In this document: one piece after another, positions 1 to 64,000 of the stretch
How positions within the stretch are numbered: the stretch's first letter is position 1
Layout: every line of letters starts with the position of its first letter
Source of the DNA: Oegoconia quadripuncta
Lineage: Eukaryota > Arthropoda > Insecta > Lepidoptera > Autostichidae
DNA length: 64,000 bases
Direction: 5' to 3'
Assembly: GCA_949316235.1 (NCBI GenBank)
Contig: OX438747.1
Coordinates: 32,088,601 to 32,152,600 of the forward strand
The notes under the pieces: generated by a model
Databases searched by the model: none
What the model was told of the DNA's origin: nothing
What the model saw: only the letters and a program-made list of their open reading frames with translations
Position numbers and translations under genes: made by a program

Positions 1-9
1 TTTATTTAT

Positions 10-100
10 TTATTATTTGGGGGACTGGCTATCTTATCTCTGCCAACAGGAACACAACAATGCTATTAACATTGCTGCTTGGCGGCACATTTAGATTTAG
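10..100 (-). repeat. SINE family A, partial copy
   Basis: Matches the tail half of the family seen complete at 3178-3505, from the GGGGGACTGGCTATC block to the CTGCTTGGCGGCA block. The tRNA-like head is missing. Confidence 0.7.
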
Positions 101-364
101 ATTTAATAATTTATAACGAGTCAATGTATTAATACACTGTTAACACTGTGTTTCAGGTAGTGGTACTCGTATCATACATGAAAACATAAATAATATAGAT
201 TTTTTCACCATACAATGCAATCTGTGCCTTATGAGTATTGGACTGAACTCCAATATTGATACCGAACGAGCGCTTCGCTTCGCCTCCACGCAACCGCCAA
301 TAATAGGACGACAAATTCTATAAATACGATGACCCGTAAGGTACAGTCAGTATCAAAAGGAAAA

Positions 365-650
365 TCAAAAAAATAAGAATAAGAATAAGAATCGTTTATT
401 TGACCCATTTAGCGACACACATATTGTTATAAACATGAAATCTGAAAATATAAGTACACCGTGAAGTTGGGGCCGAGTGAGATAACAGTAGGTAGTATGT
501 ACACAAAACAATGTCCTGTAATAGGATAGGTACCTACTCCTATCTCATACATAATGCAGTTTACAAAGTACAATAAAAAACAATGTTTCACTTACAGACT
601 AAATTCCTTAAAAGTTAAATTTTCGGTGTCGCAAAGTCGCAAATAATCGT
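365..650 (-). repeat. LINE 3' end with AATAAG tail
   Basis: An inverted copy lies at about 16090-16345; both share the GTTTATTTGACCCATTTAGCGACAC block. The AATAAG repeats at 368-390 are the 3' tail of a minus-strand non-LTR element. No coding part remains. Confidence 0.55.
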
Positions 651-659
651 TATCTAACT

Positions 660-1590
660 CTCCCAGCTCGTAAACATCCCACTGCAGGGATAATAGGCCT
701 TCCCTCGAGTATGGGCCATAGTCCACCACGTTGGGCCAATGCGGTTTGGAAACTTTTTTGTTTATGCACAACGGGTTGGTACTTGACCTCTATCACACCT
801 GATGTTAAGTGAAGATGAGGTCGAAGGTGGAAGCGTACTGACCCGGAAACCCCAACACATTTGGGGGACTGGCTATGTTATCTCTGACAACCGGAACACA
901 ACAATGCTATTAAAATTGCTGCTTGGCGGCAGATTTAGATAAGATGGTGGTAGCTAGCCAGGCGGACATTTAGAATGCCCTACCACCAACCAAACCGAGT
1001 ACTTAAACATGTACCCCGCTGGGGATCGAACCCGCACCCTCCGAATCGTAAACCCAATGTTGTTTACATTGAGCCACGGAGGCGGCCTTCCCTCGAGTGT
1101 GGGCCATAGTCAACACGTTGGACCAATGCGGATTGAGAACTTTTTTTTTTATGCACAACGGGTTGGTACTTGACCTCTATCACACCTGATGTTAAGTGAA
1201 GATGAGGTCGAAGGTGGAAGCGTACTGACCCGGAAACCCCAACACATTTGGGGGACTGGCTATGTTGGCTAACACAACAATGCTATTAAAATTGCTGCTT
1301 GGCGGCAGATCTTATCTAAATCTGCCGCCAACTACCAAGCTCGCCAGACGGACATTTAAAATGCCCTACCACCAACCAAACCGAGTACTTAAACATGTAC
1401 CCCGCTGGGGATCGAACCCGCGACCTCCGAATCGTAAACCCAATGTTGTTTACGTTGAGCCACGGAGGCGGTTAAACTACTTCTTCACGTGCCTTTAGAA
1501 CTTTTATTTCTCATGCATTCAGGTTTCCTCACGATGTTTACCTCCACCGTTTAAGAGCAGTCGGATAAATGCACATAAGTAAGTAAGGCT
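660..1590 (-). repeat. Nested SINE C / SINE A tandem duplication
   Basis: SINE family C on the minus strand (compare 54545-54825) is interrupted by SINE A. The block from CCTTCCCTCGAG to the end of SINE A is present twice in tandem (about 697-1085 and 1086-1473, period about 388 bp). The SINE A copies are about 755-1085 and 1143-1473, both minus. The rest of SINE C resumes at 1500-1590. Confidence 0.7.
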
Positions 1591-2158
1591 TTATGTTCCC
1601 CCCAATACGTCCAATTACTATAGCAAATCTTATACTCTGCAAGCAATCCGTTTATGGAACGCTCTTCCCGAGTCTATACGTCGTGCATAATCATCATTTA
1701 CTTTTAGAGCACAAGTCAAGGCACATTTTCTAGCGTCTTGACTGTTGTCATCCATTATTTTCTTTGTTTGGTGTCACATATATTGTATATGTATGTATGA
1801 TAATTTATCGCTATATATGTAGGTATATTTTACACTATCATTGCATGTAAGTTGATGTTCATATCTAACGTATGTATGTTTATATCTATTGTTTGGTATC
1901 TATTATTTTATATATATATTTTTTAAATCATTGGTGCACAAACCTACTTGCTTTTATCCCGTTCTACTTTTTTTTCCCTCTACCCAAAGGTTGTCTGGTA
2001 GAAATCGCTTAATAGCGATAAGACCGCCTGGTTGTACAGTTATAATTTTTTTGAAGCTATATTTACTTTAGTAACTTATTAGTAATCTGTGGCTATATTA
2101 AGAAGTGTATTGTAGAATTTTGTGCAATAAAGTATACTTGATTGATTGATTGATTGAT
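1583..2158 (+). mobile_element. LINE 3' end, 5'-truncated
   Basis: Degenerate coding sequence at the start resembles the C-terminal tail of a non-LTR reverse transcriptase protein (LWNALPES-like stretch near 1660). A 3' UTR follows with the family block AATCGCTTAATAGCGATAAG, then an ATTG repeat tail at 2138-2158. Stops and shifts make it a dead copy. Confidence 0.65.
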
Positions 2159-2159
2159 A

Positions 2160-2280
2160 AGTAATTAAATTAAATTTAAAAAGTCATTGGTACATGCCTG
2201 CCTGGTAATCGTAACCGGACCTTTTTGACGGACGGCAAATTGGGAGACCGCGTCTTAACCGCTGAGCCACCGACGCTATT
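2160..2280 (-). repeat. SINE family C, head
   Basis: The minus strand reads a tRNA-like head (GGTGGCTCAGCGGTTAAGAC), a box-B-like block and CAGGCAGGC. Same family as 41560-41890 and 54545-54825. Too degenerate to be a tRNA gene. Confidence 0.6.
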
Positions 2281-2381
2281 CATCTAACTTATATTATAAA
2301 TTCGAACATTTGGATGTGTGTTTATTTCTAGCTCAATCACAGCGAAACGGGTGAACGATGTGGATGCAATTCGGTGTACAG

Positions 2382-2785
2382 ACGAATCATCCTAAAATTA
2401 TCACATGGGCTAAAGTGTTACCTCCAAAAATTTTTACTTTTCTTATTTTCCTTACCTTTTTTATTATTTTAATGAAGTGTTTACGGTTTATTTTCCTTTA
2501 TAAAAAGAAAAAAAAATCCAAATAGAAAAAAAAATCGAATAAAAATTGTCTTAGCCGGATTCGAAAACCGTGTCTTTTCGAAAGACGTTACCTAAGCACT
2601 CGTGTCGCTTGCCACTAGACCACGATATCAATTAGCAGAGCCGACGAAATTTTCTTACTCATTTATATGTGACATATTATTATGGATTTGGTTTGAGTGT
2701 TGATATTGTATGAATACTTTCTAATAGATGGTGCTAGCAGTGCTTCCGTCCATACGGTCCATATAATACTTTTAGGGAGATCCGT
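2382..2785. mobile_element. 404-bp TIR element with internal tRNA-like block
   Basis: Nearly identical to 27722-28122. The ends form imperfect inverted repeats (ACGAATCATCC against ACGGATCTCCC, then CTAAAA and a shared TAT/TAGG stretch). Inside, the minus strand has an A-box-like TGGTCTAGTGGC and a B-box-like GGTTTTCGAATCC, so the element looks like a SINE held between terminal inverted repeats. Confidence 0.6.
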
Positions 2786-3177
2786 GTGTACCTATAGGTA
2801 GGACATAACTGGATTAAGGACATGGGATATTTTTGATCCGGGTAAAGTGAGTAGTTCCGGCGGGATAAACAAATTCAACATATCCGCGATAAAGCTATTC
2901 TACGCAAGCGGGCGGAAAGCTAGTCTTATAATATTTATTGTCTCTCATGTGGTAAAATTTGTAACTGACTGACTACACTCCAGGACCGATCGTTGTAGAG
3001 ATCTTTGGGGAGGCCTTTGTCCAGCAGTGGACGTCTTTCGGCTGATATGAGATGATGAGGTCACTGAGAAGTACCCTATCGGTTTTGATGATGCGTCGGA
3101 GAGTAGGACTGTTAATGCTTTCAAAGATCGTATCGATTTCTATCTACAGTAGAGGTCTTTCGACTGATATATTTTAA
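2786..3177. other. Repeat remnants, no gene
   Basis: Contains the right half of a dispersed element (GCGGGCGGAAAGCTAG near 2910) into which the TIR element at 2382-2785 was inserted. An RTE-like LINE 3' end follows at about 2985-3060 (block GTCTTTCGGCTGAT followed by GATGATG), with a second short piece near 3150. Confidence 0.4.
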
Positions 3178-3505
3178 ACGCCTCCGTGGCTCAATGTAAA
3201 CAACACCATTGGTTGTATGAATCGGAGGTCGCGGTTTCGATCCCCAGCGGGGTACATGTAAGTACTCGGTTTGGTTGGTGGTAGGGCATTTTAAATGTCC
3301 GCCTGGTTAGCTACCACCATCTTATCTAAATCTGACGCCAAGCAGCAATGTTAATGGCATTATTGTGTTCCGGTTGTGAGAGATAAGATAACCAGTCCCC
3401 CAAATGTGTTGGGGTTTCCGGGTCAGTACGCGTCCACCTTCGACCTCATATTCACTTAACATCAGGTGTGATTGAGGTCAAGTTGTGTTGTGCATAAAAT
3501 TAAAA
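3178..3505 (+). repeat. SINE family A, near full length
   Basis: The tRNA-like head (GCCTCCGTGGCTCAATG, then GGTTTCGATCCCC) is followed by the family body with TAAGTACTCGGTTTGG, TGCCGCCAAGCAGCAATG-like and CCCCCAAATGTGTTGGGG blocks, and an A-rich end. This is one of about a dozen copies in the window. Confidence 0.8.
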
Positions 3506-5219
3506 ATATATATATAGATTAAGCAATGCCATCCAGCGAGGTAATGCAGCCAGCATCTTGGACACTCTTCCCACATGGGCTTCTAAGTGACGAAGTGGCA
3601 CAGGCTCTTTAGATTCATTGTTTCTTAGGAGCTCTTATTTGGAAATTGGTAATAGTTATAGATTACTATTTTATTTTGTCTTATTAGGTATTGTATATTC
3701 TTCAGTTCTGTAAACAACTATATTATGTCTTAATAAAATATGAAGTATAAATTAAAGAATTTATACATTATTCATGATTTCACTGACATAATGTTGGTCT
3801 CGACTGTACTAGGACCTCACAACACGTGAATCGCTCGCTAAAAGTACTAGGGCATCATCGAACGTGTGGAGCCAGAGAGCCAGTCGCTGTGTTCCCAGAG
3901 TCCGCAAAAAAACTACAAGCTGTTGCGGGCGTCAAGTTTCCCAAATACTCTCGCTGTGAAATTTATTAGTTTAGTATTTTATTTTATCTTAGTAGGTATT
4001 TATTAAGTTCCATGTAAACAACTATATTATGTTTTAATTCATATATAAAATAATGATAAACCAGTAAGTAGAATTAACAATTTGAAATAAAAAATTATTG
4101 AGGATATGAGCATTCCCCATGCAACACCTGCAGTTTTTGCCATTCAGTCGTATTCTGAAAATCATTTCAACAATAGAATGTTGCACTATTCTTGAGTGAC
4201 GATTGCATTGCATTTTCAAATAAATATCCAGTACGATGAACTCTGCGTTATTGACCACCAACTTGGCAACTGGTTGGATGCTGACAACACGTGAATGCTT
4301 GACGCAAAGTACTAGGACAACATAAAACGCGAGGTCCATCGCGCAGTCGCAGTACATCTCCATTATCGCCAGAAAACCTCTACGAGTACATGTACTTGTT
4401 ACAGTAGCGGCACTACTTCTGCTTTCCCAAATACTTTCAACGAGAAAACTTAAATTTAAACTTTAACATATTTTTTTACAATCACTACAACATAAAAAAA
4501 AGAATTTTGTATAAACGAAATAGTAAATACACATTTACTAATTAAAAAAAAAATTGTCCCAGATCTTGCTGAACCGGAAGCGTGCCTAAGAGGCAACGAT
4601 TGCCTAACCGATTTTTTTTAATACATGTAAAATAAACGAATTGTGTGAAATCAGAGTGGAGTTGTAAAGAGGATTATATGAATTTCACCCTAAATAACCG
4701 AGACATGTGGAAAAGACTCCACCAACAAGAGCATAGCTCTTAAATTGAAGAGGGATAGCTTGTACCGTAACACGTGAATGTCTGACATTGAATACTAGGA
4801 TATCATCGAACATGAGGAGCCATTGCGCAATCGCAGTATATTAGTGTCCGCAGGAATATCTCTACAGGTAGTGTGGGGAGCAGTTGTTATCGTACCGACC
4901 TGTTGTCATCACAAGAGGTCAATGTCTCACATTGAGTACTAGGATATCATGAAACGTGAGGAGCCATTTCGCAGTGGTAGTCTATTCGCAGTGTCCGCAT
5001 GAAAACTCTACGAGCACCTATTACGGAAGCGGCGCCACTTCCGCTTTCCCAAATTATCGACGTGAAAACGTAAATTCGAAACTTTTTCCATTCTGACAAT
5101 TATTTCAATAATAGAAAACTACACTAATTTAACACGCTTTTAGCTTCACGTGTAACTGACAATGTAATCAAATTTTGAAAGTTAATTTAAACTTACTTCT
5201 ATTGTCGTATTGAAATGAA

Positions 5220-5430
5220 ACTTTATATGTATAATTCTGATAACAATACTATAATTTGGTATCTTGGAGCTGATCTGGTGATGGAAGCAGGAGGTGGATG
5301 GTAAAACTCTTCAGTAGCTACAAGTAAACCTCTCGAGTTTGGGCTCATATGATTCGTTTTGACGAGTCCAAATACATTACACTTGGTGTCGACGATGTGA
5401 TGATGGAACTGAGAGATGAATGGTGGAAAT
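5220..5430 (-). repeat. Copy of the 117-bp repeat family
   Basis: Reverse complement of the material at 12361-13060: shared blocks GAGTTTGGGCTCATATGATTC and ACTTGGTGTCGACGATG-like. It sits inside the module array and carries about one and a half units. Confidence 0.6.
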
Positions 5431-7814
5431 GTTGCGTGTTTTTATGACAACTATATATTTTTAGAGTAACATTTGCAATGTTTTCCCAATAACTCTTGCA
5501 AAATGATGACTAAAACTAAGGTTAGTATTAAGCACCAACTTGGCAACTGATAAAATGACCGACTTAATACGTAGGTAGGTACGGTATAGTTTGGTTACGA
5601 TCACAACATGTGAATGATTCACAAAAAGTATTAGGATATCATCGAACGTGAGCCGCAGTCGCATTGTGATCCCAGTGTCCACAGAAAAGTACCTAAAACA
5701 CTGTCAGGTGACCTATCTGAATTATGGCTATAGAAAAGTGTCTGTTTCTGAGATAGCTTTATATAGACAGGCAAAGTGGGGAACTGAAACTATAGTACAT
5801 GACATCTGAGCAGACAAAGCTTCTCTAAATCAGACAAATGCATCCATCTCACCTGGATGCCGACATACATAGGTACCCACCGGTTTGTTATCATCGTGAC
5901 ACGTGAATGTCTCACAATAAGTATTAGGATATCATCAAACGTGAGGAAACATCCCGCAGTCGCATTGTATTTCCAGAAAACTCTACAAGCACCTGTTGCT
6001 AGAAGTAGCATTGTCAGCAGGTGAATGTTTTATAATGAGTACTAGGACATCATCGAACGTGAAGAGCCATCACGCAGTCACAGTGCGTTCCCAGCGACCG
6101 CAGGAAAAACTCGCACGTGTTGCAGTAACGACGCCATTTGCGCTTTCCGAAATACTATCGACGGGAAAATGTAAATTTAAAGCGTGCTTTTAAATACGTG
6201 TTTGAAGAGATTGTCATTCAATAGGATTCAATGCCAATTTAGAATACAAATAAAACGGCGAAATTACACTTCCTCATATGGTAATGATGTATTTTTCCCA
6301 TTTTTGATGCCTGGCAGAGTTTTTTGCCATTCAGTCGGATATAAAAATTATTTCAGTAATAAATACTTCTACGTCTAGTCTTTGCTACTATTTTCAAATA
6401 AATCTCCAATGGAGGATAAACTAAAAGCATAGTAAAATAATGACAACCACCTCGGTAACTGATAATATGTTGATGCCGACTGTATTATAAGTACTTAGTA
6501 CATAAGGCATCGTACCGATGACCATAACACGTGAATGTTTCATACAGAGTATTAGGGTGCCATCGAACGTGAGAAGCCATCGCGCAGTCGCAATGCATTC
6601 CCAGAATCAGCGGGATAAACTCTACAAGTGCATACCTGTTACAGTAGCTGTGCTTTCTAAGTACGGCGAGATGGTATTATTCCATATGCAAATGACGAAT
6701 ATAGTTCAAATTTTTGACACCTGGTAAGGTTTTCGTCATTCAATTAAATTCTGAAAATTGCAATATTTTAGCTTGACACTTTGCCATGTTTTCCAAATAA
6801 ATCTCGTAGGATGATTAGTTTATAATCGACCACTGTTCTGCTTAAAGTCCCGGTTAGTTATAAATTATGTAAACAAACATTCAGGGGTTCCCAACTTTTA
6901 TAAACAAAGCGCGAACACTAAGTGATATTAAGTCTAGCGCATTTGAAACTCCTATGGCACATATTCGAAAGTCGAATGACCCGTCAATTTTAAAATGGCG
7001 GACCAAATATTCACAATCAATTTAGGAGTTCTGTTATTGGAGAGTTATTGCACGGGTAATATTTATATTGTTCGGTTTGTGTAGCAGCACATTGTAACAT
7101 CGTAATGATACGTATGTACTTATTGTAAACTTCATAACTTGTAAGTCTTGTGAAATACTGTATTACTTACCTTGTGGATAGTGTCGTGGACTGTGTATAT
7201 ACTTAATACCTACAGAAAATGTTAATAATGTAACTATGTACACTGTTGTTAACTGTCCCAAATAAATAAAATAAAATAAAAATAAAATCAAGGAGTCGGA
7301 TACGTTCCTGTACCACAATCATTGAAAAACATGCAACAAACTTTACATCCCTAAATTAATTTTATAAGTACATTTAGAACTCTTTTATCGCTACGTTCAT
7401 ACAGTAGAGGTTCGTTTATATATTGCTTCTCGTGACGGGGTCTTTAAATCAGAACACATGAGTATCTCACACAGCGGACTAGGACATCATCGAACATGAG
7501 GAGCCCGGTGTCCGCAAGAAAATCTCTACAAGTTTCTGTTGCGGTAGCTGCGCTACGTCCGCTTTCTAAATACTTTCGACGCAAAACCATAAATTCAAAC
7601 CTTGTTTTTAAATATTCTTATAAAAGAATCATAAATTAATTGGGATGAATTAATTAAGAAAAAGGCATTCCTTTATACAAATTACTGTAAGAATTATGCA
7701 AAAGACTGATGAGTCTTGAATGAAGGCAGCTAACCTACTCTCTTAGAGATAAGCTCACATATATAACTTCTTGTATGTGACCAATATAATAATATCTTTT
7801 ATGTATTATTTTTA

Positions 7815-8150
7815 GCCGACCGCTAAAGTGTGCTGAAGTACTGCATGAGTTGATCCCGCCATCCCCGTTCTTACATCGAACTTCAAGACGTACCGCAGGA
7901 TATCACCCGCACTTAGTTGACGTGCCATTTATAAGGACCAAGCGTTTTAGGTCTTCGTTTCTCATGCGCACGGCTAAGGAGTGGAACGCATTGCCTCCGT
8001 CTGTGTTTCCAATCGCATATAACCCGCAGCTCTTTAAAGTCAGGTTAAATAGGCATCTTCTGGGAAAGCTCGTTCCATCGTAGACCTTATCTCGACATTA
8101 GTCCAGATTAAGGTCAAGAGCGATCCCATTCTAATTAAAAAAAAAAAAAA
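7815..8150 (+). pseudogene. LINE reverse transcriptase C-terminal tail
   Basis: An open stretch reads through a His/Arg-rich segment, VPFIRTKRF, then RTAKEWNALPPSVFP and FKVRLNRHLL near its stop at 8083. This is the conserved tail of insect non-LTR retrotransposon ORF2 proteins, after the polymerase domain. The 3' UTR ends in a poly(A) at 8136-8150, so this is a 5'-truncated insertion, not a host gene. A related tail lies on the minus strand at 13580-13850. Confidence 0.7.
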
Positions 8151-8400
8151 ACCGCCCAAGGAAGGCGGGTAATATTTTTCGAGTGTATGTATGTTTGTAT
8201 GTATGTATGTCCGTTCCTTTGGCGCAACTTGTAGCGTAAACGGCTTGACCGATTTCGAAATGAATGGCGTCGTTAGATTCGTGTTGGCACCCGGAGTGTC
8301 TTAGGATACATTTTATGCTAAAAAAATCCAACAAGGCGTCCGCGAAATATAAAATATGCTAGCGGGTTTTTTGGTTTTTAAATACTTAAATAGTTATTAA
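8150..8400. repeat. Dispersed element, copy 1
   Basis: Shared with 45540-45735: blocks GGTAATRTTTTTCGAGTG, CCGATTTCGAARTG, GTGTCGTTAGATTCGT-like and GGCGTCCGC. It resembles non-autonomous elements common in Lepidoptera; I cannot assign a superfamily. Confidence 0.5.
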
Positions 8401-9160
8401 TAAGAATTCGTATGACGTGTTTAGTCCCCATTTTAGACACCTTAAACCATTCAGTCGGTTTCTCAAAATTCTTCTAATAATTATGTGATATATCTATAAT
8501 ATTGGCTATGTTTGACGGACGGGGGATAATTTAAATTTATTATATTGACTTGGTAACTGAAATAATGTAGATGCCGACTGTACAAAATAGGGTATCGTAC
8601 CGCGTACCGATCGTTTACACCACGTGAATGTCTCAGATAATGTACTAGGATATCATCGAGTGTGAAGAGTCAGTGCGTTCCCAGTGAACAATCTACAAGT
8701 TCAACAAGTGTGTTAAGCAACGGCACATCACGTGGATGTCTTACACTAAGTACTAAGGCAACATCAATCGTATGGAACCATCGCGCAGTCGCAATGTGTT
8801 CCCAGCGCCCGTACGAAAACTCTACAAATATCACTGACGTGAAGTAGCGGCTCCACTTGCGTCTTACCAAATATTTTCCACATGAAACCGTAATTTTAAA
8901 TCTTGTTTTTTAATACACGAATAAAAGGATCGTAAACCAGTAGGATCGCTTTACAATTTGGAATAAAATTTGATAAGAGAAATGGTACTTCTTCATGTAA
9001 ATGAATTTAGTTCCCTATTTTGACACCAGCAGACTTAAATTTGTCATTCAGTCGACCACCAAACCTCACCCAGTCATCATCCACTATGAAGCCCACGAAA
9101 TGTGAGCCACAATCCTTCCGAAGGTACTAGGACACCATGAGTTAAAAGAGTTATCGACGC

Positions 9161-10257
9161 AGCTACGAGCGACCGTTGAACTTAGGGGGTGGGGCACAGT
9201 AAGCTGAAAGCCTGAATATATCTATACCGTTTTGTCAGCAGGGAGGGAGAAGGACAAAATATACGGAATTTCAGCACTGGCACTACGAGAATGTGAATAG
9301 GTAATTCACGGGCAGAAACAACTCTCCCGTACAGTTATGTTTTTAATTAGGTTCTCGCTACGATAAGCTAAGTGAAAAAGCGGCTCCTTCATCATAGTTT
9401 TTTTTAAACGAAAACATTAGGTTATTACAATACAGTTATTTTATAGAACACCTAAATAAGTTGTATTTTATTTATAAAGGATTTTTTTTTCATTTATTTA
9501 TTAGGACCACAAACAAGTTCACAATATATTGAAAGAAAGAAAGAAAGAAATAAATTATTTATTTGCCAAAATACAGTTTACAAGGTCTGATAAGAAATTT
9601 AGGAATCATGTATTCAATCTGCATGCAGATGTGCAAAATATGATTTGTGACACTTTACATAGCATTCTGATAATTTAAATATTCCTTAACATCATAGAAA
9701 CACTGCCTGAAGCCATTGTATCAATCGAATTTTTAACATTTTGTCATTAACTAATTTTGTCATATATAAACAACTTATACTAGACCACATTTGTAATTGT
9801 GAACCCAATATCATTGGTCACAACGTAATTATCATGTAATAATGTGAACCCTAACAACCACTGACACAGACAGCAGACTGACAACTACAGAAACTTATAT
9901 AAGTTATATAGGTGGAGTGTATATTTATATAATCCATGAAATACATTTATGTATTAATACAAGGTGGTTTGAGTTGTGTCACTTGTGTATTCTTATGAGG
10001 TTTGTGAAATGTAAATTTGTTATATTTGACGTAAAATAATATGATTTGTGTGCAATTATTTAGTTCGGTCCTCGATCAGTCCTCTCTTGGGCAATCATGT
10101 TATTTAAAATAAGTGTAGGTAAATCAGATTAGGAGAAGCTTGGCTAGGAGTTTTGATAGTTAAACATTATTTTCGCAATGACCTGATGCTGTAGCCAGAT
10201 TTGTCTTCCCAAGGGGGAGTGTCTCCTCAACGGTTATGAAATTTTACAAACATGGTT
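9161..10257. other. Intergenic repeats, no gene seen
   Basis: Contains a minus-strand LINE 3' end at about 9530-9765 with a GAAA tail at 9532-9550; its UTR is shared with 58612-58800. The remainder is AT-rich and unrecognised. Confidence 0.4.
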
Positions 10258-10847
10258 AGGTATGTCAGGATCGCCGCGACCTCGTCGCAGCGGTAGGGGA
10301 CGATCTCTCCTTGCCGGCCATAGTCAAGGCTATAGTCGGCGACGAGAGGTCGTGGAAAACGGTCCTCTCCTTCTGCGAGAGCGTGATCTCGCAGAAGGAG
10401 GCGGCGGAGAGAGAGAGGGAGGCCGATCCCTCTTCTCATCCCATCCGCCGCAGACGCACTGGGACCCGGAGAAGGGCGTATGCCCACCTTCTCCCCCCTA
10501 CCTAGCGAGGCTGGGTGGTGACTCGGGGGAGTCACCCACCCACCCACACGCAACGCAACACGCGTGGTGTTCCCACGCGCCTTCTTGAGGTGGCTGGACC
10601 AGGAGATTCCTCCCTGCTCCAGCCTATAGGAGGGCCCGCCGCCGCCGTTGCCCTGGCGGCGGGCGCCGCGCTGGCGTGGCTGCGGACGATTACCGAGGGG
10701 TACCCGTGGCCACGCCGTTTCGGTGCGCGCGGAGGAACACCGGGGGACTCCCGTCTGGAGCGGTGAGTCCCACGGGGGTCAGCGGCGGGTTGAACGCGTA
10801 AATGTGTTTTCCCCCCGTCAAAAAAAAAAAAAGGTATGTCAGGATCG
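10258..10847 (+). mobile_element. R1-clade LINE, 5'-truncated, with 16-bp TSD
   Basis: A GC-rich block in AT-rich surroundings. The 16 bases AGGTATGTCAGGATCG occur at 10258-10273 and again at 10832-10847, directly after a poly(A) at 10820-10831. That is a target-site duplication around a 558-bp insertion (10274-10831). The 3' UTR matches the minus-strand piece at 36762-36985. The insertion is not in rDNA. Confidence 0.8.
10299..10505 (+). pseudogene. R1-type ORF2 C-terminal fragment
   Basis: Reads DDLSLPAIVKAIVG, then ERSWKTVLSFCESVISQKE, then an acidic/basic AAERERE stretch and a stop at 10503-10505. The arrangement of a short hydrophobic helix followed by a Glu/Arg-rich tail is typical of the extreme C-terminus of R1-clade non-LTR ORF2 proteins. 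Only the last 70 or so residues remain because the insertion is 5'-truncated, so it cannot encode an active transposon protein. Confidence 0.65.
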
Positions 10848-11671
10848 AAGCAAATGGAAGTCTGAGGTCTCTGCCGACCCCTACGGGAAACAGACGTGAC
10901 TTTATGTAAAGTGTCATTCTTTGGAGCTTGCTAACTAGTAAATAAAAGACGATCTCAGATCTCTCTCGTACCTACTTGTATTTTTACTTTCGGTATTTTA
11001 TTCGATATAGTTTGACATAAGTAAAGGAGTAAGTAAGAGTCTTGCCCATCACTAGTAAATTCATCATTCACAGACAATTTCAATATGGCCCTTTGTTTAC
11101 ATAACTATATAAGTTCCCTTAATAGTTTATGTATGTATAGTAGAATAGTAATGTCGTAATCATTTTATTTTTATTTTATTTTATTCAGGACAACTAACAG
11201 CTACACAATAGTTATGTTTTATAATCTTACATGTAGACAATGGCGGTCATTGTGTAACCAACTCCGTTATCCACGACAATTTTACTATAACTGCAGAGAC
11301 AGAAAAGCAATCCGAACCAGTTAATTTAAAACTTAAGTATCACCAATATCCGACAGGACTTCCAAACACTGTTTCTTATATTGGTTTTTAGACAAAAAGA
11401 TTACCTACATCCACATCAGTTAGATATTTATTATAGATGTTAGTCAGTCGACACAGGGGGGCACGCTCCCCTGCATGCGTTCTGCTTTTTTTGCTGCTGC
11501 CCTGCAGAGGGCGGCAAACGAGCATACGGGTCACCTGATGGAAAGCAATCATCGCCGCCCATGGACACCCTGCCCCTGCATGGTTCGTATCCATAGCCAC
11601 CATGGACATAAACTGCTTGTGTTAAACGCAAACAAGCGATGAGGAGGATGGATGGAGAAGAGAGATTATTG
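10848..11671. other. Repeat fragments, no gene seen
   Basis: Starts with the interrupted target of the R1 insertion (block ACGGGAAACAGACGTGACTT). A minus-strand LINE tail with ATTTT repeats is at 11160-11200. A minus-strand reverse-transcriptase fragment at about 11485-11600 belongs to the family at 16355-16790 and 31141-31350. Confidence 0.4.
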
Positions 11672-11925
11672 ACCGCCTCCGTGGCTCAATGTAAACGAAA
11701 CATTAGGGTTTTCGATTCGGAGGTCGCAGGTTCGTTACCCAGCGGGGTACATGTTAGTACTCGGTTTGGTTGGTGGTATGGCATTTTAAATGCAAGCCTG
11801 GCTAGCTACTACTAATCTGCCGCCAAGCAGCAATCTTAATAGCATTGTCGTGTTCCGGTTGTCAGAGATAACATAGAGGGTCAGTACGCTTCCTTCGACC
11901 TCATCTTCACTTAAGCAAGTAAAAG
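11672..11925 (+). repeat. SINE family A copy
   Basis: The tRNA-like head and body are present; the CCCCCAAATGTG block near the 3' end is deleted. It ends about 200 bp upstream of the predicted gene A promoter. Confidence 0.7.
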
Positions 11926-12138
11926 CTTGTTTACAACAGTACTATTATATGTACAGCGTATTATTTATGCGTGTATGAATGCAGTAGTAGAAATAAATGC
12001 TTTATCCGTCTATCAATAAAGTCAGGCGAGTCATAGATATATTTAGACGTAGCACAATGACGTAGTTAACATAAGTTCTAAACATTAATTAAAATAAGAA
12101 TCAAAATGGTACAGAATTATACCAATTATTATATTTCC

Positions 12139-12214
12139 ATGCAAATAAGTAAATCATTTGCACGATACATTTATATACTTAAGAATGTAAATTTAATGCA
12201 AATATGTATTTAAG
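12139..12214 (+). promoter_or_regulatory. Candidate gene A promoter with POU octamers
   Basis: Two exact octamers ATGCAAAT lie at 12139-12146 and 12196-12203, with a reverse-strand near-match ATTTGCAC at 12156-12163. A TATA-like TATTTAAG is at 12207-12214, about 63 bp before the predicted start codon. In Bombyx, the POU factor SGF-3/POU-M1 binds octamer-like sites in the sericin-1 promoter (established). That these sites drive gene A in silk gland is inference. Confidence 0.45.
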
Positions 12215-12276
12215 GTCCACATGTTATTAAAGTCTGAGTGTATGTACGCAATTGCATAGTAAGTGCTTCACTTACA

Positions 12277-12306
12277 ATGAGGTTGGTGTGCTTGTTTCTT
12301 TTGTTG
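12277..12306 (+). CDS. Gene A exon 1: start of signal peptide (predicted)
   Basis: ATG followed by ten codons reading MRLVCLFLLL, then a strong donor GTAAGT at 12307. A basic second residue and an all-hydrophobic run are what the first half of a secretory signal peptide looks like. A first coding exon that stops inside the signal peptide is known from lepidopteran silk genes such as fibroin heavy chain. Upstream are a TATA-like box and POU octamers at a suitable distance. The exon ends in phase 0, whereas the giant exon at 16865 begins in phase 1. At least one small exon must therefore lie between them, and I could not fix it. I rate the assignment to gene A as likely but unproven. Confidence 0.55.
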
Positions 12307-12360
12307 GTAAGTTATAAGAGCTAACTTTTCACCAGAATAATATGTAGTTAACAAAAACTA

Positions 12361-12960
12361 AAACCCCTGCTACTGAAGAGTTCCACTATCCTGGCTCCAT
12401 CATCAGACCCTCGACACCAAGTACAATATATTGGACTCGTCAAATGGAATCATATGAGCCCAAACTGGATAGGTTTACTGCCATTGAAAAGTTCCGCAAA
12501 ACACCTCCTAGTTCTGTCATCAGACCCTCGACACCAAGTACAATATATTAGACTCGCCAAATCGAATCATATGAGCCCAAACTGGATAGGTTTACTGCCA
12601 TTGAAAAGTTCCGCAAAACACCTCCTAGTTCTGTCATCAGACCCTCGACACCAAGTACAATATATTAGACTCGTCAAATCGAATCATACGAGCCCAAACT
12701 CGAGGGGTTGCCATTGAAAAGTTCCACAAACCACCTCCTGGTTCTGTCATCAGACCCTCGACACCAAGTGCAATATATTGGACACATCAAGGGGTTTACT
12801 AATAGCCACTTAAGAGTTAGTTCCTCAATCCATGTCCTGGTTCCATCGTCAGACCCTCGACACCAACTGCAATATGTTGAATTCGTCAACACGAATCATA
12901 TACGCCCAAACTCGAAGGGTTTACTGCTACTGAATGTTCCATAATCCACCTCCTGAGTCC
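12361..12960. repeat. 117-bp tandem repeat in gene A intron 1
   Basis: The block CATCAGACCCTCGACACCAA recurs at 12401, 12518, 12635 and 12748, with a diverged copy near 12847: periods 117, 117, 113 and about 99. The second and third units are almost identical. The array begins only 54 bp after the exon 1 donor. Related inverted sequence is at 5220-5430. Confidence 0.85.
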
Positions 12961-13089
12961 ATAATCAGATCAGCTCCAAGATACCAAATTATAGTATTGT
13001 CATCCAAACTACATATACATACAAAGTTTCAATTCGATACGACCATTAGAAGTAACTAAAACTTCCAAGTTTCTCCAAGTCACTCACAA

Positions 13090-13480
13090 GCGTTTTTCTT
13101 AATCTTTTTTTTAGAGGGTGCATTCGAATTCAAAGTAGTAGTTACCTATGTAAATCATACATTTCTAATTCTAATACAATAGCACTACCATTTTGTATAA
13201 AACCTTTTGTAATCCTCCGACAACGGGGCTGCCAAATGCTATAATAAATATCAAGTTGTGGCTCCTTTGGGGTACAACTTGACGGCATTGGTCAGCGATC
13301 CAGTCGCAATCCGCGAGGATATGGTGTACATCTTCCACTACTTTGCAAACAGCACAATTGGGAGTGTCAGTTTTGCGCATTATAAAATCGAAGCTATTCA
13401 AAGGAATGTGACCGGATCTGTCTTAGACACATCTTACTACCAAAATCTTGTTAAAATAACGTGTCACACATTAATATCTG
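13090..13480 (-). pseudogene. LINE ORF2 C-terminal Cys/His motif fragment
   Basis: The minus-strand frame 13401-13171 reads a CAVCK Cys pair, VHHIL, then DCDW. This C-x2-C...H...C pattern lies at the C-terminus of jockey/R1-type non-LTR ORF2 proteins, after the reverse transcriptase. The downstream UTR ends in an A-rich stretch at 13096-13113 (minus orientation). No upstream polymerase domain is present, so it is a truncated relic inside gene A intron 1. Confidence 0.6.
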
Positions 13481-13579
13481 GGCGTTGATTCCGCCAGCTT
13501 GTTTGCGGTGTCTGAATCCGTGATGATCTTTCCATTGACCATGGCGTTTAAGTACACCGCATTTCAAATAAAGTGACCA

Positions 13580-13850
13580 CAATCTCACCTGATGGGAAGA
13601 GACGATCTGGCTGAAGATGATGCACACGATCTCAGTAGGTGCCTATTCACCCTGCTCCTAAAGATCCCAAGGTTGTAGGATGCAGGAAAGACTGACGCCG
13701 GAAGGGAGTTCCATGCCTTGGCTGTTCGGATTATGAATGTAGAGTCGAACCGCTTAATGCGAATGTTCGGTATGTTTACATATACACTTTCTTTCAGGTT
13801 CCTCCGGGCTTGAGCTTTCCCTTTGGATTTTCTGACAGTAAGTATATACA
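13580..13850 (-). pseudogene. LINE reverse transcriptase C-terminal tail
   Basis: The minus-strand frame reads VNIPNIRIKRFDSTFIIRT, then AKAWNSLPASVFPASYN and RVNRHLL. This is the same kind of ORF2 tail as at 7815-8150. It is 5'-truncated at about 13850, where an unrelated repeat starts. The opposite strand carries a well-formed but possibly accidental exon signature at 13798-13837 (see findings). Confidence 0.65.
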
Positions 13851-13869
13851 TACATAACGTCACGACCTT

Positions 13870-14075
13870 TATCCAGACAACTCCGTGGCTCAATGTAAAC
13901 AATACGAATCGCGGGTTCGATCCCCAGCGGGGTACATGTTTAAGTACTCGGTTTGGTTGGTGGTAGGGCATTTTAAATGTCCGCCTGACTAGCCACCACC
14001 ATCTTATCTAAATCTACCGCCAAGCAGCAATGTTAATAGCGTTATTATGTTCCGGTTTGTCAGGGAAGTTCCGGT
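13870..14075 (+). repeat. SINE family A, partial
   Basis: The head begins at CTCCGTGGCTCAATGTAAAC and the body continues to TTATGTTCCGG. The 3' third is missing. Confidence 0.65.
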
Positions 14076-14125
14076 TGGCGATACGAAATTAGCTTAACGT
14101 AACGTTTTTAGTTATGGCTTAACTT

Positions 14126-14255
14126 TGGTAATGGTGTCGATTCGGATGTACGAGTATACCAACTAAATTAAACTAAACTAAAACCAGCTTTACTGTTCTA
14201 ACTAAAACCGTACTGTTCCAGAACAGTACGGTGCCACGGCACCACTTTACATTTC
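14126..14255. mobile_element. Palindromic MITE, degraded copy
   Basis: Begins AATGGTGTCGATTCGGATG and contains the inner block AACTAAAACCAG. It is the same family as 43655-43806 and 55492-55634, but the right arm is lost. Confidence 0.5.
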
Positions 14256-14631
14256 TCGCTTCTGGTACATAGTGTTTTTTTTTATTTTTATTCGTCCATG
14301 TAGGATAGGCAAAAGGTTATAACACCATACAGCCTGGTCTTTTGTAATTTTGGTACATAGTGAGTATGTAGTCATGTGACCTCTCACAATTGACATTTTA
14401 TAACTTGAAAATTATTAAAAACAACAAATATCTCAAAAAGTAAGCATTGTACGACTATGTGTTATATTCACATTTTTACTCCAATTAAGGTGTAGGATCG
14501 ATAGTTGCAGTCTGTCGCATATATCGTTCCCACGATGTATATAATCGTATTGTACTTTTTCTCAGTAAATACACTTTGGTTTAAATAAAGAAACTGAATG
14601 AACATCTCCTTTTGACGATTGATCCATTGAA
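14256..14631. other. Unassigned intron sequence
   Basis: AT-rich, with no coding signal I can support. A LINE-like tail (AAATAAAG) is near 14584. Confidence 0.3.
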
Positions 14632-14905
14632 GACCTGTTTGGTGTAGCGGTTACAAACTCTGACCACTATACTAAATGGTCGCGGGTTCGAATCCCTCTA
14701 GGGGCATATGTTTGTGTGATGAATGCGGTCATGTGAACCCGAGTCATGGATATTTTCACTTATTTTTTTACAACTAAAAAAAATATTTATGTAGTATATC
14801 AACCATCTGGTATCCACAACACAAGCCTATAGTTGCTTACTGTGGAACTAGATGGCGCTGTGTGTATGTCTAAGGATATTTATTATTTATTATCTCCTGT
14901 TCCAT
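14632..14905 (+). repeat. SINE family B
   Basis: The tRNA-like head (CCTGTTTGGTGTAGCGG, then GGTTCGAATCC) is followed by ATATGTTTGTGTGATGAAT, ATCAACCATCTGGTATCC and TAGATGGCGCTGTG. The following 120 bp are also shared with the sequence after the copy at 24793-25075. Confidence 0.8.
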
Positions 14906-15118
14906 AAATTTGTTAATGTTATTGTATTGGGTAGCTAACTTGACTTATAGTTTTACTTAAGAGGGTTTGTCTCACACAGCATTCCATACAAACTTTCAAT
15001 TCCAAATTTACTGATATGAATAGACCGCTTCTAATGAAACTTTATACGTATAAGCAGGATACGTAGATCGAAAAAGTTCCTAGAAAAACAATTCGAAATA
15101 TCAAAATTTAAAGAAGTT

Positions 15119-15405
15119 GACCGCCTCCGTGGTTCAATGTAAACAACATTGGGTTTACGATTCGGAGGTCGCGGGTTCGATCCCCAGCGGGGTACATGTT
15201 TAAGTACTCGGTTTACCACCATCTTATCTGAATCTGCCGCCAAGCAGCAATGTTTATAGCATTGTAGTGTTCCGGTTGTCAGAGATAAGATAGCCAGTTC
15301 TCCAAATGTGTTGGGGCTTCCGGGTCAGTACGCTTCCACCTTCGACCTCATCTTCACTTAACATCAGGTGTGATTGAAGTCAAGTACCAACCCGTTGTGT
15401 ATAAA
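15119..15405 (+). repeat. SINE family A with internal deletion
   Basis: Head and 3' end are complete. The segment between TACTCGGTTT and ACCACCATC is missing about 40 bp compared with other copies. Confidence 0.75.
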
Positions 15406-15729
15406 AAAGAAATATAATGCTTTTTTCTGTTACTATGGAAAACTTCAAACCGCTCTACTTTAATAGGTACTCGTATTTAATACTTTAATACTCTTTTAAT
15501 TAATAATTTAATACTCTTTTTCAAAAATATTCTTTTCAACTTTTTAGATCTATGTACGAATATGTATTTTATGCTTATAAAGTTTCATTAGAATACGAAT
15601 AATTTGGACTTGAAAGATTGTATGGAATACCGTGCGAAATAAATGTTGAACTTCCATATTGATTTCTATTCCAAATCGAACACCAGTCAAAGATGGTATT
15701 GCGTAACTTATTTACTACAAACTATCCGT

Positions 15730-15890
15730 CTTATTCATAAAAATTTACAAACGCCTTATAAGCCGGTTTTAGTTAAGTATGTTTTGTCTCTGTCGTTCTT
15801 AAGGAAATATTGCAATGACAGAAAGTGACAAAACACACTGTAACTAAAACAGGCTTATAAAGTGTGTGTAAATTTTTATGAATAAGAGGG
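15730..15890. mobile_element. Foldback MITE, about 160 bp
   Basis: The arms CTTATTCATAAAAATTTAC (15731) and its complement GTAAATTTTTATGAATAAG (15870) enclose further complementary blocks (AAGCCGGTTTTAGTTA against TAACTAAAACAGGCTT). There is no coding capacity. Confidence 0.65.
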
Positions 15891-16089
15891 TATTAGTTTA
15901 AAAGTAATCCGTGGATAATGTCGGTAGGTGTAAATATACCCACAATCATAATGTGTCAACTTTCTTAAGTAACATGTAATATTTATATGTTTATTATCCT
16001 TAATAAAATTTAAATAAATATATTTACCACTCAGAATTTCATGACAATGAGACTGCGTTACAATTTCTAGACTGCAACTTATGCTGAGA

Positions 16090-16345
16090 AGGAGACCTTC
16101 TTTGATACCACTTTGCGACACCGAAAATTAAATTTTTAAGGACTTTAGTCTATAAGTGAAACATTGCTTAGGTATTTTTATTGAATTTTGTAAACTGCAT
16201 TATGAGATAGGATAGGAGTACCTATCATATGTTTTGTGTACTACTTTTATCTCACTCGGTCTAAATTTCCCGGTGTACATTTTCATATTTCATGTAATAA
16301 TAATATGCGTGTCGCTAAATGGGTCAAATAAACGATTCTAATTCT
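16090..16345 (+). repeat. LINE 3' end, inverted partner of 365-650
   Basis: Shares TCGCTAAATGGGTCAAATAA and preceding UTR blocks with the minus-strand copy near the window start. It ends in a TTCTTA-like tail. Confidence 0.55.
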
Positions 16346-16354
16346 TAAGTGTTT

Positions 16355-16790
16355 ATTATATGCTTTTTTTTTTATATGAGAGGGCGGCAAACGAGCATGC
16401 GGGTCACCTGATGGAAAGCAATCACCGACGCCCATTGACACCCGCAACACCAAAAGGGTCACAGATGCGTTGCCGGCCTTTGAGGAAGGTGTAGGCTCGT
16501 TTCTTGAAGGTTCCAATGTCGTACTCGTTCGGGAATATCGCTGCCGGAAGTCCGTTCCACAGGGTGGTCGTACGTGGTCAGAAGTTTCTTGAGAAACGTA
16601 CAGTGGTAGACTTCCACTCATCCAGGTGATATGGATGGAAATTTAATTTTCGGCGAGAAGTGTATCGGTTAAATTGAGCAGCGGGTATTAGCTCGAACAG
16701 TTCTTCAGAACACTCCCCATGAAATATGCGATAGAGAATGCAGAGGGACGCGACGCCTCTTCGCAACGCTATATTATGCTTCTTATAGTA
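16355..16790 (-). pseudogene. LINE ORF2 C-terminal fragment
   Basis: The minus strand reads CILYRIFHGECSEELFEL, IPAAQFNRYTSRRKLNFHP, HLDEWKSTTVRFSRNF, then [17 protein letters not shown] and FKKRAYTFL in a second frame. This is a well-known non-LTR reverse-transcriptase C-terminus abundant in Lepidoptera. A frame break near 16600 makes it dead. A sister copy is at 31141-31350 and a fragment at about 11485-11600. It abuts the intron just before the giant exon of gene A. Confidence 0.7.
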
Positions 16791-16864
16791 ATATTTGGTA
16801 TAAATAGTACAGTGCCACTACAACCTTACGATAACCTTATCTTATTTAATTAATATCTCCACAG

Positions 16865-19800
16865 AATTGAAGGGAACGGGAACACAGGCTCAGTCTGAAG
16901 CTCAGACACAGAATCAGTCTCAGCTCCAACCTCTAGCACAAGCTCAATCTCAGACTCAATCTGAAGCTCAATCTCAAATACAGGAACATAAAGAACCCTC
17001 ACATTATGACGATAGCAATAATGTTAAAAACCAGAAACTGGGTATAGCCAGAAGTAAAATCTCCGATGAATCAACAAAATGGTTAGGAAATAAACAAAAT
17101 ACGATGATAGCACATTGTGAGCAGCCAGAACCACCATGTGACAAACCAGAGCCTACTTGTGATAAACCAGAACCACCATGTGACGAACCAGAGCCTACTT
17201 GTGACCTACCAGAACCACCATCTGACATCCCAGAGCCTACTTGTGACCAGCCAGAACCACCATGTGACAGACCAGAGCCTACTTGTGACCAACCAGAACC
17301 ACCATGTGGCAAACCAGAACCACCATGTGACAAACCAGAGCCTACTTGTGACCAGCCAGAACCACCATGTGACAAACCAGAGCCTACTTGTGACCAAGCA
17401 GAACCACCATGTGACAAACCAGAGCCTACTTGTGACCAACCAGAACCACCATGCGACAAACCAGAGCCTACCTGTGATAAACCAGAACCACCATGTGACC
17501 AACCAGAACCACCATGTGACATCCCAGAGCCTACTTGTGAACAACCAGAACCACCATCTGACATCCCAGAGCCTACTTGTGACCAGCCAGAACTACCATG
17601 TGACAAACCAGAGTCTACTTGTGACCAACTAGAACCACCATGTGACAAACCAGAGCCTAGTTGTGACCAGCCAGAACCACCATGTGACAAACCAGAGCCT
17701 ACTTGTGATAAACCAGAACCACCATGTGACGAACCAGAGCCTACTTGTGACCTACCAGAACCACCATCTGACATCCCAGAGCCTACTTGTGACCAGCCAG
17801 AACCACAATGTGACATCCCAGAGCCTACTTGTGAACAACCAGAACCACCATGTGACAAACCAGAGCCAACTTGTGACCAATCAGAACCACCATGTGATAA
17901 ACCAGAGCCTACTTGTGACCAACCAGAACCACCATGTGACAAACCAGAGCCCACTTGTGACCAGCCAGAACCACCATGTGACAAACCAGAGCCTACTTGT
18001 GACCAACTAGAACAACCATGTGACAAACCAGAGCCTACTTGTGACCAGCCAGAACCACCATGTGACAAAGCAGAGCCTACTTGTGACCAACCAGAACCAC
18101 CATGTGACAAACCAGAGCCTACTTGTGACCAACCAGAACCACCATGTGACAAACCAGAGCCTACTTGTGACCAGCCAGAACCACCATGTGACAAACCAGA
18201 GCCTACTTGTAACCAACCAGAACCACCATGTGACAAACCAGAGCCTACTTGTGACCAACCAGAGCCTACTTGTGACCAACCAGAACCACCATGTGACAAA
18301 CCAGAGCCTACTTGTGACCAACCAGAACCACCATGCGACAAACCAGAGCCTACCTGTGATAAACCAGAACCACCATGTGACCAACCAGAACCACCATGTG
18401 ACATCCCAGAGCCTACTTGTGAACAACCAGAACCACCATGTGACAAACCAGAGCCAACTTGTGAACAACCAGAACCACCTTGTGATATCCCAGAGCCTAC
18501 TTGTGAACAACCAGAACCACCATGTGACAAACCAGAGCCAACTTGTGATCAACCAGAACCACCATGTGACAAACCAGAGCCTACTTGTGACCAACCAGAG
18601 CCTACTTGTGACCAACCAGAACCACCATGTGACAAACCAGAGCCTACTTGTGACCAACCAGAACCACCATGCGACAAACCAGAGCCTACCTGTGATAAAC
18701 CAGAACCACCATGTGACCAACCAGAACCACCATGTGACATCCCAGAGCCTACTTGTGACCAACCAGAACCACCATGTGACAAACCAGAGCCTACTTGTGA
18801 CCAACCAGAACCACCATGCGACAAACCAGAGCCTACCTGTGATAAATCAGAACCACCATGTGACCAACCAGAACCACCATGTGACATCCCAGAGCCTACT
18901 TGTGAACAACCAGAACCACCATGTGACAAACCAGAGCCAACTTGTGAACAACCAGAACCACCATGTGACAAAGCAGAGCCCACTTGTGACCAACCAGAAC
19001 CACCATGTGACAAACCAGAGCCTACTTGTGACCAACCAGAGCCTACTCGTGACCAACCAGAACCACCATGTGACAAACCAGAGCCTACTTGTGACCAACC
19101 AGAACCACCATGCGACAAACCAGAGCCTACCTGTGATAAACCAGAACCACCATGTGACCAACCAGAACCACCATGTGACATCCCAGAGCCTACTTGTGAC
19201 CAGCCAGAAACACCATGTGACAAACCAGAGCCTACTTGTGACCAACCAGAACCACCATGTGACAAACCAGAGCCTACTTATGACCAAACAGAACCACCAT
19301 GTGACAAACCAGAGCCTACTTGTGACCAACCAGAGCCTACTTGTGACCAACCAGAACCACCATGTGACAAACCAGAGCCTACTTGTGACCAACCAGAACC
19401 ACCATGCGACAAACCAGAGCCAACCTGTGATAAACCAGAACCACCATGTGACCAACCAGAACCACCATGTGACATCCCAGAGCCTACTTGTGAACAACCA
19501 GAACCACCATGTGACAAACCAGAGCCAACTTGTGAACAACCAGAACCACCATGTGACATCCCAGAGCCTACTTGTGACCAACCAGAACCACCATGTGACA
19601 CACCAGAGCCTACTTGTGACCAGCCAGAACCACCATGTGACAAACCAGAGCCTACTTGTGACCAGCCAGAACCACCATGTGACAAACCAGAGCCTACTTG
19701 TAACCAACCAGAACCACCATGCGACAAACCAGAGCCTACTTGTGATATACCAGAACCACCATGTGACGAACCAGAGCCTACTTGTGACCTACCAGAACCA

Positions 19801-22800
19801 CCATCTGACATCCCAGAGCCTACTTGTGACAAACCAGAACCAACATGTGACAAACCAGAGCCTACTTGTGACGAGCCAGAACCACCATGTGCCATCCCAG
19901 AGCCTACTTGTGACCAACCAGAACCACCATGTGACGTCCCAGAGCCTACTTGTGAACAACCAGAACCACCATGTGACAAAACAGAGCCAACTTGTGAACA
20001 ACCAGAACCACCATGTGACAAAACAGAGCCAACTTGTGACCAGCCAGAACCACCATATGACTTACCAGAGGCTACTTGTGACCAGCCAGAACCACCATGT
20101 GACAAACCAGAGCCTACTTGTGACCTACCAGAACCACCATCTGACATCCCAGAGCCTACTTGTGACAAACCAGAGCCTACTTGTGACCAGCCAGAACCAC
20201 CATGTGACAAACCAGAGCCTACTTGTGACGAGCCAGAACCACCATGTGCCATCCCAGAGCCTACTTGTGACCAACCAGAACCACCTTGTGATATCCCAGA
20301 GCCTACTTGTGAACAACCAGAACCACCATCTGACAAACCAGAGCCAACTTGTGATCAACCAGAACCACCATGTGACAAACCAGAGCCTACTTGTGACCAA
20401 CCAGATCCACCATGTGATATCCCAGAGCCTACTTGTGAACAACCAGAACCACCATGTGACAAACCAGAGCCAACTTGTGACCAACCAGAACCACCATGTG
20501 ACATGCCCGAGCCTACTTGTGAACAACCAGAACCACCATGTGACAAACCAGAGCCAACTTGTGACCAACCAGAACCACCATGTGACATCCCAGAGCCTAC
20601 TTGTGAACAACCAGAACCACAATGTGACAAACCAGAGCCAACTTGTGACCAACCAGAACCACCATGTGACAAACCAGAGCCTACTTGTGACCAACCAGAA
20701 CCACCATGTGACAAACAAGAGCCTACTTGTGACCAGCCAGAACCACCATGTGACAAACCAGAGCCTACTTGTGACCAGCCAGAACCACCATGTGACAAAC
20801 CAGAGCCTACTTGTGACCAACCAGAACCACCATGCGACAAACCAGAGCCTACTTGTGATAAACCAGAACTACCATGTGACAAACAAGAGCCTACTTGTGA
20901 CCAGCCAGAACCACCATGTGACAAACCAGAGCCTACTTGTGAACAACCAGAACCACCATGTGACAAACCAGAGCCTACTTGTGACCAGCCTGAACCACCC
21001 TGTGACAAACCAGAGCCAACTTGTGACAAACCAGAGCCTACTTGTGACCAACCAGAACCACCATGTGACAAACAAGAGCCTACTTGTGACCAGCCAGAAC
21101 CACCATGTGACAAACCAGAGCCTACTTGTGACCAGCCAGAACCACCATGTGACAAACCAGAGCCTACTTGTGACCAACCAGAACCACCATGTGACAAACC
21201 AGAGCCTACTTGTGACCAGCCAGAACCACCATGTGACAAACAAGAGCCTACTTGTGACCAGCCAGAACCACCATGTGACAAACCAGAGCCTACTTGTGAA
21301 CAACCAGAACCACCATGTGACAGACCAGAGCCAACTTGTGACCAACCAGAACCACCATGTGACAAACCAGAGCCTACTTGTGACCAGCCTGAACCACCCT
21401 GTGACAAACCAGAGCCAACTTGTGACAAACCAGAGCCTACTTGTGACCAACCAGAACCACCATGTGACAAACCAGAGCCTACTTGTGACCAACCAGAACC
21501 ACCATGTGACAAACCAGAGCCAACTTGTGGTCAACCAGAACCACCATGTGATAAACCAGAGCCTACTTGTGACCAACCAGAACCACCATGTGATAAACCA
21601 GAGCCTACTTGTGACCAACCAGAACCACCATGTGACAAACCAGAGCCAACTTGTGACCAACCAGAACCACCATGTGATAAACCAGAGCCTACTTGTGACC
21701 AACCAGAACCACCATGTGATAAACCAGAGCCTACTTGTGACCAACCAGAACCACCATATGACAAACCAGAGCCTACTTGTGACCAACCAGAACCACCATG
21801 TGACAAACCAGAGCCTACTTGTGACCAACCAGAACCACCATGTGACAAACCAGAGCCTACTTGTGACAAACCAGAGCCAACTTGTGACCAGCCTGAACCA
21901 CCCTGTGACAAACCAGAGCCAACTTGTGACAAACCAGAGCCTACTTGTGACCAACCAGAACCACCATGTGACAAACCAGAGCCTACTTGTGACCAACCAG
22001 AACCACCATGTGATAAACCAGAGCCTACTTGTGACCAACCAGAACCACCATGTGACAAACCAGAGCCAACTTGTGACCAACCAGAACCACCATGTGATAA
22101 ACCAGAGCCTACTTGTGACCAACCAGAACCACCATGTGACATCCCAGAGCCTACTTGTGACCAACCAGAACCACCATGTGACAAACCAGAGCCAACTTGT
22201 GACCAACCAGAACCACCATGTGACAAACCAGAACCTACTAGTGACCAGCCTGAACCACCCTGTGACAAACCAGAGCCAACTTGTGACAAACCAGAGCCTA
22301 CTTGTGACCAACCAGAACCACCATGTGACAAACCAGAGCCTACTTGTGACCAACCAGAACCACCATGTGACAAACCAGAGCCAACTTGTGACCAACCAGA
22401 CCCACCATGTGATATACCAGAGCCTACTTGTGACCAACCAGAACCACCATGTGATAAACCACAGCCTTGTGACCAACCAGAACCACCATGTGACAAACCA
22501 GAGCCAACTTGTGACCAACCAGAACCACCATGTGATAAACCAGAGCCTACTTGTGACCAACCAGAAACACCATGTGATAAACCAGAGCCTACTTGTGACC
22601 AACCAGAACCACCATGTGACAAACCAGAGCCTACTTGTGACCAACCAGAACCACCATGTGACAAACCAGAGCCTACTTGTGACAAACCAGAGCCTACTTG
22701 TGACCAACCAGAACCACCATGTGTCAAACCAGAGCCTACTTGTGACCAACCAGAACCACCATGTGACAAACCAGAGCCTACTTGTGACCAACCAGAACCA

Positions 22801-23227
22801 CCATGTGACAAACCAGAGCGTACTTGTGACCATCCAGAACCACCATGTGACAAACCAGAACCTACTTGTGACAAACCAGAACCCCCATGTGACAAACCAG
22901 AGCCTACTTGTGACCAACCTGAAGCTCCATGCGATAAACCAGAACCACCATGTGACAATGCAGAAATTTATCGCGACCCGTTGGATGATCCCGAAATTCA
23001 AAAGTTCCTCAAGGAAATTCGAATAGTTCCATCTTGTGACCAATCACAACCCCCAAGTGGAGAGCCGGAACGACCTTGTGACAACTCAGATTCCACTTTT
23101 GAGCAACCAGAAGCAAGTTGTGAACAACCAGAACCCCCCTGTGGTAATACGGAATCTTATCGCGACCCGTTAGAGGATCCCGAAATTCAAGAATTCCTCA
23201 AAGGAATTCGTATTGTATCTTCACCAG
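16865..23227 (+). CDS. Gene A giant exon: Cys/Pro heptad-repeat secreted protein
   Basis: A 6,363-nt exon bounded by acceptor CTCCACAG and donor GTATGT. It starts and ends in phase 1 and is open throughout (about 2,121 codons). Residues 1-40 are rich in Gln, Ala and Ser (AQSQTQSEAQSQ-like) and residues 41-87 are mixed. About 278 heptads follow, alternating PEPPCDK and PEPTCDQ: Pro at three positions of seven, two acids, one Cys. The last 90 residues hold two copies of a module beginning YRDPL (22963 and 23152). One repeat (near 22470) lacks a single codon; otherwise the phase never slips. No known family is recognised. A secreted structural (silk, cocoon or mucin-like) role is inferred from composition and from the neighbouring Ser-rich gene. 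Cys every seven residues would suit disulphide cross-linking. Splice sites are predicted only. Confidence 0.85.
17125..22956 (+). repeat. 21-bp coding minisatellite, about 278 units
   Basis: Unit CCAGAACCACCATGTGACAAA alternates with CCAGAGCCTACTTGTGACCAA, so the true period is 42 bp. Codon-7 variants are Lys, Gln, Ile, Glu, Leu, Thr, Arg, Val and Ala. Occasional units replace Cys with Ser, Tyr or Arg. Larger blocks recur too, for example one carrying ACCAACCAGAGCCTACTTGT doubled Thr units followed by a CDIPEPTCEQ unit near 18250, 18590, 19020 and 19320. Confidence 0.95.
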
Positions 23228-24103
23228 GTATGTGTTATTAAATTTTCACTATATTCTTACGTATTTATCTGTAATATTATTACGTACCTTTTTATATATT
23301 TTTATACTTCACTATACATAACATACACCAACTATTCATTATTATATTATATTATATTATACTGTCGTAGCGTTCGTGTCACTGAGCATTTGGGAGCACT
23401 GAAAATCAGCGCTGTGATTCGTCGCAGAATGAGCTGAGTGCTAACCCATTTGACCCGGCAACACGTGACAGCATTGTTTTAGCTATAATTTTTGTTTTTG
23501 TTTGGCGCTGTTCTTATTCTTAAAAATATTTAATTTCATAAAATCAATTTCCAAATGCCATCAGCTACCTAATTAAAAATTATGCTATATTTTCTGTATG
23601 TTTTAGTAATAAACATTAAAGACGGTAGGGTTCTCTACTCCACTCCACTCCACTCCGCTCCGCTCCACTCCATTCCACTCCACTCCCCGCTGAACCACCG
23701 ACGCTGTTAATATAAAATGAAATCTGTAATTGGCGAAACCCTGGCTTATACATTTTGTGTAATAGTTTTTCTTTAATATGCTATTGATTCTGTGTTATTC
23801 AAGATTTTTTTTATGCTTGACCTCAATCACGCCTGATGTTAAGTGAAGATGAGGTCGAAGGTGGAAGCGTACTGACCCGGAAACCCGGAAAGAGCTATCT
23901 TATCTCTGAGAACCGAAAAACAACAATGCTATTAACATTGCTGCTTGGCGGCAGATTTAGATAAGATGGTGGTAGCATTTAAAATGCCCTACCACCAACC
24001 CAACCGAGTACTTAAGCATGTACCCCGCTGGGGATCGAACCCGCGACCTTCGATAAAAATAATGAAATATTCTAATTTCATTAAATTTTGTACACTTTTC
24101 CAG
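23228..24103. other. Gene A last intron
   Basis: Holds a fragment related to the element at 40700-40999 (about 23365-23470), a CACTC/CGCTC pentanucleotide run at 23637-23692, a SINE C stub (CTGAACCACCGACGC) and a minus-strand SINE A at about 23812-24050. A polypyrimidine stretch and CAG end it at 24103. Confidence 0.5.
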
Positions 24104-24153
24104 AACAAGCACAGTCACAAGCACAGTCGCAGGCGCAATCACAGACCCAGTGA
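24104..24153 (+). CDS. Gene A terminal exon: QAQS repeat and stop (predicted)
   Basis: After acceptor TTTTCCAG, phase 1 joins the G left by the giant exon and reads Glu, then QAQSQAQSQAQSQTQ, then TGA at 24151-24153. The QAQS pattern repeats the head of the giant exon, which supports membership of gene A. It is most simply the last coding exon. However, a possible donor GTAATT begins at 24155, which would make a 51-nt, phase-symmetric cassette, and the TGA stands where the repeat pattern predicts Ser. A nonsense-bearing cassette exon is therefore the alternative. Confidence 0.55.
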
Positions 24154-24154
24154 G

Positions 24155-24792
24155 GTAATTATGAAGATGAAATCTATTCTATTCATCGCATAATATTCGT
24201 GGTACAGCATATATCGACAGCCTTGAGGCGTACCATGTAAAAGTAATTTTCTCAAACATGCATGGAAATATTGTCATTACTTTCGAAAAAAGAACACGCG
24301 AAGTATCTAATTTACGGACAGCGAAAAATAAATCCATTGCAGGAGCGTTTTTTGAATTTGAACATTACAACGCTCCAGCAATGTTGTATGAAACGGTGTG
24401 CTGGGTGTATTATATACACTTTGATTGGATCTCTTATATCTTTCTTGGCATACCAAAATCTCTTTGCTTAGTACAAATTCCGTACACGTGGCTGTATGCG
24501 TAAATGCGTTTGCCTTTCGGCACAGATGATAAATAGAAAATCGGCGGCAAAGCTGAAAATTCGTCTTGATTTGATATTTAAATATTTATCATTTCCCTGC
24601 ATTCTTTTGAGAAAAGCAGTATATATGCTTCGGCGGAAATGGCAATTGCCTATTTCCCGGCCTTTGCATTAATGTACTATTGCCAAATTTAGCGGCGGGT
24701 GATTGGATTCCACCTGGGATGCCGACGGTAAGTGTACCTAAGAAGAATAATTCAGTAGATGGTTGTGATAAGAGATAATTCTGTTTGTTGTA
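24155..24792. other. Gene A 3' region and unassigned sequence
   Basis: Short open frames here show no recognisable domain. A microexon-like segment lies at 24693-24727: acceptor TTTAG, donor GTAAGT, phase-1 reading AAGDWIPPGMPT. It is 35 nt, so it changes phase, and I do not place it in a gene. Confidence 0.3.
24327..24332 (+). terminator. Candidate poly(A) signal, gene A
   Basis: AATAAA 174 bp after the TGA; the first such hexamer downstream of the predicted stop. Confidence 0.35.
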
Positions 24793-25075
24793 GGGACAAC
24801 CTGTTTGGTGTAGTGGTTAGCAACTCTGACCACTATACCAAAAGGTTGCGGGTTCGAATCCCGCTAGGGGCATATGTTTGTGTGATGAATACGGACATGT
24901 GTACCCGAGTTATGGATGTTTTCATTTATAATAAGTATTTATTTACAAAAAAAAAACAAAAATGTATTTATGTAGTATATCAACCATTTGGTATCCACAA
25001 CACAAGTCTATAGTTGCTTACTGTGGAACTAGATGGCGCTGTCTAAGGATATTTATTATTTTTTATCTCCTGTTC
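24793..25075 (+). repeat. SINE family B, full length
   Basis: Complete tRNA-like head (TTTGGTGTAGTGGTTAGC, then GGTTCGAATCC), body and TTATT end. The 130 bp that follow match the sequence after the copy at 14632-14905. Confidence 0.85.
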
Positions 25076-26110
25076 CATAAATTACTGCCTTTTGTTAATG
25101 TTTTTGTATTGGGTAGCTAACTTGACTTATAGTTTTACTTAAGAGGGTTTATCCCACACAGCATTCCATACAAACTTTCTAGTCCAAATTTACCGATATG
25201 AATAGACCTATCGGTTCAGTAGACTTGTACAGGGGATGTCGATGAATAAACAACCCCGGGATAAGCTGAAGTTTTGTGTTTCATTAGTACTCGCACGTTT
25301 ACACTTTTAAAATAAGTACTACAATACAATGTTAATTGAGAATATAGGGTAATGATAATACAGGGTGAAATTAAATTAATGTAATTTCTGTTTACTCCTG
25401 TCTCCACTCTTGATTACGCACAACTTTCCCCAAAGGAACCACAGTCGAATTCGATGAAAAATTTACGATTATCCATACAAAGTGTTTTTTTTTTACGATT
25501 ATCCATACATTTGTGTGGAAGTAGCATGTGTCCAAACATATGTTAGTAGTACCTTATGCACATTATACTTGCATCCTATCTAGTTTGGGCATTGTCTACC
25601 ATTCTGTGAACTTTATTATATACACCTCTACTCAGGCAAATGTGTGTTGGTCTCCCGCGATACAGGTTTAACCTAGTGCGGGGCCCATCAGTAATAATGA
25701 ACTCTGCAATTTCTTTTTGTTATGCATGCCTACATAATATTAGTTGTGTAGTGTTTTAAGTACTTATGTATAACTGTTTGGTAATAAATAAATTTTGTAT
25801 TTTGTAAAATTTGTATTTTTGTAAATAGATACTATTTTATAACTCGTATTTATTAGCTTATTTGTAATTTATCTATTAACTATTTTATATTATTTATCAT
25901 CTACTAACAAATTAATCTTAATTGATTTTAGTTTTTTTTTTTTAACTTATTTATCCATGAATATTATTTGAACAATCTTCACTATAAGACGCCTACGAAA
26001 ACCTGTAAAGGCTTGTGTGTAGTGTGAATGTGGTCACTGACCCGCCGCGTTATTAATTATTACAAAGGACAACTTAAAATATCTACACACATACATAAGA
26101 TGATATACTA
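25076..26110. other. Intergenic, AT-rich, no gene seen
   Basis: The first 130 bp duplicate 14905-15035. A LINE-like 3' end with AATAAATAAA lies near 25785. Nothing else is recognisable. Confidence 0.35.
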
Positions 26111-27295
26111 CTCTGTGTAAAAAGTATCGGGAATATGTCAATAAAAAGACCCGCGTAAAAGAGGTCGTTCTAATTTTTTTACTGCATGTTGGTAGTGCTG
26201 TACTGATTTAACGCGCAAAATTTGAGCGGGATCTGTCATTTAATTTGTTTTAAACTACACTTTTTGTTGGTCATAGTTTTGAGTCCTCGGCGATTTTTAC
26301 AATGGAAAATATTGTTGAACAAAGAGTGTGCCTTAAATTTTGTGTTTCAAATGATATTTCATGTGGTGAATCACTAAAAATGTTGCGAAATACCTACGGC
26401 GAATCGTGTATATCGAAAACAAGGGCTTATGAATGGTATAAGGCTTTTAAAGAAGGCCGAGAAGTAGTAGTAGACTTGCCTCGTTCTGGTAGACCTTCAA
26501 CCGCTACGACCAAAGAAAACATCGACAGAATCAAGAAGCTAGTGCTCGAAAATCGACGTATGAGTTTGAGAGAGTTGGCTAGTGAGGTGAACATATCTTT
26601 TAAGTCCGTCCACAACATTCTCATTGACATTTTAGGCATGAAACGCGTCGCCGCTCGACTAGTTCCAAAAGAGCTCAATTTTGTTCAAAAAGCGCAGCGA
26701 AAGCATGTCGCTGAAGAAACCCAAAAAACCGCGGCAAAGTCGCTCCAAAATCAAGGTGATGCTGACAGTTTTTTTTGACTACCGTGGTGTGGTTCACTCC
26801 GAATTCCTTCCAGAGGGAGAAACAGTGAATAAAGAATATTATTTAGGCGTCATGAAGCGTTTGCGTGAGAGTATCCGCCGAAAACGTCCAGATTTGTGGC
26901 AACACAACTCATGGATGCTGCACCATGATAATGCACCATCACACACAGCCATTATAGTGAAAGAGTTTTTAGCGAAAAATTCAACAAAAGTTCTCGACCA
27001 AGCACCGTATTCACCTGATATGGCTCCGTCTGACTTTTTTTTATTTCCCAAGTTAAAATTACCACTTCGAGGAAAACGTTTTGAGTCGATAGAAGCCATA
27101 AAAGAAAATTCGCTGAATGAGCTAAAGGCCATACCGCAAATAGCCTATGAAAAATGTATGGAAGACTGGGTGAAGCGGTGGAGATGTTGTATTGCAAGCG
27201 ATGGGGCCTACTTTGAAGGCGATAAAATAAATTTAGATGAATAATTTGTATTTTTTGTTTTATTGACAAATTCCCGATACTTAGTACACTGAATG
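26111..27295 (+). mobile_element. mariner-like transposon, internally deleted
   Basis: Terminal inverted repeats share TTTATTGACA and CCCGATACTT (left arm about 26111-26144, right arm about 27261-27295). The element is about 1.19 kb, against about 1.3 kb for complete mariners; the shortfall matches the coding deletion described for 26302-27244. Confidence 0.85.
26302..27244 (+). pseudogene. mariner transposase with central deletion
   Basis: The first frame (26302-26700 or so) carries the DNA-binding region: YEWYKAFKEGRE, DLPRSGRPST, then SVHNILIDILGMKRV and VPKELNFVQK. The second frame (from about 26708 to TAA at 27244) carries the catalytic region: SKIKVMLTVFFDYRGVVHSE, MLHHDNAPSHT, and YSPDMAPSDFFLFPK. 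The second and third catalytic acids are present with 34 residues between them (D34D). The segment normally holding the first catalytic Asp (TGDETW-type motif) is gone, about 60 residues, and the junction shifts frame. It is inactive, but its ends could still be moved by a related transposase. Confidence 0.85.
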
Positions 27296-27371
27296 TACGA
27301 GAGCAAGTAGACATGTGTTAAAGTAGCAAGTTAGCCTTAGTTGTTTAAGTAAGCCGCAAAATTGGTAAAAT

Positions 27372-27590
27372 ATGTACGATTGCGATTTCCATTGTTCTTT
27401 TCCCATGGACTATGAATTGCCGAGTACAATGTTTGTGAAATCATATAATTTTGTGTGCCCTGAGATGCGCACATACGAGTATCTCAATGGTTCTGGCAGA
27501 ATGAACAGCGCTGCGTGTTTCTACCCACAGCACATGCTGAGTCTGGACCATTTCGTTGCCCCTGATATGGGTCACGTCTCCTGTTATTAG
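27372..27590 (+). other. Unrecognised 72-codon open frame
   Basis: Starts MYDCDFHCSFPMDYELP and ends HFVAPDMGHVSCY before TAG. Six cysteines; no hydrophobic leader; no family recognised. No splice or promoter evidence. It lies 80 bp after the mariner and may be chance or a repeat relic. Confidence 0.15.
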
Positions 27591-27721
27591 TTTTAACTGT
27601 ATACCTACGAACCCAGTATTCTATATTGTATGTGAATAATGTAGGTTACTTGTGTCATGGTCGACGAATAATAATAATAATATTAAAGGTTTATTATCTC
27701 ACCACAAAGAAATAGGTACAC

Positions 27722-28122
27722 ACGGATCATCCTAAAAGTATCACATGGGCTAAAGTGTTACCTCCAAAAAATTTTACTTTTCTTATTTTCCTTACCTTTT
27801 TATTATTTTAATGAAGTGTTTACGGTTTATTTTCCTTTATAAAAAGAAAAAAAAAACCAAATAGAAAAAAAATCGAATAAAACTTGTCTTAGCCGGATTC
27901 GAAAACCGTGTCTTTTCGAAAGACGTTACCTAAGCACTCGTGTCGCTTGCCACTAGACCACGATATCAATTATCAGAGCTGACGAAATTTTCTTACTCAT
28001 TTATATGTGACATATTATTATGGATTTGGTTTGAGTGTTGATATTGTATGAATACTTTCTAATAGATGGTGCTAGAGTGCTTCGGTCCATACGGTCCATA
28101 TAATACTTTTAGGGAGATCCGT
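27722..28122. mobile_element. TIR element with tRNA-like core, copy 2
   Basis: Nearly identical to 2382-2785. The ends are ACGGATCATCCTAAAAGTAT on the left and, reversed, ACGGATCTCCCTAAAAGTAT on the right. The minus strand carries A-box- and B-box-like sequences. Confidence 0.7.
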
Positions 28123-28570
28123 CTGTACATTGTGAAATAGTAATGTTAGGTGAATACAAAAACTAATTCCTTTGTGAGAGACTGGAGTCTGAAATAGGTT
28201 CGAAGCTTGTGCTACAGATCTCCAGGCTCTCACTCCCTTCATATTAGACATTACAACAAGAACACTGAGAATACATTATCTAAGTATAGTTATAAAAACT
28301 GTTTTTTTTTTCTACTACTGTAAATGTTTTTGGTTTCTCTGTAAACATGATGATGCTACTTTGGGCACAGATTACTAATAAGTTACTAAACTTTGGGGGC
28401 AATGGTGCTGGTTGTACAATTAGTAAAATTATTGTTATTCCTTAAAATTAAGCTACTGTACAATTGTTTATTGTCCTAAATAAATAAAATAAAATAAAAA
28501 AATAAGTGATGCAGTATGCTGCTTAAAGTATACATTATATGTTGAGGCATGTGGATAGTGGACTAAAGCA

Positions 28571-28609
28571 AGTGTGTGTGTGTGTTAGTGTGTGGAGGGG
28601 TGTGTGATG

Positions 28610-28671
<62 letters not shown>

Positions 28672-28755
28672 TGTGTGAGTGTGTGAGTGTGTGTGTGATG
28701 CGGGCGGGGGGGGTGATGTGTGTGTCTGGGGGTGAGGGTGGGTGTATGTGAGTTT
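28571..28755. repeat. GT/GA microsatellite
   Basis: A long (GT)n run with a (GA)n segment at 28653-28670 and a G-rich stretch near 28705. Confidence 0.95.
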
Positions 28756-29074
28756 ATGTGTGCTACGATATTGGAATGAGCAGAGATTCAGTTTCAGCAT
28801 TATGTTAGATCCATTACCCACTTACTTAGCTTAATAAATAATGTATTGTATTCAATTCAAAGTAGTCGGAGCGTAGACGTCTTTCGGCTGACAAGATAAT
28901 GATGATATGTATGTATATAAGTATCTCAAACCATTGAATTCGACTGTTTCCTAGTGGAAAATTGATCGTAATCAGGAGTGGAATCACCAGCCGAAAATTC
29001 TTGGACTTCCATACTAAAGGTAGTTTCAGAATGGTTTACTTCGTATACCTAATCGACAGTGTTTTGATCGAATT

Positions 29075-29497
29075 CGGCTATTTCGACAAGTCTTGAGGCT
29101 GTATCAACCGAGATGCGTCTTAAGAAGTTGACGCTATCTCAAGCTCCGTGCTAATTTATAAACCAATCTTGAGGTCTACTCAGCTGAGATCACTTCTCAA
29201 GTATACCGAGATGCGTCTTAAGAAGTTGACGCTATCTCAAGCTCCGTGCTAATTTATAAACCAATCTTGAGGTCTACTCAGCTGAGATCACTTATCAAGT
29301 ATTCGCCTCAGCGGCGAATGAATGATAGTCTTGAGTTTCGTTTATTAATATGTGAAACCCGGCTCACCTCTCAAGTGAGTACTGCTTGATCCATGTGCGT
29401 TTCAGGTCTCAAGTTAGGTTTATTAATCAATACGTTTACTTGAAACCGATCACAAGACTGTTCTCAATCTTGAGAATGGTTTATTAATACGGGGCTA
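29075..29497. mobile_element. MITE of the ATTAATAAACC family, internally duplicated
   Basis: Same family as 38688-39012 and 61950-62225. A segment of about 100 bp (from ACCGAGATGCGTCTTAAG to the GATCACTT block) is present twice in tandem (about 29108 and 29209). The right end GAATGGTTTATTAATAC is intact. Confidence 0.65.
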
Positions 29498-29700
29498 AGA
29501 GCGGCTTCACCAGTTAATAGGAATTACACGAATTTAAATTCACCATGTAGAATTATATAGTACCTATAATAAAAATAAAGATCGGTAAATATGAACTCGT
29601 CGTAGCAGTTTCGAAAAACGACTCCCTTCTATTTTAGAAAACAATTTAGAATTCCGAATTTTGAATCAAATTCGAAATTTGAATCAACAAAGCAAAGAGT

Positions 29701-30079
29701 TTTTTTTTCGTTTTATTCTCTCCTCTAGAAGGCAAAGGGATCTAGCCCATAACAGCCATGTCTTATTTCTCTTATTTGTTCAGTTTGTAAGTCAGTCTCA
29801 GTCAAAATAAGTAATTCGTCGTATACTTGGCGTATACAGAGTCTAGTCACGGTCAAGTCATTCTTCAGTAAAGTGGCAGAATGCTTTACAAAAGATTTTG
29901 GCGGCTTCTTGTGGGAACCCGAAAGCTCCGTTACACACTTCTCTTCACTTGTACACCATCACTAACGTTTGCTGTACAATACTCTGCCATTATTAAGCTT
30001 CAAAAGTTAGAATGCACAAATTATAAGAATTATAAAGAAAAATGCAACTTCACTCGCCGAGTTCCCGCCAAAAAGCCAT
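29701..30079 (-). mobile_element. Retroposon family D with 12-bp TSD
   Basis: On the minus strand it starts GGCTTTTTGGCGGGAACTCG and ends in poly(A). The 12 bases AAAGCAAAGAGT flank it at 29689-29700 and 30080-30091. Other copies are at 34037-34431, 34686-35106 and 44985-45309. No tRNA-like head is visible. Confidence 0.8.
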
Positions 30080-30091
30080 AAAGCAAAGAGT

Positions 30092-31140
30092 ATCGAAAGG
30101 AAGAAAAATAGAGGTCGACGTTGAACACCTCATCACAATTAGGTACCACATAAGCGCCCTAGAAGTAAATTACCTATGGTAACAGATACGTCTATCCATT
30201 ATACATTTATCCTCTTAGTTCTAGAGCGCTCATGTGATACCAAATTTAGCGATTGATTCCCAATGAGACCAATTCACAAGGTGAACTGGCAACAGGGGGT
30301 GCCAGCGGGTTTTCAAACGCAAGCGAGATAAACGCTAAATGAATAATATTTTTTTTCTCTTACAGATGAACGAAACATTATTGGTGAGGACAAAAAGCAT
30401 CGATCGAGAAGTGTCTTTAAAATTTTTACTTACTTTGTAAAAACTACACTAAGCAACCTATACCTTTTAAAAAACACAATTAAAAAGAAATTAAAAAAAT
30501 TTACTCTGATTTTAATTCTATAGACTGATAAATGTGGCGTGTTTCTTAGAGGACAGTGGAAGATATATTTATAAATATAAAAAAATGTAAACAATCACTT
30601 AAAAAGTACTACATGGGTGGTGCTGGTGATACTGTAACTTGTAATAGACAGTAAGTGGTAAGCGATGAGGTTCAGTGTGTTGCGTATAAACCTTGAATAG
30701 GTTTCTGTGGCGCACTTTTGTATTGTGTTAAACCTTTTTCATATATAATGAATAAATGGAAAAAAAAAATGGAGGGACACGAAAGTCGTGCCACCTATAG
30801 TCGGATAGGGGTAGGAAGATGATGATTTTAATTTCATAGACCAACTTAACGTTCTGCAAAACATACCTACATACAGGCACGACCTTTATCCCAAATGGGG
30901 TGATTGCAGATATCACAATCTAAAGCGTTTAAACATTAATAAAGTTGCACACGTGACAGAGGGTGAATCGACGTTAAAACGTGCAAGTCTGTAAATGGTT
31001 TTTGGTTGAAGATCCCTTAGTCGCCTCTTGCGACATCCACGGGAAGAGCTGGCTTGGTTCTATTTTACTTGCTAAAACCACACTACACTTTCTGGGAACA
31101 CACCTTCATCCATATAAGGACTGACTGCACGAGACGCTGC
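30092..31140. other. Unassigned sequence with one microexon-like segment
   Basis: At 30366-30383, CTCTTACAG precedes 18 nt reading DERNII in phase 1, followed by GTGAGG; it is symmetric (phase 1 to 1). A dispersed repeat is near 30870-31050 (block TCGCCTCTTGCGACATCC). No complete gene is seen. Confidence 0.3.
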
Positions 31141-31350
31141 TTTTTTTTTTTTTATATGAGAGGGCGGCAAACGAGCATGCGGGTCACCTGATGGAAAGCA
31201 ATCACCGCCGCCCATGGACACCCGCAACACCAAAAGGGTCACAGATGCGTTGCCAGCCTTTGAGGAAGGTGTAGGCTCGTTTCTTGAAGGTTCCAATGTC
31301 GTACTCGTTCGGGAATACCGCTGCCGGAAGTCCGTTCCACAGGGTGGTCG
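31141..31350 (-). pseudogene. LINE ORF2 C-terminal fragment
   Basis: The minus strand reads [17 protein letters not shown], then [19 protein letters not shown]. It is the same family and strand as 16355-16790, truncated earlier. A poly(A) tail (minus) is at 31140-31152. Confidence 0.65.
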
Positions 31351-31429
31351 TGGTGGTGGTGCTTAACGTTGCTATTCGAAAACTAATAGCGAATGTGATT
31401 GAGTTACGACTGCCTCAGCTTTATGTTTA

Positions 31430-31650
31430 GTGGTATAGCCTAACAAAGAAACCAACGATTGCGGGTTCGAATCCCGCGAGGGGTAAATGTTTGTGTGATG
31501 AATACGAACATTTATTCCCGAGTCTTGGATGTTTATATAAATATTTATGTATGTTTATCCGTTATCTAGTATCCATAGCATAAGCATTATTTAGTTTGGG
31601 ACTAGATGATTGGTGTAAGTGTCCGAAATTTTTATTTATTTATTTAATTA
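31430..31650 (+). repeat. SINE family B, divergent copy
   Basis: The head is degraded, but GCGGGTTCGAATCCCGC, TTTGTGTGATGAATACGA and the TCTAGTATCCATAGCATAAG tail block remain. It resembles the variant at 43152-43440. Confidence 0.6.
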
Positions 31651-31768
31651 TTCATTGACTCTGTCAATACGCAAATTTAAGCGCCTGACAAAAACATGGC
31701 AAGATCAGCAACTCTATTTTGCTAATAGAAAATGAACAGGCTTTTATTTTTCTATATATATTTTGAAG

Positions 31769-31789
31769 GTGAGGATTGGATGCCGATAG
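31769..31789 (+). other. Microexon-like segment, orphan
   Basis: After TATTTTGAAG, 21 nt in phase 1 read GEDWMPI, followed by GTAGGG; symmetric phase 1 to 1. It shares GGTGA...GATTGGAT and GATGCCGA with the segment at 24693-24727. It could be an exon of gene A or of an unseen gene, or chance. Confidence 0.25.
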
Positions 31790-32034
31790 GTAGGGCAAAT
31801 CGTATGTATGTACGTTTAAGTCTGCCAACAAACAGCAATGTTAATAGCATTGTTCTTCGGCCTCATCTTTACTAACATCAGGTGTGATTGAGATCAAGTG
31901 CTAACCCGTTGAACATAATAAAAACCATCTCAGTTGGGATCGTGTTTTATGTATTGTTATATACTTGTAGGAGTTTTTTAATATACAAAAAAATGTTTTA
32001 GTATAATTTTTTTTTCTTATATTGTATTTCAAAT

Positions 32035-32520
32035 CAAATACGCTTTATTGTTTAAATAAGGAAGGTACATTTAAATATCATATAGAAACTACAAATTAGG
32101 CGGCCTTATTGCTAACAGCGATCACTTCCAGGCAAACCTATCATCTCGGAATTTATTACGAGTTTGTATTATGTAAGTTCAAATTTAATTTAAGTACAAC
32201 ATCAAGTTGTTTTCTACAGTTGTTGTTGTTGTTGGAACCACAATCTGTGGAACTCGGGGTCTATTATAATATAATATTAATTATGTAATGTTGATATAAT
32301 ATAATATTACTATTTAATATTAATTAGGTAATGTTGATATAATATGATTGTTTGTTTCCCAAATAAATGAAATAGAAAATATAAATAAATTATTACAAAT
32401 ACACTTTATTGCACAACAGAAAAGAAAACACAGTTTCAGAAAAGTGGTAAGAATAGAATGTAAAATTTGGCGACCTTATCACTAAAAGCGATCTCTTCCA
32501 GACAACCTTTGGGTATAAGG
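32035..32520 (-). repeat. Two LINE 3' ends
   Basis: At 32035-32150 and 32395-32520, minus-strand 3' UTRs of one family: TACACTTTATTGCAC or ACGCTTTATTG, then CGATCTCTTCCAGACAACC-like blocks. There is no coding part. Confidence 0.5.
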
Positions 32521-32800
32521 ACAGTACATTTGAAATAGGCAGGTTATGCTGTATTAAAAGGATGTAGATACAAACTACGAATACTAATTATTTTATGTTA
32601 TAGCGAATATCTCTCTATGGTGCAATGACGTCACAAATTCCGTCAAAATATTTGCGCCATTACCGAAACAGTTTCTTAGCACAGCTGTTACAAATTATTA
32701 CATTGATATTATGTGCCAATCGCAGGTACCTACCTAATCACTTTATTCATAATGTACTTAGATAGCTTTAGAATTAGCCCTCTTCATCCACTACGATACA

Positions 32801-33102
32801 TCGCCGTCTCCGTGGCTCAATGTAAACAACATTGGGTTTACGATCTTATCTAAATCTGCCGCCAAGCAGCAATGTTAATAGCATTGTTGTGTTCCGGTTG
32901 TTAGAGATAAGATTGTCAGTCCCCCAAATGTGTTAGGGTTTCCGGGAATTACATAAGAGGGTGGTAGCTAGCCAGGCGGACATTTTAAAATGCCCTACCA
33001 CCAACCAAACCGAGTACTTAAACATGTACCCCGCTAGGGATCGAACCCGTGACCTCCGAATCGTAAACCCAATATTGTTTACATTGAGCCACGGAGGCGG
33101 TT
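32801..33102. repeat. SINE family A inverted pair
   Basis: A plus-strand copy (32801-32945, with the middle of the head deleted) is followed immediately by a minus-strand head-half (32955-33102). The two heads point outward from the junction. Confidence 0.7.
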
Positions 33103-34024
33103 AAATAAGTAGAGTATATATGAGTAGGTACATAAGTAGGTATTTAGTTTTAAGGGTGTGCCATGCGTATTGACACCAGCATCAGCAGGGTATTCTAAAC
33201 GCTACCATAATTTTACACTACTTAAAAAACAATGCGTTCGATCGCTATTAACTTGCCATTACACATTGCGGCGGTTTAGGGTTTCCTTAGGGCGTTAGCA
33301 CCCGTTTAGCCGCCAGCAGGTAGGTAGAATAAAAAAGGAATACCAATTTGATTTGGATATAGTGGGTTTATTGTTCATTCAGCTCACTCCCCTGCACCCC
33401 TCGGCAACTCACCCTAGAGGGATCTTCCGTAGTCTACTTAAGAGGGTTCAGGTGGCAACCGAAGCAGTGTTCTCCCGGTAGCAAGGTCGCGGTCAAACAG
33501 AGGACGATTCGGGTTCCCCCACTCTAATTAGAAATCATCTTAACGACGTCATCGCAACCGGACAAATTAGCGTACCGCAATACCGTGGTGAGACCCTTTT
33601 TAAATGAAATAATAATTTGAGGGTTCCGTAGGAAACTTTTACTATTAGGTTGAAGTAGTATGTGAAATAATAAGTAACTTTATAGATATAATCGTAACGG
33701 CGCTAGACGCAACGTTACAACATACAGTTCAGCTATTTTGACAATGTCAAAAAAATATGATGATATAGTGCCAAATAGTACTCAAAGAAAAAAGATTGTG
33801 CCACTACAGTTTAAGAGTCGTCCAATGTTTTAAATGAGCATTCTGACGTCACGTGTTGCTGGAATCCTCTCCTACGCCGAGACTGCTTTACCTAGAGTCC
33901 GCGCCACCACTCAAGTCCGGCGACAAAAACTGGAACTAAATATATAATACTGCTTACTGGCAATATTTTGTTACAAAGACAGAGGCGCCGCGGCTATCGG
34001 ACTTGAGTTGGACTTATAATTTAT
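33103..34024. other. Unassigned intergenic sequence
   Basis: No open frame or repeat family that I can support. A moderately GC-rich patch lies at 33370-33600. Confidence 0.3.
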
Positions 34025-34036
34025 ATCCCAAAAGCT

Positions 34037-34431
34037 TTTTTTTTTTCGTTTCATTCTCTCCTCTAGGAGAAGGCAAAGGGATCTAGCCCATAACAGCCAT
34101 GTCTTATTTCTCTTATTTCTTCAGTTTGTAAGTCAGTCTCAGTCAAAACAAGTAATTCGTCGTATACTTGGCGTGTACAGAGTCTAGTCACGGTCAAGTC
34201 ATTCTTGAGTAAAGTGGCAGAATGCTTTACAAAAGATTTTGGCGGCTTCTCGTGGAAACCCGAAAGCTCCGTTACGCACTTTAATTTACACTTCCCTTCA
34301 CTTGTACACCATCACTAACGTTTGCTGCACAATATTCTGCCATTATTAAGCTTCAAAAGTTAGAATGCACAAATTATAAGAATTATAAAGAAAAATGCTA
34401 CTTCACTCGCCGAGTTCCCGCCAAAAAGCCC
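34037..34431 (-). mobile_element. Retroposon family D with 12-bp TSD
   Basis: The flanks ATCCCAAAAGCT at 34025-34036 and 34432-34443 are identical. The tail is poly(A) on the minus strand. It forms an inverted pair with 34686-35106. Confidence 0.85.
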
Positions 34432-34522
34432 ATCCCAAAAGCTATGCATAAATAGTGCCACCAAATATATTTCCAATAAATATGTACTTCAAAAACAACG
34501 AAGCTATTTCCAAAAATAACTT

Positions 34523-34587
34523 TCTAAAAACTCAGTTGTCGTTTCAAAAAGATATCTATATGTTTTTGAAACGACGACTGAGTTTTT
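34523..34587. repeat. Palindrome between inverted retroposons
   Basis: The arms AAAAACTCAGTTGTCGTTTC and, reversed, AAAAACTCAGTCGTCGTTTC surround a short centre near 34553. They are followed by a CCATT/CCGTT pentanucleotide run at 34629-34685. Confidence 0.75.
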
Positions 34588-34685
34588 GTTGGCTGCACAT
34601 TTCTTGGTCTCTGTGTGTCATTGCATAGAATACCATTCCATTCCGTTCCGATCCGTTCCGTTCCGTTCTGTTCCATACCATTCCA

Positions 34686-35106
34686 GGCTTTTTGGCGGGA
34701 ACTCGGCGAGTGAAGTAGCATTTTTCTTTATAATTCTTATAATTTGTGCACTTTTAACTTTTGCACTTTAATTTGTAACTTTTGAAGCTTAATAATGGCA
34801 GAATATTGTGCAGCAAACGTTAGTGATGGTGTACAAGTGAAGGGAAGTGTAAATTAAAGTGCGTAACGGAGCTTTCGGGTTCCCTCAAGAAGCCGCCAAA
34901 ATCTTTTGTAAAGCATTCTGCCACTTTACTGAAGAATGACTTGACCGTGACTAGACTCTGTATACGCCAAGTATACGACGAATTACTTGTTTTGACTGAG
35001 ACTGACTTACAAACTGAAGAAATAAGAGAAATAAGACATGGCTGTTATGGTCTAGATCCCTTTGCCTTCTCCTAAAGGAGAGAATGAAACTAAAAAAAAA
35101 AAAAAA
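34686..35106 (+). mobile_element. Retroposon family D, plus strand, with TSD
   Basis: Starts GGCTTTTTGGCGGGAACTCG and ends in a 17-nt poly(A). The flanks ACCATTCCA at 34677-34685 and 35107-35115 match. About 395 bp of complementarity exists with 34037-34431. Confidence 0.85.
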
Positions 35107-35115
35107 ACCATTCCA

Positions 35116-35999
35116 TCATCATCTTCCGCTTTTTGTCAGGCCTACAAAAAATTCGTTATCTACGCTGTCCTTTTTCACTATACCTAAATAACTTCGTTGT
35201 TATTGAAAAACTATTTAAAGGACTTGTACATTTCGGTGGCACTATTGGGTAAAAGTCCCTAAATTATGATGAGACAGAAGCCCGCATAGAAATGCTAACA
35301 TACAATTTAGTCCTTCACCTCTCTTTCGCCCGTTTCCACGCAAAAAGTCTAATGGTCAAGTATCTCCGCGCGCCTGTTATATTTTCGAAAATACCTGCGG
35401 TGTTAAAAACGTTTATAGATACTCTTCTACTGGGTGTATTTGTAATCTGTGAAAATCAATAGCTACGGGAATATATTATCTATGGATATAATGAATGAAT
35501 ACTACTACAGTTATAATACAAAAAATCAGAAAAATGTTTCGAGTTGTAATATGTAGGTATATATCCACGATATAATTGGTATTTTTACGGAAAGTATAGA
35601 TTTGTTTCATGTTTTTCTTAATGTGGATATCTATCTAAATATCACACACTAACACAACACAACACAAACACAATATTAAACAAATCACATCACAACATTC
35701 AAATAAATAATCGTTTATTTCTCCTTAAGCAGACAAAGTAAGTAGTATACAGTACTGGTAGGTTACTTAAGATAGTATAAATTCATTCATTCGTTTAATT
35801 TTATGATACAAATCTACAACACAAATACATACAAATACAGTTTAAAACCTCTCGTTTATTCTCTGTATTACACAAACATGTACATACACAACACATCTGT
35901 GGATGGACGAGTAGGTTTGTGAATCTACACAAACATACAATTATCTGACGAGTACAAAATTAAACACATACACACAGAGTATGCCGTCAAAAAAATCTG
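35116..35999. other. Unassigned AT-rich sequence
   Basis: No gene seen. A LINE-like 3' end (AATAATCGTTTATTTC) is near 35705. Confidence 0.3.
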
Positions 36000-36670
36000 A
36001 AATTTAACAGACGTTCATACCGCAAGACTGGTTTACTTTAGCTATTTCCACAGCTTGATGTCATATGGCATATTGTTGTGGGGAAACGCTGCTGACATAC
36101 ATATCATTTTTGTTCTGCAGATGCGTGTTATTCGTGCCATTTATAAATTTGGACCTAGAGTGTCTCCTAGAGATAAGTTTAAGGAAATTAATATCTTAAC
36201 AATGGCATCTCAATACATTTATGAGAATTTGTTATATGCAAAAAAAATATAACCTTATTCGCTAAAAATAGTGATAGGCACAATGCTAATACAAGGAATA
36301 AGAACCAGTTATCTGTTTATGTTAGCCGACTTCACAAAGTTAGTAAATCCTTAAAAGGGCAATGTATACGCTTTCATAATTTTAAGCAATCATAAAACTG
36401 AAATTATTAGCAAAAGGCTATTATAAAATCACTGACTATTTGAATGATAAGCAAGCATGGACATAGCTGTCTTATTTATTATTCATATTCTCGTAATTAT
36501 GAAATCACAAATTGTAACCCATAATCTGTTTAAAGGAGCAACCCTAGAGTTTCTTGCTCGTTCTTCTCTGGGGAGTCAGCTTTGTGAATGAGCCGTAAAT
36601 TTTAATGTAATATTAATAGTGAGGTTTCCAAGTGTCAATTTTATCCTATGATATAAAATATTTTGATATG
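36000..36670 (+). pseudogene. LINE ORF2 C-terminal relic with 3' UTR
   Basis: The plus strand reads LVYFSYFHSLMSYGILLWG, then LQMRVIRAIYKFGPR and ASQYIYENLLYAKK before a stop at 36252. This is the conserved region after the polymerase domain of non-LTR elements (SYGI.LWG and R..R.IY). Shifted frames continue, then the UTR block GCTCGTTCTTCTCTGGGGA, shared with 53930-54070 and 56080-56235. Confidence 0.7.
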
Positions 36671-36761
36671 ATTTGAATACGTCATTTCCTCGGTCTACTC
36701 TCAAAATTACACTACATTAAATGTATTTTGTAACACATTCACGGTATTAAATTAATGTAAA

Positions 36762-36985
36762 TGTGTTCCTCCACTCGAACCATAGCGGCCACGGGTACCT
36801 CGTGGTAGTCATCCGCGGCCACACCAGCGTGTTGCCCGCCGCCATAACAACGGCGGCGGCGGGCCTTCCTATAGGCTGGAGCAGGGAAGAATCTCCTGGT
36901 CCAACCACGTTAAGAAGGTGCGTGGGAACACCTCGCGCGAGGCATGCGTGTGGGTGGTCGGCTTCGAGAGCGGGGCCTCCTAACA
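36762..36985 (-). repeat. R1-clade 3' UTR fragment
   Basis: Reverse-strand match to the 3' part of 10274-10831 (GGAGCAGGGA, GGCGGCGGCGGGC and GGCCACGGGTACC blocks). GC-rich island. Confidence 0.65.
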
Positions 36986-38329
36986 CAAGTTATTAGAGGT
37001 ATAAACTTAAAAGGTGTGTCCCAGTAAAATATGTAACGAGACTAAGCTTAAAAGTAAATAAAACATTTATATTTTTCATTATTTCATTATTTACTATTTC
37101 AACGTTTCTTGACATTGTCAAAATAACTGAATTCCACTTTGTGTATTCTAGCAATACGTACATTGACGTACATACTAAGGTATTCTCCACAGTATTGCTT
37201 ACATGATCGGTCGCCCCGCCTCGGGCGGACAACGTATTTATTTGACACAGAAATAGCTACCTATATGCGTCACAGTAATTCAAACAAACTAAACTAATAA
37301 AATAGCATTGTCTAAGCATAGTCAGCAAGACGTGCGAGTTCGAAGGAATCATGTATTAGATATAACTTAAAATTATCAATTTTTTAAAGATCTATCGTCG
37401 CGATTATTGCAGTCCCAATTCACCAAGTTGACAACTGTCAGCGACATTATGTCGAATTGTCAGCCACCCTTTACCACGCGACTGACACCGTCCCGGTCGC
37501 TAGCAACGCCCCCCCATCTACGACATATAATAAAATGTAGGTATGTGGACCGTAAAACTGACCATTCAATAAATACCATGGTTGTTTGTTAATTTGGAGT
37601 TGTTTTATGTAAGTGCACGATGGTCGGACTCAAGTTCATGTTCACGACATAAGAGTTTGGCGTTGTTCTTTGACACAACAGTGGGAAAACGGTTGGAGGC
37701 AATTTCCAAATGCCCTTCTTTTATGAGACAGCGGATATGGTGTGAAGAAGTGGCTAATAACACCGAACATCCCATACAAATACTAAGAACGGAAGCAGTA
37801 ATGTGATTTTTGAGAGCATTTAAACACACAAGAAGAATTGCTTTGGGTATATTGAAGGAAAAGTTTCCCGCTCTAAATTCTTCTTCTTCTTCTTCTTCTT
37901 CTTCGCGCGCGCGTTCTTGCTAAATGAAAGGCATAGTACTCAATACCTACCCAATATGTGTGTATGAATTTATAAATGATAAGATACTGTCTATATTTAT
38001 AAGTTAATCGTCTTGCCATGGTGGACGCCTGTTAACACCCGATATGCGGTGAACAAATTATGAAACCACAATTGTCATGACAAATTTACAATTGTCATAT
38101 TTTCTTGACAATTCCTGTCAACTTGGTGAAATAAGGGCCAGATCTCTGGTGACTAAAGAACTGGATATATTTCTAACCACCCCTTTGGGAAAAAAGTCGC
38201 ATACGTTTCGGGGAAGCAGAGGTGACGCGATAGCGCAACAGGTAGGTATTTGTGTCATATACCATCTGACACTGGGAACATCGACCACGCGATGGCTCCA
38301 TACGTTTGATGTTAGCCTAGTATTAATGT
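36986..38329. other. Intergenic, no gene seen
   Basis: Contains a (TTC)n run at 37881-37904. Open frames of 60-85 codons here show no recognisable motif. Confidence 0.3.
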
Positions 38330-38600
38330 GAGACGTTCACTTGTTGCGCTGCCGCTACGCCTTGTCAACAAGTGCTCGTGGAGTTTTCATTGGACCCACA
38401 GCGACGGCGCGATGACTCCTCACTTTCGATGATGTCCTAGTACTTAGTTTGAGATATTCACCTGTTGCGACCACAACAGGTGCTTTGGAGTTTTCATTGG
38501 GAACCCACAGCGGCGGCGCGATGACTCCTCGCTCTCGATTATATCCTAGTACTTAGTTTGAGATATGCACCTGTTGCGATCACAATCAGATAAGTGACAA
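38330..38600 (-). repeat. Inverted copies of the CACGTG module
   Basis: Three tandem reverse-strand cores (GATGATGTCCTAGTACTTAG, GAGATATTCACCTGTTGCG and GTGCTTTGGAGTTTTCATTG) match the module array at 3780-9160. They lie 1.2 kb upstream of gene B exon 1. Confidence 0.7.
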
Positions 38601-38687
38601 AAGGGCAGCGAGGTGACGCTGCACCCTGCCACACGGTATGTATCTCCAACACGTTTTGCACTTATGTATGGAGAAAAGTCTAGGCCC

Positions 38688-39012
38688 GTATTAATAAACC
38701 AATCTCAATACAAGTCTTGAGGCTGTATCACCCGAGATGCGTCTTAAGCAGTTGACGCTATCTCAAGCTCCGTGCTAATTTACAAACCAATCTTGAGGTC
38801 TACTCAGCTGTGATCAATTCTCAAGTATTCGCCTCAGTGGAGAATGAATGATAGTCTTGAGTTTCGTTTATTAATACGCGCACCTCTCAAGTGAGTACTG
38901 CTTGAGTATGCACGTACTTTTCAGGTCTCAAGTTAGGTTTATTAATCAACACGTTTACTTGAGACCGGTCGCAAGACTGTTCTCATTCTTGAGAATGGTT
39001 TATTAATACCGG
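38688..39012. mobile_element. MITE of the ATTAATAAACC family
   Basis: The left end GCCCGTATTAATAAACCAAT and, reversed, the right end GCCGGTATTAATAAACCATT form inverted termini. The interior is full of short CTCAAG/CTTGAG complementary pieces. Confidence 0.75.
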
Positions 39013-39044
39013 CCTTAATGAATGTAAAATGTACTAATTTCCAA

Positions 39045-39545
39045 TAACCTGTTTGGTGTAGTGGTTAAAAACTCTGCTACTATACCAAATGGTCGCGGGT
39101 TCGAATCCCGCTAGGGACATATGTTTGTATGATGGAAAGAAAGAAAGAAAGAAAAAATTCTTTATTGTACACAGCTTAAAAATATACACAGTTATATTAT
39201 TTTAACAGGTGTACAAAGGCGGTCTTATCGCTTATAGCGATCTCTTCCAGACAACCATGGCAAAGAAACTTAATATAATACACTACTGCTGCGTAGCGTA
39301 AAGCAAACTTACAAAAGTAAAATATATCTAAATCCTTATACTACAATATATGTCTTCCCGATACAGATGGATACAGACATGTCTTCCCGAGTTATGGATG
39401 TTTTTCATTTATACATGTATTTATTTACAAAAAAACAAATGTATTTGTGTAGTTTATCAACCATCTGGTATCCATAACACAAGCCTAGATGCTTACTGTG
39501 GACCTAGATGGCGCTGTGTGTTTGTGCAACGACATTTATTATTAT
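39045..39545 (+). repeat. SINE family B split by a LINE tail
   Basis: Head at 39045-39134, then a minus-strand LINE 3' end (about 39135-39365, GAAA tail, block CGCTTATAGCGATCTCTTCC), then the SINE body resumes at about 39370. GATGGA stands at both junctions, a likely target duplication. Confidence 0.75.
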
Positions 39546-39684
39546 TATAACTTACTACTTACTATATAATTTATTTGGGATGCGCACTGTACCCATAAAT
39601 ATAAAGTTTATTAGATAGGTAGGATAATTATAATCAAGCCTATTTGAACAGGTGCTAACTCCTTTCTGTTTGGAACTAACCAAG

Positions 39685-39691
39685 TATAAAA
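39685..39691 (+). promoter_or_regulatory. Candidate TATA box, gene B
   Basis: TATAAAA 127 bp upstream of the predicted gene B start codon. Forkhead-like TGTTTAT lies between it and the ATG. Weak evidence in AT-rich DNA. Confidence 0.3.
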
Positions 39692-39817
39692 ACTACGACG
39701 TACTTACCTATAAAGTATGGTGTAAGCCAGTTTCATATTTAGTGGTTAACAGATGTTTATAATCTGACCACTAAATAGTTTAAGTTTTTATATTCCCATC
39801 TACATATTTATCTCAAC

Positions 39818-39859
39818 ATGAGTTTACTTTTGAGAGTGTGTTTGATCGCCATTGTTCAC
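39818..39859 (+). CDS. Gene B exon 1: signal peptide start
   Basis: ATG preceded by CAAC (good insect context), then 14 codons reading MSLLLRVCLIAIVH, then donor GTAAGT. Exon 2 continues in phase 0 and supplies the rest of a classic signal peptide. A 42-nt first coding exon ending inside the signal peptide is the same layout as lepidopteran fibroin heavy chain (established for Bombyx). All five exons assigned to gene B join to exactly 2,604 nt (867 codons plus stop), which strongly supports the chain. The product should enter the secretory pathway. Confidence 0.75.
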
Positions 39860-40009
39860 GTAAGTTTTATGACTCGTATATACATAACGTCACGACCTTT
39901 AGCCCAAATAGGTGGTCAGAGATATCCCAAACATTAAAAGTTTAATGATTGAAACAAAATCCACAGTTTACCTTGTGAATTATACAGAAATGCAAACGTG
40001 ACAAGGGGT

Positions 40010-40372
40010 GATCCCATCGCCGTTGAAATGTTGTATGCGCAAGGTTGCGCAAGTCTGGCCATGTTTCGCAACACCGATCCGAGTTGAAGTGGCTTCCCAT
40101 ACGACGTCGTCATGACGTTCATGTTGTATCCTTCGTGTACAATATCCTCAACAACTCTTACTCTCCCCCTTACCTTCGTGAGCGATTTGACTATCTTGTT
40201 CCCCGAGGTAAACCTTGCAGAACAACCATGCTTAAATGCCCATCACACTTGACAACACGTTATAGTGATTCGTTCACGATTCGGTCAGTAAGACTACCGC
40301 ATGCAATCCGCGCAAGTCCATCGTTTGAAATTTTCAAGAAAAGAGTAAAGGAGCATTATTTGTCTTTATGAT
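40010..40372 (+). pseudogene. LINE ORF2 C-terminal fragment in gene B intron 1
   Basis: Reads RSELKWLPIRRRHDVHVVSF, YNILNNSYSPPYLRERF, then HLTTRYSDSFTIRSVRLPHA and FKKRVKEHYLSL at the stop (40369-40371). This is a non-LTR ORF2 tail of a family different from 7815-8150. The Trp of the usual RLWN motif is lost (RLPH). The copy is truncated and lies within an intron of gene B. Confidence 0.75.
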
Positions 40373-40454
40373 TTATCCTCTGAATTATAGTAATTATTTA
40401 CCATAATATGAGTATTAATAATGTATATACTTATTTATACTTCGTACTATAATG

Positions 40455-40999
40455 TATATTGTAGTATATCAACCATCTGGTATCCACAACACAAGCCTAT
40501 AGTTGCTTAACTGTGGAACTAGATGGCGCTGTGTGTATGTCTAAGGATATATTTATTATTATTTATTTTTATTATTATATTGGATAGGTTATGTGGTATA
40601 TTATAGTTATTTTATTCGGTATTTTTTTGGGTATTTGTTTTTAGATATAATTTTTTATAAAACAATTTTCAAATGTTGTGTACACTATTTTCTGCCCAAT
40701 CTAATAAACACTGTGTATCTCTAAGGTTTGCTGGCAGAAAACTCTATCGGAGTTAATCTCGCCTTTGTACATTATATACAATGCATATTTCTGTAACAAT
40801 TTTGTGTACAATAAAGATATTAAGATAAATAAGTTTCTGCGCACTTGCTGTACTCTCGTGTTGTGGTGTACACAAATGCGTAGCACCCAGTCCGTACTGC
40901 GACGCATCACAGCGCTGGTTGTCAGTGCTGCCAGATCCAGTGACGTGCGAACGATATATAAAATGCAAAGTCGCCAAGTTGCCGCCAAAAGGCCTTTTA
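40455..40999. repeat. SINE B tail and a retroposon of GGCGGCAA type
   Basis: 40455-40580 is the 3' half of SINE B. 40700-40999 (minus) begins GGCCTTTTGGCGGCAACTTG on the minus strand, similar to the start of family D, then runs into a LINE-like 3' UTR. Part of it recurs at 23365-23470. Confidence 0.5.
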
Positions 41000-41040
41000 A
41001 TTAGGTAGCTCTATAGCTAACTACACAATTTCATTTTCAG

Positions 41041-41074
41041 GTTTACCTAACGAACGCAGCACCTAGGCCAATTC
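41041..41074 (+). CDS. Gene B exon 2: end of signal peptide
   Basis: Acceptor TTTCATTTTCAG, 34 nt, donor GTAAGT. It enters in phase 0 from exon 1 and reads VYLTNAAPRPI plus the first base of a His codon. Joined to exon 1, the hydrophobic core continues through VYL and ends at TNA, giving a plausible signal-peptidase site before APRPI. In the other two frames a stop is met, so the phase is constrained. It leaves in phase 1, as do all later gene B introns. Confidence 0.75.
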
Positions 41075-41559
41075 GTAAGTAAAAATTAACAAAGATATCG
41101 AATATCAAAACGATTGCTGGAAACACGACACCTTATGTATGATGCTGGAATATGCAATAATACAATTCAGCATTTTGATCATTTAAAAAAATTTGAGATA
41201 GAATTATATATTGTATATATAACAGGAACATTTGTACATATTTACAAAAACGAAATAGTAAATACACATTTACAAATAAAACACTTGTCCCAGATATTGC
41301 TGAAACAGAACGGTGCCTAAGAGGCTAAGTGTGTTTTCTCTTTGGACAGCCAGACTTAGCCTCTGAGCGAAATAGAAGCCAGCCTTCCGATCATTATATA
41401 ACATATATATATACCTATATAGTAGGAATAATAATAATACATTTTGTTTAAAAACATCACAAGCCTTGATCTACACTAACACTATAAATGCGAAAGTGTG
41501 TCCGTCTGTCTTGCCGCCTTTTGCACCTTTTGGTAAGGAGGTAGAGGCGGAGATACAGC

Positions 41560-41890
41560 GTCAGTGGCTCAGTGGTTAAGACACGGTCCCACAATTTGGG
41601 AAGTCCAGGTTCGATTCCCAGGCAGGCCAAAAGGGTTTTTCAATTTTATTTATTTACTTATCTGCATTTATCCGGTTATCTTAAACGGTGAAGGAAAACA
41701 TAGTAGGGAAACCTGTATGCCTGAGAAATAAAAATTCTAAGCCATGTGAGTCCCCAACCCGCATTGGGCCAGCGTGGTGGACTATGGCCCTGGCTTTGGG
41801 AAGATTACAGGCCGGGAGAAAAGGAGGTAAAGATTAGAGAGAAGGAGGTATCCTCGGACCTGAATAAGGATATAGGCTACGTTTTACCCG
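41560..41890 (+). repeat. SINE family C
   Basis: tRNA-like head (AGTGGCTCAGTGGTTAAGAC, then GGTTCGATTCCC), AGGCAGGCC, then AACGGTGAAGGAAAACAT and AGCGTGGTGGACTATGGCC. It is interrupted downstream by the hAT-like element at 41898. Confidence 0.75.
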
Positions 41891-41897
41891 ACAGGAG

Positions 41898-42665
41898 CAG
41901 AGATGTACAAAATACCCTGTACAAAGTATCTGCAATACAAAATGCAAGATACTTTTAAATAAAGTATTTCAGATACCAGATACAAAATACTTTCGAGAAT
42001 AGTATCTGAAATACTAAATACCAAATACGTATCTTCTAAATACTTCTTAAGATACAAATACTTTTGTAAGAAAACAAGATTTTATTTTAATGAATTCTAA
42101 GGTTATTTTTCTTAATTGACATAACACGAGCATAACACGATAACATAACACACACGTGACATAACATAACACGATTTATTCGTAAATAACTTAATGTTAT
42201 TTACGTATGTAAATAACTTAACATTAAGTTATTTACGAATTATTCGTAAATAACTTAATGTAATGTAATATATACAAAAAGGCGGTCATCTTCTCAAATG
42301 AAATTACATTTCAGTTTTTTTTTTTTTAATTGTTTGGCTCGCACGACTTGTGCATTTGCCACATCTTGTATAGATACAGGCCAGTGCAGTGCAAAGAAAG
42401 AGTCGCCATCTACCAATGTGATGTTGGACTAATAATGACATGCTCAATTTTACGCATTTATTTTATATATTTCTACTAATATATTACTAAAAGTATTTTA
42501 TCAGAAAAAGTATTTATAAAATACTAAGATACCAAACAAAATATATTTAAATACAAGATACAAAATGATTTTTTAAAAAGTATTTTAGATACAAAATGAA
42601 AATACGTATCTTGCATCTTGTATCTGTATTTCAGATACTTGTATCTTAGATAAGTCACACCTCTG
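41898..42665. mobile_element. hAT-like MITE with perfect 8-bp TSD
   Basis: GACAGGAG is at 41890-41897 and again at 42666-42673. The ends are CAGAGATGT and, reversed, CAGAGGTGT. The interior is made of many variants of GATACAAAATAC-like steps, plus an inner palindrome at 42163-42260 built on GTAAATAACTTAATGTTA. No transposase is encoded. Confidence 0.8.
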
Positions 42666-42999
42666 GACAGGAGACAACTGTGACTTTATGTATGTATGTA
42701 AACTGAACATACAAATTGCAGGAAATAAATATAAATATTAATAAATAAATATTTTTTGCATTTACACCAATCATTTAGTCCCAAACTAAGCAAAGCTTGT
42801 ACTATGGATACTAGATAACGGGTAAACATATATAAATATCATATTAGATTATATATTTTATTATATTTATTTATATTATAACAACACCATAATTTAATTT
42901 ATGTCATCGACATGGTTGTTATTTTCTCTATTTATTAGTTGTATGTTTGTTTATAACTACTGTTTTTGTAAGTGTACTCGCTGTCTACTTTTATGTTAC

Positions 43000-43151
43000 C
43001 TCATCAATTTGTCTCCTTACTGAGGTTTGCTGGAAGAGATCTCTTATAGAGATAAGCTGGCCTTTTGTATATTTTAATATTCTCCTGTTTTTTTTTTGTT
43101 TTGTTTGACGTGTATGCTTATATACAATAAAGTGTTAAATAAATAAATAAA
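43000..43151 (+). repeat. LINE 3' end
   Basis: UTR block GAGATCTCTTATAGAGATAAG, polyadenylation-like AATAAAG and an AAAT tail at 43136-43151. Confidence 0.5.
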
Positions 43152-43440
43152 TATTTATAAAAACATCCATGACTCAGGAATAAATTTTTTATTCCCCGTT
43201 ATACACTCTCTAACCGCTTATAGGGTTGGCTGGAAGAGATCTCTCTTAGAGATAAGCTCACCTTTGTATCTTTGTATCTGACAAATGTATGTTTTGTGTT
43301 TATTTGCAATAAAGAATATGTATGTATGTATAAATGTTCGTATTCATCACACAAACATTTACCCCTCGCGGGATTCGAACCCGCAACCGTTGGTTTCGCT
43401 GACAGGGTCACTATTCACTACACCAACCGGTCGTCAAATG
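43152..43440 (-). repeat. SINE B variant split by a LINE tail
   Basis: The minus-strand SINE head (GGTTGGTGTAGTGAATAG, then GGTTCGAATCC) lies at 43325-43440 and its body at 43152-43195. Between them is a LINE 3' end (43198-43325) with an ATGT tail. Confidence 0.65.
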
Positions 43441-43565
43441 TTTTTTCCGTCGTCCTTCGGAAGGACGTCCGGACGTCAAATGTTAAGAAAAATGCAAACA
43501 CTCGCCGAATTCAAAAAACCTCGATAACGACAACCTAAAACACCTTAATTTTTTTAATTTTTCAG

Positions 43566-43592
43566 ACACACAAAAGACCGAGTACCTAAACA
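43566..43592 (+). CDS. Gene B exon 3 (27-nt microexon)
   Basis: Acceptor after a long T-rich tract (TTTTTAATTTTTCAG), 27 nt, donor GTAAGT. Phase 1 to phase 1. With the C from exon 2 it reads HTQKTEYLN, leaving A for the next codon (Asn). A nine-codon symmetric exon could be skipped without changing the frame. No motif is recognised; it lies just after the predicted signal-peptide cleavage site. Confidence 0.65.
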
Positions 43593-43654
43593 GTAAGTAC
43601 CTACCTTTAAACAGTTCCCTCATTTTCATTCATTGCACGCTAATCATTGATGTC

Positions 43655-43806
43655 GATTCGGATGTACATCAACTAAACTAAAACCAGTTTTAATGTAGTA
43701 CTGTCCCTTTCTTCCTGGAACAGTACGATGCGACGGCACCACTCCAAAACTGGTTTTAGTTTAGTTTATTTTACTTTAGTTGGTGTACATCCGAATCGAC
43801 ACCATT
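43655..43806. mobile_element. Palindromic MITE
   Basis: The arms TGTCGATTCGGATGTACA and AACTAAACTAAAACCAGTTT are mirrored at the right end, with a CTGGAACAGTACGATGCGAC centre. Other copies are at 55492-55634 and 14126-14255. Confidence 0.8.
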
Positions 43807-44369
43807 GATAGCATAAATATACAGAGATAATTAAATCACTCTGGCAAATTTTTACAGAAATCTGCCGATTACTTGGGCGAGAATTTTGGCAAAAAAAAAG
43901 TTTTTATATTACAAAAATTGTGAAAACGGACACATTATTATTATAATCGTGAATTCTGTAAAATAATCCCCATAGATACTATTTAGGCATTATTATAATT
44001 AGCCTTTGATTTATTATTTATTTAAAAAGAAATTAGTTTATTCGATGAGGGCGCCACTGGTTGAAATAAACTGGAACTCTCAAGAGGTGAATGTCAGAAT
44101 CACGGGACCAATTTGAATATCGAATACCATAAACATTTTTTGTGTTGTTGGAGGGCAAAGGCTCATACAGCCTCGTCTTCCGTAGTATTCCTTCTGTAAT
44201 TCTTCAGTAAAATGACAGAATCCTTTACGAAAGATTGTTGGAACCCCAAAGCTTTTATTATTAAGTGTAAATTAAACGCAGTATAATTTACACTTCGCTT
44301 TACAAAGATTTTTACCTTTACCTTCGTCAAGATCCACTAACTGTCATGGTGATCTAAATAATAATAATA
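43807..44369. other. Gene B intron 3, unassigned part
   Basis: AT-rich, with no open frame of note. A short piece of a family D-like retroposon (TTCTTCAGTAAAATGACAG) is near 44200. Confidence 0.3.
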
Positions 44370-44700
44370 ATAAATAAATATCCTTGGACGTACACACAAT
44401 GCCATCTATTTCCACATTAAGCAACTATATGCTTATGTTATGGATACCAGATGGTTGATATACATTTTTTTTTATGCACAACGGGTTGGTACTTGACCTC
44501 AATCACACCTGATGTTAAGTGAAGATGAGGTCGAAGGTGGGTGGTTTTTGTAAATAAATACTTATTATAAATGAAAACATCCATAACACGGGTACACATA
44601 TCCGTATTCATCATACAAATATATGCCCCTAGCGGGATTCGAACCCGCGACCTTTTGGTATAGTGGTCAGTTTCTAACCACTACACCAAACGGGTCGTCA
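44370..44700 (-). repeat. SINE family B with SINE A fragment inserted
   Basis: Complete minus-strand SINE B head at 44620-44700. A SINE A 3' fragment (44462-44540, ACGGGTTGGTACTTGACC) interrupts the body. Confidence 0.75.
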
Positions 44701-44984
44701 AATATCTCAATAGTTAATACCTGGTTACTAGCTTAACACGTATTAATTACAAGTTATATATACTTTAACCATTTTAAAAAAACATTCTAAATATATTCCG
44801 TAACAATCTTCCGCCGCCTGGTATAAGCAAGTATTGCGTTAAGCACGTAATACAAGTGATTATTATTCGCCTCCACTAAGAAAGTTATCTATGGTTGTAT
44901 ATGTAAGGATTAATCTTCTTCTTATTTTTGAGGATGGCAACCAGTCAACCTCATTGTCGAGGGACATTACTGCCAGTTTCGGGT

Positions 44985-45309
44985 GAAAATTTTTATTTAT
45001 CTTATTTCTTCAGTTTATAGGTCAGTCTCAATCAAAACAGGTAATTCGTCGTATACAGAGTCTAGTCACGGTCAAGTCATTCTTCAGTAAAGTGGCAGAA
45101 TGCTTTACAAAAGATTTTGGCGGCTTCTTGTGGGAACCCGAAAGCTCCGTTACGCACTTTAATTTACACTTCCCTTCACCTGTACACCAACACTAACGTT
45201 TGCTGCACAATATTCTGCCATTATTAAGCTTCAAAAGTTAGAATGCACAAATTTTAAGACCTATAAAGAAAAATGCTACTTCACTCGCTGAGTTCCCGCC
45301 AAAAAGCCT
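44985..45309 (-). mobile_element. Retroposon family D, truncated tail
   Basis: The minus strand starts GGCTTTTTGGCGGGAACTC and runs to the CTTATTTCTTCAG block. The A-rich tail portion is lost. Confidence 0.7.
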
Positions 45310-45539
45310 AAGGATTAATCATCCTCTCTTTTTGTATAACAATTATAAATAGGTCTTTTTGTATTGTCTTAGTGATTTAGTTAGTTAAGTCTATTTTATT
45401 CTTAAGTATTGAAACTGTTTACCTGTGTGAGGAGGATCCAGTAGGATAATAATTATGTCGTAATGTTGGGTAAGACAAAAATATTTAGAATTGTGTCCAG
45501 TTTTGTGAAACGTTTAAAAAAAAAAAAGTTATACATCCT

Positions 45540-45735
45540 TACTATTTACCCGACTGCGCAAGGGAGGAGGGTAATGTTTTTCGAGTGTGTATATCCGTTT
45601 CTTGGCGGATACTGTAGCCTATACTGCTTCACCGATTTCGAAGTGCATGGTGTCGTTAGATTCGTCTTGGTACCCGGAGTGTTATAGGAGACATTTTATG
45701 GTGAAAAATGTAACATGGCGTCCGCAAAATTCAAA
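45540..45735. repeat. Dispersed element, copy 2
   Basis: Shares the GGTAATGTTTTTCGAGTG, CCGATTTCGAAGTG and GGCGTCCGCAAAAT blocks with 8150-8400. Confidence 0.5.
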
Positions 45736-45844
45736 ATATGCTGTGGGGTTTTTTATGGTTTTTTTTTTTTTTTATTAAAAACGGTTTCGCGTTTGACTAC
45801 AATCAATGGTTTTCAAATACTTAAATAGTTATTTTATGCGGTGG

Positions 45845-46153
45845 TGTTACCACTTGACCTCAATCGCACCTGATGTTAAGTGAAGATGAGGCCGAGGGTG
45901 GAAGTGTAACCCGGAAACCCCATCTTATTTGGGGAACTGGCTATCTTGTCTCTGACAACCGGAACCCAACAATGCTATTAACATTGATGTTTGGTGACTG
46001 ATTTAGATAAGACGGCGGTACTTAGCCAGGCGGACATTTACAACGACCTGCCATCAACCAAACCGAGTATTGAACATGTACCCCGTTGAGGATCGAACCT
46101 GCGACCTACGAATCGTAAACCCTATGCCCGTAACCCGTAAGCCACGGAGGCTG
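45845..46153 (-). repeat. SINE family A
   Basis: Full-length but diverged minus-strand copy, from ACTTGACCTCAATCGCACC to AAGCCACGGAGGC. It ends 70 bp before gene B exon 4. Confidence 0.75.
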
Positions 46154-46222
46154 TACTTTTTTGTAAATAGCAATTTCTCTCAATTTACAAAATACATTAC
46201 ATACATTTTGTATATATTTCAG

Positions 46223-46339
46223 ATGGAGATGGAACAGAGAAAGTCGTTCAGACGTCCAGCGACAACGATGAACAGTCTTGGGACAACGGCCATGCCGTGA
46301 GCAGCTCTCAAACAACCTACATAGAAGACCAAGCTAATG
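46223..46339 (+). CDS. Gene B exon 4: acidic linker
   Basis: Acceptor TATATATTTCAG, 117 nt (39 codons), donor GTAGGT; phase 1 to phase 1. With the A from exon 3 it reads NGDGTEKVVQTSSDNDEQ, then SWDNGHAVSSSQTTYIED and QAN. It is hydrophilic and acidic, with no Cys. In the other frames it is interrupted or unlike the neighbouring exons. Its Ser/Gln/Asp content already resembles the head of exon 5. It corresponds to residues 35-73 of the predicted precursor. Confidence 0.75.
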
Positions 46340-46844
46340 GTAGGTCATCACCAAGAGCACTGCAGTATGGTTGGGACATCTTGGCTCAAAGTACAGTCTG
46401 GAGTCAACTTCGTAAATCAAGCAATTATGAAGATTTTTTTTAAAAAACAGGGAGACCTCAATCATTAAATAAACAGGGTCTTTTGAGTTTTTTACCGTAA
46501 GGAACAAATATTAGGTAAATGAAATAGAAGTCAAAATCGCACGCGCCTATCTTTTATTGATATGCGACCGGTGATTTGCAGGATTCCTACCACGCGAAAT
46601 TTCTTTGGATCTGAATTTTTTCTCCAAGTTTTCTTTATTTATTTAATTTAATGATGTAATTGTGTCGAATAGACTACAAACGCGACCGTCGAATGACACA
46701 ATTAACGCTTTATTCGACGATGGTTTTGAAATAAGAAATTAAACTACCTATGCCAATACCTTCTATTTCACTTACCTAATGTTTTTACCTTACTTGATGT
46801 GAATGATTCAGGTCATGCGTGGGAACCATCAAGACTGATCGCCA

Positions 46845-47424
46845 TCTGTCATGCTTACGTACCAACTGTTGAAGCACTTTCACTAAAACGAAGGTATGGG
46901 CATCCAAACCCAGTGACTACATGCTCTTTCTACCAACCGGTGTGTCATAACACTTAGGTTACATACAAGACGCATGGACCTAAAGAGTGACGTATTACCT
47001 AAAATTAATATTGTGAAGCATTCTGCACGGTATCAGGCCGTGATCTTATTTAATAAACTTCCAGTAGAATTTAAAAGTAACATAGGGTTCAATAGCTACA
47101 AAAGAAAACTGAGGTTACTTCTTTTAGAAAAATGCTTCTACTCCATTGACGAGTTTCTCCAGTGTAGATTGTAGTATGTATGTTCGAATTTCTCGCATGT
47201 CCGAATTTGACATTATTTAGGTATAGTTTTATGAATTAGTATATAGTATAGTAGGACTTAACAGTAAAAAATATTACATAATTTGATGATGTATAATGAA
47301 TGAGAAATGAATGAATAATTGAGATTAATGTAATGAATTATTTAATAATGTAATTATGTCTATTTCATAAGCAAACACAATATCCTTGTAATTGCATGAA
47401 TAAATTGAATTGAATTGAATTGAA
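46845..47424 (+). pseudogene. LINE ORF2 C-terminal fragment with GAATT tail
   Basis: The plus strand reads ARYQAVILFNKLPVEFKS, then YKRKLRLLLLEKCFYSIDEF near the stop at 47174. The LFNKLP and K..LR...LL pattern is the end of a non-LTR ORF2. The 3' UTR ends in repeats of GAATT at 47405-47424. It lies in gene B intron 4. Confidence 0.7.
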
Positions 47425-47610
47425 ATCTATAAGTAGGCAGTAGGGGAGAGCAAAAACAGGGGAAGTGCACAAAAGATCCCGATTGGGTGGAAGTGCCTTT
47501 GGGACTTTAGTAACTTATTAGGAATCTGTGTTTTGGGCATATGTCTAACCCTCAGGCAAATATAAGAATAGAATAGTACATGCAATCGAATACTTTTAAA
47601 TTCTGCAAAA

Positions 47611-48030
47611 TATTGGGTCTTCACCTATGAAATTGGAGTTTTTTTTCTTCGTTAATCATATGTACCAATTCCTGCATTTTTAAAAGCTATATCCAAATTT
47701 GTTTTTTATTTGGAAAATGGAATATTATTTCAAGGTTTCACATGAAATATTTTTTAATTTCTGGGCTAAATCACATAATAATAAAAAAATTGAACAGAGC
47801 TCTTTTCATGTGCTTCCCACAATCATTTCTTAGATTCGCTGAAACTTTTATAAAGCGGTTACTTTTAAAAATTAACGATGCCTATACTTGACTTAATGTT
47901 ATCCGATAATACACACAAAGTTTAGCTAAATTTGGATTTGCCGTTCCCGAAAAAAAAACAAAAATGTTTGTATGGAGAAAACAGTCTTAATGAAATTCTT
48001 CATACAAAACGCCAATTTCATTATGCATGC
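47611..48030. mobile_element. MITE with CCTATGAAATTGG termini
   Basis: The left end ACCTATGAAATTGGAGTTTT pairs with the right-end block CAAAACGCCAATTTCAT. The second copy, at 62722-63310, preserves the right end further (TAGGTAAGGACC). TA-flanked ends suggest a Tc1/mariner-type origin (inference). Confidence 0.65.
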
Positions 48031-48534
48031 CCGTGCATTATGCATTTGTCGTAGCAGCCACGTAGGAGTTGCGTAGCACCTGTAGCGACATCAGTCAGGC
48101 TAATTCCTACTACGATCTTTATTGCTACGACCGATTACTTTTGTCTCCTCCGTTCCCAATTTCACTGAATTCATTACCTAATCATCAATCAATCATTTAT
48201 TTATTTGTGATACACAGCTGTACAGGTTATTATGATACATTAACTTATAAATATGATCTCTGTGATCAGCCAAATTGGCATACAAATATGGTAGTCATGT
48301 TAAAATAGTCGTGAAATTTAATAAACAGCAGAATAAATTATGTCAACTAAACAATAAGAGTAACATAGAATGATTTAATATTAAACAATCATGTGAATGA
48401 AATAGCCTTCCATTATGTATCAATTTAAAATATGTAATTATGTATTTTTATGATAATGGACAAAGAAATATAAAAAACATATTTAATTTCAATCTTGCTA
48501 TAAAAATGTATAATGTAACAATGTCATAGTTTTT

Positions 48535-48805
48535 GACGACCTGTTCGATGTAGTGGTTAAAAATTCTGACTGCTATACCAAAAGGTCGCGGGTTCGAATC
48601 CCGCTAGGGGCATATGTTTATATGATGAATACAGACATGTGTTCCCGAGGTATGGATGTTTTTCATTTATTTATGTATTTATTTACAAAAGAAAATGTAT
48701 TTGTGTAGTTTATCAACCACCTGGTATCCATAATACAAGCCTAGTTGCTTAGTGTGGAACTAGATGGCGCTGTGTGTATGTACAAAGATATTTATTATTT
48801 ATTAA
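48535..48805 (+). repeat. SINE family B
   Basis: The head (GACCTGTTCGATGTAGTGG, then GGGTTCGAATCCCGCTAG), body and TTTATTATTTATT end are complete. Confidence 0.85.
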
Positions 48806-49042
48806 AAAAAAATGTTAATTAAGTTAATTAATTTGTTGTTTTCACATTTGTGCTTATATGTGTGTGTCGTTAAATGGATCAAACAAACGATTCTTATTCT
48901 TATGGTAGGAAGGCCCTGTTCACAAACACACGACAATTGTAATTTACCATATTTTATCGAGGGATATTTGTTTTCGGATTTTTTTGTAAATTTTTGCGTA
49001 CATTATTGTGACACAAATTCTCTTTTTTTTTAATTATTTCAG

Positions 49043-49077
49043 CTACTATGCCACCTAAGACAAACTTGGCTACATAG
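49043..49077 (+). other. Possible alternative terminal exon of gene B
   Basis: A strong acceptor (long T tract, then TTATTTCAG) is followed in phase 1 by ATMPPKTNLAT and TAG at 49075-49077. Splicing from exon 4 into this site would give a short product without the Ser-rich domain. There is no donor that keeps frame. It may be chance. Confidence 0.25.
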
Positions 49078-49236
49078 TGATATTAACTAAAGTAGTACCA
49101 CAAGATACCATAAAAAATTAGAATGGCCGCTTATAAAAAAAGTGACGTCACCATTTTATAGAAACGTACTCAAACGCCCTATGAAAATATTACTAGTAGA
49201 TCCAGAAACACACTTTGAATTAGTTTGTACATCATC

Positions 49237-49690
49237 ATTTTCCTGCCCTTATCCCACTCTGCCTGCCGACCCCGGCACAACATGTCATCCTCATCCACTC
49301 TCCTCTATCAGCCGTCATCTCCCTACTCACCCCTTTCACACACATATCATTCCTCACGCATTCTACCCCCACCTTCTTTGGTCTTCCTCTACCTCTGTAT
49401 CCCTCCACATTCATACTTAACACTCGTCTTGTTACGTGCCTTTCATCGCTCCTCATAATGTGCCCAAACCATGTTAACCTATTACCTCTCAACTTTTCTG
49501 TTATTGGCGCCACTTTTAGACTTCCTGTGATATACTCATTCCTGATCTTAGCCATTCTAGTCACACCACACATCCATCTTATCATTCTCATCTCTGCCAC
49601 ATGCATTCTACTTTCATCAGTCTCTTTCATTGCCCAACATTCAGATCCATACATAGTGACAGGTCTTATGATGGTTTTGTAAATTTTCCC
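49237..49690 (-). pseudogene. RTE-like LINE ORF2 C-terminus
   Basis: The minus strand reads YGSECWAMKETDESRMHVAE, MRMIRWMCGVTRMAKIRNEY, LRGNRLTWFGHIMRSDE, then VEGYRGRGRPKK and DRGEWMRMTCCA. This is the characteristic C-terminal region of RTE-type non-LTR elements (WAM..., MRM.RW.CG.TR and GRGRPK). It is truncated at the 5' end and lies in gene B intron 4, antisense to the gene. A more degraded copy is at 63380-63770. Confidence 0.8.
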
Positions 49691-49743
49691 CTTGTGTTAA
49701 TTAGTTTATACATACATAATATAATAGCTATCTCTCCTTCAAG

Positions 49744-52127
49744 GTAACCAAGCGTACTCATCTTCGAGCTCAAGTTTCCAACAATCAAGCTCCGATGACG
49801 GTTCAGATGAATCAGAAGACGAAGCTGCCTCGTCATCGGAAATCATACACGGTTGCAACGGAGACACCGACAGCAGAACTTCCAACGTTCGAAGGTCTCA
49901 ACAATCTTCTAGAACCGAAAATGGCTCAGAGCAATCCGAGAGCGAATCTGAATCATCATCAGAAGTCATAGAAGACGGCAATGGAGGTTCAAAGACCACC
50001 TCCAGCTCTTCAAGTTTCCAATCATTCAGTTCTCAAAGCGGTCCAGGATGTACGCCAGATAATAACGTAGGCTCTTTAAGAGAATCTTCTAGAAGCTCAA
50101 GTTCTTCATCTTCTAGTTCTAACAACTCTAATAGCAACTCAGAGCAATCATCCGCTTCTCACAGCAACTCTCAGACATCATCCGGATCTGGCAGCAGTTC
50201 GCAGTCAGCTTCCGGATCTGACAGTAACTGCCAATCCTCTTCTGGCTCAGACAGCAACGCTCAGGCATCGTCAGGATCCAATAGCAGCTCTCAGTCAGCT
50301 TCCGGATCTGACAGTAGCTCCCAATCCTCATCCGGCTCTGACAGCAGCTCTCAGTCATCATCCGGGTCTAACAGTAACTCTCAGTCAGCTTCTGGATCTG
50401 ACAGTAGCTCCCAATCCTCATCCGGCTCTGACAGCAGCTCTCAGTCATCATCTGGGTCTAACAGCAACTCTCAGTCAGCTTCCGGATCTGACAGTAACTG
50501 CCAATCCTCATCTGGCTCAGACAGCAACGCTCAGTCATCGTCAGGATCCAATAGCAGGTCTCAGTCAGCTTCCGGATCTGACAGTAGCTCCCAATCCTCA
50601 TCCGGCTCTGACAGCAATTCTCAGTCATCATCCGAGTCTAACAGTAGCTCTCAGTCAGATTCTGGTTCTGACAGTAGCTCCCAATCCTCATCCGGCTCTG
50701 ACAGCAGCTCTCAGTCATCATCTGGGTCTAACAGCAGCTCTCAGTCAGCTTCCGGATCTGACAGTAACTGCCAATCCTCATCTGGCTCAGACAGCAACGC
50801 TCAGTCATCGTCAGGATCCAATAGCAGGTCTCAGTCAGCTTCCGGATCTGACAGTAGCTCCCAATCCTCATCCGGCTCTGACAGCAGCTCTCAGTCATCA
50901 TCCGGGTCTAACAGCAGCTCTGAGTCTGCTTCCGGATCTGACAGTAGCTCCCAATCCTCATCCGGCTCTGACAGCAGCTCTCAGTCATCATCCGGGTCTA
51001 ACAGCAGCTCTGAGTCTGCTTCCGGATCTGACAGTAGCTCCCAATCCTCATCCGGCTCTGACAGCAGCTCTCAGTCATCATCGGGGTCTAACAGCAACTC
51101 TCAGTCAGCTTCCGGATCTGACAGTAGCTCCCAATCCTCATCCGGCTCTGACAGCAGCTCTCAGTCATCATCCGGGTCTAACAGCAGCTCTCAGTCAGCA
51201 TCCGGGTCAGACAGTAGTTCTCAGGCAACATCCGGGTCTGATAGTAGTTCTCAGTCATCATCCGGGTCTAACAGCAGCTCTCAGTCAGCTTCCGGATCTG
51301 ACAGTAGCTCCCAATCCTCATCCGGCTCTGACAGCAGCTCTGAGTCATCATCGGGGTCTAACAGCAACTCTCAGTCAGCTTCCGGATCTGACAGTAGCTC
51401 CCAATCCTCATCCGGCTCTGACAGCAGCTCTCAGTCATCATCCGGGTCTAACAGCAGCTCTCAGTCAGCATCCGGGTCAGACAGTAGTTCTCAGGCAACA
51501 TCCGGGTCTGATAGTAGTTCTCAGTCATCATCCGGGTCTAACAGCAGCTCTCAGTCAGCTTCCGGATCTGACAGTAGCTCCCAATCCTCATCCGGCTCTG
51601 ACAGCAGCTCTCAGTCATCATCCGGGTCTAACAGCAACTCTCAGTCAGCATCCAGGTCAGACAGTAGTTCTCAGGCAACATCCGGGTCTGATAGTAGTTC
51701 TCAGTCATCATCCGGGTCTAACAGCAGCTCTCAGTCAGCTTCCGGATCTGACAGTAGCTCCCAATCCTCATCCGGCTCTGACAGCAGCTCTCAGTCATCC
51801 TCCGGATCTAACAGCAGCTCTCAGTCAGCATCCGGGTCAGACAGTAGTTCTCAGTCATCTTCCGGATCTGACAGAAGCTCCCAATCCACATCCGGCTCTG
51901 ACAGCAGCTCACAGTCATCGTCCGGCTCTGACAGCAGTTCTCAATCATCGTCCAGCTCTGACAGCAGCTCCCAGTCATCATCCGGATCTGATAGAAGCTC
52001 GCAGTCATCATCTAGCTCTGACAGCAGCTCTCAGTCAGCGTATAGCTATGACAGCAGCTCCCAATCTTCATCCAGCTCTGACAGCAGCTCTCAGTCATCA
52101 TCGAGTGCTGACAGTAATTGTCAGTAA
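49744..52127 (+). CDS. Gene B exon 5: sericin-like Ser-rich repeat domain
   Basis: Acceptor CTCTCCTTCAAG; entered in phase 1 (G from exon 4 makes Gly), open for 793 further codons to TAA at 52125-52127. The first 130 residues are acidic and Ser-rich (NQAYSSSSSSFQQSSSDDG, then SESESESSSEVIEDG). About 65 tandem decapeptides of the type SGSDSSSQSS follow, often grouped as Asp-, Asp-, Asn-versions. The end reads SSADSNCQ. The exon contains no ATG in frame. Ser-dominated hydrophilic tandem repeats behind a signal peptide are the hallmark of lepidopteran sericins, the cocoon glue of the middle silk gland. The repeat itself is not one I can match to a named sericin. The function is inferred from composition, gene layout and the neighbouring gene A. 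Confidence 0.85.
50160..52124 (+). repeat. 30-bp coding minisatellite
   Basis: Unit TCCGGCTCTGACAGCAGC plus 12 nt of Ser/Gln codons. A 90-bp higher-order unit is common (two Asp units, then one Asn unit ending in Ala). The 30-bp register does not shift once over almost 2 kb. Rare units have Cys (DSNCQSS) or Tyr (SAYSYD near 52040). Confidence 0.9.
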
Positions 52128-52404
52128 TAATTCTGCTTACTCAATAGCTCTGAACCATCATTCTCCATCATCTCACATCAATACAATTATTACTTTTATT
52201 AATATAAATGTTTCACAGATTGTCAACAATTATAATGCTAAATCTAGATCAATACTTGTTCAGCATTTGATCAATCTTCTAACTATATTATTGCTGGAAT
52301 CGCCAGTATCTCATATTGAATCTGCTAGATATACTTGTTCAGTTGACGTACTAATCAGAGATCACGTCAAATTTTTAATTTGTCTAAGTGTCTCTAAGAA
52401 GTGG

Positions 52405-52410
52405 AATAAA
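52405..52410 (+). terminator. Candidate poly(A) signal, gene B
   Basis: AATAAA 278 bp after the stop, followed by a GTGTTTTATTTTTC stretch at 52427. First canonical hexamer downstream. Confidence 0.45.
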
Positions 52411-52669
52411 CAATTGACCAATGCGAGTGTTTTATTTTTCGAATTTTCATCGTCGTAGGTACGAGGGCGACACTACAAATTTTTAGAACTGGCCACTTTT
52501 AAACGATATAATAAAAAAATAAGCTCAAATAAATGGAACTCTTTGCTAATATTAGATACTGTGTATGTATTTCATTCTTTTGTCATTTGTTTTACGATTT
52601 GGCGGCAAATTGAAAATTGTCTGTGGCACGTCAGCACGAATTTAACGCGAGAAAATTTTCGTGTAATGA

Positions 52670-53422
52670 TTGTTTATAACTTAACAAGAAAGTTATGATA
52701 GACTTCGATTGGCCTTTCACGATGAAGTCCCTTCTCGTGCCACTGTTTACAACTTTGTGCCCGGTGGATACCTCATAATTTGACAGAGGCCCAAAAATTC
52801 CGTCGTGGTCACTGGTGCCGTGAAATGGTTCAAAGATTTAACGGAGGTGACTCAAATGCTGTGTTCGACATACTTACGGGTGAGGAAAGCTGGATTTACT
52901 GTTATGATCCTGAAACTAAAAGACAGTCTGCTGATTGGGTGTTTCCTTCCAAGGAGTTGCCAACTAAAGTGAAGAGAGGTCGCAGCGTGGGAAAAAAGAT
53001 GGGGGCCACGCTCTTCGGAAGGACAGGTCATTACGCAACAATTGTTTTAGAGGATCGAAAAACAATTACTGCATAGTGGTTATACTAACAATTGTTTGCC
53101 ACTTGTCTTGGAAAAAGTTCGGGAGAAACGACGAACGATCCTCCTTCACCACGACAACGCCTCGTCGCACACCGCCAAGCAAACGATCGACTGTTTGGCG
53201 ACGTCAGACGTGGTTATTGGGTCACCCGCCATATAGCCCCGACCTCATGCCTTGCGATTTTTATTTATTCCCGAAAATAAAATAAAAACTTCGAGGTAAA
53301 CGTTATATGGACACCGAGGAAGCAGTGGCTGCGCGTGAGTGGGAAAAGCCTTTTCCCAGTCGTACCAACGTATGCAGCGATGTATTGATGTGAATGGACG
53401 CTACTTTGAAAAGATATAATAA
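52670..53422 (+). pseudogene. Second mariner transposase relic
   Basis: Degenerate coding in several frames. LTEAQKFRRGHWCREMVQRF, then TGEESWIYCYDPETKRQ and PTKVKRGRSVGKKM sit in one frame to a TAG at 53074-53076; GHPPYSPDLMPCDFYLFPKIK follows in another. The N-terminal HTH region is mostly deleted; only the RLAFHDEVPSRATVYNF-like piece at 52705-52755 survives. The first catalytic position is Glu (TGEESW) instead of the usual Asp. Frameshifts near 53080 and 53140 break it further. It is a different mariner subfamily from 26111-27295. Confidence 0.75.
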
Positions 53423-53459
53423 AACTAATAACTTGCTAGTTTGTTTAGTTTTTCACTAA

Positions 53460-54075
53460 GTCATTCAAGGGACAATGTATACGCGTTTATAATAAGATTC
53501 CGGTGGACATTCAAAATTTGCCTTTAAATAAATTTAAAACAACCATGGATATTTCGTCCATATGAATGAGCAGGACAAATTTTATCTAGCGTGACAAACG
53601 TTTATAGCGCCTGTCGTACTATTATTATTATTTAGCGACACATATTCATTATTAATAATTAATCAGATTGTAACTACGGCGATTCGCAGTTCACCCACGT
53701 TGGCAGGAGCTGGAATTCTGAACTTAACTTTTCTTTTTAAACGGAAACTATGCGCCAATTATAAAATTTCTGACTATCTGGATGATAAGAATGCGTGGAC
53801 ATGAACCGCTCGGCAATATCCGATATATTTTATTCTTATTTTTGTTTGTCGAATCATAAATTTTGCAATGATTCAAATTATATTTGTATTAACTTAGAAT
53901 TATAACTATTTATTATAATTATAACTTCAAATTATATTTGTATTAAAGAGCAACCTTCTTGCTCGTTCTTCTCTGGGGAGACTGCCTAGTGAATGAGCGA
54001 TAACTGTATGTCATGACGATTTCAAATGTTATTCTTATAACTTACGAAATAAAACATTTTTGATTTTGATCTTTT
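53460..54075 (+). repeat. LINE 3' end
   Basis: Shares GACAATGTATACGC and the GCTCGTTCTTCTCTGGGGA UTR block with 36340-36600. It ends near ACGAAATAAAACATTTTTGA. Confidence 0.6.
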
Positions 54076-54544
54076 AAGGACTTTCAGTATCACCCTCGTA
54101 CATTAGCCACAGGACGTCGCACAGCACCGGAACTTGATTTTTTTCGAGGCGGGCTGAAACCCGCCGCCTGCCGCGCCACCAATTCTTTATTTTATTTTGG
54201 AAAATCCGCATAACCTCAAATGATTTACTCTCTTTAAGGTATACGCATGGACTTATACGTTAGTACTACATTAATTCTGTGGTATAGTGAAAATCACAAA
54301 TGCTTTATTTTGTTAAGGCTAAGGTTTTTAGTTAATTAGGTATGTGAGAAGAACACGAAAGAAACTTTTAAAAACAGCCTGGTTATGCGAACGAGCTGGT
54401 TATGTCCATGGATGTTTATCATCTAAATAGTCTGATATTTTATAATATGCTCTCTTAATAACTTTCTGCTTTATAGTAGGTATCTTTAAATTTATTGAAA
54501 TATAAGTAGCGGTAAATGAGTAACCCACCCCCTTGGAAACCTAA
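54076..54544. other. Unassigned intergenic sequence
   Basis: No coding or repeat signal that I can support. Confidence 0.3.
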
Positions 54545-54816
54545 ACATCCCACTGCAGGAAATATAGGCCTTCCCTCGTATAATGAGAGAATGGGCCATA
54601 GTCCACCACGCTAGCTCAATGCGGGTTGGGGACTTCACATATATTTGAATTATTACTCATAACATGCAGGTTTCCTCACGATGTTTTCTTTCATCGTTTA
54701 AGAGCAGTCGGATAAATGTACATAAGTAATTAAATATAAAAACACATGGCCTGCTTGGGAATCGAACTCGGACCTCCCACATTGGGAGACCGCATCTTAA
54801 CCGCTGAGCCAGCGAC

Positions 54817-54825
<9 letters not shown>
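54545..54825 (-). repeat. SINE family C, full length
   Basis: The minus-strand head (GCGTCGCTGGCTCAGCGG, then GAGTTCGATTCCCAAGCAGG), TGAAAGAAAACATCGTGAGG and AGCGTGGTGGACTATGGCC. Next to it a 33-nt T run and a LINE fragment at 54850-54935. Confidence 0.8.
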
Positions 54826-54854
<29 letters not shown>

Positions 54855-55139
54855 GACTGGATACGCGTTTGACCACAATCTCACCTGATGGAAAGTGACG
54901 ATGTGGTCGGAGATGAAGCACGCGATCTCAGTAACCTTTAACCTCACATTTACTGCAAATAAGTTGTCAGAGATAAGATAGCCAGTCCCCCAAATGTGTT
55001 GGGCTACGAGGTGGGCCACACGCGTTACTCTCAAATAAACAAAAATTCTCAATTTCAATTCCATTTCAATTCGCCCTATTTATACTTCATAATAAGTATT
55101 TATTTACAAAAAAAAAAAGTATTTATGTAATATATCATA

Positions 55140-55345
55140 TATATGCCCGCCTGGCTAGCTACCACCATCTTAACTAAATCTGCCGCCAAGCAGCAATGTT
55201 AATAGCATTGTTGTGGTCCGGTTGTCAGAGATAAGATAGCCAGTCCCCCAAATGTGTTGGGGTTTCCGGGCCAGTACGCTTCCACCTTCGACCTCATCTT
55301 CACTTAACATCAGGTGTAATTGAGGTCAAGTACCAACCCGTTATG
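55140..55345 (+). repeat. SINE family A, 3' two thirds
   Basis: Starts in the body at TGCCCGCCTGGCTAGCTACC and ends in an A-rich run. The head is absent. Confidence 0.7.
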
Positions 55346-55349
55346 AATA

Positions 55350-55491
55350 AAAAAAAAACAAGAGCACAATACTGTAAGCTATTGTATAAACCTCCTTGCC
55401 GCAAATACGTTTATGAAAATAATGTTTATAATATGTGTATAATATTGTATAACAATCTGCCTGACGAAATAAAATTAGTTAAATTAGTTAA
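55350..55491 (+). pseudogene. LINE ORF2 tail, left part of a nested stack
   Basis: Reads LYKPPCRKYVYENNVYNMC, then ILYNNLPDEIKLV. This resembles LFN.LP.EIK-type non-LTR C-termini. The matching right part (UTR shared with 9530-9765 inverted) resumes at 58612-58800, so a MITE and then a hAT element interrupt it. Confidence 0.5.
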
Positions 55492-55634
55492 TGGTGTCGA
55501 TTCGGATGTACACCAACTAAACTAAAACCAGTTTTGGAGCGATGACGTCGCATCTATACTGTACCGGGCAGAAAGATACAGTACTACTCTAAAACTGGTT
55601 TTAGTTCAGTTGGTGTACATCCGAATCGTCACCA
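55492..55634. mobile_element. Palindromic MITE, host of the hAT insertion
   Basis: Nearly perfect foldback: the left arm GGTGTCGATTCGGATGTACA mirrors the right arm. Same family as 43655-43806. The hAT target duplication starts at its right end (55632). Confidence 0.8.
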
Positions 55635-55639
55635 ATGAC

Positions 55640-58603
55640 CAGTGGCGTAGCGTGGGGGGGGCAGGGGGGGCCATGGCCCCGGGCGGCAAATGAAAAAGGG
55701 CGGCGCGGCGAGCACGAGATTTTTTAATTATTATTATTATAATAGAAAATCCTTTTTCAAATCGCTCGCGCTCCGCGATGCCCCGAGTTGGACGGCGCGG
55801 CGGGGCGGGGCGGCGGCGGCGAGGTGCAGCGCGGGGCGGCCATGGGGCGGCAGAGGTGCATTCGAATGCAGCCACAGAACAATAAGCATATTGTTCTGTG
55901 AATGCAGCCGAAATACAGGCAATACAGCCACAGAGAAGATGACACCAGTGCGAATAAAGGCAACTTTTTAGAATTGGTGCATCTGCTGGCAAAGTACGAT
56001 CCTATTCTCAGAGAACGGTGGCGATATTCAGCCTAATTATACAATGTAATATAATTGTAACCCAAACTTATTTAAAAGAGCAACCCTTGAGTTTCTTGGT
56101 CGTTCTTCTCTGGGGAATCTGCTTTGCTAATGAGCAATAATGTCAATAATTTTAATATTAAGATAAAAAATGTGACGTTTTGTAGTGATAATCTTTATCC
56201 TACGAAATAAATATTTTTTGACTTTGACTTTGAACATTTAGTAAGAATAAAAATGGGCCACAAAATTTCTCTCACTTACATGTCACCAGAAATTCAAAAC
56301 GAGTTCATTGAAATTTTAGGAAATAAAGTTCGCCAAGAAGTCGAGTCCAAAAGGCCAAGTATTAACTCCATGATTTTTGACAGTACCCCGGATATTTCAT
56401 ACATAGATCAAACAAGCCAAGTATTACGATATGTGATGATTGAAAACCAGGAGATTCGAGTAGAGGAATCTTTTATAGATTTCATTGAAACGAAAAGCAA
56501 AACTGCGGAAGGTTTTAGTGACATGATACTAAGCAAACTCGAGGCTGATGGGCTCGACATTATGAACAGTTAGAGGGCAAGCTTACGATAATGCTGCTAC
56601 GATGGCTGGAAGACACACAGGTGTGCAGCAGCATATAAAGGATATCAATCCTAATGCCGACTTTGTCCCCTGCTCAAACCATTCATTAAATCTAGTTTGC
56701 CAACATGCAGCTTCAGTGGAGATAAATTCCGTGACTTTCTTTGGTACGCTAGAACGCTGCTACGCTTTTTTTTCTTCATCGCCGCACCGGTGGGAGTTCT
56801 TCTTGCAGCCACAGGAAAAAGTTTTCAGAGGGTTCAGGACACACGTTGGAGCGCTAGAGGTGACGCTGTGAATGTCCTTAGAGATCATTACAAGGAAACT
56901 TTAACTGCACTTGAAAATCTGACGGAACGGACGAAAGCTTTAACACGCGGACGGACGCAGGAAGTTTATTAGTCGCGATGCAATCATTTTAATTTTTACG
57001 TTATTTAGGACTCTGGCAACCGGTACTGCGTGAAGTCAATGATGCTCAAAATTATTTACAAACAAAGGGACTAAATATACATCAGTGTGCTCAGAAAATA
57101 AGCGCTTTACAGACCGTATTGGAAGCAAAACGTGATGAATATATAGAAGAGGCTTTAATATACGCTAAAAATGTAGGTGAAGAGCTTGAAATTTCGTTTG
57201 AACCCCCAAGAAGAATAAGGAGGAGGCATATACTTGGCGAGGGAAGTAGAGATGTTGGGTTATCGTATGAAGACGACTTGAGGCGGACAATGTTTTCCTC
57301 AATAGATAGAGTAACTGCTGAAATTTGAGAAAGATTCCAACAGTTACAGAATCTAGCGCAAAAATATGCCTGTTTAAGACCTGCAGTAATATTGGGTGTC
57401 GACGAACTTAACCTAGATCATGCTCCTCAAGACATTAATAGAGAAGAATTCAAGCTTGAGCGCATACGTCTACGGGCTTTCGTAGCTGCGAGGTCTGTAA
57501 CAGATGCAGACTGTAAAAAAGAGCTCATTAAGTCAGGCCCATTTGGTTTATTAAAATACATTATTGAGTGTAAACTTGAAGATGGCTTACCAAATATTGT
57601 CATAATGTTAAGAATATTCCTAACAGCTGCCGTTAGTAATTCCAGTTGCGAAAGAAGTTTCTCTAAATTAAAATTAATCAAAAATTATCTGAGATCAACT
57701 AGGTATGTCCACGTTGAGATTATCAAATTTAGCTATATTATCAATCGAACATTACCTACATATTGATCTCGTTAATTGTATAAAAGATTTTGCTTTAAAA
57801 AAAGCACGAAGAGCATTTTTAAAACATCGTGCGTTTTTTAAAGCAAAACTTTTGTACATGTCCTAATTTCTAGGCATGGCCCGACACGCGTTTGAACTGT
57901 TTTTTATTAATTAAAGAATTTACAGAGGGTGTTATTTAAAGGATAAGCTTAATATTCGTATATCTGTGAGCAGAAAAATGTAATCTGTCAGCAGAAATAG
58001 CTGATTGACCAGTAACTCATGGCTAGCAAACATTTCTAAATCAATCAGCAATTTATGTCATTCTGGACGGCTGTAAAAAAATTTGTACAGCATATTTTAT
58101 AAGCTTAATTATATAAGTTGCAATAAGTGACTTATATTTACCAAAATTTTGGTAAACACGCAGAGTAAGCAACAAATGTACTGTTATGCAGCATATAAAA
58201 GTAGCAAAAATATATTATTTTGCTAACCATGTTTTAAATATGTATAACGATCAAATACATTGCTTATTGACATGTTTTCTCTGCTAATCAATCATGAAAT
58301 CTTGCTGGTAAAGAAGTTATTTTGCAGACTGAGTGATTGTTTATTACGCAAACTCATGTTATTGTAAACTACCTATTTATGATTTAATTACTGACCATTA
58401 TCAAGATTATTTGCGGAACAAGGATTGATGCCTGATTTGTTTTCATGCAAATAAAATCTTTTTAAGCTAACCAAATGATTTAAAGGCTGTTTTTATGGCT
58501 GTACAAATTTTATAACGGCTTAACATAATTATTTCTCGTTTATTGGAGGGGGCGGCAAAATTCTCGTCGGCACCGGGCGGCTGAAACTCACGCTACGCCA
58601 CTG
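55640..58603 (+). mobile_element. hAT transposon, 2,964 bp, perfect TSD
   Basis: The ends are CAGTGGCGTAGCG and, reversed, CAGTGGCGTAGCG. The 8-bp CCAATGAC lies at 55632-55639 and at 58604-58611. The left subterminal region is very GC-rich (55650-55860) and includes GGCGGC runs; a LINE-like 3' end (56040-56235) sits between it and the coding region. Confidence 0.9.
56253..57766 (+). pseudogene. hAT transposase, broken
   Basis: Resembles ZMYM/TTF-type hAT transposases. Order: SLTYMSPEIQNEFIEILGNK, RVEESFIDFIETKSK, then (next frame) GQAYDNAATMAGRHTGVQ and PCSNHSLNLVCQHAA, then (next frame) VQDTRWSARGDAV. The last frame has LSYEDDLRRTMF and the C-terminal dimerisation region FLTAAVSNSSCERSFSKLK. 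Frameshifts occur near 56570 and 56790, and another before 57100; an in-frame TGA is at 57326-57328. The N-terminal zinc finger is not visible. Transposase activity is lost, but intact ends and target duplications indicate a fairly recent insertion. Confidence 0.85.
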
Positions 58604-58802
58604 CCAATGACAATATATTTCAAATTCGACTAATACAATGGCTTCATGCAGTCTATTTATAGCGTAAAGGAATATTTAAATTATCAGAATGCTATGTAAA
58701 GTGTCACAAATCGTATTGAGCACATCTGCATGCAGATTGAATACATGATTCATAAAATTTCTTATACGACCAAACTGTATTCTGGCAAATAAATATATCC
58801 TT

Positions 58803-59075
58803 ATATAATAATATCCTTAGACATACACACAGCGCCATCTAGTTCCGCAGTAAGCAACTATGGGCTTGTGTTGTGGATACCAGATGGTTGATGTACCTAC
58901 ATAAATAATATTTTTTTTTGTAAATAAATACTTATTATAAATGAAAACATCCATAACTCGAGTACACACGTCCGTATTCATCACACAAACAATATGCCCC
59001 TAGCGGGATTCGAACCCGCAACCTTTTGGTATAGTGGTCAGAGTTGCTAACCACTACACCAAACGGGTCGTCGTA
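58803..59075 (-). repeat. SINE family B, full length
   Basis: Minus strand: head TTTGGTGTAGTGGTTAGC and GCGGGTTCGAATCCCGC; tail with TAGATGGCGCTGTGTG. Intact apart from point changes. Confidence 0.85.
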
Positions 59076-59789
59076 AATAATTTCTTTCTTTTTTTCTTTC
59101 TCTGTATACCTATCATTTTTGGCTAAGCGTGCACCTTCAACAAAAACTAAGTGTCAATGTTCAAACCATATTATAATTTCTGAATCTCTTCATCAACAAT
59201 GGACGGGCAACAAGGAAAACGTAACGGTTAAATTAAAAAATTAATTCATTTATTAAAATTTCATTGTAAACAATTCACCATAATGCCTCTGATTTGATAT
59301 CGTCTTATTGTTCTTTATATATAACATCTATATTAATAACAGGTTTCACGTAGCCACTAATGAGGGACGGGGTGGTGACGTCACATGGCCATACACATCT
59401 GAAAAAAAAAAAGATCTTTTTAATCTATAATAATCCGCATTCGCCTTCGCGAATATTCGCTTATTTCTTCGCATTCGCAAAGATATAACGTCAGAGAAAA
59501 ATACAGAATATGAACACAATATTAGGAAAATAACACAAAAAACTATTAAATAACTCATGTTAACACATAAGTAATCTCAAAATTGAGTTTCTCTTTGAGA
59601 TCGATCAAATACTGTCGAAACCAATCGGCTTTGTTCGCTTTACAATTCTCAGAATAAGTTACGACCGGTAACAAATGCGTGCAACTCGTGTAGCATATTT
59701 GAGCCATAGATAAATGGCGCTGGGTTTAAAACTGAATAATCTCATTCGTATTCACAATGCTTAAAAATTGATATTCGTTACATCACTAC
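59076..59789. other. Intergenic, no gene seen
   Basis: A 70-codon minus-strand frame at 59346-59558 begins with a hydrophobic run (MSYLIVFCVIFLILC) but has no supporting signals. Confidence 0.25.
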
Positions 59790-60140
59790 CACCGACACAC
59801 TCACCCACTCACATTCAATTCCGCACACACTCGCATACTCACCCTCTCACCCACCCACACATCAACACACTCACCATCTCACCCCCCACACACTAACACA
59901 CTCACCCTCTCACCCACCCACACACTTACACACACACACTAGCCCACTTACACACACACTAGCCCACTTACACGCACACACTAGCCCACTTACACACAAA
60001 CACTAGCCCACTCATCCACTCACACACTGACACGCTCACAAACTGACACACTCACAAACTCACCCACTCACACACGCACCCACTCACACACGCACCCACT
60101 CACGCACGCACCCACTCACACACGCACCCACTCACTCACG
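59790..60140. repeat. CACA/CACTCAC-rich minisatellite
   Basis: Irregular repeats of ACACACTCACCCACTC type, with local units such as ACTAGCCCACTTACACACAC near 59940 and CGCACCCACTCACACA near 60080. Confidence 0.9.
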
Positions 60141-60189
60141 ACCTCCATTTTGTAAACCTTACGACGAATTGCGTACCGTTGCGAATGTT

Positions 60190-60420
60190 TTTTTTTTTAT
60201 TTATGTTGCACTTGTACCTATGATTCTCCTCGGGTAATAGCTGAAAATCAGTGTTTTGTTCATTGGACAATCTCACACACAGAGCTGTGACCCATTTGTC
60301 CTACTGCAGCACACATTATGCTTTGTTCTGTACCTAGTACCTACCTTTTTTTTAAGAAATACTCTTTAAACTTTATGTATGTGTGTGATTGGAGTAACAA
60401 ATAAACGATCTATCTACCTG
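60190..60420 (+). repeat. LINE 3' end
   Basis: Ends AACAAATAAACGATCTATCT at 60390-60415, a short TATC-type tail. No coding part. Confidence 0.4.
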
Positions 60421-60461
60421 TTCGTGTGTGCGTGTCCTGTATATGTGCGTGCGTAGCTACG

Positions 60462-60695
60462 TTACAGTTCTCGAGGCGTAAGCTCAGCTTTGCATTTGTG
60501 TGACTGACGTCAAGCTGCTAGCGGTACAAGAGGTGAAGTGCGGCATGTGCGCGGCAGGGAAGCGACGCGCAGCGGACACGCCGCGCCTCAGGCCGCGTTT
60601 AAACAATGCGCGGGACGCGCTGCGCCACAAGCCGTATCTCTATCTGTGTGCACTCACACAAATGCAAAGCTGATCTTACGCCTCGAGAACTGTAA
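60462..60695. mobile_element. GC-rich foldback MITE with 42-bp arms
   Basis: The left arm begins TTACAGTTCTCGAGGCGTAA (60462) and continues AGCTTTGCATTTGTGTGA; the right arm (60654-60695) is its complement with few changes. The interior is rich in CGCG (GACGCGCAGCGGACACGCCG). Confidence 0.8.
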
Positions 60696-60811
60696 CAATT
60701 CTTGGGAGGTCTTCAGTATCTTTATAGACTGATATGTGATAATATCATTTTGACACAGACTATACCAGATAAAAAAAACCCGCAAGTCGCCTCACCTTCG
60801 ATAAGATATGT

Positions 60812-61552
60812 GGCAGGGAGGCGATTCTCGCGCAATAGACATTATGTCGTATTCGACATATCTCGAAATAAAATGGCGAATGTCGAATGAAACAGAATTT
60901 TCGTATTCTCAAAATGTCACGTTAGAGAATTGTCTATTCCCAGCGCTCGACTTACAACGAGTGGTAAATGTCAGTCGACATTGGATCTCTATCGTCAAAT
61001 CGTAGGTATCGTAGTGACATTTCTTTCTGCTAGTTTGGTATTGGAAAAGTGTTTGTGTTTTTGTGTGATTTATCGTCTAAGTGCCATTTATTTAGCTCTT
61101 AAATCGACAAATTCGACAATGTTAGGTGACGAAGTAATAGGAGTTGACAAATTTTATATCTTCATGTCAGATTGACACTTGCTTGAGTTACGTTTTACGC
61201 GGATTTGTTTAACAAACCAGTCATTCTGTGGAATCTTTTTCGTTAGATTTCAATAATAAAGCAATACCTTGTAGTTTATTTATACTCTGAAATGAAGTCG
61301 GTTAAGTCTTATATTTCAGAACCTATTATAAGGCTGGATTCGTTGATCTCGATTACGACTAAACACAATCGATAAAACGGAACGTAACTTAGATCGACAT
61401 CCCAATAGTTCGTGACATTTTATCTCTAGCGACCGCGAGAATACGTTTCTTTCGTATCATAGACATTTTTGTGACATTTTTAATCGACATTCCACGATTA
61501 GACATTATCTCGAATTAGAGATATCTCGCATGAACTGAGAATCGGCTCCCTG
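60812..61552. mobile_element. Foldback element with GGGAGGCGATTCTC ends
   Basis: The left end AGGGAGGCGATTCTCGCGC pairs with the reversed right end AGGGAGCCGATTCTCAGTT. Many internal ATCTCGA and TCGACAT steps are mutually complementary. I could not identify a target duplication. Confidence 0.55.
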
Positions 61553-61739
61553 GTCTGTTTCTGTCGTAAACAAATTGTAGGATGTAGTGGAACGATACGG
61601 CTTTTAGGGGCCAGTGATCAAATGACAAAAACGGAATACATAGCGCGTTCATTTCATCCCTCGTCATAACTGTCTATACGAACCAAACGATTCCTTTCAT
61701 TTGAAAAAAGAAAGTATTTATATGGATTTGTGTTACAAA

Positions 61740-61950
61740 AGTATTACAATAGTATACAACTAGCTTTCCGCCCGCGTGGAAGTTTGCATCAATATTGGTT
61801 CAGCAAAAAAAATAGCCTATATGTTAATCCAGGTCCTAATCTGTCTACCCACCAAATTTCATCCAAATCTGTCCAGCCGAATAGGCATGAAGAGGTAACA
61901 AACATACATACAGACATACGCACAAACTTTCGCATTTATAGTTTATAAGG
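61740..61950. repeat. Dispersed element common in insects
   Basis: Begins with CTAGCTTTCCGCCCGCG and ends with AACTTTCGCATTTATAGT; the central block ACCAAATTTCATCCAAATC is retained. A short relative is at about 41470-41540. Superfamily not determined. Confidence 0.5.
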
Positions 61951-62225
61951 TCCGTATTAATAAATCAATCTCAATAGAAGTCTTGAGGCTGTATCAACCG
62001 AGATGCGTCTTAAGCAGTTGACGCTATCTCAAGCTCCGTGCTAATTTATAAACCAATCTTAAGGTCTACTCAGCTGAGATCACTTCTCAAGCCTCAGCGG
62101 CGAATGAATGATAGTTTTGAGTTTCGTGTATTAATACGTACACCTCTCAAGTGAGTACTGCTTGAGTATGCACGTGCTTTTCAAGTTTCAAGTTAGGTTT
62201 ATTAATCAACACGTTTACTTTTTCT
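61950..62225. mobile_element. MITE of the ATTAATAAACC family, right end lost
   Basis: The left end GGTCCGTATTAATAAATCAA is intact; the sequence stops at CACGTTTACTT, about 60 bp short of the copy at 38688-39012. Confidence 0.65.
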
Positions 62226-62721
62226 GAAGTGTGTAAAAATAAATGTTCAAAGCAAATCTGATTATCATCATCATCTCATATGATGTTTTTGCCATCGACT
62301 CTCTAAGAAGAAGAAGCCACAGGACTCCCACTGCTAAACATAGGCCTCCCATAGTTTCCAGAGCCACCGGTTGGAAGTGGCCTGTATCTTCTGTATCTGT
62401 ATTCTCGCGACCTTCATGTTGTAAACGCATATTTACCGATTTTTATTTAAAAATACCGAGTTATTAAATTGTCTCCACCAAATATTTCATTATTTCTTCC
62501 ATTGGCAACACTGTACGGAACGCTTTAATGTTTGTCCGACAATAATACGACCGTAGACAGTTTTATTATTGGTTTATATTTAGCTTTTACACTAAATCAT
62601 TCATTGTATTAGTCATTATTGCATATCGGTTATTGCTCGTATCTAACAGTTTAGGGGATTAGCGAGTTTGAGGACGTGGTCTTCCTTATCTGTGGGACAG
62701 TGGTCGGCGTCATAGTTATAT
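62226..62721. other. Repeat remnants, no gene seen
   Basis: A minus-strand RTE-like 3' fragment is at about 62290-62420 (ACTGCTAAACATAGGCCTCC). The rest is unassigned. Confidence 0.35.
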
Positions 62722-63310
62722 TGGGTCTTTACCTATGAAATTGGAGTTTTTTTTCTTCGTTAATCATATGTACTAATTCCTGCGATTTTCAAAGCCATAT
62801 CCAAATTTGTTTTATATTTGGAAAATGGAATATTATTTCAAGGTTTCACATGAAATATTATTCGTCGTCGAAATATGAAATAATAACATGTCGTGGTTGC
62901 TCCAACCCGACACATGCTGAGTGGAGACCTTTTTGGATTTAGTATAGGTATTGTAAACTTATGTATACATCTTTATAACAGAAATCCAAATAAATACTTT
63001 TCTTTCTATCTTTCTTCTTCAAATATTTTTTAATGTCTGGGCTAAATCACATAATAAAAAAAAAATTGAGCAGAGCTCTTTTCATGTGCTTCCCATAATC
63101 ATTTCTTAGATTCGCTGAACCTTTAATAAAGCGGTTACTTTTAAAAATTAACGCTGCCTATACTTAACTTAATGTTATCCGATAATACACACAAATTCTA
63201 GCTAAATTTGGATATGACGTTTCCAAACAAAATCAAAAATGTTTGTATGGAGGAAACAGTCTTAATGAAATTCTTCATACAAAACGCCAATTTCATAGGT
63301 AAGGACCTAA
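62722..63310. mobile_element. CCTATGAAATTGG MITE split by a LINE tail
   Basis: The left end ACCTATGAAATTGGAGTTTT and right end CCAATTTCATAGGTAAGGAC are inverted. About 145 bp at 62865-63012 is foreign: a LINE-like 3' end with a TTTC tail. Compare 47611-48030. Confidence 0.7.
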
Positions 63311-63379
63311 TACAAAGCTACCTTAGATAATTGGTGTTTTACACGATTGCGCGACATGAAGGGAAAAGTAACGTGTTTC

Positions 63380-63770
63380 ATCACCATTTTCTTGCCCTAG
63401 TCCTTCATTTGAGGTCGACGCAGTATGTCTTTTTCTTCCATACTCTTTTGCCGTTACCTCATCTTCACTTATTTTGCGTTCAAATCACCCCTCACACAAT
63501 CCATCCATCTTTTCTATGGTCTTCCTCTTGTTTTCCATCCATCCACATTCATTACTCTCTTAATAACATGTCCATACCCAGGCGAACGATTTCCTTTCAT
63601 TTCAACTTTTCTGTTTAAACTCCCTCTTACATACTCATTCCTTATTTTAGACCACCTCATCACTCCACTCGTAGATCTTAATATTCTCATCTCCGCTGCA
63701 CGCAACTTTCTTTCATCAGTCATCTTCATGGCTCAACAGACGACAACATTGAGACAGGTGTTTATCAGTC
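63380..63770 (-). pseudogene. RTE-like LINE ORF2 C-terminus, degraded
   Basis: The minus strand reads RAAEMRILRSTSGVMRWSK, IRNEYVRGSLN and MKGNRSPGYGH, then VMNVDGWKTRGRP. This is the same region as 49237-49690, with a deletion of the usual linker. The remaining 230 bp of the window is AT-rich and unassigned. Confidence 0.7.
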
Positions 63771-64000
63771 TATAGTATGTATGTTTTAAGAGGCTGACAG
63801 CAGCCAATTGCGTTGAAAGATTATCATTTTTTGTAAAGCATATAGCTCGTATCATTATAAAAAAAGTTATAGGTAAAATTGATCATATTTCTGACAACAT
63901 TCATGTTTTCAAAACATAATTACACAATCTTCTCTCGATAGAATTTAATTGCAAAGTAGCATCTAAAAATGCATGAAATCTTATTTTTCTCAGATATGCA

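Follow-up and report, generated by a model that had tools for sequence, protein, structure and literature searches.

This locus raises the question of what kind of protein a moth would make from 278 tandem Cys/Pro heptads. Coordinates refer to the window, ie the whole 64,000-nt stretch of Oegoconia quadripuncta contig OX438747.1 that was analysed (forward strand, position 1 being its first letter). We put the probability that the heptad gene encodes a structural protein secreted into moth silk, most likely as part of its adhesive coat, at about 0.6.

The heptad array

Exon 3 of the predicted gene occupies 16865-23227 (+), 6363 bp in phase 1-1 within an open frame of 16804-23241. An earlier note on this DNA had described it as an exon of 2121 codons, and no stop or frameshift interrupts them. 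Openness of the frame alone is weak evidence, because a second frame is also open, over 1671 codons. The array itself, defined by TRF and heptad counting, lies at 17125-22959 (+) and comprises 277 full heptads plus one 6-mer, ie 278 in all; the TRF tandem-repeat call is a 42-bp unit at 17115-22956 (139.2 copies, score 6300). Chance is excluded as the origin of the array.

The earlier note had counted about 278 copies of PEP[PT]CD[KQ], a figure which is correct for heptads and too high for the strict pattern, matched by 189 of the 277 full ones. The shorter PEP[PT]C occurs 240 times in the whole exon. Near-invariant Cys at every seventh residue, also claimed, was confirmed: position 5 is Cys in 266/277 full heptads (the remainder being Ser in 7, Tyr in 3 and Arg in 1), and the 267 Cys of the array are separated from their neighbours by 7 residues (n = 254), 14 (n = 11) or 6 (n = 1). 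Pro takes up three positions of seven, as proposed, in PEPPCDK heptads, and only two in PEPTCDQ heptads. At 254 of 276 junctions a heptad of one type is followed by one of the other, so that the repeat unit is the 14-mer PEPPCDK PEPTCDQ. Alternating along with the heptad type is Lys or Gln at position 7 (99 P-K and 112 T-Q units in 277), the least conserved position, at which 63 of 123 non-synonymous changes fall.

The exon also encodes a QAQS-rich stretch N-terminal to the array. Its C-terminal end holds NxExYRDPLxDPEIQxFLKxIRIV twice, as NAEIYRDPLDDPEIQKFLKEIRIV at 22957-23028 (+) and as NTESYRDPLEDPEIQEFLKGIRIV at 23146-23217 (+), identical at 19 of 24 positions. AlphaFold2, run for these modules on a single sequence of 108 residues, returned two short helices with a mean pLDDT of 57.9, a confidence too low for a fold search. 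Both ends, with their YRDPL/DPEIQ modules and QAQS tails, probably serve assembly or interaction.

Gene model and silk-type neighbours

Four exons with matching phases are predicted, at 12277-12306, 13798-13837, 16865-23227 and 24104-24153. The product has 2160 residues, 273 Cys (12.6%), 35 Ser and a pI of 4.05; it is strongly acidic (Asp + Glu 585 versus Lys + Arg 141) and carries a signal peptide split across exons 1 and 2. Exon 1 (12277-12306, +; MRLVCLFLLL, the signal peptide start, phase 0, donor GTAAGT) was found by eye and then by scanning the window on both strands for hydrophobicity, where the strict threshold gave two matches, the other a GT microsatellite, and a laxer one gave four. 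Exon 2 (13798-13837, +; VPPGLSFPFGFSD plus the first base of a Lys codon, phase 1) was the sole phase 0-to-1 candidate in the 4.5-kb interval under the rules of the candidate-exon scan; a reverse-strand control also yielded one candidate, with a different peptide. Extension of the model gave exon 4 (24104-24153, +), which encodes (E)QAQSQAQSQAQSQTQ and a stop behind the acceptor TTTTCCAG. The C-terminus would be EQAQSQAQSQAQSQTQ, provided that this exon is terminal; a GTGAGG within it, seen by eye, may be an alternative donor. A polyadenylation signal, AATAAA, follows 174 bp past the stop (24327-24332, +). Peptides of the PEPPCDKPEPTCDQ and PEPTCDQPEPPCDK types belong to the predicted protein.

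Upstream, a TATA-like TATTTAA (12207-12213, +) stands 70 bp before the ATG. A pattern scan placed four POU-octamer-like sites at 12139-12203 (+): ATGCAAAT at 12139 and 12196, ATGTAAAT at 12185 and, on the minus strand, GTGCAAAT at 12156. With patterns picked after the sequence had been seen, 83 such sites occur in 264 kb, and no other 100-bp stretch has four; three of the window's nine TGCAAAT cores lie in this one. ATGTAAAT equals a POU-M1 element in a table block citing Bombyx sericin-1 work (PMC5831788). Two points here weigh against the silk reading: the cluster is absent upstream of two of the neighbours described below, gene A and the Ser-rich gene, with one site preceding gene B, and the title of a reference in the same paper names POU-M1 as a sericin-1 inhibitor.

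The heptad gene belongs to a cluster of silk-type genes that extends over about 143 kb, with C2H2 genes to its right. Downstream of it is a Ser-rich gene of three exons, predicted to encode 819 residues with 461 Ser (56%) and 7 Cys. Its exon 1 (39818-39859, +; MSLLLRVCLIAIVH, phase 0) was picked among several first-exon candidates and its exon 2 (41041-41074, +; VYLTNAAPRPI, phase 1) among three; exon 3 (49744-52127, +), from tandem repeats and the joined model, carries sericin-like SSGSDSSSQ repeats and ends in SNCQ and a stop. On the minus strand lies a mucin-like gene built of duplicated QSQAQS and one-Cys mini-exons; a composition filter listed 21 candidate exons for it, of which 19 are phase 1-1. 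Two small Cys/Pro/acidic genes complete the cluster, A (MKVALLLVGFAL/IACACARPCG/..CEPEPCEPEP..) and B (MRYTILFFAFFL/LACASARPCE/..PCDDPCDD..KPCDKPPC). Both have a 36-nt signal exon in phase 0 and a 31-nt one in phase 1. In gene A, exon 2 escaped the scan rules that had served for the heptad and sericin-like genes, and laxer rules brought it up as one of six candidates. A and B are paralogues of each other, and the heptad gene resembles them in composition and exon plan.

The arrangement recalls other moths. Yponomeuta Ser2 and Ser3 are adjoining, very Ser-rich genes of three exons, Yponomeuta mucin 1 multiplies entire exons (PMC9684489), and pyralid sericins occur clustered (PMC9745057). Fibroin_P25 matches are present in the O. 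quadripuncta genome and in none of 14 control genomes. A scan for CXCX termini over 264 kb returned a long list of chance frames, so that the cluster yielded no identifiable Ser1- or Muc1-type terminus.

Relatives and alternative explanations

Searches of a protein database of unstated insect coverage gave little. Residues 1960-2120 of the exon product produced 157 candidates and none at E up to 1; of the 2035 candidates for residues 430-742 of the last 742, two passed that threshold. These two, P0001 (E 1.9e-4) and P0002 (E 0.65), are Pro repeats without the Cys heptad, and the protein-database matches were taken as likeness of composition instead of homology. A 250-residue piece of the array had one match among 1460 candidates, by name a Streptomyces NADH-quinone oxidoreductase subunit C (E 0.18). 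Among solved structures the exon 3 product gave one match (E 0.39) and the repeat consensus none; Pfam gave no domain in the exon 3 product (E up to 1), the gene A exon or gene B. The moth's own genome, queried with the array at E up to 10, gave at least 81 matches, at least 76 of them inside exon 3. Five are listed elsewhere: C8:18948870 (E 0.087), where the stretch read has KPEPAVN-type repeats and one Cys; C5, by eye a retroelement-like frame; and C17, C13 and C18. Genes A and B were not among the listed matches. As judged from these matches, the heptad array was found at one locus. With the gene A exon as query, 14 genomic matches had E up to 1, and the second of them had E 0.022. In the literature no moth protein of such heptads was found, matches to the heptad sequence coming from unrelated fields, and nothing on point appeared for silk and Cys; a search on SPRR returned no paper. 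The earlier statement that no described family has this repeat agrees with the protein and literature searches in that no relative was returned; it was nevertheless too strong, because the repeats of Drosophila Sgs4 are likewise seven residues long with one Cys each.

Misassembly of tandem arrays is common, and it affected Sgs4 repeat numbers in one population data set (PMC6352337). Here, no 251-mer of the array occurs twice, exact internal duplicates reach at most 209 bp, and the array lies on a 36.4-Mb contig of an assembly of 45 contigs (622.6 Mb), so that an array length produced by assembly is very improbable. The same exact duplications, together with the failure of the searches to find relatives, would suit a recently expanded coding minisatellite in a silent or decaying gene, little or not used. 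Counted over the repeats, synonymous changes number 110 versus 50.5 expected, an omega-like value of 0.31 from copies that are not independent; the excess is weak among distinct single-base variants (14 against 34), which suits the minisatellite. Retention of the Cys, that excess by counts, the uninterrupted 2121 codons, and splice sites and a signal peptide intact in the model all speak against such a minisatellite, which we regard as improbable.

The remaining alternatives accept a working protein. A signal peptide and Cys/Pro repeats would suit any secreted, hardened matrix, so the same chemistry could serve in colleterial egg glue, eggshell, gut lining or cuticle, and one part of PMC9409817 has Sgs4 expressed in the proventriculus too. 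The neighbours, however, are of silk type (the Ser-rich three-exon gene and the exon-duplicating QSQAQS gene), and a structural protein of another tissue is unlikely, though the likeliest of the alternatives. The lack of a Pfam domain in exon 3 speaks neither for nor against another tissue. Rather less probable is that the main chemistry is something other than disulphide, either transglutaminase bonds between Gln and Lys or binding of Ca2+ or another metal by acidic, thiol-rich repeats. The Lys/Gln alternation and the 585 acidic residues are consistent with this, and EDCRP of one falcon alternates CCDPCQKP with CCDPCQQSV, both kinds of bond being proposed for EDCRP in the relevant passage of PMC4423139. 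Against it, position 7 varies most, whereas the Cys is kept in 266 of 277 heptads.

Proposed function and comparison with known systems

The reading best supported by the sequence is that of a thiol-rich protein secreted as glue or coat of silk, given the split signal peptide and the cluster with sericin-like, mucin-like and Cys/Pro/acidic genes. The earlier suggestion of a disulphide-cross-linked glue or fibre is thereby partly supported; the disulphide network is plausible. We infer both disulphide bonding and expression in the silk gland, where the gene would be transcribed. The Pro-rich, net-negative array would remain soluble and extended. A polyproline-II-like chain advances about 3.1 Å per residue. 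Neighbouring Cys would then be some 22 Å apart and turned by about 120 degrees per heptad, so that they would face three sides and hardly bond their nearest neighbours. After spinning, the thiols would oxidise mostly between chains, or would pair with Cys of the sericin- and mucin-like neighbours, which have few. A cross-linked glue would result, and the Lys/Gln alternation would allow a second, transglutaminase-type bond.

Against this reading, the silk coats described for moths tend to be rich in Ser or Gln and low in Cys, zonadhesin-like proteins excepted. The heptad protein may, at somewhat less than even odds, represent a new class of silk coat, one giant and two small cluster members, which would set by thiols instead of Ser-rich hydrogen bonding: a polythiol whose stiff acidic chain would carry about 267 Cys at even spacing, evolved independently of Sgs4. 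If it is expressed in silk, each chain would bring 273 Cys, and it may be asked whether disulphides hold parts of moth silk that sericin-based models omit. The 14-residue unit readily suggests itself as the model for a recombinant polythiol glue, and the cluster offers a search by position and exon plan for fast-changing Cys-rich coat genes where sequence searches fail.

Like the sericins Ser2 and Ser3, which have three exons with repeats in large ones and are clustered and hydrophilic (PMC9684489), the predicted gene has short signal-peptide exons before a giant repeat exon, near a sericin-like gene. It differs from sericins in lacking Ser-rich repeats: 35 of its 2160 residues are Ser, versus 44-62% in sericins, and a Ser1-type C-terminal CXCX motif was not found in the predicted protein, provided that exon 4 is terminal. 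Muc1 also has duplicated exons, and Muc1/P150 end in CXCXCX; the predicted gene differs from these silk mucins, the model having a single giant exon and no C-terminal CXCXCX. Zonadhesin-like proteins of the silk coat have a similar Cys share (12-14%; PMC9684489) and carry TIL/EGF domains, whereas the heptad protein has no Pfam match at E up to 1. By their descriptions in parts of PMC4423139 and PMC8348711, avian EDCRP and mammalian KRTAP/SPRR share with the array short Cys/Pro repeats with Lys- and Gln-bearing units, and disulphide and transglutaminase bonds are proposed for them; they are vertebrate keratinocyte proteins, EDCRP having 29-38% Cys versus 12.6% here. Membership of the vertebrate epidermal differentiation complex (SPRR/EDCRP) was rejected in view of the Fibroin_P25 matches and the sericin-like neighbour.

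Fly salivary glands are labial glands. So is the silk gland of the silkworm, according to a passage of PMC5831788. Drosophila Sgs4, a secreted salivary glue protein of variable repeat number, shares with the heptad protein a signal peptide and 7-residue repeats (CRTEPPT, CDTEPPT, CNTEPPT) with one Cys, Glu, Pro and Thr, and in D. simulans also Asp after Cys (PMC6352337). The order of residues differs, being CD[KQ]PEP[PT] in the array and CDTEPPT in Sgs4, and the array, unlike Sgs4, alternates two heptad types with Lys or Gln. Sgs4 is intronless, with 255-361 residues and about 4-35 repeats, compared to three predicted introns and 278 heptads. It is restricted to the D. melanogaster subgroup (PMC6352337), although a table in PMC9409817 has entries for D. 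suzukii and D. mojavensis as well. From the published Sgs4 motifs, the likeness is read as convergent. If the heptad protein is expressed in silk, moths, like flies and vertebrate skin, would have reached short Cys/Pro repeats as a hardening chemistry.

The heptad array

The exon at 16865-23227 of the window (C6:32088601-32152600 in an assembly of 45 contigs and 622.6 Mb) contains 2121 codons (6363 bp) with zero stops and is enclosed by an open frame at 16804-23241. As the earlier note had claimed, it is a giant repeat exon; its array (17125-22959) has 278 heptads, 277 of them full and one a 6-mer, with Cys at position 5 in 266 of the 277 and 267 Cys altogether. TRF reports a tandem repeat at 17115-22956 with a unit of 42 bp. 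The strict form PEP[PT]CD[KQ] accounts for 189 full heptads. At position 4, 139 heptads have Thr and 135 have Pro, and this residue is paired with that at position 7 (Pro with Lys in 99, Thr with Gln in 112); of the 276 junctions, 254 join heptads of different type. The unit is therefore the 14-mer PEPPCDK-PEPTCDQ. Pro occupies two or three positions of seven: the three previously proposed apply to PEPPCDK, and PEPTCDQ has two.

Autocorrelation of the array peaks at 42 bp (0.895) and declines with distance. The longest exact internal duplicates are 209 bp and every 251-mer is unique. Growth of the array is maintained through local duplications, and it should be assemblable by long reads. For codon counts the commonest codon at each position was the reference and transitions were weighted twice in the expectation, the 6-mer and three units lacking Pro or Thr at position 4 having been excluded beforehand. 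There were 110 synonymous differences (50.5 expected) and 123 non-synonymous (182.5 expected), 63 of the latter at position 7, giving an omega-like ratio of 0.31, which is based on codon-difference counts among copies related by duplication. Distinct single-base variants, 14 versus 34, display a weak synonymous excess.

Gene model and upstream sites

The first exon (12277-12306, + strand) was noticed by eye. A subsequent scan of both window strands for ATG, a strongly hydrophobic start and GT[AG]AG gave two matches, MRLVCLFLLL|GTAAGT at 12277 and a GT microsatellite; a laxer hydrophobicity threshold added matches at 39818 and 42901. Exon 2 (13798-13837) is the single phase 0-to-1 exon between the first and the big exon whose acceptor and donor satisfy the rules of the script. 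The reverse-strand control likewise yields one candidate, so the choice rests on phases and signal-peptide fit. The predicted junction codon with exon 3 is A|AA, Lys. Exon 4 (24104-24153, + strand) ends (E)QAQSQAQSQAQSQTQ and is followed by AATAAA at 24327 (+); a GTGAGG donor inside it leaves room for a different 3' end. The predicted protein has 2160 aa, including 687 Pro, 317 Glu, 273 Cys and 268 Asp, with a pI of 4.05 and a mass of 235 kDa computed minus the first 19 residues. Signal-peptidase sites are recognised by a rule on residues -3 and -1, and the G-L-S preceding FPF has that pattern and fits a putative site. Intron 1 holds a 117-bp tandem repeat (12400-12790, 3.4 copies); similar words on the opposite strand, around 5.3 kb, were seen by eye.

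Upstream lie a TATA-like box, TATTTAA at 12207, and a 65-bp cluster of four POU-octamer-like sites. This is the sole 100-bp stretch with four of the 83 sites in the 264 kb scanned, using patterns selected after the sequence had been inspected. Three of the window's nine TGCAAAT cores also fall here. Within 250 bp of their starts, gene B (below) has one octamer-like site and genes A and Ser have zero. POU-M1 is reported to recognise octamer-like sequences in the Bombyx sericin-1 promoter (PMC7230888), and ATGTAAAT is entered in PMC5831788 among the elements for POU-M1, within a block of a table that cites sericin-1 references, the block's own label not being visible. However, POU-M1 is described as strong both in the anterior gland and in the front part of the middle gland, and a cited title names it as an inhibitor of sericin-1.

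Neighbouring genes

The script scan also covered the flanks of the window, 110 kb on its left side and 90 kb on its right; negative coordinates give distance left of the window. Sericin-like gene Ser (39818-39859, 41041-41074, 49744-52127, + strand) is predicted with three exons in the same phases as the heptad gene, exons 1 and 2 being picked from several candidates. Its predicted product of 819 aa (461 Ser, 7 Cys) begins MSLLLRVCLIAIVH-VYLTNAAPRPI-R-NQAYSSSS and ends SNCQ. A sericin-like array of SSGSDSSSQ type occupies 50148-52097 (90-bp units, 21.7 copies). Gene Ser has the same form as the Yponomeuta Ser2/Ser3 genes described in PMC9684489. On the minus strand, the stretch from -30.1 to -59.1 kb holds one or more mucin-like genes in which many phase 1-1 exons are duplicated. 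Retaining the longest reading for each acceptor, a composition filter gave 21 candidate exons at -36.6 to -59.1 kb, 19 of them phase 1-1, made up of QSQAQS blocks and one-Cys Asp/Gly/His mini-exons such as HGHGDDCDDG; further QSQAQS blocks occur on that strand from -30.7 to -55.7 kb. The whole-exon multiplication is reminiscent of Yponomeuta mucin 1.

Genes A and B are predicted to encode small secreted-type proteins. Gene B (-74590 to about -78635, minus strand, 99 aa) has exon 1 MRYTILFFAFFL at -74590, exon 2 LACASARPCE at -76915 (picked from three candidates) and a last part KPPCDSDPCDDPCDD...KPCDKPPC with a stop near -78.6 kb; its repeats are (PCDD)n and (SCED)n. Gene A (C6:31998220-32003816, -90380 to -84784, plus strand), rich in Cys, Pro and Glu, starts with MKVALLLVGFAL at -90380, picked from four candidate first exons. 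Its exon 2, IACACARPCG at -89047, was missed by the rules applied to the heptad and Ser genes, which returned another, unlikely candidate; it was selected under laxer rules from six rows for its resemblance to gene B. There follow EPETCEQDSC...CEPEHCEPEP...CYEYPQESCEPVAEP...CDDDCC and a stop at -84.8 kb, the repeats being CEPEP/CEPEH pentads and CYEYPQESCEPV. We read A and B as paralogues because both have signal exons of 36 nt and 31 nt and the motif [IL]ACA[CS]ARPC[GE]. Their tie to the heptad gene is weaker: phases, nearness and the residues Cys, Pro and Asp/Glu are common to all three, the A|AA junction recurs in B, and neither gene is among the array-query matches listed for their own genome.

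The gene set spans about 143 kb. A Mariner-type transposase split across two frames (PF17906, PF01359) lies at 26254-27244, and to the right two frames encode C2H2 zinc-finger domains. Elsewhere, Fibroin_P25 matches exceed the curated cut-off on contigs C1 and C17, with none in 14 control genomes; taken together with gene Ser, they point to a lepidopteran genome. Four weaker matches within 70 kb (C17:7509015-7578198) are probably fibrohexamerin-like genes.

Proposed working and known systems

The heptad gene is real, unusual and well placed in a silk cluster, and its product is likely a Cys-bearing coat protein. The core idea of the earlier note, a thiol-rich glue or fibre, holds up on the regular Cys array, the gene model and the silk-type neighbours. 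We infer expression in the silk gland and secretion. The chain may be extended and polyproline-II-like, a conformation with about 3.1 A and one-third turn per residue; Cys would then recur every 22 A or so with a 120-degree rotation. With that spacing and rotation the nearest thiols within one chain would be unable to pair and thiols would face three sides, a possible design for inter-chain bonds. The net charge of about -1.6 per heptad, by arithmetic from residue counts, would hold the protein soluble up to spinning. Since Lys and Gln alternate, enzymatic cross-links would offer a second route; such alternation also occurs in EDCRP, a vertebrate epidermal protein, of one falcon (PMC4423139).

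Sericin, silk mucin, zonadhesin-like and SPRR/EDCRP identities were each rejected on a defining test. Six forms of the heptad letter string occurred in the literature only in unrelated fields, and the literature searched, which lacked most subscription papers, showed no comparable protein from moth silk. The claim that no family with this repeat had been described is softened by the one-Cys heptads of Sgs4, a Drosophila salivary glue protein. According to PMC6352337, Sgs4 repeats C(R/D/N)TEPPT in about 4 to 35 copies, its gene is intronless and confined to one Drosophila species subgroup, and oxidation in air is proposed for the glue; a table in PMC9409817 places Sgs4 in D. suzukii and D. mojavensis as well. 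Judged from these published repeat descriptions, the likeness between Sgs4 and the heptad protein is one of working.
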